From IMG/VR virus record IMGVR_UViG_3300035182_000244, positions 1 to 36,068 of that record: a DNA stretch of 36,068 nt. One strand, 5' to 3'. The notes under the pieces were generated by a model. That model was not told where the DNA came from. It saw nothing but the letters and a program-made list of their open reading frames with translations, and made no database searches. Numbering within the stretch: position 1 is the stretch's first letter; each line of letters opens with the position of its first letter. Source of the DNA: a virus. This document shows positions 1-36,068 of this stretch, one piece after another. The translations under genes and the position numbers were made by a program.

Positions 1-130
1 GATCTACAACAGCAGTAAATCGAATAAGATCATCGCTATCTTGACCTTTACCTCTGCCACTTCCAGCAACGGAACCTGGACCTTGCAGTTACCCGCACCT
101 GGAGCAACCGCAGTCATCCGTATAACCTAA
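1..130 (+). CDS. 3' end of small virion-type protein (partial)
   Basis: Reading frame open from base 2 to a TAA at 128-130, encoding the last 42 residues of the protein that is complete at 34487-34906. The two copies agree except for the last residue (Thr here, Ala there). The complete version should be used for function. The gene lies directly upstream of the 277-residue protein in both copies, so the order is conserved across the repeat. Confidence 0.8.
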   Translation, partial: IYNSSKSNKIIAILTFTSATSSNGTWTLQLPAPGATAVIRIT

Positions 131-165
131 ACGGTTGTTATCAGTTCTATTGATTGGGTTATGCC

Positions 166-999
166 ATGACCGATTTCGCCACCACTTCCGATGTAGTCTC
201 CGCCCTCGCCGCTGCCGGAAATTCCGGTGCGGGTGGGCGGTTCAACATCTTCAAGACCGGCCTCACCTCCGTCGCCTCCAATTGGTATTCCGGGTGGCAG
301 GAGGGCGGGTCGCCTGCGGCGGGGGCGACTCCCGGAGCGTGGGCGAATCCGACAGCCACTACGCTCGGGTCCTACAACCCGAACTACATCAACCCAGGAA
401 CGGCCACCTGCCGCCTGCTGTGGGGCTCAATCACCCAGACTGCCACGGGCCAGGGGAAATGGTTGATTGACCGCCTGGGTCACATGGGCGGCCTCAACGG
501 GACCGTGACCACGGCCCAGTCCACCGGCGCGGTGATGAGTTCTCCCGTAAGCGACGGGCGTTGCGCTTCGGACTACTCCGATGTGGAGTGGTATCTGGAG
601 TGGTATACGGCCACGGGCTCCACCGGCGTCACGGCCACCTGTGCCGTGACATACAACGATGCCTCCACCGGGTCCGTGTCCGTCACCGTTGCAGCCTCCA
701 TGCCCGCCTACCGTATGCTCCCGATCCAGCCGCCCGCTGGAACCGTGGGCAAGTGGATCAAGACGGTGGATTCCGTTACCCTCAGCGCCACCACGGGCAC
801 CGCTGGAAGTTTTGGCGTCACGGCGGTTAAGAGGCTGGCGCCGTTCATGAGCCCCGTCGGAAACTACCCTGACACCAGGGACTTCGCGGCGCTCGCGATG
901 CCCAAAGTCGGCGCAAATGCCTGCATAAATGCGATGTATTGGACGACCACGACCAGCACCGGCTCCAGCGTCGGCTCCATCGCCATCGGAGCCAAGTAG
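166..999 (+). CDS. Probable virion protein, variable (left copy)
   Basis: 277 residues, Gly/Ser/Thr/Ala-rich and predicted to be beta-rich, with no transmembrane segment. It lies among capsid and tail genes, so a structural role (decoration or fibre-associated) is inferred; I do not recognise a named family. ATG 166 is preferred to the in-frame TTG at 154 because the protein then starts MTDFATTSDVV, but neither start has a clear Shine-Dalgarno. A second copy at 34942-35775 has the same length and roughly 90 percent identity by eye. Differences cluster around residues 28-36, 63-95, 175-185 and 228-237. The TAG stop is followed two bases later by the ATG of the repeat protein, implying co-translation. 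Confidence 0.75.
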   Translation: MTDFATTSDVVSALAAAGNSGAGGRFNIFKTGLTSVASNWYSGWQEGGSPAAGATPGAWANPTATTLGSYNPNYINPGTATCRLLWGSITQTATGQGKWLIDRLGHMGGLNGTVTTAQSTGAVMSSPVSDGRCASDYSDVEWYLEWYTATGSTGVTATCAVTYNDASTGSVSVTVAASMPAYRMLPIQPPAGTVGKWIKTVDSVTLSATTGTAGSFGVTAVKRLAPFMSPVGNYPDTRDFAALAMPKVGANACINAMYWTTTTSTGSSVGSIAIGAK

Positions 1000-1001
1000 C
1001 C

Positions 1002-1910
1002 ATGCTCTGGACCACCCGCGCCACGGCTCAGAACTTACGGGATACGGGGGTTTTGGGTGCCGTGACCGGGTCGGAGTTCTGGGAAGCGGCTTCAAGCAGT
1101 AGTGCCACCGCAATCCCTAATGGTGTGTCTGGGACAGGGGCCGTGGGGACACCTGTGGCTTCTGGTGGTGCTGCTAATGCAAACGGATCGCCGTCGGGAG
1201 TCTCTGGGACCGGACAAGTTGGGACTTCCTCGGCAAAAGGGGATGCGAACAGAACCCCAGTGGGGGTTTCCGGTAGCGGGGATATAGGAACCCCGGCTGC
1301 AAAGGCAGACGCGAACAGAACTCCTACTGGTGTATCTGGAACAGGATTGGTTGGCACCCCTACAGCCATTGGACAAGCGAATGTCAGTGGCCTTCCGGCT
1401 GGTGTGATTGGAACCGGCTCGATAGGATCTCCTACTGGTTCCGGTGCTGCGAATCGCGCTGTTTCGGGTGTTGAGGGCACAGGCTCAGTCGGGACTCCGG
1501 TCGCTTCTGGTGGTGCGTCTGCTGATGCCACAGTCTTCCCGGATGGTGTGGAGGCTGTTGGCCAGGTTGGGAGTGTCCAAGCCTCCGCAGACGGCTCATT
1601 CGACAACCAGCCAGGCGGCTTCCGTATCTTCAACCTGCGGAAACGGAAGCGCAGGCCTGAGATGGTTCCAGAGGGCCGGTGGGATCTGGAGGTTGCGTGG
1701 CCTACTGTTGAAGACGAGGAAGTTCCCGCCTCCGAAACAATCCCCATTGAACCTATAAATACACCCGCGAGGGTGTTCAAGGCAAAGATTGACCATAGCC
1801 GATGGATTACGGTCCCGGCGGTTGCCTTGAGGGTGAAGGTTCCCAAGCCCAAACCCATTGAAGAAGACGATGACCACGCTTTGCGGCTCCTTCTGCTGCT
1901 GGCGTCTTGA
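1002..1910 (+). CDS. Glycine-rich repeat virion protein
   Basis: 302 residues. After a short N-terminal part (MLWTTRATAQNL...) residues about 40-200 consist of seven imperfect repeats of 22-26 residues built on GVSGTGxVGTP followed by an Ala/Gly/Asn stretch. This GVxxTGxVG repeat is seen in virion-associated proteins of many tailed phages and probably forms a beta-rich elongated structure. The C-terminal third changes character: a basic patch (RKRKRRP), an acidic Pro-rich part and a hydrophobic end. It lies between a virion protein gene and the scaffold gene, so a role as capsid decoration or fibre is inferred. A 5' fragment with several substitutions occurs at 35778-36068. Confidence 0.7.
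   Translation: MLWTTRATAQNLRDTGVLGAVTGSEFWEAASSSSATAIPNGVSGTGAVGTPVASGGAANANGSPSGVSGTGQVGTSSAKGDANRTPVGVSGSGDIGTPAAKADANRTPTGVSGTGLVGTPTAIGQANVSGLPAGVIGTGSIGSPTGSGAANRAVSGVEGTGSVGTPVASGGASADATVFPDGVEAVGQVGSVQASADGSFDNQPGGFRIFNLRKRKRRPEMVPEGRWDLEVAWPTVEDEEVPASETIPIEPINTPARVFKAKIDHSRWITVPAVALRVKVPKPKPIEEDDDHALRLLLLLAS
1110..1605 (+). repeat. Intragenic tandem repeats encoding GVSGTG units
   Basis: Seven degenerate tandem units of about 66-78 bp, each containing a version of ggtgtntctgggacnggn followed by a gttggnactcc-like block. Successive units differ at many wobble positions, so the array is old or subject to drift, but the unit boundaries are clear in translation. Such repeats allow changes in copy number by slippage or recombination. 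Confidence 0.7.
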
Positions 1911-1948
1911 TCTAACCCGCTGGCGTCCCTGCTGGCAAGGAGAACACC

Positions 1949-2680
1949 ATGACCGACGACCTTGAAATCGAAACGGCACAGGCAGAGACGGCCCCTGAGG
2001 TTGTCCCCGAGGTGCCACCCGAACCCGAGGCCCCGCCGGAAGTTGTGACCAAACCTGAAACCGAAGAGACCGAGACGGACGATGAGGGTGAAGAGAAGCC
2101 CCATAAGAAGACCGGATCTCAGCGATGGAAGGAGAAGGCCGCAAGGGAAGCCCAGGAAAAGGAGTACTGGAAGTCTCAGGCTCTCCAGGCTTCAAAGACT
2201 GAGGCTCCCGCCCCGATCCAGGTCAGTCCCGATGGACCCAAGCTGGAAGATTACGATACCCATGCTGAATGGGTGAAGGCATCCATCCGGTTTGAAGCCA
2301 AGGCCATGATCGAGGCAGAGAAACGCCAGCAGACATGGGAGCAGAAGGCTTCCAAGGCCCGAGAGAAGTTCGAGGACTTCGATGAGGCTCTGGAGACTGC
2401 CCCTGCACCGTCCCGCGCCGTGGCGGAAGTCTTGAACGAATCGCCCATCGGCGGGGAGGTTGCCTATCACCTGGCTACTCACCCTGACGAATACCAGCGA
2501 ATCAACCGGATGGCCCCCGTAGCAGCCGCCCTTGAACTTGGGCGCATCGAAGCGCGGTTGGCACCTCCGGCACAGAAGAAAGCACCAGCTCCAGTCACCA
2601 AGGCACCACGACCTCCCAGCCCGGTCACGGCGGTATCAACCCCACGACCCAGCGATGATGGGAGAATCGAGTCCTACTGA
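1949..2680 (+). CDS. Probable capsid scaffolding protein
   Basis: 243 residues. The N-terminus (residues 1-50) is very acidic and rich in Glu/Pro, followed by a charged, largely helical middle (residues 50-150, rich in Lys/Glu/Ala, likely coiled coil) and a Pro/Ala/Lys-rich C-terminus ending DDGRIESY. Composition and position immediately upstream of the coat gene fit a scaffolding protein that drives procapsid assembly and is then released, as P22 gp8 does. No sequence motif proves it. AAGGAG lies 6 bases before the ATG. It is part of the late + strand transcription unit. Confidence 0.7.
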   Translation: MTDDLEIETAQAETAPEVVPEVPPEPEAPPEVVTKPETEETETDDEGEEKPHKKTGSQRWKEKAAREAQEKEYWKSQALQASKTEAPAPIQVSPDGPKLEDYDTHAEWVKASIRFEAKAMIEAEKRQQTWEQKASKAREKFEDFDEALETAPAPSRAVAEVLNESPIGGEVAYHLATHPDEYQRINRMAPVAAALELGRIEARLAPPAQKKAPAPVTKAPRPPSPVTAVSTPRPSDDGRIESY

Positions 2681-2726
2681 ACTCAACTCCTTTGCCGGAT
2701 AACTACCGGCCCCTCGGAGAAAACAC

Positions 2727-3929
2727 ATGGCTACCAATGCCTTCAACAATGTAGCTTCCATCTCCAAAATGGCGATGGATTGCTTGGAAAACAACCTCAC
2801 CTTCACCAAGTTCGTCAACCGGCAGTATGACGACCAGTTCCGCGCTGATGGCGCGAAGAATGGCGACTCCTGCAACATCCGCATCCCTGGCACCTACAGC
2901 ACCCGTTCGGGTTCCGTGGCCAACCCCCAGGGCCACAATGACAGCTACAAGCCCATTACCCTCAGCCAGTACGGTGTAGACATCGCGTTCACCACCAAGG
3001 AACTGCGACTCAACATGGAGGACGGTGAGGCGTTCAAGCAGAATGTCTTGAATCCCATGATCGCCCCTCTGGCCAACCTGATTGACCAGCAGGGCACCGC
3101 CCTCGTTAGCCAGATTTACCAGGCCACCGGCACCCCTGGCACGGCCATGACCGATCTTCAGGGTTTCCTGGATGGCGGCGCGGTTCTCGATGAAGCTGCT
3201 GTGCCCCGTGACGGTGAGTGGTCTGCCATCATGGCGCCCCGCACTCAGTCCAGCATCGTAGGCGGTCTGAAGACCCTGTTCAACCCCAACGATGACATCG
3301 CTGAGCAGTATCGCAACGGCACGATGGGACGCCTGGCTGGTGGCTTCAAGTTCTCGATGGATCAGAACATCACTTCCGGCGCCGTTGGCACTCGCGTTGC
3401 TGGCACTTCGTCCTATTCTTCTGGTGCGACTGAAGGTGGCACCTCTATCGTGGCCTCTGGTGGCTCTGGCAATGTGGCCGTGGGAGACATTTTCACCATC
3501 GCCGGGGTTTACAAAGTGAACCCTGTTTCTAAGCTGCCCACTAGCCAGCTCCAGCAGTTTGTAGTGACTGCCGCCTCTGCCTACAGCGCCGTGTCCTTCC
3601 AGCCCCCGATGTATACCGCCGCTTCCGGCCCCCTCCAGAACATCACTGCCCTTCCTTCCGGGACTCCTGCGATCACTTACCTGGGTGCCGCCTCTGCGGT
3701 TGCCACGAACAATGTGGTCTTCCACAAGGATGCCTTCGGCCTGGTGTGCGTGGATCTTCCCAAACCCGAGGGTGTGAACTGCACCCGCGTTCGCTCGAAG
3801 AAGCTGAATGTGCCCCTCCGCATGATCCAGTGGTATAACGGCACGCAGGACACTGAGCTTTATCGCTTGGATGTTCTGTTCGGATGGTCTGTGCTGCGTC
3901 CCACCTTCGCGGCCCGCGTCCTCAGCTAG
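2727..3929 (+). CDS. Major capsid (coat) protein, P22 gp5-like
   Basis: 400 residues, matching the P22-type coat family in size and layout. The N-terminal segment has MATNAFNNVASI and a long helical part with KFVNRQYDDQF. A P-domain-like middle follows (LRLNMEDGEAFKQNVLNP), then the region LFNPNDDIAEQYRNGTMGRL, which parallels the EEAYRDGT segment of P22 gp5. About residues 215-330 form a beta-rich Gly/Ser-rich part that corresponds to the inserted I-domain of P22 coat (VGDIFTIAGVYKVNPVSK). The protein forms the icosahedral shell with the HK97 fold. CGGAGA lies before the ATG. The probable scaffold gene is upstream and a strong hairpin lies just downstream. Confidence 0.9.
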   Translation: MATNAFNNVASISKMAMDCLENNLTFTKFVNRQYDDQFRADGAKNGDSCNIRIPGTYSTRSGSVANPQGHNDSYKPITLSQYGVDIAFTTKELRLNMEDGEAFKQNVLNPMIAPLANLIDQQGTALVSQIYQATGTPGTAMTDLQGFLDGGAVLDEAAVPRDGEWSAIMAPRTQSSIVGGLKTLFNPNDDIAEQYRNGTMGRLAGGFKFSMDQNITSGAVGTRVAGTSSYSSGATEGGTSIVASGGSGNVAVGDIFTIAGVYKVNPVSKLPTSQLQQFVVTAASAYSAVSFQPPMYTAASGPLQNITALPSGTPAITYLGAASAVATNNVVFHKDAFGLVCVDLPKPEGVNCTRVRSKKLNVPLRMIQWYNGTQDTELYRLDVLFGWSVLRPTFAARVLS

Positions 3930-3938
3930 GACTGATAC

Positions 3939-3966
3939 CCCGGCCCGGGGCGATCCCTGGGCCGGG
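3939..3966 (+). terminator. Strong GC hairpin after coat gene
   Basis: Inverted repeat CCCGGCCC...GGGCCGGG with a nested GGG/CCC pair and a four-base loop (cgat), giving about 11 base pairs, 10 bases after the coat stop codon. There is no T-run after it, so it may be an attenuator or an mRNA-stabilising structure more than a full terminator. It could account for higher coat expression than the downstream genes. Confidence 0.5.
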
Positions 3967-3999
3967 TCCCCTCTGCCACCAATCGAATAGGAGTCTCCC

Positions 4000-4440
4000 A
4001 TGTCTTCCACCCCTTACCCGACCAGCGATGGCGTTGCCGTTGCAGGCATGCATACCATCCCGGTCAATCTGCCACTCGCTGCGGTTACGGCCAATGCTGA
4101 TGTGCTGACTGACTATGTTGTGCCCTTCAGCTTCCAGGTTCTCGGCCTCCGAACTGCCATCACCACCATTGCTTCCACCGCCGGGAAACAGGCTACTTTC
4201 GGCCTGTATGTTGGCCCTACGGCTTCGGCTGTGGCCGTTCCCGGCGCTTCCGTGGCTCTGACCACCGCGCTGGCTACCCCCCTGGGCAAGATCATCCTGG
4301 CCCCCGCCACTGCTCAGGGCGTCAACGCGCCGATCTATCCTGCTGGAACCAAGATCCAGCTCAAGGCCACCGGTGTCACGGCTTTCGTTGAGGGCAATGT
4401 CAGCTTCTTCATTGATCTCCGCAACTGCGACGAAGCCTAG
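4000..4440 (+). CDS. Small virion protein, possible capsid decoration
   Basis: 146 residues, Ala/Thr/Val-rich and beta-rich, without signal peptide or membrane segment. AGGAGTCTCCC precedes the ATG. It lies between the coat gene and the gp4-like gene, each side bounded by a strong hairpin, a position where many phages keep a head decoration or head-fibre protein. I do not recognise a specific family; the function is inferred from position and composition only. Confidence 0.65.
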   Translation: MSSTPYPTSDGVAVAGMHTIPVNLPLAAVTANADVLTDYVVPFSFQVLGLRTAITTIASTAGKQATFGLYVGPTASAVAVPGASVALTTALATPLGKIILAPATAQGVNAPIYPAGTKIQLKATGVTAFVEGNVSFFIDLRNCDEA

Positions 4441-4453
4441 TCGAACCGCAATA

Positions 4454-4479
4454 CGGGGGAGGGCCTAGGCTCTCCCCCG
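4454..4479 (+). terminator. Hairpin terminator-like element
   Basis: CGGGGGAG pairs with CTCCCCCG across a 10-base loop, giving an 8-bp GC stem, followed by a pyrimidine-rich ctctatctctt. It starts 14 bases after the upstream stop codon and lies before the Shine-Dalgarno GGAGG of the GTG-started gene at 4501. It probably partially terminates or attenuates transcription between head and tail genes. Confidence 0.5.
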
Positions 4480-4500
4480 GCTCTATCTCTTGGAGGGTGC

Positions 4501-5220
4501 GTGGCGACTGTTCGGGATATCTGCCAAGATGCTCTGATTGAGATTGGAGCGAATGGCCCCGCCGATGCGATGACCGCTGAGGACGGGGCATACGCTTTGC
4601 GGGTGCTGAATCGGATGGTTCAGAAGTGGTCCACTGAGGAACTGAGCGTCTACACGGTCAACCGTGACCTGTATCCCCTGGTAGCTGGGACCGCATCCTA
4701 TACCCTCGGCACGGGTGGAGTTTGGAACGCTCCACGCCCCGCACGAATCCAGATGGCCGCTGTGCTGGTGAACACGGAGCGGCCCATTGAAATCCCTGTC
4801 CAGATCCTGACGGATGAGGAATGGCGCGATGTGGCGGTGAAGACCACACCCAGCACCTTCCCAACGAAAATATGGATCACCGGGAATGTCCCATTGAATA
4901 CGGTCTTCTGCTGGCCTGTCCCGCAGGATTCCACGGTTCAGATGGTGATCTACTCTTGGGGCCGTGTGAATGAGTTTGCCAGCCTCAACGATACGGTGGT
5001 TCTGCCACTGGGCTATGAGGAGGCCCTGGTCACGAACCTCGGTATGGCCCTGTCGAACTCCTACGGGGTCCAGGTTGGGCCTGCGCTCCAGCAGCGTGCA
5101 TTCTCAGCCAAGGCCGCGCTGGAATCTCTCAATGTGGACCCATTGTATGCGTCCTTCGACGGGTTTGGTGGCGGCCGCTCCGTGGCGATTGCGACAGGTG
5201 GTTTGCAGGTTGATCGGTAA
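4501..5220 (+). CDS. Tail accessory factor / head completion protein, P22 gp4-like
   Basis: 239 residues. The N-terminal half is the conserved part of the family: TVRDICQDALIEIGANG, then ALRVLNRMVQKWSTEEL, a typical helical start of P22 gp4-type packaged-DNA-stabilising adaptors. The rest is a beta-rich middle and a helical C-terminal segment (EEALVTNLGMALSNSYG). Such proteins bind under the portal ring and connect it to the tail hub. The start is GTG 4501, supported by GGAGG at 4492-4496; no ATG gives a better start. It is followed by two small basic proteins and the gp10-like gene, as in other P22-like tail modules. Confidence 0.85.
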   Translation: MATVRDICQDALIEIGANGPADAMTAEDGAYALRVLNRMVQKWSTEELSVYTVNRDLYPLVAGTASYTLGTGGVWNAPRPARIQMAAVLVNTERPIEIPVQILTDEEWRDVAVKTTPSTFPTKIWITGNVPLNTVFCWPVPQDSTVQMVIYSWGRVNEFASLNDTVVLPLGYEEALVTNLGMALSNSYGVQVGPALQQRAFSAKAALESLNVDPLYASFDGFGGGRSVAIATGGLQVDR

Positions 5221-5231
5221 CCGGAGGCGTT

Positions 5232-5372
5232 ATGCCACTCAAGAAGGGCAGTTCCAAGAAGAATATCTCAGCCAACATCAAGACTGAAGTGGCCGCAGGC
5301 AGGCCACAGAAGCAGGCTGTGGCCATCGCACTTAATGTGGCTCGGAAGAGCGGGAAAGGACGGGGAAAATGA
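5232..5372 (+). CDS. Small basic phage protein (DUF6496-like)
   Basis: 46 residues starting MPLKKGSSKKNISANIKT and containing AGRPQKQAVAIALN, the signature of a widespread family of very small Lys-rich phage proteins of unknown function (DUF6496 type). GGAGG lies 5 bases before the ATG. The stop overlaps the next ATG (ATGA), so the two short genes are translationally coupled. The gene is too short for most ORF cutoffs, but the family resemblance is clear. Confidence 0.75.
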   Translation: MPLKKGSSKKNISANIKTEVAAGRPQKQAVAIALNVARKSGKGRGK

Positions 5373-5524
5373 AGAAAGAGATCGGTATCCCCAAGAATGC
5401 CCCAAAGAAGGCGAAGAAGTCGGACGAACTGATTGATAAGGCCAAGGGCATCAAGGAAGGTTCACCCGCTGATCTCAAGGCGGACAAGAAGATCATGAAG
5501 AAATACGCCAAGACGACTTACTGA
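5369..5524 (+). CDS. Small Lys-rich protein
   Basis: 51 residues, about one third Lys, beginning MKKEIGIPKNAPKKAKK and ending MKKYAKTTY. It overlaps the preceding stop (ATGA), and its TGA overlaps the ATG of the gp10-like gene. The charge suggests DNA or nucleoprotein contact, but this is inference and no family is recognised. Its position between gp4-like and gp10-like genes suggests a role in head completion or simply a coupled small gene. Confidence 0.65.
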   Translation: MKKEIGIPKNAPKKAKKSDELIDKAKGIKEGSPADLKADKKIMKKYAKTTY

Positions 5525-6963
5525 TGACAAGGATCAAGGGGTTCATCGGAGGAGCCTATACCCTCCAGCCGGTCTCCATAGACTGCCAGCGGTGCGTGAA
5601 CCTATATCCGCAGATCACAGAATCACAGAACCAGGCAGACGGGGAGATTGGTGCGCTGATCAGTGCCCCTGGGTTGCGTTTGCTTGGTACCTGCGGGACG
5701 GGGCCGATCCGTGGGATCTATGTGGCCTCCACAGGTGGCATGGCTGTGGTAAGTGGATCCGAGGTGTATCGGGTTGGCCTGAACTGGACCTTCGTCAAGG
5801 TCGGAGACCTGCTGACCAGTTCGGGCCGTGTCTCGATGGCAGACAACGGGCTCCAGTTGATGATCGTGGATGGTTCCCATGGCTACATCGTGAGCCTCAG
5901 CACGGGGGCGCTGACCCAGATCACGAGTGCATCGTTCCCTGGCGCTGATACGGTGACCTTCCAGGACGGCTACTTCATCTGCAACAATCCAGGCACTGGT
6001 CAGTTCTTCTGGTCGAACCTCTACGATGGCCTGACCTATGATGCGCTGAACTTCATCACGGCTGAGGGTTCTCCGGATGCGACCGTGGCGGTGCTTTCCA
6101 ATGCCCGGCAGTTGTGGGTGTTCGGCGCCAAGACCATCGAGGTGTTCTGGAACTCTGGAAGCGACTCTACCTTCTCCCGAATTGATGGGGCATACATCGA
6201 GTATGGGTGCTCAGCCCCCAGCACGGCCCTTCGGTTCTCGAATACGATCATGTGGGTCGGCGGCGGCCCTAATGGAGCGGGGATCGTCTGGCAAGCCCAG
6301 GGCTACCAGCCGAAGCGTGTCTCGAATCATGGCGTTGAGCTGGCGATCCAGGGGTATGGTGACCTGTCGAGCGCAACGGCCTGGGCCTACCAGAAAGACG
6401 GTCATGCCTTCTATGTGCTTAACTTCCCAAATGCTAACACTTCATGGGTTTACGATATCAGCACGGGCCAGTGGCATGAACGGGCCTATCTAGGTTCCGA
6501 TGGGAACTTCCAGAGGCATCGGGCTGAGTGCTATGCCTTTGGGTTCAATGAGCATTGCGTGGGTGACTACCAGAATGGGAATATCTACGCACTGGATTCC
6601 AATACCTTCACAGACAATGGGAATCCTCTGGTGAGGCTCCGCAGGGCTCCACATCTGTCTGCTGATGGCCGTCGGATCTTCTTTAGCAAGTTCCAGCTCA
6701 TGTCTCAAGTGGGGGTTGGGTTGGATGGTTCCCCGGCTGTGGGGATTGACCCGCAGGTGGAGCTCCGTTACTCGGATGACTTCGGGAACACTTGGAGCAC
6801 ACCACAGGCCAGGAGTCTTGGGAAGATCGGTGAATACGCCAAGCGGGTCATCTGGAGGCGCCTGGGACAGTCCAGGACTCGGGTATTCGAGGTCCGTGTC
6901 TCAGATCCGGTGGCTGTGACGATCCTTGGGGCTGAACTCGACGCGACTCCTGGGGTGTCCTGA
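5524..6963 (+). CDS. Packaged DNA stabilisation protein, P22 gp10-like tail hub
   Basis: 479 residues, the usual size for the P22 gp10 family. Recognisable are the N-terminal CQRCVNLYPQ segment, APGLRLL, and a series of beta-propeller-like repeats (FQDGYFICNNPGTGQFFWS, RQLWVFGAKTIEVFWNSG, TIMWVGGGPNGAGIVW). The C-terminal part has VELRYSDDFGNTWS. This protein forms the ring below the gp4-like adaptor that plugs the tail and carries the tailspikes. The ATG overlaps the previous stop, and the TGA overlaps the next ATG at 6963. Confidence 0.88.
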   Translation: MTRIKGFIGGAYTLQPVSIDCQRCVNLYPQITESQNQADGEIGALISAPGLRLLGTCGTGPIRGIYVASTGGMAVVSGSEVYRVGLNWTFVKVGDLLTSSGRVSMADNGLQLMIVDGSHGYIVSLSTGALTQITSASFPGADTVTFQDGYFICNNPGTGQFFWSNLYDGLTYDALNFITAEGSPDATVAVLSNARQLWVFGAKTIEVFWNSGSDSTFSRIDGAYIEYGCSAPSTALRFSNTIMWVGGGPNGAGIVWQAQGYQPKRVSNHGVELAIQGYGDLSSATAWAYQKDGHAFYVLNFPNANTSWVYDISTGQWHERAYLGSDGNFQRHRAECYAFGFNEHCVGDYQNGNIYALDSNTFTDNGNPLVRLRRAPHLSADGRRIFFSKFQLMSQVGVGLDGSPAVGIDPQVELRYSDDFGNTWSTPQARSLGKIGEYAKRVIWRRLGQSRTRVFEVRVSDPVAVTILGAELDATPGVS

Positions 6964-7976
6964 TGGCTATCAAGATCATCCAGCCTAGCGACTCAGACCC
7001 TACCAGCAGCGGTCCCGCCGGGTGGGGTCCAGTTCCAACGGTAGGGGGGAATGTCTCAACCTCTATCCCTGACCCGATCACTGGACAAAGCACCACCAGC
7101 ACCCAACAGACCACCACAGCCACGACGCAGGCCATCGCTCAGGCGGTGTTCCTGCCTCCCGCTCCAACTTGGTCTCCTCTGCTGGACTCTGCGGGCGGCA
7201 TGACCTCGCCGTGGATCACATGGTTCCAGACGCTGACCCGGAAGCTGGGAGGCTACACGAACACCCCATACGATGACGCTCAGATTCTGTCGGATGACGG
7301 ACAGACCGCCGATCTGATGGCCCGGGCTGCCCTGTCTGACCTCCAATCGGACCCGATGCAAGCATTGGCGCAGGCTCGGATGGATGACCAGTCGGCCTAT
7401 TTCTTGGTCGATCCGGCACCAACCGGGAACCACCTCACCACATGGAACGACTGGAACCTAAGCATCAGCGCGGCGAAGCAGCCTGCGGTGAACTCCCCGA
7501 CCTGGGCCACTTTGGTCGGGAACCTGAACGCCTTCCAGTTTGCGGTGAATGACTACCTGTATCTGGAATCCCAGGAACTGCTGCACGACTGGAAGGAAGG
7601 CACAGACCTTTCGCTGCATGTCCATTGGGCAACGGGTGGGCTGAATGACGCGACTGTCCGGGGCGTGAAGTGGGAGATCGAATACACGCTCTGCAACCCG
7701 GTTGAGGGTGCCTTTGGGGTCACAGCCTACACAACGTCCACGACTGTATCTGCGGAGTTCAGCATTCCGGCTGCGCAGCCTGACCGGACCCACCGCGTCA
7801 GTCATGTCGCCACGATCAGCGGTGCGAATATCCGCATTGGTGCTCAGTTGATCATGCGTATTCGCCGGATTGCCTCGGTGACCAACCCCGACCCTGATGC
7901 GAACCCTTTTGCCATCTCATTCGGTGTCCATTACGAAGCTGATACCGCTGGTTCCCGCTCAATCATGACCAAGTAG
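6963..7976 (+). CDS. Virion-associated protein with C-terminal beta-sandwich-like domain
   Basis: 337 residues. The N-terminal 60 residues are Thr/Gln-rich and low-complexity. Residues about 60-110 have a PTWSPLLDSAGGMTSPWITW motif often seen in phage tail proteins. The C-terminal 150 residues (LSLHVHWATGG... KWEIEYTLCNP) resemble a beta-sandwich module common in metagenomic phage virion proteins. It sits where P22 encodes the tail needle gp26, but it has no coiled-coil needle pattern, so a tail-associated role is inferred without a specific name. It overlaps the gp10-like stop codon. Confidence 0.65.
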   Translation: MAIKIIQPSDSDPTSSGPAGWGPVPTVGGNVSTSIPDPITGQSTTSTQQTTTATTQAIAQAVFLPPAPTWSPLLDSAGGMTSPWITWFQTLTRKLGGYTNTPYDDAQILSDDGQTADLMARAALSDLQSDPMQALAQARMDDQSAYFLVDPAPTGNHLTTWNDWNLSISAAKQPAVNSPTWATLVGNLNAFQFAVNDYLYLESQELLHDWKEGTDLSLHVHWATGGLNDATVRGVKWEIEYTLCNPVEGAFGVTAYTTSTTVSAEFSIPAAQPDRTHRVSHVATISGANIRIGAQLIMRIRRIASVTNPDPDANPFAISFGVHYEADTAGSRSIMTK

Positions 7977-7984
7977 GAGAGTCC

Positions 7985-8323
7985 ATGTCTGTCACCCCTA
8001 AGAAACTCATCACCCCAGCCCAGTTGACCGCCTCCGCTGCGACCTATTACACGGTCCCGGCGAACACGAAGGCCCGAATCACGAAGCTGACCTTCACGAA
8101 CAGCGACACCACCGCACGGACTATGACGCTGTATCTGGTCCCATCGGGTGGCTCTGCTGGCGTGACCAATATCCTCACCAAAGCCTTCCCCATTGGTCCC
8201 GGAGCCACATACGAGGCATTCGAGGCCGAGGGGCATGTTCTCTCTGCCGGGGACACGATCCAGGCCCTGGCTGATGTGACGAGCATGGTGACCGTCCAGG
8301 GTTCCGGGATCGAGGTCGTCTGA
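7985..8323 (+). CDS. Small virion-type beta protein
   Basis: 112 residues. TYYTVPANTKARITKLTFTN followed by alternating hydrophobic strands and GPGATYEAFE resembles small beta-sandwich proteins encoded among tail genes of many phages. No catalytic motif or membrane segment is seen. GGAGAG lies just before the ATG. Its TGA overlaps the ATG of the cupin-like gene, so both are made together. Confidence 0.65.
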   Translation: MSVTPKKLITPAQLTASAATYYTVPANTKARITKLTFTNSDTTARTMTLYLVPSGGSAGVTNILTKAFPIGPGATYEAFEAEGHVLSAGDTIQALADVTSMVTVQGSGIEVV

Positions 8324-8781
8324 TGCTGTTCACTGCCCCCTATGTCCAGTCTGGACCGCATAGCGCGGTCATCGAGGCGCTTCGGGTGCTCATGCAGGCT
8401 GTGACACCAGAGGCGCGGCGGGACGCTATCGCGGCGCTGGAAGATCAAATGGCGAAGTTCCCGCAGGTAGAACAGCCCTTGACCCACCATTTCAATGAAG
8501 GGCAATACGCTCGGGAGATTTTCAATCCAAAGGGGTCTCTGATCGTCACCAAGACGCATAAGCAGGGGAACTTCAGCTTCATCCCAACTGGCAGGCTCCT
8601 TGTAATCAGTGAGGAGGGTCAGAAGGAATTGTCTGCGGGGCAGTTTTTCGCCACGAAGCCAGGGACCAAGCGGCTGATCTATGCATTGGAGGACACGCGG
8701 TTCGTGACGGTCCATCCTAATCCACTGAACTTAACTGATTTAGATGAACTGGAACGACAAATTATTGATGGAGGTGCCTAA
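8323..8781 (+). CDS. Cupin-fold phage protein
   Basis: 152 residues. Residues about 55-130 (THHFNEGQYAREIFNPKG, then TKTHKQGNF, GRLLVISEEGQKELSAGQFF, PGTKRLIYALEDTRFVTVH) show the small beta-barrel pattern of the cupin-like proteins found in tail clusters of many Proteobacteria phages. Conserved His residues (HH, THK, VH) could bind a metal, although no enzymatic role is established for this phage family. It is coupled to its neighbours by ATG overlaps on both sides (8323 and 8781). Confidence 0.7.
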   Translation: MLFTAPYVQSGPHSAVIEALRVLMQAVTPEARRDAIAALEDQMAKFPQVEQPLTHHFNEGQYAREIFNPKGSLIVTKTHKQGNFSFIPTGRLLVISEEGQKELSAGQFFATKPGTKRLIYALEDTRFVTVHPNPLNLTDLDELERQIIDGGA

Positions 8782-9764
8782 TGTCATGGGTGGCCGTTGC
8801 AATCGGGGGAAGCGCCCTCCTTGGGTATCTTGGTTCTCAGAACGCTGCCTCGGCACAGACTGGCGCCGCGAATCAGGCTAACGCCACTCAGATGGCGCAA
8901 TACAACCAGTCCCGCCAGGACCAGATGCCGTGGATGAACCGTGGCAACGCGGCTGGGAACCAGATGGCCTACCTGTTGGGCCTCCCTGGCTATGGATACG
9001 GGAATGGTTCGATGGGTTCCGCCATGAACGGCGGTTCGGTGAATGGTGGACTAGTGAGTGGTGGCCCCCGCACAAGGGATTTCGTAAACCGGCCAAGGGG
9101 CATGGCCAATCAAATGTCTATGGATGACCCTACATCCTACTACGGGCAGGGCGGTGGCCAAGGTCCAGATGGAGTCGGGGATGGTCAATTCCAGGGCTAC
9201 GGGAACCCTCAAGGCTACGGGAACTCTCAAGGCTCAATCAATCCAGCCTTGGGCGGGTATGGGAGCCTCAGCACGCCGTTCAGCCAGACAAATTGGCAGG
9301 CCGATCCAGGCTATGCTTTCCGGCTTGCGGAGGGCCAGAAGGCGCTTGAGCGTAGCGGGTCGGCCCGTGGAATGACCCTCAGCGGTGCCCAGGCGAAGGC
9401 GCTGGACGCCTACGGTCAGGGCATGGCATCTCAGGAATACGGGAATGCCTATAACCGATACGTCACGGACCAGACGAACCTCTACAATCGCTTGGCTGGT
9501 GTGGCAGGCACGGGGCAAACGGCGACCCAGCAGGTGGGAAGCCTTGGGGCGAACATGGCGAACCAGGTCTCAAACAACCAGATCGGAGCGGGCAATGCCA
9601 ATGCCGCCGCCTGGACTGCCGGGACCGGGGCGCTTTCCAATGGGCTCAATTCGTGGATGAACTACAACAATTGGAACACGATGCAGAACCGCGGTGCCCC
9701 GTCTGGCCAATACAGCGGCATCGGCACAGGATCAGGTCAGTTCGACTGGGCGAATGGGTGGTGA
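8781..9764 (+). CDS. DNA ejection / internal virion protein, P22 gp7-like
   Basis: 327 residues. The N-terminus MSWVAVAIGGSALLGYLGS is a hydrophobic glycine-rich helix, followed by Gln/Asn/Gly-rich sequence. Residues about 175-245 contain the family block WQADPGYAFRLAEGQKALER ... YGNAYNRYVTDQTNLYNRLA, found in phage proteins annotated as DNA transfer protein. Such proteins are packed in the capsid, leave with the DNA and help build the channel across the cell envelope. It is the first of three consecutive probable ejection genes, matching the order in P22-like phages (gp7, gp20, gp16). Confidence 0.8.
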   Translation: MSWVAVAIGGSALLGYLGSQNAASAQTGAANQANATQMAQYNQSRQDQMPWMNRGNAAGNQMAYLLGLPGYGYGNGSMGSAMNGGSVNGGLVSGGPRTRDFVNRPRGMANQMSMDDPTSYYGQGGGQGPDGVGDGQFQGYGNPQGYGNSQGSINPALGGYGSLSTPFSQTNWQADPGYAFRLAEGQKALERSGSARGMTLSGAQAKALDAYGQGMASQEYGNAYNRYVTDQTNLYNRLAGVAGTGQTATQQVGSLGANMANQVSNNQIGAGNANAAAWTAGTGALSNGLNSWMNYNNWNTMQNRGAPSGQYSGIGTGSGQFDWANGW

Positions 9765-9768
9765 TCTA

Positions 9769-11187
9769 ATGGCCCTCGATCCTAGCATCATCCTCGCCAA
9801 TGCCGATCCATCCCGGCAGTATGATCCTGTCGCCTCCATGATGAAGGCCCAGAGCCTTCGTGCGGCGATGAATCAGAACCAGATTCAGCAGCAACAGATG
9901 CAGGACACGGCTGACTTCAGGAACCAGTATGGCGTTAGCCCTGGGGTTGCTCAGGCGGCCCAGAAGATGCAGCTCGGGAACCTTGAGAATGTGAAGGCAC
10001 AACATGAGGCAGCCAAGGCTGATCTTGAAGCACTGAATGCGTTCAAGGATCAGCAGTGGCAGACCTATTCAAAGGCCAATCCTGATAATTGGCCCCAAGT
10101 CAAGGCGGAGGCCCTGGCTAATGCACAGGCTTTCGCTCAGAAAACGGGGAGGCCATTACCCGCTAATGCGGGCGCATCAGATGAAGATGTGTTTGACCCC
10201 GTGAAACAGAAACAGCGAATGGATGGTCTTTTATCGTTTGATCGTCAACTGAAGCTGGCTGAACAGGCGCTTGCAACCCGTAAACAGGACTTTGCGGAAA
10301 CAGAACACGCCAAGTCTGATTTCGGGAAATTCGCCGCTGACATGGGACTTGCCCCCACTGATCCACAAGCCATGAAACTTTACCTCCAGGCCCACCCAAG
10401 GGCGTCCATGGGAATGGTCCAGGTTGGTGGCGGGATGCCATCCACAGACCCCGCCAAGCGATCACCACGCGCACAGATGATTGCTGACGGGCTGGTCCCG
10501 GTGCCGAAGCCCACCCGTGGAGATCCAAATGCCCTTCGCGATACGGCAGATGCTCAGCAGATCATGCTGGACCGTGGGGAAGACCCCGCTGTCCTACCTG
10601 GCAAGTTCGAGAGCGCGAAGCAGGGGCAACTCTCATTCTCTGCCGGAAAGCCTAACGCCAGGATCATCACCGCCATCAATACGGCCTCCGACCACACTGA
10701 GAATATCCTAAAGCCTGCCATGGAAGCACTCAGGAATGGTGATTGGGTGACGGCCAACAAGCTCGGCAATGCCATCGGGGTGAACTTAGGCAAGAACGAG
10801 GCGACTAACTTCGACTCGGTTGCCACATTCCTGGCGACTGAAATCGCTAAGGTTGCTTCTGGTGGTGGCCAGCCTACCATCGCAGAAATTGCCGAAGCCC
10901 GGAAGATGTTTCCGACCAATGGGAGCAATGCCCAGATCAGCGGGGCCATTGATATTGCCAACAAGATCATGGGTGGCAAGCTGTCGGCATTGGACATCGA
11001 GCACAAGAACGCCTTCGGCGGGAAGTCTATCCTCGACATGAAGCGGCTGAGTCCAGAAGCCATCAAGAATGTGGCCAATGCTCATGGGGCGGGGCCTTCG
11101 GGTTCTCCTAAGCCCGGAACAGTCATGGATGGATATGTGTTCAATGGTGGTGACCCGAAAGATCCCAAGAGCTGGAAGAAGCTATGA
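9769..11187 (+). CDS. Probable ejection (internal virion) protein
   Basis: 472 residues, largely helical, Ala/Gln/Lys-rich, with a Gln-rich coiled-coil-like start (residues 25-50) and no membrane segment. ATG 9769 is chosen, four bases after the upstream stop, instead of an ATG at 9694 inside the previous gene. The position between a gp7-like and a large gp16-like gene suggests the second of the P22-type ejection proteins. The C-terminal MDGYVFNGGDPKDPKSWKKL motif is typical of phage virion proteins. The TGA overlaps the next ATG. Confidence 0.7.
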   Translation: MALDPSIILANADPSRQYDPVASMMKAQSLRAAMNQNQIQQQQMQDTADFRNQYGVSPGVAQAAQKMQLGNLENVKAQHEAAKADLEALNAFKDQQWQTYSKANPDNWPQVKAEALANAQAFAQKTGRPLPANAGASDEDVFDPVKQKQRMDGLLSFDRQLKLAEQALATRKQDFAETEHAKSDFGKFAADMGLAPTDPQAMKLYLQAHPRASMGMVQVGGGMPSTDPAKRSPRAQMIADGLVPVPKPTRGDPNALRDTADAQQIMLDRGEDPAVLPGKFESAKQGQLSFSAGKPNARIITAINTASDHTENILKPAMEALRNGDWVTANKLGNAIGVNLGKNEATNFDSVATFLATEIAKVASGGGQPTIAEIAEARKMFPTNGSNAQISGAIDIANKIMGGKLSALDIEHKNAFGGKSILDMKRLSPEAIKNVANAHGAGPSGSPKPGTVMDGYVFNGGDPKDPKSWKKL

Positions 11188-13649
11188 GTGGCCCCTGGGA
11201 GAAGTTTCAGGAACCAGCGCAGGAAGCGCCTGCTGGCCCGTGGACTAAGTTCCAGACGCCTACGGAGCCGGTGAACGACTTCCAGCCAACCCCCTACGGA
11301 TTCAAAGTCAAGCCCATTGACCTTGGCAACGGGAAGCAGTCTGTCCAGCGCGACGATGGCATGGTTTGGTTCGGCCCAGAACAGGGGAACACTGGCAAAC
11401 CCGGCTGGTTCAATGGCCAGGGCCTGCGAGCCGGGGCCACGCCGAACGATCCAACCTCATTCATGGATACCTTCGCCAATGAACTAGTAACGAAGGCAAA
11501 CGCAGACAAGGCCAAGGGACTCATGGGCAAGATCATCCCTGAACCACTGGGAGCCATGGGTGGAGGGCTTGTCAAGGGCGGCATGGCTGCTGCCCAGCTT
11601 GGGGCGCATGTTCTAGGCTCCAACGCCATGGATAGGCCAGTGGAGCAATACGACCAATTCCAGCGGCAGAACTTCGGGGATCACCCCATCATGGAGGCCA
11701 TTGGGCAGGCCGCGCCGTTCCTGGCTTCTGGTGGTTCGTCTGCTGCCCCAGAAGCCCTGAGTGCTGCCCAGAAGGTCCGCGCCGCCCTGGCTGCGATTGG
11801 CAAAGCATCGGCTACCGGAGCCATTGCCGCACCTGCACTGACGCCTGAGACGGGCGTCACATCGCCGACAGACTACTGGACCCGCAAACTCGGTGAAGCG
11901 AAGCTAGGAGCTTCCGTTGGTGGTGGCCTTGGGGCTGCTGGGCAAGTCGTGGGAGGCGTAGCATCGAAATTGGCGCGCCCCATGGCTCCCGAGGCCCAGG
12001 CCATCCAGGATTTAGGGGATCGGTTCGGCGTTCGGACCCTGGCCCCTGATCTGGTGCCTCCTGGTGGGATGGCCAAGACCGCGGTGCTGGCTGAGTCCGT
12101 TCCTGGCTCTGGGATGGTCACCCAGCGAGTGGCGCAGCAGGCAGAAGCACGGGATGCGGCCCAGAAGATCCTTGATCAGTATGGCATCGAAGGGGATGCG
12201 TCCACCAAGATCCAGCAGGGGCTTGCCAACCGTCTAGCAACAGCCAAGGCCAGTGCCAAGGCCGCCTATGACGAGGTGGGCAGACTTGCAGAGGGCAAGG
12301 GCGAAGTTCCGCTCGACCAAACCTTGAAGGCCATCCAGAAGTTCAAGGCTCAAGAAGCCTCTGCTGTGGTCCCAGATCAAGGTTTGGTTGGGCTACTGGA
12401 CAAGATGGAAACACGCATCAAGTCAAGCATGCCAGGTGCCATTGATGAGGCCACTGGGCTTCCGTTAAATCCTGATGGGACCGTAACGCTTTATCATGGG
12501 ACTACAAAGACAGGTTTGGAAGGCATTAAGTCGTCTGGGAGACTTACATCAGCCGGTGAACCGGATGTTTACTTGACCACAGCTAAGGCGGGAACGGGTT
12601 ACGGGGATGGGACGGTGGTGCCGGTGAAGGTGAACCCGAGCAAATTGGTCTTGGATGATGAATTCCCGGACGGTCGTATGGATTTCCGAATTAGCACCAA
12701 TAGGCCGGGTGGATCCATCCCGGTTCAGGTTGACGATACGCCAAGAGTTGACCTGTCCTACACCGGCGTCCGTGGTCTCCGCTCTGACCTAGGCTCCATG
12801 ATCTCCGACTACTACAAGGGCACGAATGCGGCTACGGGTTCTAAGGGTGTCCAGGTGCTTCAAGGTGTCAAGGATGCCATCGAGGGTGATCTGAACGCCT
12901 TCACGACAACTAATGGGCCTGACCTCGCCTCAGCCGCAAAGCGTGCGGATTCGATCTACAAAAATGAGGTAATCCCATTCAAAGACAAGGCGCTTGCTTC
13001 GGCTGTGAAGTCATCCGAGCCAGATCAGATTTATAGAACATTCATTCAGGCCGGGAAGGGTGACCGAGCGCAGAAGTTCTACGACGCCCTGGACTCCGAT
13101 GGCCGGGCCGCTGTGCGAGCTCAGATGGTCCAGGATGCCTTCACGAGTGCCACGGACGGAGCCCAACCATTCAGCCCCGCTAAGTTCGCCCAGAGCCTTG
13201 AGAAAGTGAAGGATGCCTCTGGCGTATTCTTCAAGGGTCAGGACAAGTTCGAGTTGGACGGATTCACGAACCTGATGCGCCATATTCAACGGTCTGGACA
13301 GGTGGGAGAGAACCCCACAAACGGTCAGAGGCTGGTTCAGACGCTCATGGCAGGGGAAGGTGTTGGAGCCATTGGGGGGGCCATGTTGGGCCATCCTGCG
13401 GGCTTGGTGGCTCCTGCGCTATCCGTAGCCTCAGCACGGGCACTGACCAAACTATTCAGTTCCAACCTTGGCAAGCGGCTTCTGCTTGCGGCATCTGATA
13501 CTCCGGTTGGAAGCTCAGCGATGGAAAGCCTAATCCAGAAGGATCTCCCCCGTGTCCTTGGACCTGCGTCTGCCCCCAAGAACATCATGCCACTCCAAAC
13601 CATACCCAAGGCCGCAGGCGAACAAGACTCAACCATCGCCCAGAACTAA
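11184..13649 (+). CDS. Large ejection protein with embedded ADP-ribosyltransferase-like domain
   Basis: 821 residues. The N-terminus carries two GPWxKFQ motifs, common in phage ejection proteins. Gly/Ala-rich helices (residues about 115-290) could interact with membranes, and the last 110 residues include a Gly/Ala-rich hydrophobic segment. Residues about 430-515 look different: LYHGTTKTGLEGIKSSGRL (His438-Gly439-Thr440), then DVYLTTAKAG (Tyr463) and VVPVKVNPSKLVLDD, a pattern like the NAD-binding core of ADP-ribosyltransferases of the H-Y type. The flanks (ETRIKSS before, YTGVRGLRSDLGSMI after) read as if continuous in a shorter ancestor. The inferred job is DNA ejection plus possible modification of a host target on entry. 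The enzymatic assignment rests on motif resemblance only. Confidence 0.75.
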   Translation: MSGPWEKFQEPAQEAPAGPWTKFQTPTEPVNDFQPTPYGFKVKPIDLGNGKQSVQRDDGMVWFGPEQGNTGKPGWFNGQGLRAGATPNDPTSFMDTFANELVTKANADKAKGLMGKIIPEPLGAMGGGLVKGGMAAAQLGAHVLGSNAMDRPVEQYDQFQRQNFGDHPIMEAIGQAAPFLASGGSSAAPEALSAAQKVRAALAAIGKASATGAIAAPALTPETGVTSPTDYWTRKLGEAKLGASVGGGLGAAGQVVGGVASKLARPMAPEAQAIQDLGDRFGVRTLAPDLVPPGGMAKTAVLAESVPGSGMVTQRVAQQAEARDAAQKILDQYGIEGDASTKIQQGLANRLATAKASAKAAYDEVGRLAEGKGEVPLDQTLKAIQKFKAQEASAVVPDQGLVGLLDKMETRIKSSMPGAIDEATGLPLNPDGTVTLYHGTTKTGLEGIKSSGRLTSAGEPDVYLTTAKAGTGYGDGTVVPVKVNPSKLVLDDEFPDGRMDFRISTNRPGGSIPVQVDDTPRVDLSYTGVRGLRSDLGSMISDYYKGTNAATGSKGVQVLQGVKDAIEGDLNAFTTTNGPDLASAAKRADSIYKNEVIPFKDKALASAVKSSEPDQIYRTFIQAGKGDRAQKFYDALDSDGRAAVRAQMVQDAFTSATDGAQPFSPAKFAQSLEKVKDASGVFFKGQDKFELDGFTNLMRHIQRSGQVGENPTNGQRLVQTLMAGEGVGAIGGAMLGHPAGLVAPALSVASARALTKLFSSNLGKRLLLAASDTPVGSSAMESLIQKDLPRVLGPASAPKNIMPLQTIPKAAGEQDSTIAQN

Positions 13650-13661
13650 GCCGGAGACCAC

Positions 13662-15719
13662 ATGACCGCCACGCTTCCGCCTATGATCCGATTCCAACCG
13701 CTTGTCGCCGGTGCGCCTCTGCCCGGTGGCAAGGTATATTTCTACGCTGCCGGGACGACCACTCCACAAGCCGCATACGCTGCGGACGGAACCACCCCAT
13801 TGGCAAACCCGCTGACGCTAGACGCGAATGGGGCCACCTACTTTCTGCTTAGTGACACACTGACCTACAAGATTGATCTGACGGACTCCATTGGAACTCC
13901 GGTCACGGGCTGGCCGGTGGATCAGATCACTAGCTTCAATGCTGGATTTGTTCTTTCGGTCAAGAAAACAGACCTCGCTGCCACCGGCACCGGCCAGGGC
14001 GCGGGTATGGTGGGATACAAGGCACCGTTCACGGGGGCGGTGGCGACGACGCAGAACCAGGTCAACACGGAATTTATCAGCGTCTTTCGTTGGTTCACAG
14101 CAGCTCAGATCGCTGATGTCATCGCAGGAACCCTCACACTAGATGTGACTGCCGCCGTGCAGAGCGCTATCAACGGAGTGCTTCTCCGCGGCGGAACGCT
14201 TTGGTTTCCCAAAGGCTTCTACAAAATCACAGGGATGCTCAGTGTCGGCGCATCGCGCTACACGCTGGCGGATTACACCTCCAGGGCCACGCGAACGCTT
14301 CCAATGGGCGCCCCTACGCCGAATGCTACGAACGATGCGGCCAACCGAGCAAATTGTCAGGCGATCAACCTAGAATTTAGCTCGGGCGCTTTCCTGGTTG
14401 CTTCCTGGACGCCATCAGTGCTCACTCCAGTCATTGAGCACAACCTTGAGATGTATCTTGGGAAAGGCACGGTCAAGGGCCTTCGGATCATCACCCCCTA
14501 TTTGATGGATGGAACCCGTTACAACTGGGGAAATACTACAGCGAATAGTGTAGGAGGCCCCTACTTCCCGGTGGATGCCCAGACTTTCGTTCCTCCAACA
14601 AATAATCTGCTCGGCATTGTTTTCGGACAGGGCCTCGCGTCCATTCAAGATGTTGAATTTTCCGGGCTCCAGGTGGGAATGCTGGGGGTGAGCCCATACT
14701 GGACAAGCATTAAGAATGTGGTCGGCCACTTCTGCGGGGACATCGTTAACCTGTCCGAAGCCAATGCAAGCCAGATTTCCAATATCGAAGCGTGGTATTC
14801 CGGGCGAGGGCTGGTGATCGATGGCGATGTGTTCCAGGTAGACGGCCTAAACACTGAACAATGCTTGGACGATCTGGTCATCCTCGGTATGGACTGCGCG
14901 ACCTTAAAGAACTGCTATCTGGAGGATACCACGACCGCCACGAATGGGACCGGTCACGCGGCGGTAACAATTGGACAAACGACGGGTCTGACCTGCCACC
15001 AGTCTATGCTCGACGGAATCAAGGTGGGTACCACCCGCCCGAACAAACTGGCCTTCAACATAAATAATAGTGCGACGAATAATACCTACTCGAATTGCAG
15101 GGCTTTTTCCAACCCTGTTTCTTTCGGCACATCATCTAGTGGTGTGATGATAAACAGTGATTTCGCAGCCCCACAGAACGGCAAGTGGTCCGCGATTGGC
15201 ATGGGGTGTTCAATCACTGAAAACAATACCGGATCGGCGCGGGTGAAAATTGGCAAGTATATCTTCGCCTACTCGGCCACCCTGGCGAATATCTCTGCCG
15301 ATTCCTATGTATCTGCCACTCTGCCCATCGGCGTGATGCCGCCTTCCTATGGCTACATAACCTGCCAATGCCAAGCCGTGAGTGGCACGGACCTGAGGAT
15401 CGTGGCACAGGCGCGGGCTTCTCAGCCTGCCTCTGGAACCGGCTCGATAACTGGGTCCGTCATGACCATCACCTCCGGGTCTGGTTTTGCCGTTGGCCAG
15501 ATGATCAGCTACCCAGGAGCGCCTGCAAACCTAACCATCAGCTCTCTTGGGACTGGTTCAGGGGGCACTGGGACTTACAACCTGTCGGCATCGGTCACCG
15601 CCACTGGAACGATAGCGATCACCACAAACCAACTCACGATCTACTTCCAGAATACGAGTTCAGCGACGATTACGGCTCCCTATGTCAGCATCGTCATCGA
15701 CACCGAAGTATGGCTGTGA
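13662..15719 (+). CDS. Tailspike / receptor-binding protein with beta-helix
   Basis: 685 residues. Residues 1-90 (MIRFQPLVAGAPLPGGKVYFY ... GTTTPQAAYAADGTTPL ... NGATYFLLSDTLTYKI) are the N-terminal module shared by many phage tail fibre and spike proteins. Around residue 160 the sequence DVTAAVQSAINGVLLRGGTL WFPKG opens a pectate-lyase-like right-handed beta-helix that runs to about residue 500. The C-terminal part includes a SGSGFAVGQMIS ... GTGTYNLS module seen in phage fibres. It probably binds and perhaps cleaves host surface polysaccharide. GGAG precedes the ATG. It is the last gene of the late + strand unit and converges with the leftward cassette genes. Confidence 0.85.
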   Translation: MTATLPPMIRFQPLVAGAPLPGGKVYFYAAGTTTPQAAYAADGTTPLANPLTLDANGATYFLLSDTLTYKIDLTDSIGTPVTGWPVDQITSFNAGFVLSVKKTDLAATGTGQGAGMVGYKAPFTGAVATTQNQVNTEFISVFRWFTAAQIADVIAGTLTLDVTAAVQSAINGVLLRGGTLWFPKGFYKITGMLSVGASRYTLADYTSRATRTLPMGAPTPNATNDAANRANCQAINLEFSSGAFLVASWTPSVLTPVIEHNLEMYLGKGTVKGLRIITPYLMDGTRYNWGNTTANSVGGPYFPVDAQTFVPPTNNLLGIVFGQGLASIQDVEFSGLQVGMLGVSPYWTSIKNVVGHFCGDIVNLSEANASQISNIEAWYSGRGLVIDGDVFQVDGLNTEQCLDDLVILGMDCATLKNCYLEDTTTATNGTGHAAVTIGQTTGLTCHQSMLDGIKVGTTRPNKLAFNINNSATNNTYSNCRAFSNPVSFGTSSSGVMINSDFAAPQNGKWSAIGMGCSITENNTGSARVKIGKYIFAYSATLANISADSYVSATLPIGVMPPSYGYITCQCQAVSGTDLRIVAQARASQPASGTGSITGSVMTITSGSGFAVGQMISYPGAPANLTISSLGTGSGGTGTYNLSASVTATGTIAITTNQLTIYFQNTSSATITAPYVSIVIDTEVWL

Positions 15720-15796
15720 TGCTGCCCTTGCCGGTGGACTCCCCAAGGGCTGATCGAGGCTCTGGGGGGGGGCGCCCTTGAGTCAGGCAGTTAAGC
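15720..15796. other. Left junction of the cassette block with half attC-like site
   Basis: After the tailspike stop there is an inverted repeat CAAGGGC ... GCCCTTG around a run of nine G residues, then TTGAGTCAGGCA and the box GTTAAGC (15790-15796), which fits the attC R' consensus GTTRRRY. The TTA of this box is the TAA stop of the first cassette gene. The 3' half thus looks like the L'-R' arm of the other sites, but I find no R'' box on the left. The hairpin may also end tailspike transcription. Confidence 0.45.
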
Positions 15797-15955
15797 CCGT
15801 GGTTCTGTGCCGAGGATGGCGGCGATCCTGGCCTCCAGTTCCGCGATCCTGGCCTCCAGTTACTGCCACGCATTGGTCGGCGAGCAGGTGTGGACGGACC
15901 CATCTTCCGGGTCCCCGGTGAGGGTCAGGCATCGTGGGCAACATCTGGCCTTCAT
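15791..15955 (-). pseudogene. Cassette gene A: Cys-motif plus coiled-coil protein split by in-frame TAA
   Basis: From ATG 15955 the frame reads MKARCCPRCLTLTGDPEDGS and on to NAWQ, then TAA (15860-15862). It continues in the same frame as LEARIAELEARIAAILGTEP and ends at TAA 15791-15793. The first part has a CCxxC...C cluster like small zinc-ribbon phage proteins and the second a heptad-like helix; together they form a plausible 54-residue protein in which codon 32 has become a stop (GAA to TAA would restore Glu). It could be a nonsense mutation, a read-through case or a sequencing error. The terminal TAA lies inside the R' core box. No good Shine-Dalgarno is visible. Confidence 0.55.
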
Positions 15956-15980
15956 GGTTCGCGTTTTGCGCGATAGGCGG

Positions 15981-16010
15981 GCTAGCTGTTAGCCCAAATT
16001 AAAGTTAGGC
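15981..16010. other. Degenerate attC-like site between cassette genes A and B
   Basis: A GGGCTA...TAGCCC hairpin containing GTTAGCC (15988-15994) is followed nine bases later by GTTAGGC (16004-16010), whose TTA is the stop codon of the gene to the right. The TAGCT-GTTAGCC part resembles the right arms of the two long sites (16254-16383 and 17273-17397). A matching R'' box to the left is not apparent, so this is probably a decayed or recombined site. Confidence 0.4.
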
Positions 16011-16331
16011 GCTCAATTCGGCCAATCGTTTGCACCAACGGCATGCCCCATCGCCGTTCGGGTAGATACACGAGTGATTTTCAAGTTCCTGGCAAAGTTC
16101 CTTTTCGAGAATGGCGATGTAGTCAACGACCCAGACAGGAACAGACGCGCCGACAGCTTCATGCTCATACGCAAAGGCGCTCATCCTCCGCACCACGGCC
16201 TTCCTTGTTTTCTCGGACTGGATCGGGTTGCCTGCCCATGCGTTCTTAGTCGCGCCTAACCCATCGCTCAACCCGGACCCCGCCCCAACCGTCTTTGGCC
16301 CTGCTGTGAAAGGCATAGTGTGTTCGTCCAT
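16005..16331 (-). CDS. Cassette gene B: hypothetical protein
   Basis: 108 residues starting MDEHTMPFTAGPKTVGAG; the C-terminal part has an amphipathic helix (VVDYIAILEKELCQELENH) followed by CIYPNGDGACRWCKRLAELSA with three Cys that could bind a metal. AGAGGAAA four bases before ATG 16331 supports the start. I do not recognise the family. The codons for residues about 16-26 coincide with the L''-R'' arm of the neighbouring attC-like site, so the N-terminal segment may derive from the recombination site. The TAA stop (16005-16007) is part of an R' core box. Confidence 0.65.
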   Translation of the reverse strand: MDEHTMPFTAGPKTVGAGSGLSDGLGATKNAWAGNPIQSEKTRKAVVRRMSAFAYEHEAVGASVPVWVVDYIAILEKELCQELENHSCIYPNGDGACRWCKRLAELSA

Positions 16332-16383
16332 TTCGTTTCCTCTCCATGCCCACGGCGGGGCCGGTTAGCTGGTGTCGTTAGCC
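16254..16383. other. attC-like site 1 (long form, 130 bp)
   Basis: R'' GCCTAAC (16254-16260), L'' arm CCGGACCCCGCC, a loop of about 75 bases, L' arm GGCGGGGCCGG, and R' GTTAGCC (16377-16383). The arms pair perfectly apart from one unpaired A in L''. The start codon and Shine-Dalgarno of cassette gene B lie inside the loop. The R' box departs from GTTRRRY at one base, like attC-like site 3. Confidence 0.7.
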
Positions 16384-16986
16384 AGCCTCAACACACGTTT
16401 GGGATGAACCGGCAATTGAAAGTAGGAGATCCCGGAATTGGCGCGGAGTCCTCTGCCGTTGCTTCTGGCTCTGATACGCCACAACACCGCAGCGCCTGGC
16501 TGATTCATAGCCTCTCTCTGCCAGCCGCTTGGCCGGTAGACGCTGATCGGCTGGCCCCCAGATCAACTCGGGAGGTTGCGGCCCCACAACAATCAGCCAA
16601 GTCTTTTTGCGTGCGACATGGCCGTAGTGCCCCTGCTCTACCTCACAGGTCCACTCATTATCCCCGAACTGCAACCAACCCGCTTTCGGTGGCTTCGGGA
16701 TTCCAAATGCTGCCCAGGCTTTCGAGTGGGCCGGGTGTTCCAGGACACCACCAAAGGCTCGAAGAGATGCCAAGGCGGAAGCGAAGCACCCGTCATCGTC
16801 CCCGGTGGTCTTGTTTTTCAGCGTCATGCTGCCTTCCGAAAACCGGCCCCATCGCTCGCAGGGGGGATGTGCCACAACCGGGTAAGGCCCGGCGTAGAGC
16901 CTAGCGTCTCGCTCGGCATCCCACGGGTCCACTTCCGGCAGGCCGAAGTAGCATCCGTTCTTTTCCACAAATAACGCGGCAATCAT
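16378..16986 (-). CDS. Cassette gene C: conserved phage/bacterial protein of unknown function
   Basis: 202 residues starting MIAALFVEKNGCYFGLPEVD and containing DPWDAERDARLYAGPYPVVAHPPCERWGRF, GDDDGCFASALASLRAFGGVLEHP and WTCEVEQGHYGHVARKKTWL. I recognise this as a conserved family found in phages and prophages, often next to DNA-modification genes, but its biochemical role is not known to me. ATG 16986 is chosen because GGAG lies six bases upstream; the frame is open further, but that part is attC sequence. The TAA stop is inside R' GTTAGCC of attC-like site 1. Confidence 0.78.
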   Translation of the reverse strand: MIAALFVEKNGCYFGLPEVDPWDAERDARLYAGPYPVVAHPPCERWGRFSEGSMTLKNKTTGDDDGCFASALASLRAFGGVLEHPAHSKAWAAFGIPKPPKAGWLQFGDNEWTCEVEQGHYGHVARKKTWLIVVGPQPPELIWGPADQRLPAKRLAERGYESARRCGVVAYQSQKQRQRTPRQFRDLLLSIAGSSQTCVEAG

Positions 16987-17013
16987 GGGCAACTCCATCA
17001 TTTCTGTTCGGCT

Positions 17014-17069
17014 GACTAACCAGTCGTTCCAGCGGACCCCGTTGGGGCCGCTGAACTCGGGCGTTAGGC
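17014..17069. other. attC-like site 2 (56 bp)
   Basis: R'' GACTAAC (17014-17020), L'' CAGCGGACCCC, loop GTT, L' GGGGCCGCTG, R' GTTAGGC (17063-17069). L'' and L' are complementary over 10 base pairs with one extra A in L''. This is almost the same sequence as site 4. The R' TTA is the stop codon of cassette gene D. Length and layout match short attC sites of known integrons. Confidence 0.8.
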
Positions 17070-17339
17070 GCAATCCGATAGCTTGGCATAACACCAATAT
17101 CCCCCACTTCCAGCCCAGCTAATTTCAGCGTGGTGGGATCTCCCATCGCACTCCCATTCTTCGAGAAACAAATACACCTTCACCTTTTGGCTTCGCTTCA
17201 AAATGTAGCCATCCCTTTTGGGATGGGTAGTCCTTACCTCCGCCCCCTTCCGCACGGTAACAATGTCCCCGCGCCTAACCACGCGCTCAAGCGGAGCCAG
17301 CCGTTCGTCGGTGTCGATTTTCTTTTCTTCATCACTCAT
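17064..17339 (-). CDS. Cassette gene D: hypothetical phage protein, possible KOW/SH3-like barrel
   Basis: 91 residues starting MSDEEKKIDTDERLAPLERV. The part RRGDIVTVRKGAEVRTTHPK ... KRSQKVKVY ... EISWAGSGGYWCYAKLSDC has the alternating strand pattern of a small beta-barrel and resembles a phage family of unknown function. AAGGAG upstream of ATG 17339 is a strong start signal. Codons 13-23 overlap the L''-R'' arm of attC-like site 3, so the start of the gene lies inside that site's loop. Its TAA stop is the R' core of site 2. Confidence 0.72.
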   Translation of the reverse strand: MSDEEKKIDTDERLAPLERVVRRGDIVTVRKGAEVRTTHPKRDGYILKRSQKVKVYLFLEEWECDGRSHHAEISWAGSGGYWCYAKLSDCA

Positions 17340-17397
17340 GGGTCGCTCTCCTTTTTAAATTGTGCTCGGCTGTCCCGCTTAGCTGGGTCTGTTAGCC
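17273..17397. other. attC-like site 3 (long form, 125 bp)
   Basis: R'' GCCTAAC (17273-17279), L'' GCGGAGCCAGCC, a loop of about 70 bases holding the start of cassette gene D, L' GGCTGTCCCGC followed by TTAGCTGGGTCT, and R' GTTAGCC (17391-17397). Arm pairing is good but imperfect. It shares with site 1 the long loop, the TTAGCTGG spacer and the GTTAGCC core, so the two long sites form a subtype. Confidence 0.65.
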
Positions 17398-17429
17398 GCC
17401 GCCGGGATGAACCAGCGGCGGCTTGAGGG

Positions 17430-17678
17430 CTACTTCCCCTCCGGGCGCTTGTCCAGCCCGGCCCCTTTCAGCAGCGCCTCCAGGTCATCCATGTGGATGC
17501 AGTCACAGAGGCAGGCGCCCTGGTTGGTGGGCTGGATCGGGGCGATCAGGCCGTTGCAGTGGTCGTTTCCCGCGACGGCGCTATGGAGGACGCCGAGGGC
17601 GATAGGCTTGGCGTCACCGAATTCGAGCTGGATCACTTTGTCGCCGTTCTTGGCCTCACGGCCGTTTCGGTAATGCAT
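17430..17678 (-). CDS. Cassette gene E: conserved hypothetical phage protein
   Basis: 82 residues: MHYRNGREAKNGDKVIQLEF, then LGVLHSAVAGNDHCNGLIAP and GACLCDCIHMDDLEALLKGAG. This arrangement (short N-terminal barrel-like part with GDKV, then NDxCNG and a Cys-rich CLCDC motif) recurs in small phage proteins of unknown function; the Cys and His residues could bind zinc. The start signal is modest (AGGG before the ATG). It is the only cassette gene whose stop (TAG, 17430-17432) is not in the R' box; an inverted repeat gccgccg...cggcggc fills the 32 bases between. Confidence 0.7.
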   Translation of the reverse strand: MHYRNGREAKNGDKVIQLEFGDAKPIALGVLHSAVAGNDHCNGLIAPIQPTNQGACLCDCIHMDDLEALLKGAGLDKRPEGK

Positions 17679-17717
17679 GGGGAACCCTTTCAGTTGTGCC
17701 GATCTTCAATGGTTGTC

Positions 17718-17773
17718 GGCTAACCATTCATTCCAGCGGACCCTGTTGGGGCCGCTGAACTCAGGCGTTAGGC
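17718..17773. other. attC-like site 4 (56 bp)
   Basis: R'' GGCTAAC (17718-17724), L'' CAGCGGACCC, short loop, L' GGGCCGCTG, spacer AACTCAGGC, R' GTTAGGC (17767-17773). The arms pair with one unpaired A in L''. The spacer AACTCAGGC before R' is practically that of well-known attC sites such as aadA1 (AACTCAAGC). The R' TTA is the stop of cassette gene F. Confidence 0.82.
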
Positions 17774-17995
17774 GTCAAGGTTGTCCTTCTGCCACTTCTC
17801 GAAAGCATCCACGATTCGCGGTCGTTCATACCAATCCTCAATCCACTTTTGACAATTCTTGTCGCTGAAGAAAGTCGGCCCCAAATAGCTGTGCCACTCC
17901 ATCCAGATTCCACGTCCAAGATAATGAACATGGCTACAACAAATGAATCCAATGCGACGTTTCCCCGATGAATCCGTAATAGGTGAGCAGGGCAT
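17768..17995 (-). CDS. Cassette gene F: hypothetical phage protein
   Basis: 75 residues starting MPCSPITDSSGKRRIGFICC, with HVHYLGRGIWMEWHSYLGP and an Asp/Lys/Trp-rich helical C-terminus (KWIEDWYERPRIVDAFEKWQ). The MPCSPI...GFICC start resembles small phage proteins with a Cys/His metal site. AAAGGAGAAAA directly before ATG 17995 is a strong ribosome binding site. The TAA stop (17768-17770) lies in the R' core of site 4. Its AT content seems higher than in the core phage genes. Function unknown. Confidence 0.72.
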   Translation of the reverse strand: MPCSPITDSSGKRRIGFICCSHVHYLGRGIWMEWHSYLGPTFFSDKNCQKWIEDWYERPRIVDAFEKWQKDNLDA

Positions 17996-18014
17996 TTTTC
18001 TCCTTTCGTCTCAC

Positions 18015-18074
18015 GCCTAACCCCTCGTTCAAGCGGACCCGACTGCGTCGGGCCGCCTAACTTTTCCGTTAGGC
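18015..18074. other. attC-like site 5 (60 bp)
   Basis: R'' GCCTAAC (18015-18021), spacer CCCTCGTTC, L'' AAGCGGACCCGAC, loop TGC, L' GTCGGGCCGCCT, spacer, R' GTTAGGC (18068-18074). R'' and R' are perfect inverted copies. L'' carries one unpaired A and the stem is about 11 base pairs. It is the clearest site of the array and the best query for comparison with host integrons. Confidence 0.85.
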
Positions 18075-18314
18075 GTCTTCGTATGTTGCCTCGAAAATGT
18101 CAGGCTTGCAGGGATACAACTCCCCTTCAGTGCCCTTGATAACCCAGTCGCCCTTGTTTGCTCTCATCGTTCCTTCAAGGGTCACGATGTAAAGCCCTTC
18201 CGGGCTGTTGTTAATTCCCCGCGTTCCCCCCATTTCCATCACTCGTTCAACGCTTGCGGCGGTCCCGTCGTAGAGTTCCGCGTCAATCAGAACTGGCTTC
18301 TTCCGGAATTTCAT
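18069..18314 (-). CDS. Cassette gene G: PGDYG-like phage protein
   Basis: 81 residues: MKFRKKPVLIDAELYDGTAA ... GLYIVTLEGTMRANKGDWVIK ... GELYPCKPDIFEATYEDA. The KxRKKPVxIxA start and the GDWVIxGxxGExYPCKPxIFEATYE end are the signature of a very common small phage protein family (PGDYG type) of unknown function. A perfect AGGAGG lies four bases before ATG 18314. Its TAA stop is the R' core of site 5. It shows that the cassette cargo consists of phage genes, not resistance genes. Confidence 0.82.
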   Translation of the reverse strand: MKFRKKPVLIDAELYDGTAASVERVMEMGGTRGINNSPEGLYIVTLEGTMRANKGDWVIKGTEGELYPCKPDIFEATYEDA

Positions 18315-18344
18315 GATTCCTCCTGTTACGTTTTCGTGTTCGCC

Positions 18345-18404
18345 GCCTAACCTGTCGTTCGACTCGGACGCGACACGCCGCGCCGGTCAACTCATGCGTT
18401 GGGG
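18345..18404. other. attC-like site 6 (60 bp), right end of array
   Basis: R'' GCCTAAC (18345-18351), L'' GACTCGGACGCG, loop, L' CGCGCCGGTC, spacer AACTCATGC, R' GTTGGGG (18398-18404). The L'' arm has two unpaired bases (T and A) opposite L'. The R' box deviates from GTTRRRY only in its last base. It adjoins the last short frame of the leftward early operon. Confidence 0.72.
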
Positions 18405-18454
18405 GTTTCTTCAACTGGTGACAATTTGTCACCGGTTGGGCCGGTGAGCGTCAT
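18392..18454 (-). CDS. Possible 20-residue peptide at end of leftward operon
   Basis: ATG 18454 overlaps the stop of the upstream gene (ATGA), and the frame reads MTLTGPTGDKLSPVEETPNA before TGA 18392-18394, which lies inside the attC-like site. The coupling to the upstream gene makes translation possible. The shape suggests the 5' remnant of a longer gene cut by the cassette block. No function can be assigned. Confidence 0.3.
   Translation of the reverse strand: MTLTGPTGDKLSPVEETPNA
18413..18437. promoter_or_regulatory. Palindrome at the right edge of the cassette block
   Basis: GGTGACAA-T-TTGTCACC is a perfect 8-bp inverted repeat, extended by AAC/GTT on the flanks with a mismatch. Its half-site GTGAC/GTCAC is the same as in the operators at 22154-22167 and 27636-27649, but the spacer is five instead of four bases. 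It may be a further regulator binding site or an RNA hairpin. It lies nine bases outside the R' box of site 6. Confidence 0.4.
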
Positions 18455-18597
18455 GGATGCCGCCAGGTCTTGGTGGTGTCGTGGGTGCGGGGCCCGCTGC
18501 GTCGTTCGTCGGGAGTGGGCAGCAGCAGGGCCGCCATCAGACCGAAAAGGAACAGGCAGAGGATACAGAACTGGTAGTCGAGGTTGGATTCAGGCAC
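18451..18597 (-). CDS. Small single-span membrane protein
   Basis: 48 residues from GTG 18597 (or 53 from ATG 18612), with one hydrophobic segment CILCLFLFGLMAALLL at residues 11-26 and a basic, Arg/Thr-rich C-terminus. It overlaps the end of the upstream membrane protein gene, and its TGA overlaps the next ATG, so it fits the tightly coupled leftward operon. Function unknown; a membrane-acting early protein is possible. Confidence 0.5.
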   Translation of the reverse strand: MPESNLDYQFCILCLFLFGLMAALLLPTPDERRSGPRTHDTTKTWRHP

Positions 18598-18886
18598 GGG
18601 GCACCCGTTCATCCCAGAGCAGGCGGAGGTCCCGCACGTGTTTGATGTGTTCGGCCTCGTTTCTACGCGCCTCCCACATCTGCTGTTCGGCGTAGCGGGT
18701 GGAGCGTAGGGCCTCCACACGGTCCCGGTCGCGTTTCCGGTATAGATCACGGGCGGCTTCTTCGTCCCGCGTCAGGGGGCGCACCTTGCGGGCCGCCTTC
18801 ATCCGTGCCGACTGCTTCCGGTCGAGGTCACGGAGAATCACGGCGAGTCCGAGTGCCCAGAGGAGAGCGAGAACGGCGAGGATCAT
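18590..18886 (-). CDS. Membrane-anchored helical protein
   Basis: 98 residues. An N-terminal transmembrane helix (MILAVLALLWALGLAVIL) is followed by a charged Arg/Glu/Ala-rich helical region, the general shape of an i-spanin or a membrane-tethered early protein. As it lies in the early leftward operon, away from the lysis genes at 30-32 kb, a spanin role is doubtful. ATG 18886 overlaps the upstream TGA (ATGA). No family recognised. Confidence 0.6.
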   Translation of the reverse strand: MILAVLALLWALGLAVILRDLDRKQSARMKAARKVRPLTRDEEAARDLYRKRDRDRVEALRSTRYAEQQMWEARRNEAEHIKHVRDLRLLWDERVPRA

Positions 18887-19242
18887 CGTGGCCCCCTTTC
18901 CTCCAGGGCCTCCCGGATCGCGGCCCGGCGGCGCTCCCGTGACTCTCTGGCCTTCTGGCGGTTGTATTCGCGTGTGGCCCCGGACCAGGCGGGCCTCTTG
19001 CGTTTCCGGCCTATGGGCTCCAGGTAGATGTAGTCGGCGCGGGGAGTAACGACGGGGGTTTGCCGCTCGAATTCGACGGTGATCCCATCCATAGAGACGG
19101 CGCACTCCAGACGATCCTTGGTATCAACCCACCGCTGCATGGCCCGCTGCCAGGCGATGGCCTCTGTGCTGGTAGGGTCAAACGGGCGCGGCATTTCCGG
19201 GCGCTGGGCGATGTGGGCGGAGAGGGCTTCGCGCGGTGTCAT
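18883..19242 (-). CDS. Hypothetical early protein, basic
   Basis: 119 residues: MTPREALSAHIAQRPEMPRP ... WQRAMQRWVDTKDRLECAVS, ending in a strongly Arg-rich tail (KARESRERRRAAIREALEE). ATG 19242 overlaps the stop of the RecT/Bet gene, and its TGA overlaps the next ATG. The basic tail suggests nucleic-acid contact. The position next to recombination genes hints at a role there, but I recognise no family. Confidence 0.65.
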   Translation of the reverse strand: MTPREALSAHIAQRPEMPRPFDPTSTEAIAWQRAMQRWVDTKDRLECAVSMDGITVEFERQTPVVTPRADYIYLEPIGRKRKRPAWSGATREYNRQKARESRERRRAAIREALEERGPR

Positions 19243-20093
19243 GCGACCGGCCCCGTGACATCCTGGGCCTTCTTCTTCGCGGCGGCCTCCAGCTTCACCA
19301 CCACCTCCTCAAACTTCGTCAGCGTCTCCTGGGGCGGGTTGGCCTTCTGCGCGGCCTTCCACTTCGCGGCGAACTCGTCATAGGCGGGCTTCATCCCGGC
19401 GGCCCTGAAGGCGGTGTAGGCGCGGTCCAGGATGCCCTCGAACTCGCTGAGGGCTTCGATGCTCCAGGCTTCGGGATGGGGCGGCGGTGGCGCGTCGTGG
19501 GTATGATTCAGGGGCTTCAGGTCTGGGGTAGGAGTCGGATCGAAGCCAGCTTGGGCCATCTCGTCCGAGGTGTAGAGCCCCGCCATCTCATTTGGGTAGG
19601 CGCGGCGAAGGGCCAGGGCCTCAGCGCATTTCGCGGTCATGTGGTCGCCGAGCGTGGCCCATACCTGGTTGGGGGTGCCGTCCTTCTTCTTCTGGACGTA
19701 GCTGTCGTACTTGGCGATGCCAGAAAGGCCGGTTCGGAAGCCCTTCCGGTGGACGAGCACCTTGGCGGCGAAGCAGGGCTCATCCTTGGCCCATACCTCT
19801 TGCCATACGCCGTCCTTCCCACACCACCAGGGGCCCTCCTGTCCCTCATAGTCGCCGGAATCCACGGCGATCTTACGTAGTCCATCGATTGTGACGAGCC
19901 ATGTCCAGATCGTGACCCACTGCCCGTTCCGGTTGGTGTTCCGGCTGGACGGCATGATCTGGCGGGCAAACGGGTCCAGTCCGGTCCGTTCGCAGGTGGC
20001 TATGAAGAGGGCCACGTCATCCTTGCTGGCGCCATCCATGAAGGTCCGATGAACCAGGGCGATCTCTTCGGGGGTGAATTTACGGGTTGTCAT
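19239..20093 (-). CDS. Single-strand annealing protein, RecT/Bet family
   Basis: 284 residues. The family core is clear: FIATCERTGLDPFARQI (residues 30-46), WLVTIDGLRKIAVDSGDYEG (65-84), GPWWCGKDGVW, AAKVLVHRKGF, and WATLGDHMTAKCAEALALRRAYP (145-167). The protein anneals complementary strands in phage recombination, usually with a partner 5'-3' exonuclease; none is recognised in this operon. ATG 20093 is preferred to the upstream start because TGATG couples it to the preceding coiled-coil gene. The C-terminal 100 residues are a Pro-rich linker and a helical region. Redbeta-like (Bet) is the closer branch. Confidence 0.9.
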   Translation of the reverse strand: MTTRKFTPEEIALVHRTFMDGASKDDVALFIATCERTGLDPFARQIMPSSRNTNRNGQWVTIWTWLVTIDGLRKIAVDSGDYEGQEGPWWCGKDGVWQEVWAKDEPCFAAKVLVHRKGFRTGLSGIAKYDSYVQKKKDGTPNQVWATLGDHMTAKCAEALALRRAYPNEMAGLYTSDEMAQAGFDPTPTPDLKPLNHTHDAPPPPHPEAWSIEALSEFEGILDRAYTAFRAAGMKPAYDEFAAKWKAAQKANPPQETLTKFEEVVVKLEAAAKKKAQDVTGPVA

Positions 20094-20872
20094 CACTTCA
20101 CCTCCACCCTGCTGAACACCCGGACCCCGGGGATCTGGCACTGGTCCTTGCCGGCTTTCACGTCCCGAGCCAGGGCCGCTAGGTCGATGGGGCGATAGGC
20201 CATGGGGACCAGAGCGGGATCTGTGATCTCGAAGTCCCAGACGGTGAACGTCTTCGAGGCAGCGCCCGTCACCTTGGGCGTAGCTACGGCTTCGACGTTT
20301 ATCGCGGCCATGTCCCGCAGCGCCTTCCGGGCGGCCTCGGCCTGGGCCTGGGCCCGCTCCTCGGCTTCGGCAGCATACTGCTCTGCGAGGACGGCGGCGA
20401 AGGGATCACCTCCCTCAGCAGCGGCGCGGGCGGCATCGGCCTCCTCGCGGGCCTTCTTGGCAGCGGCGATCTCAGCGTCTGCCTTGGCGCGGGCCTCAGC
20501 CTCCAGGCGCTCCCGTTCTTTCCGTGCGGCTGTCTCGGCCTCCAGGCGCAGGCGGGCCAGCTCCGCCTGATAGGTGGTCATCGGGCGGCGGTAGGCGTCC
20601 AGGGCCTGCTCAAGGGCTGCCGTGACGTCCTTGAACCCGGCGTTGATCTTCTTGACCACAGTGTTCAGGGGGCGGACCAGCTCGTCTCGGCGGGCCTCCA
20701 CCTTCTTGATCTCGGATTTGATGGCGGCGCAGGCGCTGTCCGCGGCGCGGTAATCATCGTCGGACTTCACGACCACGGCCTTGGCGCGGGTCACGACCTG
20801 CATCGCGGATTCCAGCGCGATCTTGGCTTCCTGCTCGGCTGGGACGATTTCGGGGGTGAGAACTTCAGGCAT
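20093..20872 (-). CDS. Coiled-coil protein associated with RecT/Bet
   Basis: 259 residues: helical N-terminus, a long Ala/Glu/Arg/Lys-rich coiled coil (residues about 85-195) and a compact C-terminal domain with TFTVWDFEITDPALVPMAYR and IPGVRVF. Proteins of this layout regularly accompany phage RecT/Bet or exonuclease genes, but their biochemical role is not established. TAGGAG lies five bases before ATG 20872. It is coupled to the annealing protein by TGATG. Confidence 0.75.
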   Translation of the reverse strand: MPEVLTPEIVPAEQEAKIALESAMQVVTRAKAVVVKSDDDYRAADSACAAIKSEIKKVEARRDELVRPLNTVVKKINAGFKDVTAALEQALDAYRRPMTTYQAELARLRLEAETAARKERERLEAEARAKADAEIAAAKKAREEADAARAAAEGGDPFAAVLAEQYAAEAEERAQAQAEAARKALRDMAAINVEAVATPKVTGAASKTFTVWDFEITDPALVPMAYRPIDLAALARDVKAGKDQCQIPGVRVFSRVEVK

Positions 20873-20880
20873 CGGGGCTC

Positions 20881-21039
20881 CTAGGCGGAATGTGGGATGG
20901 TGGTGGGGATGGGTTGGGTGGGTTGTGTCATGCGGTCAACGATCCATCCGTGGCCTCCGCAGAACTGGCAGGAGGAGACAGGGGAATTCGCCGGCGCTCT
21001 GCCCGTCCCACCGCAGGACTCGCATCGGTGGGAGCTCAT
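20881..21039 (-). CDS. Small zinc-ribbon protein
   Basis: 52 residues: MSSHRCESCGGTGRAPANSP then CQFCGGHGWIVDR and a Pro/Thr-rich tail. The two CxxCxGxG knuckles are like those of the DnaJ zinc-finger module and would bind one zinc ion. ATG 21039 overlaps the upstream stop (ATGA), and TAG 20881-20883 comes just before the next gene's ribosome binding site. Very small Zn proteins of this type are common in phage early operons; the target is unknown. Confidence 0.7.
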   Translation of the reverse strand: MSSHRCESCGGTGRAPANSPVSSCQFCGGHGWIVDRMTQPTQPIPTTIPHSA

Positions 21040-21302
21040 GCGGGGGTCTCTATGTCACGGAAGCCCGGCAGCCGGTCCAGGAAGATCTGCGTGGTCATGG
21101 GCACTTCGGAGGGCCGGTTGCCGTGGCGGGTCTGGATCTGGACGCACACGGTGTCCATGGCGTGGTAGAGCTCGGCGGCCTTCTGCCGGGCCATCTCCCA
21201 CGCGGCAAGGCAGTCATCGTTCGCGGGGTCGCAGAGCTCGGTCAGTTCCGCGAAGATGCCGACGGCGGTGGTGCGAGTAACGTCTTCCGTGGAGGGGGTC
21301 AT
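21036..21302 (-). CDS. Hypothetical early protein
   Basis: 88 residues, mostly helical: MTPSTEDVTRTTAVGIFAEL ... AAWEMARQKAAELYHAMDTV, with a C-terminal PMTTQIFLDRLPGFRD. No known motif. Both ends overlap neighbouring genes by the ATGA arrangement, which supports it as a real gene of the leftward operon. Confidence 0.65.
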   Translation of the reverse strand: MTPSTEDVTRTTAVGIFAELTELCDPANDDCLAAWEMARQKAAELYHAMDTVCVQIQTRHGNRPSEVPMTTQIFLDRLPGFRDIETPA

Positions 21303-21997
21303 GACAGCTCCTTCCTGTGCGCCTCAGCCATACGGAGCGCCTTGGCCCTCGTGATCTCAAAGGCCGCCGCGCGTTCCTCGGATTCCGCGCTACCGTCATC
21401 GGGGAACTCGGAAACGTTGCTCTTGCGGATGCCAATGGCGTCCCACTCCTCCACGGAGTGGAAGAGGCATCCCATGCGCACGTAGGGGACGCCGTCAGTG
21501 GTGATCGCGGCCCAGCACTGGTACTTGTAGAGTCCAGTCATGACCACGACTGCGGCTAACCTCTGATCGCCGTATCTCGCCCCAGCGAGGATCGCCCCAG
21601 CAAGGTTCGCCCCAGCAAGGTTCGCCCCAGTGAGGATCGCCCCAGTGAGGATCGCCCCAGTGAGGTTCGCCCCGGCCAGGTCCGCCCCAGCGAGGATCGC
21701 CCCAGTGAGGTTCGCCACGGTGAGGGTCGCCCCGGCCAGGTCCGCCTTGGCGAGGGTCGTCCCGGCCAGGTTCGCCTTGGCGAGGATCGTCCCGCTGAGG
21801 TCCGCCTTGGTGAGGTCCGCCTTGGTGAGGTCCGCCATGTAGAGGTCCTCACCGGCGAGGTTTGCAGCGGCTAGGTTCGCCACGGAGCCTTCGTCACCCG
21901 CAAGCCATTTTTTGTGGTCAGCCAAGACGGTCTGGAGCTCTGCGGGTGTATATCGTCGCAACGTCATCGGGGCTTTCTGCTCGGTGGTTTGGGTCAT
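21299..21997 (-). CDS. Pentapeptide-repeat protein
   Basis: 232 residues from ATG 21997 (an ATG at 21967 is also possible; neither has a strong ribosome site). Residues about 40-140 are twenty or so A(N/D)LxG-type pentapeptides (ANLAGEDLYMADLTKADLTK, etc.) that fold into a quadrilateral beta-helix. The remaining C-terminal 90 residues (YQCWAAITTDGVPYVRMGCL, HSVEEWDAIG) form a separate domain common in phage proteins. Some pentapeptide proteins mimic DNA and bind gyrase, but many have no known role, so function is open. It is the promoter-proximal gene of the leftward operon. Confidence 0.82.
   Translation of the reverse strand: MTQTTEQKAPMTLRRYTPAELQTVLADHKKWLAGDEGSVANLAAANLAGEDLYMADLTKADLTKADLSGTILAKANLAGTTLAKADLAGATLTVANLTGAILAGADLAGANLTGAILTGAILTGANLAGANLAGAILAGARYGDQRLAAVVVMTGLYKYQCWAAITTDGVPYVRMGCLFHSVEEWDAIGIRKSNVSEFPDDGSAESEERAAAFEITRAKALRMAEAHRKELS
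21578..21880. repeat. 15-bp tandem repeats encoding pentapeptides
   Basis: About twenty degenerate 15-bp units (+ strand pattern nnGGnTCGCCCCnGn), several identical to their neighbours at DNA level, for example the run of agg-t/a-tcgccccag units near 21600-21660. The near-identity of adjacent units suggests recent expansion by slippage. Confidence 0.75.
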
Positions 21998-22125
21998 GAG
22001 TTCGCTACATGGAGTTGTGGTGGGGCCGGATGTTTCAGGTGGGATCTTCAGGGGCCAGTCCGGCACAACCTGGCCCCCTCAAAGATCCGCCCGTCAGCCG
22101 CGACTTCCGGGGTGCTGCAAGGGCA

Positions 22126-22153
22126 ATTCTATTCCGATGGGCGGAACATGCAA
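22126..22153 (-). promoter_or_regulatory. Leftward early promoter (PL-like)
   Basis: On the - strand, -35 TTGCAT (22148-22153) and -10 TAGAAT (22126-22131) are separated by 16 bp. It would transcribe the whole leftward operon from the pentapeptide gene down to the cassette block. The operator at 22154-22167 abuts the -35 box. Confidence 0.5.
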
Positions 22154-22167
22154 GTGACTTTCGTCAC
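22154..22167. promoter_or_regulatory. Operator GTGAC-N4-GTCAC between divergent promoters
   Basis: Perfect 5-bp inverted repeat GTGACtttcGTCAC placed between the -35 boxes of the leftward (22148-22153) and rightward (22170-22175) promoters, so one bound dimer could control both. The same half-sites and spacer length recur at 27636-27649. The likely ligand is one of the two small helix-turn-helix proteins of the phage. Confidence 0.6.
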
Positions 22168-22169
22168 AG

Positions 22170-22197
22170 TGGACATTTTTTTTATTCGGCATATACT
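22170..22197 (+). promoter_or_regulatory. Rightward early promoter (PR-like)
   Basis: TGGACA (22170-22175), a 16-bp spacer containing a run of eight T, and TATACT (22192-22197). The start of transcription expected about seven bases later coincides with the ATG at 22205, so the first mRNA codon may be the start codon, as in leaderless phage repressor messages. Confidence 0.6.
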
Positions 22198-22204
22198 GTG
22201 GGCC

Positions 22205-22432
22205 ATGACAGACCTCCGTCCCCTCCTCCCCCCCCGTATGCAAATCCGCGAACTCCAGAAAATCTGCGGGTTCAAGTCCTACTCTCAGTTCTGGTGCGTC
22301 GTTACGGGGCGATCCCGCGCCACGGCTGAGGTAGCCGTGAAGATCAGCGCGGCTACAGGCATACCCAAGTCCACCATCCGGCCCGATCTATGGCCGCCAC
22401 GAAAAAGCCGCCGGAGCGACCCGGCGGCTTGA
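22205..22432 (+). CDS. Cro-like helix-turn-helix regulator
   Basis: 75 residues: IRELQKICGFKSYSQFWCVV then TGRSRATAEVAVKISAATGI PKSTIRPDLWP. The C-terminal STIRPDLWP motif is typical of short Cro-like regulators that handle YdaS/Cro-type operators. ATG 22205 has no Shine-Dalgarno and falls at the predicted transcription start, so translation may be leaderless. The divergent position and the operator beside it suggest it controls both early promoters. The last codons overlap a terminator-type hairpin. Confidence 0.72.
   Translation: MTDLRPLLPPRMQIRELQKICGFKSYSQFWCVVTGRSRATAEVAVKISAATGIPKSTIRPDLWPPRKSRRSDPAA
22405..22430 (-). terminator. Hairpin at end of Cro-like gene
   Basis: AAGCCGCCGG and CCGGCGGCTT pair over 10 bp with a six-base loop. 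On the - strand the stem is followed by TTTTTC, a canonical rho-independent terminator for leftward transcripts. On the + strand no T-run follows, so it would act only as an attenuator between the regulator and the replication genes. Confidence 0.6.
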
Positions 22433-22461
22433 ACCACAACCCGTTCACTAGGAGAACGAGC

Positions 22462-22536
22462 ATGATCAAGTATCAACCAAACCCGCACCTTCGGCAAGAT
22501 CTGATTGATGCCTATGAAGCGTGGGGTGGGCGATGA
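22462..22536 (+). CDS. 24-residue peptide
   Basis: MIKYQPNPHLRQDLIDAYEA WGGR, preceded by TAGGAG eight bases before the ATG and overlapping the next ATG at its stop (ATGA). The strong ribosome site and the coupling argue for translation. It may serve mainly to load ribosomes for the next gene. No family known. Confidence 0.5.
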   Translation: MIKYQPNPHLRQDLIDAYEAWGGR

Positions 22537-22682
22537 GCGCCGAGATCATCAGGTTCGACAACCTGATCCACGAGGCCCGCTACGCCTTCCACGCCGAGGA
22601 CTACTCCAGGGCAGAGGCCCTGTTGGCTGAGGCCCACGCCATGGCAGTGAACGCCATGGATGGCGGAGGGGTGGCGTCATGA
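22533..22682 (+). CDS. Small helical protein
   Basis: 49 residues, MSAEIIRFDNLIHEARYAFH followed by an Ala/Glu-rich helix. The start overlaps the preceding stop and the TGA overlaps the RusA-like ATG, a typical phage early-operon pattern. Function unknown. Confidence 0.55.
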   Translation: MSAEIIRFDNLIHEARYAFHAEDYSRAEALLAEAHAMAVNAMDGGGVAS

Positions 22683-23044
22683 CATGGACCCTCCGGCTCG
22701 ATGCTGCCAGCCCCAGCCAGAACATACTCGACCGGATGCACTGGGTGAAGCGCTACCAAATCAAGAACGAATGGCACTCCCGCATTCGATCCGCCAAGGG
22801 CTTCCTGAAGATCCCCAAGGCCACGGGGCCACGGTCCCTGCGGGTGGAGCGCCACGGGCGAGGAACCCTCGACACCGCGAACCTCATCGGAGGGCTCAAG
22901 GGGATCCAGGACTGCCTAGTGGAACTCGGCCTGTTCCTGGACGACAACCCAAAGCATCTCCACTTCCTGATGCCCTCCCAGCACACCCTGAAGCGCGGGG
23001 AACACCCCCACACCATCCTGGTCATCGAGGAGGTGGACGCATGA
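22679..23044 (+). CDS. RusA-like Holliday junction resolvase
   Basis: 121 residues, the usual length of RusA-family endonucleases. SPSQNILDRMHWVKRYQIKN near the N-terminus, then RGTLDTANLIGGLKGIQDCL VELGLFLDDNP: Asp65 and Asp88/Asp89 match the acidic metal-binding positions of RusA (the family D-x-D-N motif reads DTAN here). It would cut four-way junctions arising in phage recombination or resolve branched DNA before packaging. It is flanked by overlapping short genes in the rightward early operon. Confidence 0.78.
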   Translation: MTWTLRLDAASPSQNILDRMHWVKRYQIKNEWHSRIRSAKGFLKIPKATGPRSLRVERHGRGTLDTANLIGGLKGIQDCLVELGLFLDDNPKHLHFLMPSQHTLKRGEHPHTILVIEEVDA

Positions 23045-23241
23045 CCACCCTCCGCGAACTCTCCATGCAAGCCTCCGCCCTTGCCGTCCAGGTGGCCCAG
23101 GAACATCACGCCGGCCAGGATGACCCCTACGTCAAAATCAGGGTCGAGGAGGCCGTAGAGAGCCTCTTGAAGGCCAAGGCAGCGCTGTCCAGGGCCCACC
23201 GTCACATCTATGGCGACGATCCGATCTCTGGGGTGGCGTGA
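23041..23241 (+). CDS. Small helical protein
   Basis: 66 residues: MTTLRELSMQASALAVQVAQ EHHAG, then a helical segment VEEAVESLLKAKAALSRAHR. It overlaps RusA-like (ATGA) and its TGA overlaps the next ATG. No motif recognised; part of the replication operon. Confidence 0.6.
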   Translation: MTTLRELSMQASALAVQVAQEHHAGQDDPYVKIRVEEAVESLLKAKAALSRAHRHIYGDDPISGVA

Positions 23242-24056
23242 TGGCAGCTCCATGGTTCAAGCTCTACTCAAAAGAGATCCTGTCGGACCCCAAGGTCAAG
23301 CTCCTGGATCATGACCACCTTGGTAAGCTCCTGCTTCTGTGGGCCTTTGCGAATGAGGATGGGTGCTGCATTCCCTCCGACCCAGAAGCAATTGGAAAGC
23401 TCCTCGGTGTCGCAAACAAAAACCAAATGGTTAAGCATTTGGTTTGGATTAAGCGATTCTTCACCCCGGTTGAGGGTGACGATTCCCGGCTCATCAGCCT
23501 CCGGCTAAAGGAGGAGCAGGAGGCCTACGAGTCGAAGTGTGACCAACTCCGGCTGAATGGGCAGAAGGGAGGGCGACCAAGAAAACCAAAAGCAGAACCA
23601 TTTGGTTATCCATCTGCTGAACCAGATGTGAACCAAACACAAACCGAAGTGGGAAGTGGGAAGAAAGAAAAAGATTCTACCCCTACCCCTTCGGGTCCGG
23701 GGAAGCGTAGCCGCAGGGGGCGCGGGGAGATCCTGGAAGCCTTCAGCCCAGAGGCAAGCCGGATCGTGGGGGAACTCAGGCCCATATGGCGGAAGGAAGA
23801 TCCAGACGGGAGGCCGATCCGGGTTGATCTGAGCCTATGGGGCCAGCGGCTGGACGAGATCCTGAGGGCCCATCCAGAAGTCACGCCCGACCTGCTCATC
23901 GAAGCCGGCAGGGGCTACCTCGGGTCCGAGCGGTTCCGCTACCAGGCCCCGCAATTCTTCTTCGGCGTAGGCAAGGAGGGCGCTGAGGCGGCATGGGTGG
24001 GCTACGTGCGCCTGCTGATCACCAAGCGCAAATCGGAGGTGCCCCATGCGAGCTGA
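23241..24056 (+). CDS. Replication initiation / helicase loader protein (DnaD- or lambda O-like)
   Basis: 271 residues. Residues 1-105 (MAAPWFKLYSKEILSDPKVK LL, GKLLLLWAFANEDGCCIPSD, LRLKEEQEAYESKCDQLRLN) form the winged-helix-like region common in phage replication proteins related to DnaD/DUF1376. A Lys/Arg/Pro/Thr-rich linker follows (residues about 108-155), and then a C-terminal helical domain ending with YQAPQFFFGV. Directly upstream of a DnaB-like helicase with an 11-base overlap, it is inferred to bind the origin and recruit the helicase. The origin itself was not located, but AT-richer repeated AACCAAA-type stretches inside this gene (23420-23650) are candidates. Confidence 0.75.
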   Translation: MAAPWFKLYSKEILSDPKVKLLDHDHLGKLLLLWAFANEDGCCIPSDPEAIGKLLGVANKNQMVKHLVWIKRFFTPVEGDDSRLISLRLKEEQEAYESKCDQLRLNGQKGGRPRKPKAEPFGYPSAEPDVNQTQTEVGSGKKEKDSTPTPSGPGKRSRRGRGEILEAFSPEASRIVGELRPIWRKEDPDGRPIRVDLSLWGQRLDEILRAHPEVTPDLLIEAGRGYLGSERFRYQAPQFFFGVGKEGAEAAWVGYVRLLITKRKSEVPHAS

Positions 24057-25416
24057 CATCAAAATGCCTGAAGACGTGGATGCCGAGCGGAGTTTTCTTG
24101 CCACCGTCTGCACCCCTGGTGCTGGCCCGGCCTGTTTCGAGGCCGTGGCGTCCCTGGCAGATGAGGACTTCGTGCATCCAAGGCATCGGGCTGTGTTCCG
24201 CGCGCTCAAGGTGCTTCTCGCAGAGGGGACCGAGGTCCACAGCCTGACACTCAAAGATGCCCTGGAACGGACACACGAACTCAGCAAGGCTGGGGGTGCC
24301 ACAGGGGTCATTGAGATCCTGGCAGCGGACGATATGGGCAACCCCATGCACCTTGCTGAGATCATCGCCCGGAAGGCCAGGCTGCGGAAGTTGATCCACG
24401 CCGGCGCGGAACTGACCAGGGCGGCTGCATCCGAGGAAGATACCCCTGAAGCCATCATCGCCATGGCGTCATCCCGTCTGGCTGACCTGACCTCCGCCAA
24501 GGAAGGCAAGGGCCTCCGGGCCATAGGGACCATCGGGGAAGGGGCCTGGAACCGTCTGGAAGGTGCCTGGGAGGGCCGGGGCATCCCCGGTGTGACCACA
24601 GGCCTCCCGAGGCTGGACAGGATGCTCAAAGGGGGCTTCAAGCCCGGGCAACTCATCGTTCTGGCGGCGCGGCCCGGTATCGGAAAGTCCACAATGGCCC
24701 GGAATTGGGCCATGCGATGCGCGCAGTTCACGGCTGCCGCAGCCCTCTTCAGCTTGGAGATGGGGGCGGAGGAGGTCTGGGAGGCCTTGGCCGCCAACCT
24801 TGCGGGCGTGGATTCCATGCGCCTCGGCACCGGGGATCTCACCCATGCCGAGCGGGCCCGTGTCCAGATCGCCCGGGAGGATCTGGCCGGACTGCCCCTG
24901 CTGGTGGACGACCAGGCTGAGATCACCATACCCGAGATCCGGGGGCGCGTGGACCGCGCCGCTGCGAAATACGGCGGTCTGGGCCTCGCCCTAGTGGATT
25001 ACCTCCAGCTCGTCTCCAGCCCCAAAGGCCAGAGCAAGGGCCAGACTGAGGCCATCCGCGTCGGGGACATCAGCCGTGGCCTAAAACTCATGGCCAAGGA
25101 TGCCGGGATTCCCGTGGTGGTTCTCAGCCAGCTCAACCGGGAGATCGAGAAGGGAAATGGGCGCCGGCCCAACCTGTCCGATCTCCGGGATTCCGGAGCC
25201 ATCGAGCAGGACGCGGACATCGTGATTTTCATACACCGGAAGGGCGAGGGCCAGGATGCCAGTTACGAGCTGATCGTGGCCAAGCACCGGGGCGGGAAGA
25301 CGGGGACCATCCACCTCCAGGCAGATCTCTCGACATACACGTTCCGGGAACTGGACCGGGAAACCGAGCCGGCGATCCTCCAGCGGGCGGCATGTTCGGA
25401 TGAGGCGTGGTCATGA
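24046..25416 (+). CDS. Replicative DNA helicase, DnaB-like
   Basis: 456 residues. The N-terminal helical domain (residues 8-130) is followed by the RecA-like ATPase domain: Walker A AARPGIGKST (208-216), FSLEMGAEEV (motif H1a, 235-244), Walker B LALVDYLQL (314-322), VVVLSQLNREIEKG (357-370) and LSDLRDSGAIEQDAD (378-391), all typical of hexameric DnaB helicases. It unwinds the fork 5' to 3' at phage replication. It overlaps the upstream loader gene, and its TGA lies in an ATGA overlap with a possible 13-codon frame leading to the next gene. Confidence 0.93.
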   Translation: MRADIKMPEDVDAERSFLATVCTPGAGPACFEAVASLADEDFVHPRHRAVFRALKVLLAEGTEVHSLTLKDALERTHELSKAGGATGVIEILAADDMGNPMHLAEIIARKARLRKLIHAGAELTRAAASEEDTPEAIIAMASSRLADLTSAKEGKGLRAIGTIGEGAWNRLEGAWEGRGIPGVTTGLPRLDRMLKGGFKPGQLIVLAARPGIGKSTMARNWAMRCAQFTAAAALFSLEMGAEEVWEALAANLAGVDSMRLGTGDLTHAERARVQIAREDLAGLPLLVDDQAEITIPEIRGRVDRAAAKYGGLGLALVDYLQLVSSPKGQSKGQTEAIRVGDISRGLKLMAKDAGIPVVVLSQLNREIEKGNGRRPNLSDLRDSGAIEQDADIVIFIHRKGEGQDASYELIVAKHRGGKTGTIHLQADLSTYTFRELDRETEPAILQRAACSDEAWS

Positions 25417-25450
25417 TTGCCAAAGGATCGGAACAGTTCCAGGAGGTCGC

Positions 25451-25951
25451 ATGAAGCGCACCTCCCTGAGTCCCAAGCGCACCAAGCCCCGCCGTTCCAT
25501 AACAGAGAACCATCCAATGCCCTTCGACAGAATGGAGCCCGACATGCTTCCCACCGAACAAACCACAGGATTAACCGAGGCCGAATTCCTGGCCCGATGC
25601 CGAGTCGCCTACCGTTACGGCCTGGGCAGGCCAGAGATTGCAAGGCTCATGGCAAGTTGGCTTGATGCTGTGATGCGCTACGAGCACAGTCTGCTTTCCA
25701 ACGGCCAGACCCAGGGCCGCGACTGGCTGGACTTCCTGAAGGCCGAGGATGAACGCACTGGGAAGGGCAAGCGCACCCTAGCCAGCGATCCCGATGGATA
25801 CGCCCTACAGCAGATCGCCGCCGTATTCTCGCACCCGTGCCAGGAGTGCGCGGCCTCGCTGGAGGCATGGCACACCCGGCCTGGGTTCTGCACCCACCGA
25901 TCCTCGAATCCCGCTCCCAAGAATCGCCCCCTGCCCAACACCCTCGGCTAA
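25451..25951 (+). CDS. Hypothetical early protein
   Basis: 166 residues; ATG 25451 has AGGAGG four bases upstream. The first 16 residues (MKRTSLSPKRTKPRRS) are basic and resemble the start of the next protein (MLRRSPLRPKRPTPRRK). The middle is helical with EAEFLARCRVAYRYGLGRPE IARL, a possible helix-turn-helix, and the C-terminal part has CQECAASLEAW...CTH, a possible zinc site. It is located between the helicase and a Ref-like nuclease in the rightward operon. No family recognised. Confidence 0.6.
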   Translation: MKRTSLSPKRTKPRRSITENHPMPFDRMEPDMLPTEQTTGLTEAEFLARCRVAYRYGLGRPEIARLMASWLDAVMRYEHSLLSNGQTQGRDWLDFLKAEDERTGKGKRTLASDPDGYALQQIAAVFSHPCQECAASLEAWHTRPGFCTHRSSNPAPKNRPLPNTLG

Positions 25952-25953
25952 TC

Positions 25954-26397
25954 ATGCTACGCAGGTCCCCCCTCCGGCCCAAGCGCCCGACACCCAGGCG
26001 CAAGGGCAAGCCCGCCCCCCGCATCAAGGTTGGGCGGGTAGAGGACCCGGAACACCTGGCACTGGTTCGTGCCCTGCCCTGCATCGTCTGCGGAGCCCCG
26101 CCACCCAGCGAGGCACACCACCCCCGCGATGGCCAGGGCATGGGGCAGAAGGCCGACGATCATCAGGCCATCAGCCTCTGCGCCGTCTGCCACCGAACCG
26201 GACCCAACGCTTTCCACCGGATCGGGAAGCGGGCATGGGAGGCACTGTATGGTCCCCAGCGGGAACATGCAGAGCGGACGCGGGCCATTCTCCACGAGAC
26301 CGACCTTTCGCCACTAGTCCTTTCTTACACCAAGTTGACCTGGCCTTCGGACGAGAAGATACTGGCCGACCTGCGCAACCTCGATAAATCCAAGTGA
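25954..26397 (+). CDS. Ref-like (RecA-dependent nuclease type) HNH protein
   Basis: 147 residues from ATG 25954. A basic N-terminus (RRSPLRPKRPTPRRK) is followed by Cys43-x2-Cys46 (LPCIVCG), SEAHHPRDG (His55, His56), GMGQKADDHQAISLCAVCHR (Cys76, Cys79, His80) and His88. This is the layout of the P1 Ref / DUF968-type HNH proteins, which cut DNA held in RecA filaments or act as recombination nucleases. The assignment to Ref is by motif order, and NinG/Rap is the alternative. No Shine-Dalgarno is visible; the start lies two bases after the upstream stop, so coupling is likely. Confidence 0.72.
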   Translation: MLRRSPLRPKRPTPRRKGKPAPRIKVGRVEDPEHLALVRALPCIVCGAPPPSEAHHPRDGQGMGQKADDHQAISLCAVCHRTGPNAFHRIGKRAWEALYGPQREHAERTRAILHETDLSPLVLSYTKLTWPSDEKILADLRNLDKSK

Positions 26398-26418
26398 TAT
26401 TGCACATCTGGAGGAACC

Positions 26419-26718
26419 ATGAACCAAACCCAAGCCGCCGAGGATGTTCTGGCCGAGCGTCAGCGACAGATCGAAGAAGAAGGTTGGACCCCCGAACACG
26501 ATGACGGGCACCCCTATGGCGAACTCGGCATGGCCGCCGCCTGCTACGCCGTGGAGGCGTCATCCAACATCACTCTGGACCACGACCTGTGCGGTGCGCC
26601 GCCAGAGTGGCCATGGGAGCCGAAGTGGTGGAAGCCATCCGTGGAGCCTCGGCGCAACCTCGTCAAGGCCGCCGCTCTCATCCTCGCTGAAATCGAACGA
26701 CTCGACCGCCAAGCATAA
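26419..26718 (+). CDS. Conserved phage protein of unknown function
   Basis: 99 residues: AAEDVLAERQRQIEEEGWTP EHDDGH, GELGMAAACYA, PPEWPWEPKWWKP, RRNLVKAAALILAEIERLDR. This is a widely distributed phage/prophage family with exactly these blocks and no experimentally known role to my knowledge. CTGGAGGAACC before the ATG is a strong ribosome site, repeated word for word before the next gene. Confidence 0.78.
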   Translation: MNQTQAAEDVLAERQRQIEEEGWTPEHDDGHPYGELGMAAACYAVEASSNITLDHDLCGAPPEWPWEPKWWKPSVEPRRNLVKAAALILAEIERLDRQA

Positions 26719-26739
26719 GCCCTCCCATCTGGAGGAACC

Positions 26740-27204
26740 ATGATCAAGTTCCCCCCCTACTGCCTCCAGCCCCTACCCCATCCATCACGGACGAACGCAT
26801 GCAAGGCCATCATGGGGGCACCTGACGGTTACTGGGTCACGATCCAGGACGAAACCCGCACCCTTGAGCAGAACAGGCTCCTGTGGCCCCTTCTGACCCT
26901 GTGGGAGAAACACCAGCCGATGGTGATCAATGGCGAGAAGGGCCCAGCATCCAAGGAGGCATGGAAGACGATTCTCTTGGCCGGGTTCAGGAAGGAAAAA
27001 TCCGAGTGTCCGACCTTCGCCCTTGGCTTGGACGGTGAGCTTGTGCCACTTGGATACTCTACCCGCATCATGGGGAAGCGCGAGTTTGCCGACTTCCTGA
27101 CCTTCATCCTTGCCGCCACTGGATCGAGGGGGATGGAACTTAAACAGCGCGAGGAAATTGACGCATACATCAAAAAACACGGCAAGTTAAAGGATGTTGC
27201 GTGA
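26740..27204 (+). CDS. NinB-like (lambda Orf) recombination protein
   Basis: 154 residues. ETRTLEQNRLLWPLLTLWEK, SKEAWKTILLAGF, VPLGYSTRIMGKREFADFLT are the blocks of the NinB family. Lambda Orf/NinB binds single-stranded DNA and SSB and replaces RecFOR functions in Red recombination, which fits the RecT/Bet gene of this phage. It is preceded by TCTGGAGGAACC. Its 3' end overlaps by 18 bases the end of the leftward regulator gene at 27187. Confidence 0.75.
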   Translation: MIKFPPYCLQPLPHPSRTNACKAIMGAPDGYWVTIQDETRTLEQNRLLWPLLTLWEKHQPMVINGEKGPASKEAWKTILLAGFRKEKSECPTFALGLDGELVPLGYSTRIMGKREFADFLTFILAATGSRGMELKQREEIDAYIKKHGKLKDVA

Positions 27205-27381
27205 TCCATCCATCGCCTGGTCAATCATCGCCTGTGCCTGCCTGCTGGGTTTCCGTGTCCCGTGTGCCCAGTGGTGGACAGATCGAGCCGACGCATGGAG
27301 TGCATCGGCCAGCGCCTGGACGCCCCCCAGCCGCAGGGCCAGGGAGCGCCATGGTTCTGGGAGAGTGGTGGGGCGAGGCAT
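27187..27381 (-). CDS. Small helix-turn-helix regulator
   Basis: 64 residues: WRSLALRLGGVQALADALHA SARSVHHWAHGTRKPSRQA, a Cro/CI-type helix-turn-helix with the recognition helix around SARSVHHWA. ATG 27381 shares its A with the upstream TGA and has GGAGG seven bases before it. It converges with the NinB-like gene. It may recognise the GTGAC-N4-GTCAC operators and act on this operon and on the early promoters. Confidence 0.72.
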   Translation of the reverse strand: MPRPTTLPEPWRSLALRLGGVQALADALHASARSVHHWAHGTRKPSRQAQAMIDQAMDGSRNIL

Positions 27382-27551
27382 CACCATACCTCCATGACGA
27401 AGTGGGACCGGGACTCAATGGCTCGGGCGGTAACGGTGGCAGGCAGGCCCTCAATGCCGGAGGCGTATCGAGCCAATTCAGTCAGGGCATCGTATGCAAC
27501 GCGGTTATTCATTCTGTCGAAGTCTTGTCCGGTTGCGAGTTTGATGGTCAT
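27381..27551 (-). CDS. Small hypothetical protein of the leftward regulator operon
   Basis: 56 residues: MTIKLATGQDFDRMNNRVAY DALTELARYA ... ARAIESRSHFVMEVW. ATG 27551 has ACAGGAG nearby; the longer frame to 27590 is not needed. The stop overlaps the start of the helix-turn-helix gene (TGATG). No motif. It may be a partner or antagonist of that regulator. Confidence 0.6.
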   Translation of the reverse strand: MTIKLATGQDFDRMNNRVAYDALTELARYASGIEGLPATVTARAIESRSHFVMEVW

Positions 27552-27590
27552 CGTAGCTCCTGTGTTGTGGGTTCCAATCCCCACACACAC

Positions 27591-27619
27591 AGTATCGGTC
27601 CAGTGTTCCGAATCGTCAA
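27591..27619 (-). promoter_or_regulatory. Leftward sigma-70-type promoter of regulator operon
   Basis: On the - strand TTGACG (27614-27619), a 17-bp spacer and GATACT (27591-27596). It is close to consensus and the best promoter seen in the window. Transcription would begin near 27584 and give a leader of about 33 bases before ATG 27551. Confidence 0.65.
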
Positions 27620-27635
27620 GGGTAAATATTCAACT

Positions 27636-27649
27636 GTGACCAAAGTCAC
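27636..27649. promoter_or_regulatory. Second operator GTGAC-N4-GTCAC
   Basis: GTGACcaaaGTCAC, the same half-sites and spacing as 22154-22167. It lies 16 bp upstream of the leftward -35 box and 12 bp before the start of the rightward gene at 27662, so it may regulate the late region as well as the regulator operon. Confidence 0.6.
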
Positions 27650-27661
27650 ATGGGAGGCATC

Positions 27662-27757
27662 ATGATCCAGGCAACCATCCACGGCGCGAAACTGATTGGA
27701 GCGGCTGGAATGTGCCGCGCATGGGCCGACGGGATCGAACAGGAGACGCAGCCATGA
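27662..27757 (+). CDS. 31-residue peptide
   Basis: MIQATIHGAKLIGAAGMCRA WADG..., with GGGAGG four bases upstream of the ATG and an ATGA overlap with the next small gene. It is the first frame after the operator, at the head of the rightward late unit. No family recognised. Confidence 0.5.
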   Translation: MIQATIHGAKLIGAAGMCRAWADGIEQETQP

Positions 27758-27852
27758 GACGCCCCCGCACCGCACTCGGCCTATGGGTTGCCGCCATCAT
27801 CACAACCATCGTCGCATGTCGGTATTGGGACTCTATCTGGGGGAAACGGTAA
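27754..27852 (+). CDS. 32-residue single-span membrane peptide
   Basis: MRRPRTALGLWVAAIITTIV ACRYWDSIWGKR: positively charged start, one hydrophobic helix (residues 8-22) and a basic end. It is coupled by overlaps on both sides (27754 and 27852). Small membrane peptides next to the terminase are common, but the role is unknown. Confidence 0.5.
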   Translation: MRRPRTALGLWVAAIITTIVACRYWDSIWGKR

Positions 27853-28382
27853 TGGCTGGCAGACCTTCAAAGCTCACAGACCGCCAATGGGGAGAGATCG
27901 GCAGGCGGCTGGCCCAAGGAGAAAGCGCGGCGTCACTGTCGAGAGAGTTCAAGGTTGGAACGGCCCGCATATCGGAACGATTTTCAGGTAAGACGAAAAG
28001 AATCAAAGACCTGGCGAACAAAATAGTTAGCCTTGATCAAGAGGTGGACTCACTACCTATTTCGGAACGATCTTCCGTTATTACGCTTTCAGACAGCCTA
28101 AAGGGAATCGCTACAGGACTTGCAAGCGCAGGAGCGTCTGGGGCGAGCGCGGCTGCAAAGCTGGCCAAGATCGCAAACAAGATGGCCGATTCAGTGGATC
28201 ACAACAGCACTGCGGAGGATTTCCGACCCGTGGCCGCTGCACTGGACACGGCGAACAGAGCATCCAGCACAGGGCTCGGGTTGATCGCGGCAAACAAGGG
28301 CAAGGGGAACGAGGAAGCGGTCAAAACCCCTTTCACGGCAAGCCAGCTTCGCAGAATGGCTGACCTCATGGACGAGTCGTGA
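27852..28382 (+). CDS. Terminase small subunit (probable)
   Basis: 176 residues. The N-terminal MAGRPSKLTDRQWGEIGRRL AQGESAASLSREFKVGTARI is a helix-turn-helix typical of terminase small subunits, followed by a helical oligomerisation region and a C-terminal tail likely to contact the large subunit. It recognises the packaging site and starts DNA packaging. The GTG of the large subunit overlaps its stop (GTGA). Confidence 0.75.
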   Translation: MAGRPSKLTDRQWGEIGRRLAQGESAASLSREFKVGTARISERFSGKTKRIKDLANKIVSLDQEVDSLPISERSSVITLSDSLKGIATGLASAGASGASAAAKLAKIANKMADSVDHNSTAEDFRPVAAALDTANRASSTGLGLIAANKGKGNEEAVKTPFTASQLRRMADLMDES

Positions 28383-29779
28383 GCTATCCCCTGCTGGCTT
28401 ACGCTGTCGGCCAATGGGATGGCTACACCCCCGCGCCTCACCATAAACTCCTGGCTAAGAAGCTCACGGGCGTGGCGAACGGGACCATCAAACGCCTTAT
28501 CATTCAGATGCCACCCCGCCATGGCAAGTCAATGCTGGCTTCAGAGTTCTTCCCAGCCTGGTATCTAGGTCTGAACCCATCCCACCAGGTCATCACGGCA
28601 ACCTATGCACAGGGTTTAGCTGATGACTTCGGGCGCAAGGTTAGGAATCTGATCAACTCAGTGGCGCACTGCTGGTTTTTCCCTGATTCGGTCATGTCTG
28701 ATGACTCCCAGGCCGCCAATAGGTTCAACATGGCCCAGCGGGGGGCCTACTTCGCCGTGGGAGCCGGTGGACCGATCACTGGGCGCGGTGCTGACCTCCT
28801 CCTGATTGATGACCCGATCAAGGGCCGAGAGGATGCCGAGTCCGAGACCATGCGCCAACGGCTCAAGGACTGGTATACGGGGGTTGCCCGAACCCGGCTC
28901 ATGCCGGGGGGCGCCATTGTCGTGATTCAGACACGATGGCATGATGATGACTTGGCCGGATGGCTCCAGCGGGACCATGCCCATGAGGGCTGGGATGTGC
29001 TCAATCTCCCGGCACTGGCAGAGCCCGATGATCCTTTGGGGCGGGAGGAAGGCGCTGCGCTGTGGCCCGAAGCCTACCCAGTCGAGGAACTAGCCATCAT
29101 CCGGCAGTCTGTCGGCTCCCGAGATTGGTCTGCGCTCTACCAGCAGAGGCCCAGCGCCGCCGAAGGTAGCGTGTTCAAGCGAGAGAACTGGAAGTATTAC
29201 ACCCCGACAGAACATGAGCCCAAGTCACTCATATCTGCGCTTGGATGCTTCCAGGTGGTTCAAGCCTGGGATACGGCATTTAAGAAAGGCAGCCTGAACG
29301 ATTACAGTGTGGGTGTGACCATCGGGATCAGCGTCAATCGGTATTATGTGCTGGACTGCTGGAGGGATCGGCTGGAGTTCCCGGACCTGAAGAGGGCCGT
29401 GATGGCTCAGGCGGCGAAGTGGGGAGCCCACGCGGTGCTGGTAGAGGACGCAGCCGCTGGTCAGTCACTGATCCAGGAACTGGGCCGGAACACCCGCATA
29501 CCACTGATCCCGGTCAAGGCAGACAAGGACAAGGTGAGCCGCGCTAATGCTGTGACCCCGACACATGAGGCGGGGCTGTGCTACCTGCCCAACGGGGCGC
29601 ACTGGCTGTCTGACTTCGTGGATGAGATGGCCGGCTTCCCCAGCGCCCCTCACGATGACCAGGTGGACGCATGGGTGCATGGCATGGCTTGGGCGATGCA
29701 GGCTAACCCGCCTGAGGTTCCGGTGGTGGATGATGAGGAATACTTTGGCCGCGCAAGCGGGATGGGGTGGATGGGCTGA
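28379..29779 (+). CDS. Terminase large subunit
   Basis: 466 residues starting with GTG 28379. ATPase domain: Walker A MPPRHGKSM (residues 44-52), Walker B LLLIDDP (140-146), and TRWHDDDLAGW (185-195), characteristic of this phage-type TerL. Nuclease domain of RNase H fold: Asp298 in QAWDTAF, Glu356-Asp357 in LVEDAAAG, Asp426-Asp427 and Asp430 in HDDQVDAW. It powers DNA translocation into the head and cuts the concatemer. The P22-like morphogenesis genes and the overlapping contig ends suggest headful packaging, but the sequence alone does not prove it. Confidence 0.93.
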   Translation: MSYPLLAYAVGQWDGYTPAPHHKLLAKKLTGVANGTIKRLIIQMPPRHGKSMLASEFFPAWYLGLNPSHQVITATYAQGLADDFGRKVRNLINSVAHCWFFPDSVMSDDSQAANRFNMAQRGAYFAVGAGGPITGRGADLLLIDDPIKGREDAESETMRQRLKDWYTGVARTRLMPGGAIVVIQTRWHDDDLAGWLQRDHAHEGWDVLNLPALAEPDDPLGREEGAALWPEAYPVEELAIIRQSVGSRDWSALYQQRPSAAEGSVFKRENWKYYTPTEHEPKSLISALGCFQVVQAWDTAFKKGSLNDYSVGVTIGISVNRYYVLDCWRDRLEFPDLKRAVMAQAAKWGAHAVLVEDAAAGQSLIQELGRNTRIPLIPVKADKDKVSRANAVTPTHEAGLCYLPNGAHWLSDFVDEMAGFPSAPHDDQVDAWVHGMAWAMQANPPEVPVVDDEEYFGRASGMGWMG

Positions 29780-29799
29780 TGGCAACCTCTGGAGGCACC

Positions 29800-30090
29800 A
29801 TGAACGATCCGATCCACATCCTGGTTGAAGCCTTCGCTAAGAGCCTCATCGCCCACGGACACGCCGCGATGCCCGCTTATCTGGAGGCAGAGGGCCTGGC
29901 CCTGGATGTGCTCGAACAGATGCACAAGGCAGGTGCCGGACTAGGCCACCTGCTGATCCGCGTGAAGGTATATGAGCTTCGGAGCCGTGGCGTAGACCCT
30001 CATACCATCATGATGCGGCTTGGGATCAGCCGGACCCAGGTATGGAAAGCATACAAGAAGGAACTGTTACGGAGGCGATATGCGACTTAG
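29800..30090 (+). CDS. Small helix-turn-helix protein of the packaging region
   Basis: 96 residues from ATG 29800 (GGAGG four bases upstream; a start at 29779 overlapping the terminase stop is possible). Two helical parts, then GVDPHTIMMRLGISRTQVWK AYKKELLRRR, a clear helix-turn-helix. It may be a late regulator or an accessory packaging DNA-binding protein. Confidence 0.65.
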   Translation: MNDPIHILVEAFAKSLIAHGHAAMPAYLEAEGLALDVLEQMHKAGAGLGHLLIRVKVYELRSRGVDPHTIMMRLGISRTQVWKAYKKELLRRRYAT

Positions 30091-30199
30091 TTCCCATGGG
30101 TGAAACAGGCCTGGATGACTCTAGTGGAACGGCGGCACTCAACCACAAACCGGGCGCAACCACTGGCCTACCATTAACCTGAGCCGCCGCACCTATCAG
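30091..30199 (+). other. Short region between helix-turn-helix and endolysin genes
   Basis: About 110 bases. A 28-codon frame from ATG 30096 to TGA 30182 is open but has no ribosome site and no recognisable product, so it is not called as a gene. The endolysin frame is open upstream of its GTG without an ATG or a Shine-Dalgarno, so its exact start is not settled. Confidence 0.4.
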
Positions 30200-30652
30200 G
30201 TGCCCGTGGAACTCAGCCAGCACTTCAGCCTAGAGGAACTGAGCCACAGTGATGTGGCCCTTCGTCGTGGTCTGGACAATTCCCCAAATGCCGGGGAAGT
30301 GGCAAACCTGGTCCTGCTCTGTGAAACCCTACTTGAGCCTGTCCGGTGGATGCTCGGAACGCCGCTCCATATCAACTCGGGCTATCGAAGTCCGAGCGTG
30401 AACCAGGCGGTTGGGGGTTCCAAGGCATCGGCTCACATGGACGGGCGGGCGGCTGACTTTGTGCCAGAAGGCATGAACCTTGAATTGGCATTCGACCAGA
30501 TCCGGCTCAGCGGGCTTCCATACGATCAGGTGATCCTGGAGTGCGGCGCCTGGATTCACCTGGCTATTGCCCGTTCAGGTGAGAATCCCCGGCGACAGGC
30601 GCTCAAGGCCAGCGGTGGGCCAGGGAACTGGGACTATCGGGTGGTGACATGA
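30200..30652 (+). CDS. Endolysin, peptidase M15 type (zinc D-Ala carboxypeptidase-like)
   Basis: 150 residues. FSLEELSHSDVALRRGLDNS and INSGYRSPSVNQAVGGSKAS AHMDGRAADF are the signature of peptidase M15 phage lysins. Zinc ligands are expected at His79, Asp86 and His120, with Glu114 (VILECGAWIHLA) as catalytic residue. It cleaves peptidoglycan peptides at lysis. GTG 30200 (or GTG 30206) is the only plausible initiation codon in frame. It is followed by the holin-like and spanin-like genes with overlaps, forming the lysis cassette. Confidence 0.83.
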   Translation: MPVELSQHFSLEELSHSDVALRRGLDNSPNAGEVANLVLLCETLLEPVRWMLGTPLHINSGYRSPSVNQAVGGSKASAHMDGRAADFVPEGMNLELAFDQIRLSGLPYDQVILECGAWIHLAIARSGENPRRQALKASGGPGNWDYRVVT

Positions 30653-30933
30653 TCTCCTGGATTCAGCGCACCCTGAGCCATGCTGGCGAGCCCAGCACCA
30701 AGCGGCACATCGTCGCCATTGCCTCAATCAGCCTGTGCGGAATCACCCTGATGATCGGCGTGGCCTGCGCCATGTGGATTCGTGCCCACGGTGACCTGGG
30801 ATCAGGGGCCGCAGCTGCCCTGACCTTTGTATCCGGCATCACTGCGGGGTTGGCAGGCAACGCCTACCGCAAGAAAGACGCCTCGTCTGTCCCTGTTCCG
30901 GGGGTGGCAGACAAGTCAGGTGAGGCTCCATGA
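30649..30933 (+). CDS. Holin-like membrane protein
   Basis: 94 residues with two hydrophobic helices (IVAIASISLCGITLMIGVAC A at about 21-41, and AAAALTFVSGITAGLAGNAY at about 54-73) and a charged C-terminus. Its position after the endolysin and before a spanin-like gene suggests a class II holin. It overlaps the endolysin stop. Size and topology fit, but holins have no conserved motif. Confidence 0.6.
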   Translation: MISWIQRTLSHAGEPSTKRHIVAIASISLCGITLMIGVACAMWIRAHGDLGSGAAAALTFVSGITAGLAGNAYRKKDASSVPVPGVADKSGEAP

Positions 30934-31526
30934 CACCCCGCCTGTCTCACATCCTGCTTGTCGCTGGCCTTGTCATTGGGCTCATCGGCGCAGCCGTATT
31001 CGCACTGGACGCCTACCACCAGCGGCAGGTGACCCAAGGGGAAGCCCAAGCAAACGAAGCCAAGGGGGAAGCCAGTGCCCATGCTCACCAAGCCCAGGAT
31101 GTCCCGGATCATGCGAAGGAGCTGGAAGAAGCCCAGGCAAGCGTGGATCGGGCACGGGCCGAAGTGGCGAGGCTTCGCAAACTCCTGGCAGCCAAGCCGG
31201 TCCTTCCCGTTCCTGATCCGGCTGGTTCCAATCCGGCCCATGCTGAGCCTGTGGCCACTGATGATCGAGATGAGACCATCGCCGCGCTTGACGGACTGGT
31301 ATCAGCCCAGGACAAACAGATCGGGACCCTCAAAGTCGCACTGAGTGACAAAACACGGCAGTCCGAGGAATGGCGCCTAGCCTTCGAGGCTGAGCGGCGC
31401 AGGGCTGTGGGACTGGAGATCGCCCTGGACGCTCAGAAGCATGTGGCCGCCACCCATGAGTGGGTGGGTGGATTCAAGGGCTTTGTCTTGGGTGTTGGAC
31501 TTGGGTTCATTGGGGGGAAGCGATGA
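30930..31526 (+). CDS. i-spanin-like (Rz-type) protein
   Basis: 198 residues. An N-terminal transmembrane helix (ILLVAGLVIGLIGAAVFAL) is followed by a long Ala/Glu/Arg coiled coil that spans the periplasm (residues 30-165), and a C-terminal Gly-rich hydrophobic end. In Rz-type i-spanins the helix anchors the protein in the inner membrane and the coiled coil reaches the outer membrane; the hydrophobic end here is unusual. No separate o-spanin was recognised. It overlaps both neighbours. Confidence 0.6.
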   Translation: MTPRLSHILLVAGLVIGLIGAAVFALDAYHQRQVTQGEAQANEAKGEASAHAHQAQDVPDHAKELEEAQASVDRARAEVARLRKLLAAKPVLPVPDPAGSNPAHAEPVATDDRDETIAALDGLVSAQDKQIGTLKVALSDKTRQSEEWRLAFEAERRRAVGLEIALDAQKHVAATHEWVGGFKGFVLGVGLGFIGGKR

Positions 31527-31828
31527 CACCGTCAGATTGGATCGGGATGGTTGCGATTGGTGTGACCGTCCATATCTCACAGCGGGTTGCGAACTCCAAA
31601 TTGTCAGATACGATCCAGGGCCTGTTCTCTAATCGTCTGGACCACATTGAATCAGACAATGTCCTTCGGGACGAATGGATCACCGAAGTTGAAAAACTGG
31701 CACATGTAACCTCCGGGAAGGTCCAGGTGCTGGAATCCAAAATTGCCAATGTGGAGAGGACGTGTGATCGTCGTCACGATCCCAGGCCAGAAGTCTCGCT
31801 CGTAAGGATCACCGAAGGGAGGCTCTAA
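31523..31828 (+). CDS. Small membrane-associated protein
   Basis: 101 residues: MTPSDWIGMVAIGVTVHISQ RV, a moderately hydrophobic N-terminal helix, then a helical region DNVLRDEWITEVEKLAHVTS GKVQVLESKIANVERTC. Phages often encode a protein of this kind (one membrane helix plus coiled coil) near the lysis genes. Its role is unknown. ATG 31523 overlaps the upstream TGA, and its stop overlaps the portal ATG. Confidence 0.55.
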   Translation: MTPSDWIGMVAIGVTVHISQRVANSKLSDTIQGLFSNRLDHIESDNVLRDEWITEVEKLAHVTSGKVQVLESKIANVERTCDRRHDPRPEVSLVRITEGRL

Positions 31829-34173
31829 TGGGCATCTTCAGTAGGCGAAAAAAGATATCTGCCTATGTTGAGGATGGTCATGCCGACCTCCTGAGTGAAG
31901 CAAAGGCGCGGTTCAAGGCAGCTGCGGAGGCTGATGCGAATCAGCGTGAGCTCGAGCTGGATGACCTGCGATTCTGTGACCCAGACGGGCAGTGGCCCAG
32001 TGATATTCGATCCCAGCGTGACGCTGAGGGCCGTCCGTGCCTGTCTGTGGACCGCCTTGGGCCGTTCATTCACCAGATTGTGAATGAGCAGCGACAGAAC
32101 CGTCCCCAACCGAGCGTGAATCCAGTTGGGGATGGGGCAGACAAAGAGACTGCCGAGATATTCCAGGGGATGATTCGGCATATCGCCTACCAGTCCAACG
32201 GTGATACGGCTGTGGACACGGCATTTGAGTCCCAGGTCCGATGTGGCCGGGGCTACTTCCGGGTGCTGACTGACTATTCCAGTCCAGAGAGCTTCGACCA
32301 AGAGGTCAAGATCGCTCGGATTCCCAATCCGCACATGGTCTACATGGACCCATCATCCACTGAGCCAGACGGTGCAGATGCTGAGTGGGCCTTCGTGTCC
32401 TCATATATGTCCAGCAGTTCCTACCGGGCCGAATATCCGCAGTCCAAGATGGCCGGGCTGGATGATGGGGACTGGACGAGCATGGGTGACACGGCACCTG
32501 AATGGGTTCAGAAGGATGGTTCGGGAGTCATGGTCACTGAATACTTCCGCCGTGTCCGCAAGCCCGTGAAGATTTACCGCCTTGAGGATGGTAGGACGGT
32601 CACCGAATTGCCTGAGGGCGTGGAGGCACTGGACAGTCGAAACAGTGTCCAGATTGAGGTGCAGTGGTTCAAGCTGAATGCTATTGAGATCCTGGATCAG
32701 ACGGTTTGGCCCGGGAAATACATTCCAATCGTCCCAGTATATGGGACCGAGCTGAATGTGGATGGCAAGCGGACCTGGAGCGGGTTGATTCGCTCTGCCA
32801 AGGATGCTCAGAGGGCGTTCAACTATTGGAAGTCTGCTCAGGCTGAAACCATCGCGCTGGCTCCAAAGGCTCCATGGGTTGGGCCTAAGGGCTTCATGGG
32901 CAACATGCGGAACATCTGGCAGAATGCCAACAAGCGGCCCATCTCCGTCCTGGAATACGAGGCATTCGACAGCCAGCAGCGCCCCCTGCCACCGCCTCAG
33001 CGGAACATGATCGAGCCCCCAATCCAAGCGATCACGGGCGCCATGATGGGGGCCATTGATGATCTGAAGGCCACCACAGGCATGTATGACGCGAACCTGG
33101 GCAACCGGGAGTCAGCACAGTCTGGTGTGGCGATCCGTCAGCTTCAGCGGCAGGGCCAGGCTGGTTCATTCCACTATGCCGATAACCTGGCTCGGTCCAT
33201 CCGGCACCTGGGCAGGATTCTGATTGACCTTGTGCCCAAGATTTACGACACGAAGCGGACGGTTCGGATCATCAAACCTGATGACACCACCGATCTAGCC
33301 GTGATCAATGGCCCTAGTGGGGTTAAAGACAAGGTCACAGGGCTCCAGAAGGTCTATGACCTGTCTGTTGGGACTTACGATGTGACGGTGAGCGTTGGCC
33401 CTGGCTACCAGACCAAGCGGCAAGAGAACCTGGCGTTGCTTGAGTCGCTGATGCAGGGGCCGATGGGTCAACTCCTGACCGGGGCTGCCCCTGACCTGAT
33501 CGCTTCCATGATGGACTTCCAGATTGCCCCGCAGCTCGTGGAACGGCTCAAGAAGACACTGCCCCCTGCGCTCCAGGACAAGCCCGAAGGCCCGCAGGGT
33601 GGCCCACAGATTCCCCCCGAACTGGCCCAGCAGATCCAGCAGAAGGAGCAGCAGAGTGGTCAGATGATCGAGCAGCTGACGCAGAAGGTCCATGAGGTAT
33701 CGGATCAGTTGGATTCTCAGAACGCCAAACTCCAGGCTGATATAGCGAAAGCCCAGCTGGATGCTCAAACCAAACTTGAGATCGCTCGGATGAACAATGA
33801 GACTGAGCTGATCAAGGTCCAGGCCCAGATTGATGCCAAGGGTGCAAATGATGCTCTGCTGGCTCAACTGGCAGAACTTCAGACCGAGCATGAGGAGCTC
33901 CAGCAGCTTGTTCTAGCGATGCACGATGGCCTGTCCCGGCCACATGAGGCCCAGGAACCACCGCGGGCTGAAGCCGCCGAACCCGTCCAAGAGGCACCGC
34001 GTGTCGAGGCAGGAGAGACAAAGCCCGATCCCATACAGATGATGATGCAGGGTCACACAGCGGCGCTCCAAAGCATCGCTGAGGCACTAAAACGATCCAG
34101 TGGACCCAAGCGGCGCACCATCCAGACGGATGCCTATGGGAAGCCGGTAGGGATCATTGAGGAGGATGCCTGA
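31828..34173 (+). CDS. Portal protein, P22 gp1-like
   Basis: 781 residues, the size of P22-type portals. Typical segments: FCDPDGQWPSDIRSQRDAEG RPCLSVDRLGPFIHQIVNEQ RQNRP near the N-terminus, YMDPSSTEPDGADAEWAF, VPVYGTELNVDGKRTWSGLI R, and TTGMYDANLGNRESAQSGVA IRQLQRQGQAG. The C-terminal 200 residues are Gln/Glu/Ala-rich helices (residues about 580-690) that would form the barrel above the ring, then a Pro/Glu-rich tail. The dodecameric ring is the DNA channel and binds the terminase and the gp4-like adaptor. Confidence 0.92.
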   Translation: MGIFSRRKKISAYVEDGHADLLSEAKARFKAAAEADANQRELELDDLRFCDPDGQWPSDIRSQRDAEGRPCLSVDRLGPFIHQIVNEQRQNRPQPSVNPVGDGADKETAEIFQGMIRHIAYQSNGDTAVDTAFESQVRCGRGYFRVLTDYSSPESFDQEVKIARIPNPHMVYMDPSSTEPDGADAEWAFVSSYMSSSSYRAEYPQSKMAGLDDGDWTSMGDTAPEWVQKDGSGVMVTEYFRRVRKPVKIYRLEDGRTVTELPEGVEALDSRNSVQIEVQWFKLNAIEILDQTVWPGKYIPIVPVYGTELNVDGKRTWSGLIRSAKDAQRAFNYWKSAQAETIALAPKAPWVGPKGFMGNMRNIWQNANKRPISVLEYEAFDSQQRPLPPPQRNMIEPPIQAITGAMMGAIDDLKATTGMYDANLGNRESAQSGVAIRQLQRQGQAGSFHYADNLARSIRHLGRILIDLVPKIYDTKRTVRIIKPDDTTDLAVINGPSGVKDKVTGLQKVYDLSVGTYDVTVSVGPGYQTKRQENLALLESLMQGPMGQLLTGAAPDLIASMMDFQIAPQLVERLKKTLPPALQDKPEGPQGGPQIPPELAQQIQQKEQQSGQMIEQLTQKVHEVSDQLDSQNAKLQADIAKAQLDAQTKLEIARMNNETELIKVQAQIDAKGANDALLAQLAELQTEHEELQQLVLAMHDGLSRPHEAQEPPRAEAAEPVQEAPRVEAGETKPDPIQMMMQGHTAALQSIAEALKRSSGPKRRTIQTDAYGKPVGIIEEDA

Positions 34174-34406
34174 TGGGCGTGAAGATGAACCTCAGCCCAA
34201 TCTTCGGGGATGGCGTAAATGTGGCGTTCCTGATGGGCAACAATGCTGACCTTGACCACCTCGGGACGCCAGCGATCTATCTGGATGGGGTTCTGAAGAC
34301 CGTGACCGCGGATTACACGATCAGCGGCTACACCGTGACCTTCACCGCTGCGCCTGCTTCTGGGGTGCTGGTTCAGGGTGATTACTCAACTTTGGACAGG
34401 AATTGA
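34173..34406 (+). CDS. Small virion-type protein
   Basis: 77 residues: MNLSPIFGDGVNVAFLMGNN ADLDHLG, then a beta-rich C-terminus (TADYTISGYTVTFTAAPASG VLVQGDYSTLDRN). Similar Ig- or strand-rich small proteins follow portals in several phages. The start overlaps the portal stop. Function not known. Confidence 0.6.
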   Translation: MGVKMNLSPIFGDGVNVAFLMGNNADLDHLGTPAIYLDGVLKTVTADYTISGYTVTFTAAPASGVLVQGDYSTLDRN

Positions 34407-34408
34407 CC

Positions 34409-34486
34409 ATGGACGCAACCGCATACCCAGAAGGTGTTGAAATGATCGTTGAAGACCAGGCAAAAGAAGAAGGGGAGGAGAATTAA
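34409..34486 (+). CDS. 25-residue acidic peptide
   Basis: MDATAYPEGVEMIVEDQAKE EGEEN, very acidic. It starts two bases after the previous stop and ends just before ATG 34487; its last codons contain GGGGAGGAG, which is the ribosome binding site of the next gene. It may be mainly a leader for that gene. Confidence 0.45.
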   Translation: MDATAYPEGVEMIVEDQAKEEGEEN

Positions 34487-34906
34487 ATGGCTGTTACTGC
34501 TTGCATCCCCACCCAGGCTAAGGCTGACTTCCTAGCAGGTGTTCATGTTTCCAGTGATGTCTACAAGTGCGCCCTATATGTCCAGGCTAATGCGTCACTC
34601 GATGCCACATCCACCACCTATTCCACGACTGGGGAATTGGCTACGGCTAATGGTTATACCCAGGGCGGATTCACAATGGCGGGTTACACCTCCGCTACAT
34701 CTGGAACGACTGGGTATCTGGATTGGACGACTGATCCAAACTGGCCCTCCAGTTCAATCACGGCTGATGCTGCGGTGATCTACAACAGCAGTAAATCGAA
34801 TAAGATCATCGCTATCTTGACCTTTACCTCTGCCACTTCCAGCAACGGAACCTGGACCTTGCAGTTACCCGCACCTGGAGCAACCGCAGTCATCCGTATA
34901 GCCTAA
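34487..34906 (+). CDS. Conserved virion-type protein
   Basis: 139 residues: DVYKCALYVQANASLDATST TYSTTGE, GYTQGGFTM, AAVIYNSSKSNKIIAILTF, NGTWTLQLP. This series of blocks is found in a common small structural protein family of tailed phages, located between portal and head genes; the precise role is unknown. The start has GGGGAGGAG upstream. The 3' part is repeated at 1-130. Confidence 0.7.
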   Translation: MAVTACIPTQAKADFLAGVHVSSDVYKCALYVQANASLDATSTTYSTTGELATANGYTQGGFTMAGYTSATSGTTGYLDWTTDPNWPSSSITADAAVIYNSSKSNKIIAILTFTSATSSNGTWTLQLPAPGATAVIRIA

Positions 34907-34941
34907 ATGGTTGTTATCAGCTCTATTGATTGGGTTATGCC

Positions 34942-35775
34942 ATGACCGATTTCGCCACCACTTCCGATGTCGTCTCCGCCCTCGCTGCCGCTGGCAATTC
35001 CGGCGCGGGTGGACGATTCAACTTCTACAAGACGAGCCTGACCGCCGTAGCCTCCAACTGGTATTCAGGTTGGCAGGAGGGCGGAGCGCCTGCGGCGGGT
35101 GCGACTCCCGGAGCGTGGGCGAACCCAACCAATGCCACGCTCGGGGCGTACAACCCCAATTACGTCAATCCCGGCACCGCTACCTGCCGCCTGCTGTGGG
35201 GCTCCATCGCTCAGGCCAACGCGGGGCAGGGAAAGTGGCTGATCGACCGCCTGGGTCACATGGGCGGTCTCAGCGGGACCGTGACCACAGCCCAGTCCAC
35301 CGGCGCGGCGATGAGTTCGCCCGTTAGCGATGGCCGGTGCTCGTCGGACTACTCCGATGTGGAGTGGTATCTGGAGTGGTATACGGCCACGGGCTCCACT
35401 GGCGTCACTGCCACTTGCGCTGTGACATACAACGATGCGTCCACCGGGTCCACGGCTGTCACCATTGCGGCCTCACTGCCTGCCTACCGCATGCTTCCGA
35501 TCCAGCCCCCCGCTGGCACCGTAGGCAAGTGGATCAAGACGGTAGATTCCGTGACCCTCAGCGCCAGCACGGGCACCGCTGGCAGTTTCGGCGTCACGGC
35601 GGTCAAGCGGCTGGCGCCGTTCCTGAGCCTCGCCGCGAACTATGCGGACACCAGGGACTTCGCAGCGCTCTCGATGCCCAAGGTAGGCGCGAATGCCTGC
35701 ATAAACGCGATGTACTGGACGACCACGACCAGCACCGGCACCAGCGTCGGCTCCTTCGCTATCGGGGCCAAGTAG
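34942..35775 (+). CDS. Probable virion protein, variable (right copy)
   Basis: 277 residues, same length as the protein at 166-999 and about 90 percent identical by eye, with substitutions such as NIFKTG to NFYKTS and NPTATTLGS to NPTNATLGA. Many differences are Ser/Thr/Ala swaps, so the fold should be the same. The context is also the same: downstream of the 139-residue protein gene and two bases before the repeat protein gene. If the contig is circular, this is the same locus from another strain variant. Confidence 0.7.
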   Translation: MTDFATTSDVVSALAAAGNSGAGGRFNFYKTSLTAVASNWYSGWQEGGAPAAGATPGAWANPTNATLGAYNPNYVNPGTATCRLLWGSIAQANAGQGKWLIDRLGHMGGLSGTVTTAQSTGAAMSSPVSDGRCSSDYSDVEWYLEWYTATGSTGVTATCAVTYNDASTGSTAVTIAASLPAYRMLPIQPPAGTVGKWIKTVDSVTLSASTGTAGSFGVTAVKRLAPFLSLAANYADTRDFAALSMPKVGANACINAMYWTTTTSTGTSVGSFAIGAK

Positions 35776-35777
35776 CC

Positions 35778-36068
35778 ATGCTCTGGACCACCCGCGCCAC
35801 GGCTCAGAACCTCCGGGACGAAGGCGTCCTGGGGGCCGTGACCGGGTCGGAGTTCTGGGAGGCAGCTTCAAGCAGTAGTGCCACCGCAATCCCTAATGGT
35901 GTGTCTGGGACAGGGGCCGTGGGGGCACCTGTGGCTTCTGGTGGTGCTGCTAATGTAACCGGATCTCCATCGGGAGTCTCTGGGACCGGACAAGTTGGGA
36001 CTTCCTCGGCAAAAGGGGATGCGAACATAACCCCAGTAGGGGTTGCCGGTAGCGGGGCTATAGGAACC
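35778..36068 (+). CDS. Glycine-rich repeat virion protein, 5' part (cut by contig end)
   Basis: The first 97 codons of the protein that is complete at 1002-1910. The N-terminal 40 residues differ at one position seen (Thr to Glu at residue 15), and the first GVSGTG repeats show a few changes. The frame is open to the last base of the window. Confidence 0.7.
   Translation, partial: MLWTTRATAQNLRDEGVLGAVTGSEFWEAASSSSATAIPNGVSGTGAVGAPVASGGAANVTGSPSGVSGTGQVGTSSAKGDANITPVGVAGSGAIGT

Follow-up and report, generated by a model that had tools for sequence, protein, structure and literature searches.

A run of small genes in a P22-like phage genome is probably an integron cassette array without an integrase, which continues the leftward early operon of the phage and whose cassettes are swapped by an integrase acting in trans. 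About 90% of the phage arrays examined, this one included, carry genes inverted relative to those of bacterial integrons. Phage attC clusters were already known; the general inversion and an attI-like site in a phage are apparently unreported in the open full-text literature, where no account of either was found (subscription papers and preprints were outside the search). The findings indicate that phages are more than carriers of bacterial integron debris. Their cassette exchange appears to be reversed in polarity and to draw on a gene pool of its own, including DNA methyltransferases, a Mom-family protein and a restriction-alleviation protein, and this offers a testable account of the one-at-a-time swapping of some phage accessory genes.

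The window, as the analyzed DNA is called here, is the entire 36-kb virus record IMGVR_UViG_3300035182_000244 (36,068 nucleotides). It has the gene set of a P22-like podovirus (terminase, phrog_38; portal, phrog_156; coat, phrog_283) and also codes for a RecT-like annealing protein and a DnaB-like helicase. The array (Table 1) is made up of small minus-strand genes with a hairpin site between each pair, and fills the space that separates the tailspike gene's end from the leftward early operon, the 3' end of which carries a conserved attI1-like site that the array abuts. It fulfills both criteria for a CALIN: at least two attC sites close together (here five with E<=6e-4 within 1.4 kb), and no integron integrase nearby, a search of the whole 36-kb record for PF00589 recombinases having given no match and hence no intI gene. 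Two features of a complete integron are absent from the window: the intI gene itself, and a Pc promoter placed beside attI and directed into the genes. A promoter on the attI-like side could not drive the cassette genes, because they read toward that end.

Table 1. Features of the cassette array in the window, listed from right to left (R1, attC covariance model; ^, position of the cut in the core).
Feature	Position	Strand	Evidence or remark
attC S7, right (promoter-proximal) end of array	18345..18404	+	R1 39.4 bits, E 9e-8
g1, cassette gene, 81 aa, phrog_419 family, weakly PGDYG-like	18069..18314	-	phrog_419 4e-30; TTA of the S6 core supplies the stop TAA
attC S6	18015..18074	+	R1 E 2.7e-11
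g2, cassette gene, 75 aa, phrog_7990, unknown function	17768..17995	-	stop in S5 core
attC S5	17718..17773	+	R1 E 7.5e-13; BLAST match to attC upstream of aadA5
g3, cassette gene, 82 aa, widespread phage gene	17430..17678	-	343 IMG/VR relatives
attC S4, long loop	17273..17397	+	R1 E 6e-4
g4, cassette gene, 91 aa, unknown	17064..17339	-	stop in S3 core
attC S3	17014..17069	+	R1 E 1.4e-12; BLAST match to attC of aacA34
g5, cassette gene, phrog_12600	16378..17001	-	stop in S2 core
attC S2, long loop, weak score	16254..16383	+	R1 match 16257-16380, E 0.21
g6, cassette gene, 108 aa, unknown	16005..16331	-	stop at fixed-site core; weak phrog_17362 match
attI-like fixed site, ...CTGTTAGCCCAAATTAAAG^TTAGGC	15975..16010	+	conserved in relatives with different neighbors
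g7, resident gene beyond fixed site	15791..15955	-	decayed, in-frame TAA at codon 32; intact in L291

An earlier interpretation made from the sequence alone (the sequence-only reading) had counted seven small genes; six are intact, all on the minus strand, and the seventh is the decayed g7. In five of the intact genes the stop codon TAA coincides exactly with the TTA of a cassette core, and g3 stops 33 nt short of the core. The long loops of two sites enclose gene starts: in S4 the ribosome site of g4 together with its start codon, in S2 the start codon of g6. No protein homologs of g4 or g6 were found in the phage collection; relatives of g3 also sit between attC sites in two other contigs (L026 and L068), and some phage relatives of g5 are annotated as DNA adenine methyltransferase or methylase. 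The "PGDYG-like" label previously given to one gene (g1) is weak in Pfam (E 0.15, below the cut-off), and what holds is its strong match to a phage protein family.

Judged from sequence alone, the sites between these genes are genuine attC. A covariance model (R1) was built from 16 distinct attC of plasmid class 1 integrons, none of them from the window, and on the plus strand it matched five sites significantly (E 7.5e-13 to 6e-4). The sequence-only reading had named six, and the sixth, S2, is only weakly matched; no other place in the 36-kb window scored above 14.2 bits. The best site reached 59 bits on the plus strand versus 13 on the opposite one. Independently of the model, BLASTn of the raw region against plasmids matched two of the sites to true attC adjoining aacA34, qacF5/aadA5 and blaOXA-732, which were oriented alike in every case. 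The sites meet the cassette criterion of R''/L''/L'/R' boxes with an extrahelical base, and both the R''/R' boxes and the spacer AACTCAGGC before R' are as the earlier description had them. That description placed an unpaired A in L'' at five sites; the attC detector confirms the A at four of five and shows a C at the other. An Rfam scan of the window was empty, Rfam having no attC family. Exact scans with the phage's own attC core against GTDB genomes and IMG/VR also gave no match, and the host therefore cannot be named from attC. For a "GTTAAGC" at 15790, the possibility of one more attC remnant was neither accepted nor rejected.

In the plasmid attC reference, the extra L'' base is on the strand of the genes in every recognized site. 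In the window, all attC sites are on the plus strand and all cassette genes on the minus strand; the criterion that a cassette gene be oriented as its attC is met by none of them. Is this a peculiarity of one phage? A single attC pattern was searched for in both IMG/VR and GTDB bacterial genomes, R1 was run on both sets of loci, and the strand of the genes between neighboring sites was called by a classifier that had learned from long ORFs and their shadow ORFs (AUC 0.87 in cross-validation). A count of longest-ORF orientations, tried first, was ambiguous and was superseded by this classifier. The first scan gave 130 opposite and 14 same in viruses, and 6 opposite and 116 same in bacteria; when IMG/VR was rescanned with another pattern and scored by a bacterial-attC profile (its polarity agreed with that of the covariance model at 196 of 196 sites), the counts were 82 opposite and 6 same. 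With redundancy removed, cassettes read against their attC in 204 of 224 viral cases (20 same) versus 6 of 119 bacterial ones (113 same), and counted by arrays the ratios are 89:10 and 1:39 (Fisher p 4e-25, integrase-bearing contig excluded). The gene-against-attC rule thus separates most viral from bacterial arrays in metagenomes; an in-frame stop at the core, found at 120 of 240 viral versus 50 of 241 bacterial sites, does so only partially.

The exceptions are few. A true integron integrase was found in 1 of 50 viral records tested (G047, L145), and L145 is among the few with bacterial polarity. Terminase genes are present in 16 of the 50, and all 16 are inverted except L136 and L145; the viral status of the remaining contigs rests on IMG/VR, because they are fragments or have other terminase types. 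Two of the three published phage clusters checked, MW202573 and PH101, are inverted by their GenBank gene calls; TJE1 is not, and belongs to a minority of phage arrays with normal polarity. P12002L gave no match with the attC model. Where an inverted array had enough upstream flank, that flank was co-directional in 34 of 36 cases. The sequence-only reading was silent both on the inverted polarity, which is the array's most unusual feature, and on its attI-like left end.

Relatives of the window phage were gathered by search with g7. The early-operon flank (window 19245 to about 18440) is common to L291, L292, L295, and L296, as is g7, and the interior differs. In L112/L291, the flank, the g1 cassette, and g7 are as in the window, and what lies between them is different, with breaks at cores: L291 keeps g1 (92.7%), then has four other genes, and then resumes the window sequence at 16011. 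The g1 cassette, which in the window occupies the far end of the array, is joined straight to the fixed site in L293; it also recurs in L291 and L296, each time with different neighbors. The fixed sequence itself, CTGTTCGCCCAAATCAAAG^TTAGGC on the plus strand, is conserved in the window, L291, L292, L293, and L297, again with differing neighbors. It resembles attI1 (CAGTCGCCCTAAAACAAAG^TTAGGC), a likeness resting on about 20 bases, and a loose motif for it was confined, among the loci then compared, to attI1 copies on plasmids and the phage sites described here. A 688-nt cassette is common, core to core, to L087 and L117, contigs that otherwise differ. Among the relatives, 13 of 83 alignment ends have a core no more than 4 nt away on both sides, versus a single-side expectation of 2.6%, the ends being not all independent. 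Some changes are off-core: L295 and L296 have no fixed site and junctions elsewhere, and in L295 the junction of g5 with g7 is at another place. The criterion that cassettes move as units with breakpoints at the G^TT core is thus met comparatively, and not at every junction. Because the attC sites are genuine and the cassettes of relatives differ, with several junctions at G^TT and an attI1-like end, this amounts to real cassette exchange in phages; within the limits of comparative evidence of this kind, both the array anatomy and the exchange are well supported. The sequence-only reading had proposed that the phage varies its accessory genes in this way, and the two checks it had suggested both lend it support: the attC matches are significant, and relatives have cassettes gained, lost, and reordered, with several G^TT breakpoints.

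Its view of the cargo as phage-type is also borne out, DNA methyltransferases included. A set of 60 cassette proteins from inverted viral arrays contains five or six with matches to DNA methyltransferase families, and single matches to Mom, the restriction-alleviation protein Lar, RNA ligase, and queuine tRNA-ribosyltransferase; many belong to no known family. Between the cassette proteins in these sets there were 19 homolog pairs linking different viral contigs and none linking viral to bacterial ones, which, like the inverted polarity, suggests a cassette pool proper to phages.

The integrase is inferred to act in trans because the window encodes none and most of the records tested are without any tyrosine recombinase. 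An integron integrase from the host, or from another element in the same cell, would act during infection and recombine attC sites, through their bottom strand, with one another or with the attI-like site; accessory genes, such as those for DNA modification and counter-defense, would thereby be swapped among phages. Supply by the host is itself an inference, no integrase having been identified for phage or host. Because the genes are inverted relative to attC, their transcription apparently comes from the phage operon rather than from an integron promoter at the attI end. Why they are inverted is likewise an inference: on the simplest reading, only inverted cassettes are expressed, because transcription enters opposite attI and the insertion end is promoter-distal. 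The same constraint might also account for the apparent separateness of the phage pool from the bacterial one. An added and untested benefit is that co-directional replication of the operon would put the recombinogenic strand, here the coding one, on the lagging-strand template, a placement of the attC bottom strand that raises recombination (PMC5371416, PMC11023631); GC skew did not reveal the direction of replication of the phage. The two readings of the inversion, by expression and by lagging strand, are mutually compatible, the latter being untested. A broader proposition, which we hold with about even confidence, is that phages maintain an integron branch of their own: a separate pool of genes set against their attC and fed into promoter-distal attI-like sites of operons, with the coding strand recombinogenic and perhaps on the lagging-strand template, so that the pool is expressible in phages and silent in host integrons, and vice versa.

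Could cassettes be shuffled without any integrase, by homologous recombination between similar attC repeats? The window does encode a RecT-like annealing protein that might do so, the attC sites are repeats of 55-60 bp, and off-core junctions exist in some relatives. We consider it unlikely: in L293 and the window, the g1 cassette and the attI-like site meet only through a 7-bp core, the sequence on the far side being unrelated, and the 688-nt cassette of L087 and L117 starts and stops inside R' cores. Different cassettes at the same site in close relatives, with those shared still about 90% identical, are also hard to square with an inert relic of a one-time capture from a host integron, retained only for its useful genes, and inverted cassettes are nearly absent from the bacterial arrays sampled, which hold nothing homologous to the phage cargo. 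The lack of an integrase in the window and most other records, the weakness of S2 and S7, and the decay of g7 keep this idea alive, with a somewhat smaller chance of being right.

It is improbable that the hairpins persist chiefly because of a function in RNA (as terminators, in processing, or in translation control), their likeness to attC being due to descent. Hairpins do stand between all gene pairs, the start codons of g4 and g6 fall within attC loops, and a weak-terminator action has been suggested for attC (PMC9892861); yet conservation (E 1e-12 versus plasmid attC) extends to spacer and box sequences that only integrase binding requires, and several cassette junctions coincide with the cut site. 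The inversion itself would be an artefact if short genes had been called on the wrong strand, and by itself the classifier, at its AUC of 0.87, leaves room for this. The same procedure gave the reverse result in bacteria (116:6), however, PH101 and MW202573 are inverted by GenBank annotation independently of the present gene calls, and some of the inverted genes are matched by Pfam or PHROG families and have homologs in other phages; an artefact is scarcely credible.

Phage cassettes had been thought rare by the sequence-only reading. They have already been published (PMC9892861), and with about 100 IMG/VR contigs found here they are not very rare. That source describes attC clusters without integrase as CALINs in virulent phages, with small cargo including DNA methyltransferases, as in the window, and in vivo recombination by IntI1 of five of six phage attC sites tested (Qi et al., 2023; PMC9892861). 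It gives the cassettes of TJE1 and PH101 a bacterial-type orientation, whereas PH101, MW202573, and the window array are inverted here; nor does the text consulted mention a phage attI-like fixed site with core-bounded exchange between relatives, such as the window has.

With class 1 and chromosomal bacterial integrons the window shares attC architecture, the extrahelical base, the G^TT core, and an attI1-like insertion sequence. Unlike them, it has no intI, its genes run against attC and are apparently expressed from the far side, and its cargo is phage-type, without homologs in the bacterial arrays sampled. Cassettes may also be inserted outside integrons at a G^TT-type genomic site with no resident integrase (attG). 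Such attG sites are named in PMC12901181; the target in the window differs in being a single conserved attI1-like site reused by several relatives. MW202573, a P22-like phage from Manatee Spring, has other cassettes and no match to the attI-like motif, but shares P22-type coat and portal annotations, and its inverted array, between early genes (gp157-like) and late lysis genes, is in the same place as that of the window.

On nucleotide-level matching, the cassette gene g1 (phrog_419 family) is, for a small gene, unusually well conserved among distant phages: about 105 of its bases have matches of 70-75% in the DNA of Streptococcus, Gordonia, Mycobacterium, Bacillus and Vibrio phages, and the gene has once been annotated as MazG-like. 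In the window, the reading frame of the resident gene g7, beyond the attI-like fixed site, is interrupted by a TAA at codon 32, and the clear ribosome site of its relatives is gone; the L291 copy is intact.

Bacterial-type polarity, with genes and attC sites in the same direction, is found in a minority of viral arrays (L113, L119, L133, L136, L308, L325, L345 and L357, of which L113 and L136 are related to one another). Another record, G020 (locus L105), carries two attC arrays of mutually opposite polarity, with about 16 matches to the attC model. At locus L145 (G047, IMGVR_UViG_2834908352_000001), terminase genes lie next to an array of normal orientation, the record also has a complete integron integrase, and it is probably either a prophage adjoining a host integron or misbinned.

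Elsewhere in the window, an ORF has long pentapeptide-type repeats (ADLxxADL), whose copy number varies among relatives (many overlapping alignments), and the record ends each carry a 281-aa gene, the two very similar but non-identical.

Coordinates of the features discussed
Feature	Record	Position	Strand
g1	window	18069-18314	-
g7	window	15791-15955	-
g7 of L291	L112	4280-4435	
attC array	G020 (L105)	3970-4764	+
attC array	G020 (L105)	10642-16784	-
Repeat ORF	window	21299-22066	-
281-aa gene	window	154-999	
281-aa gene	window	34930-35775
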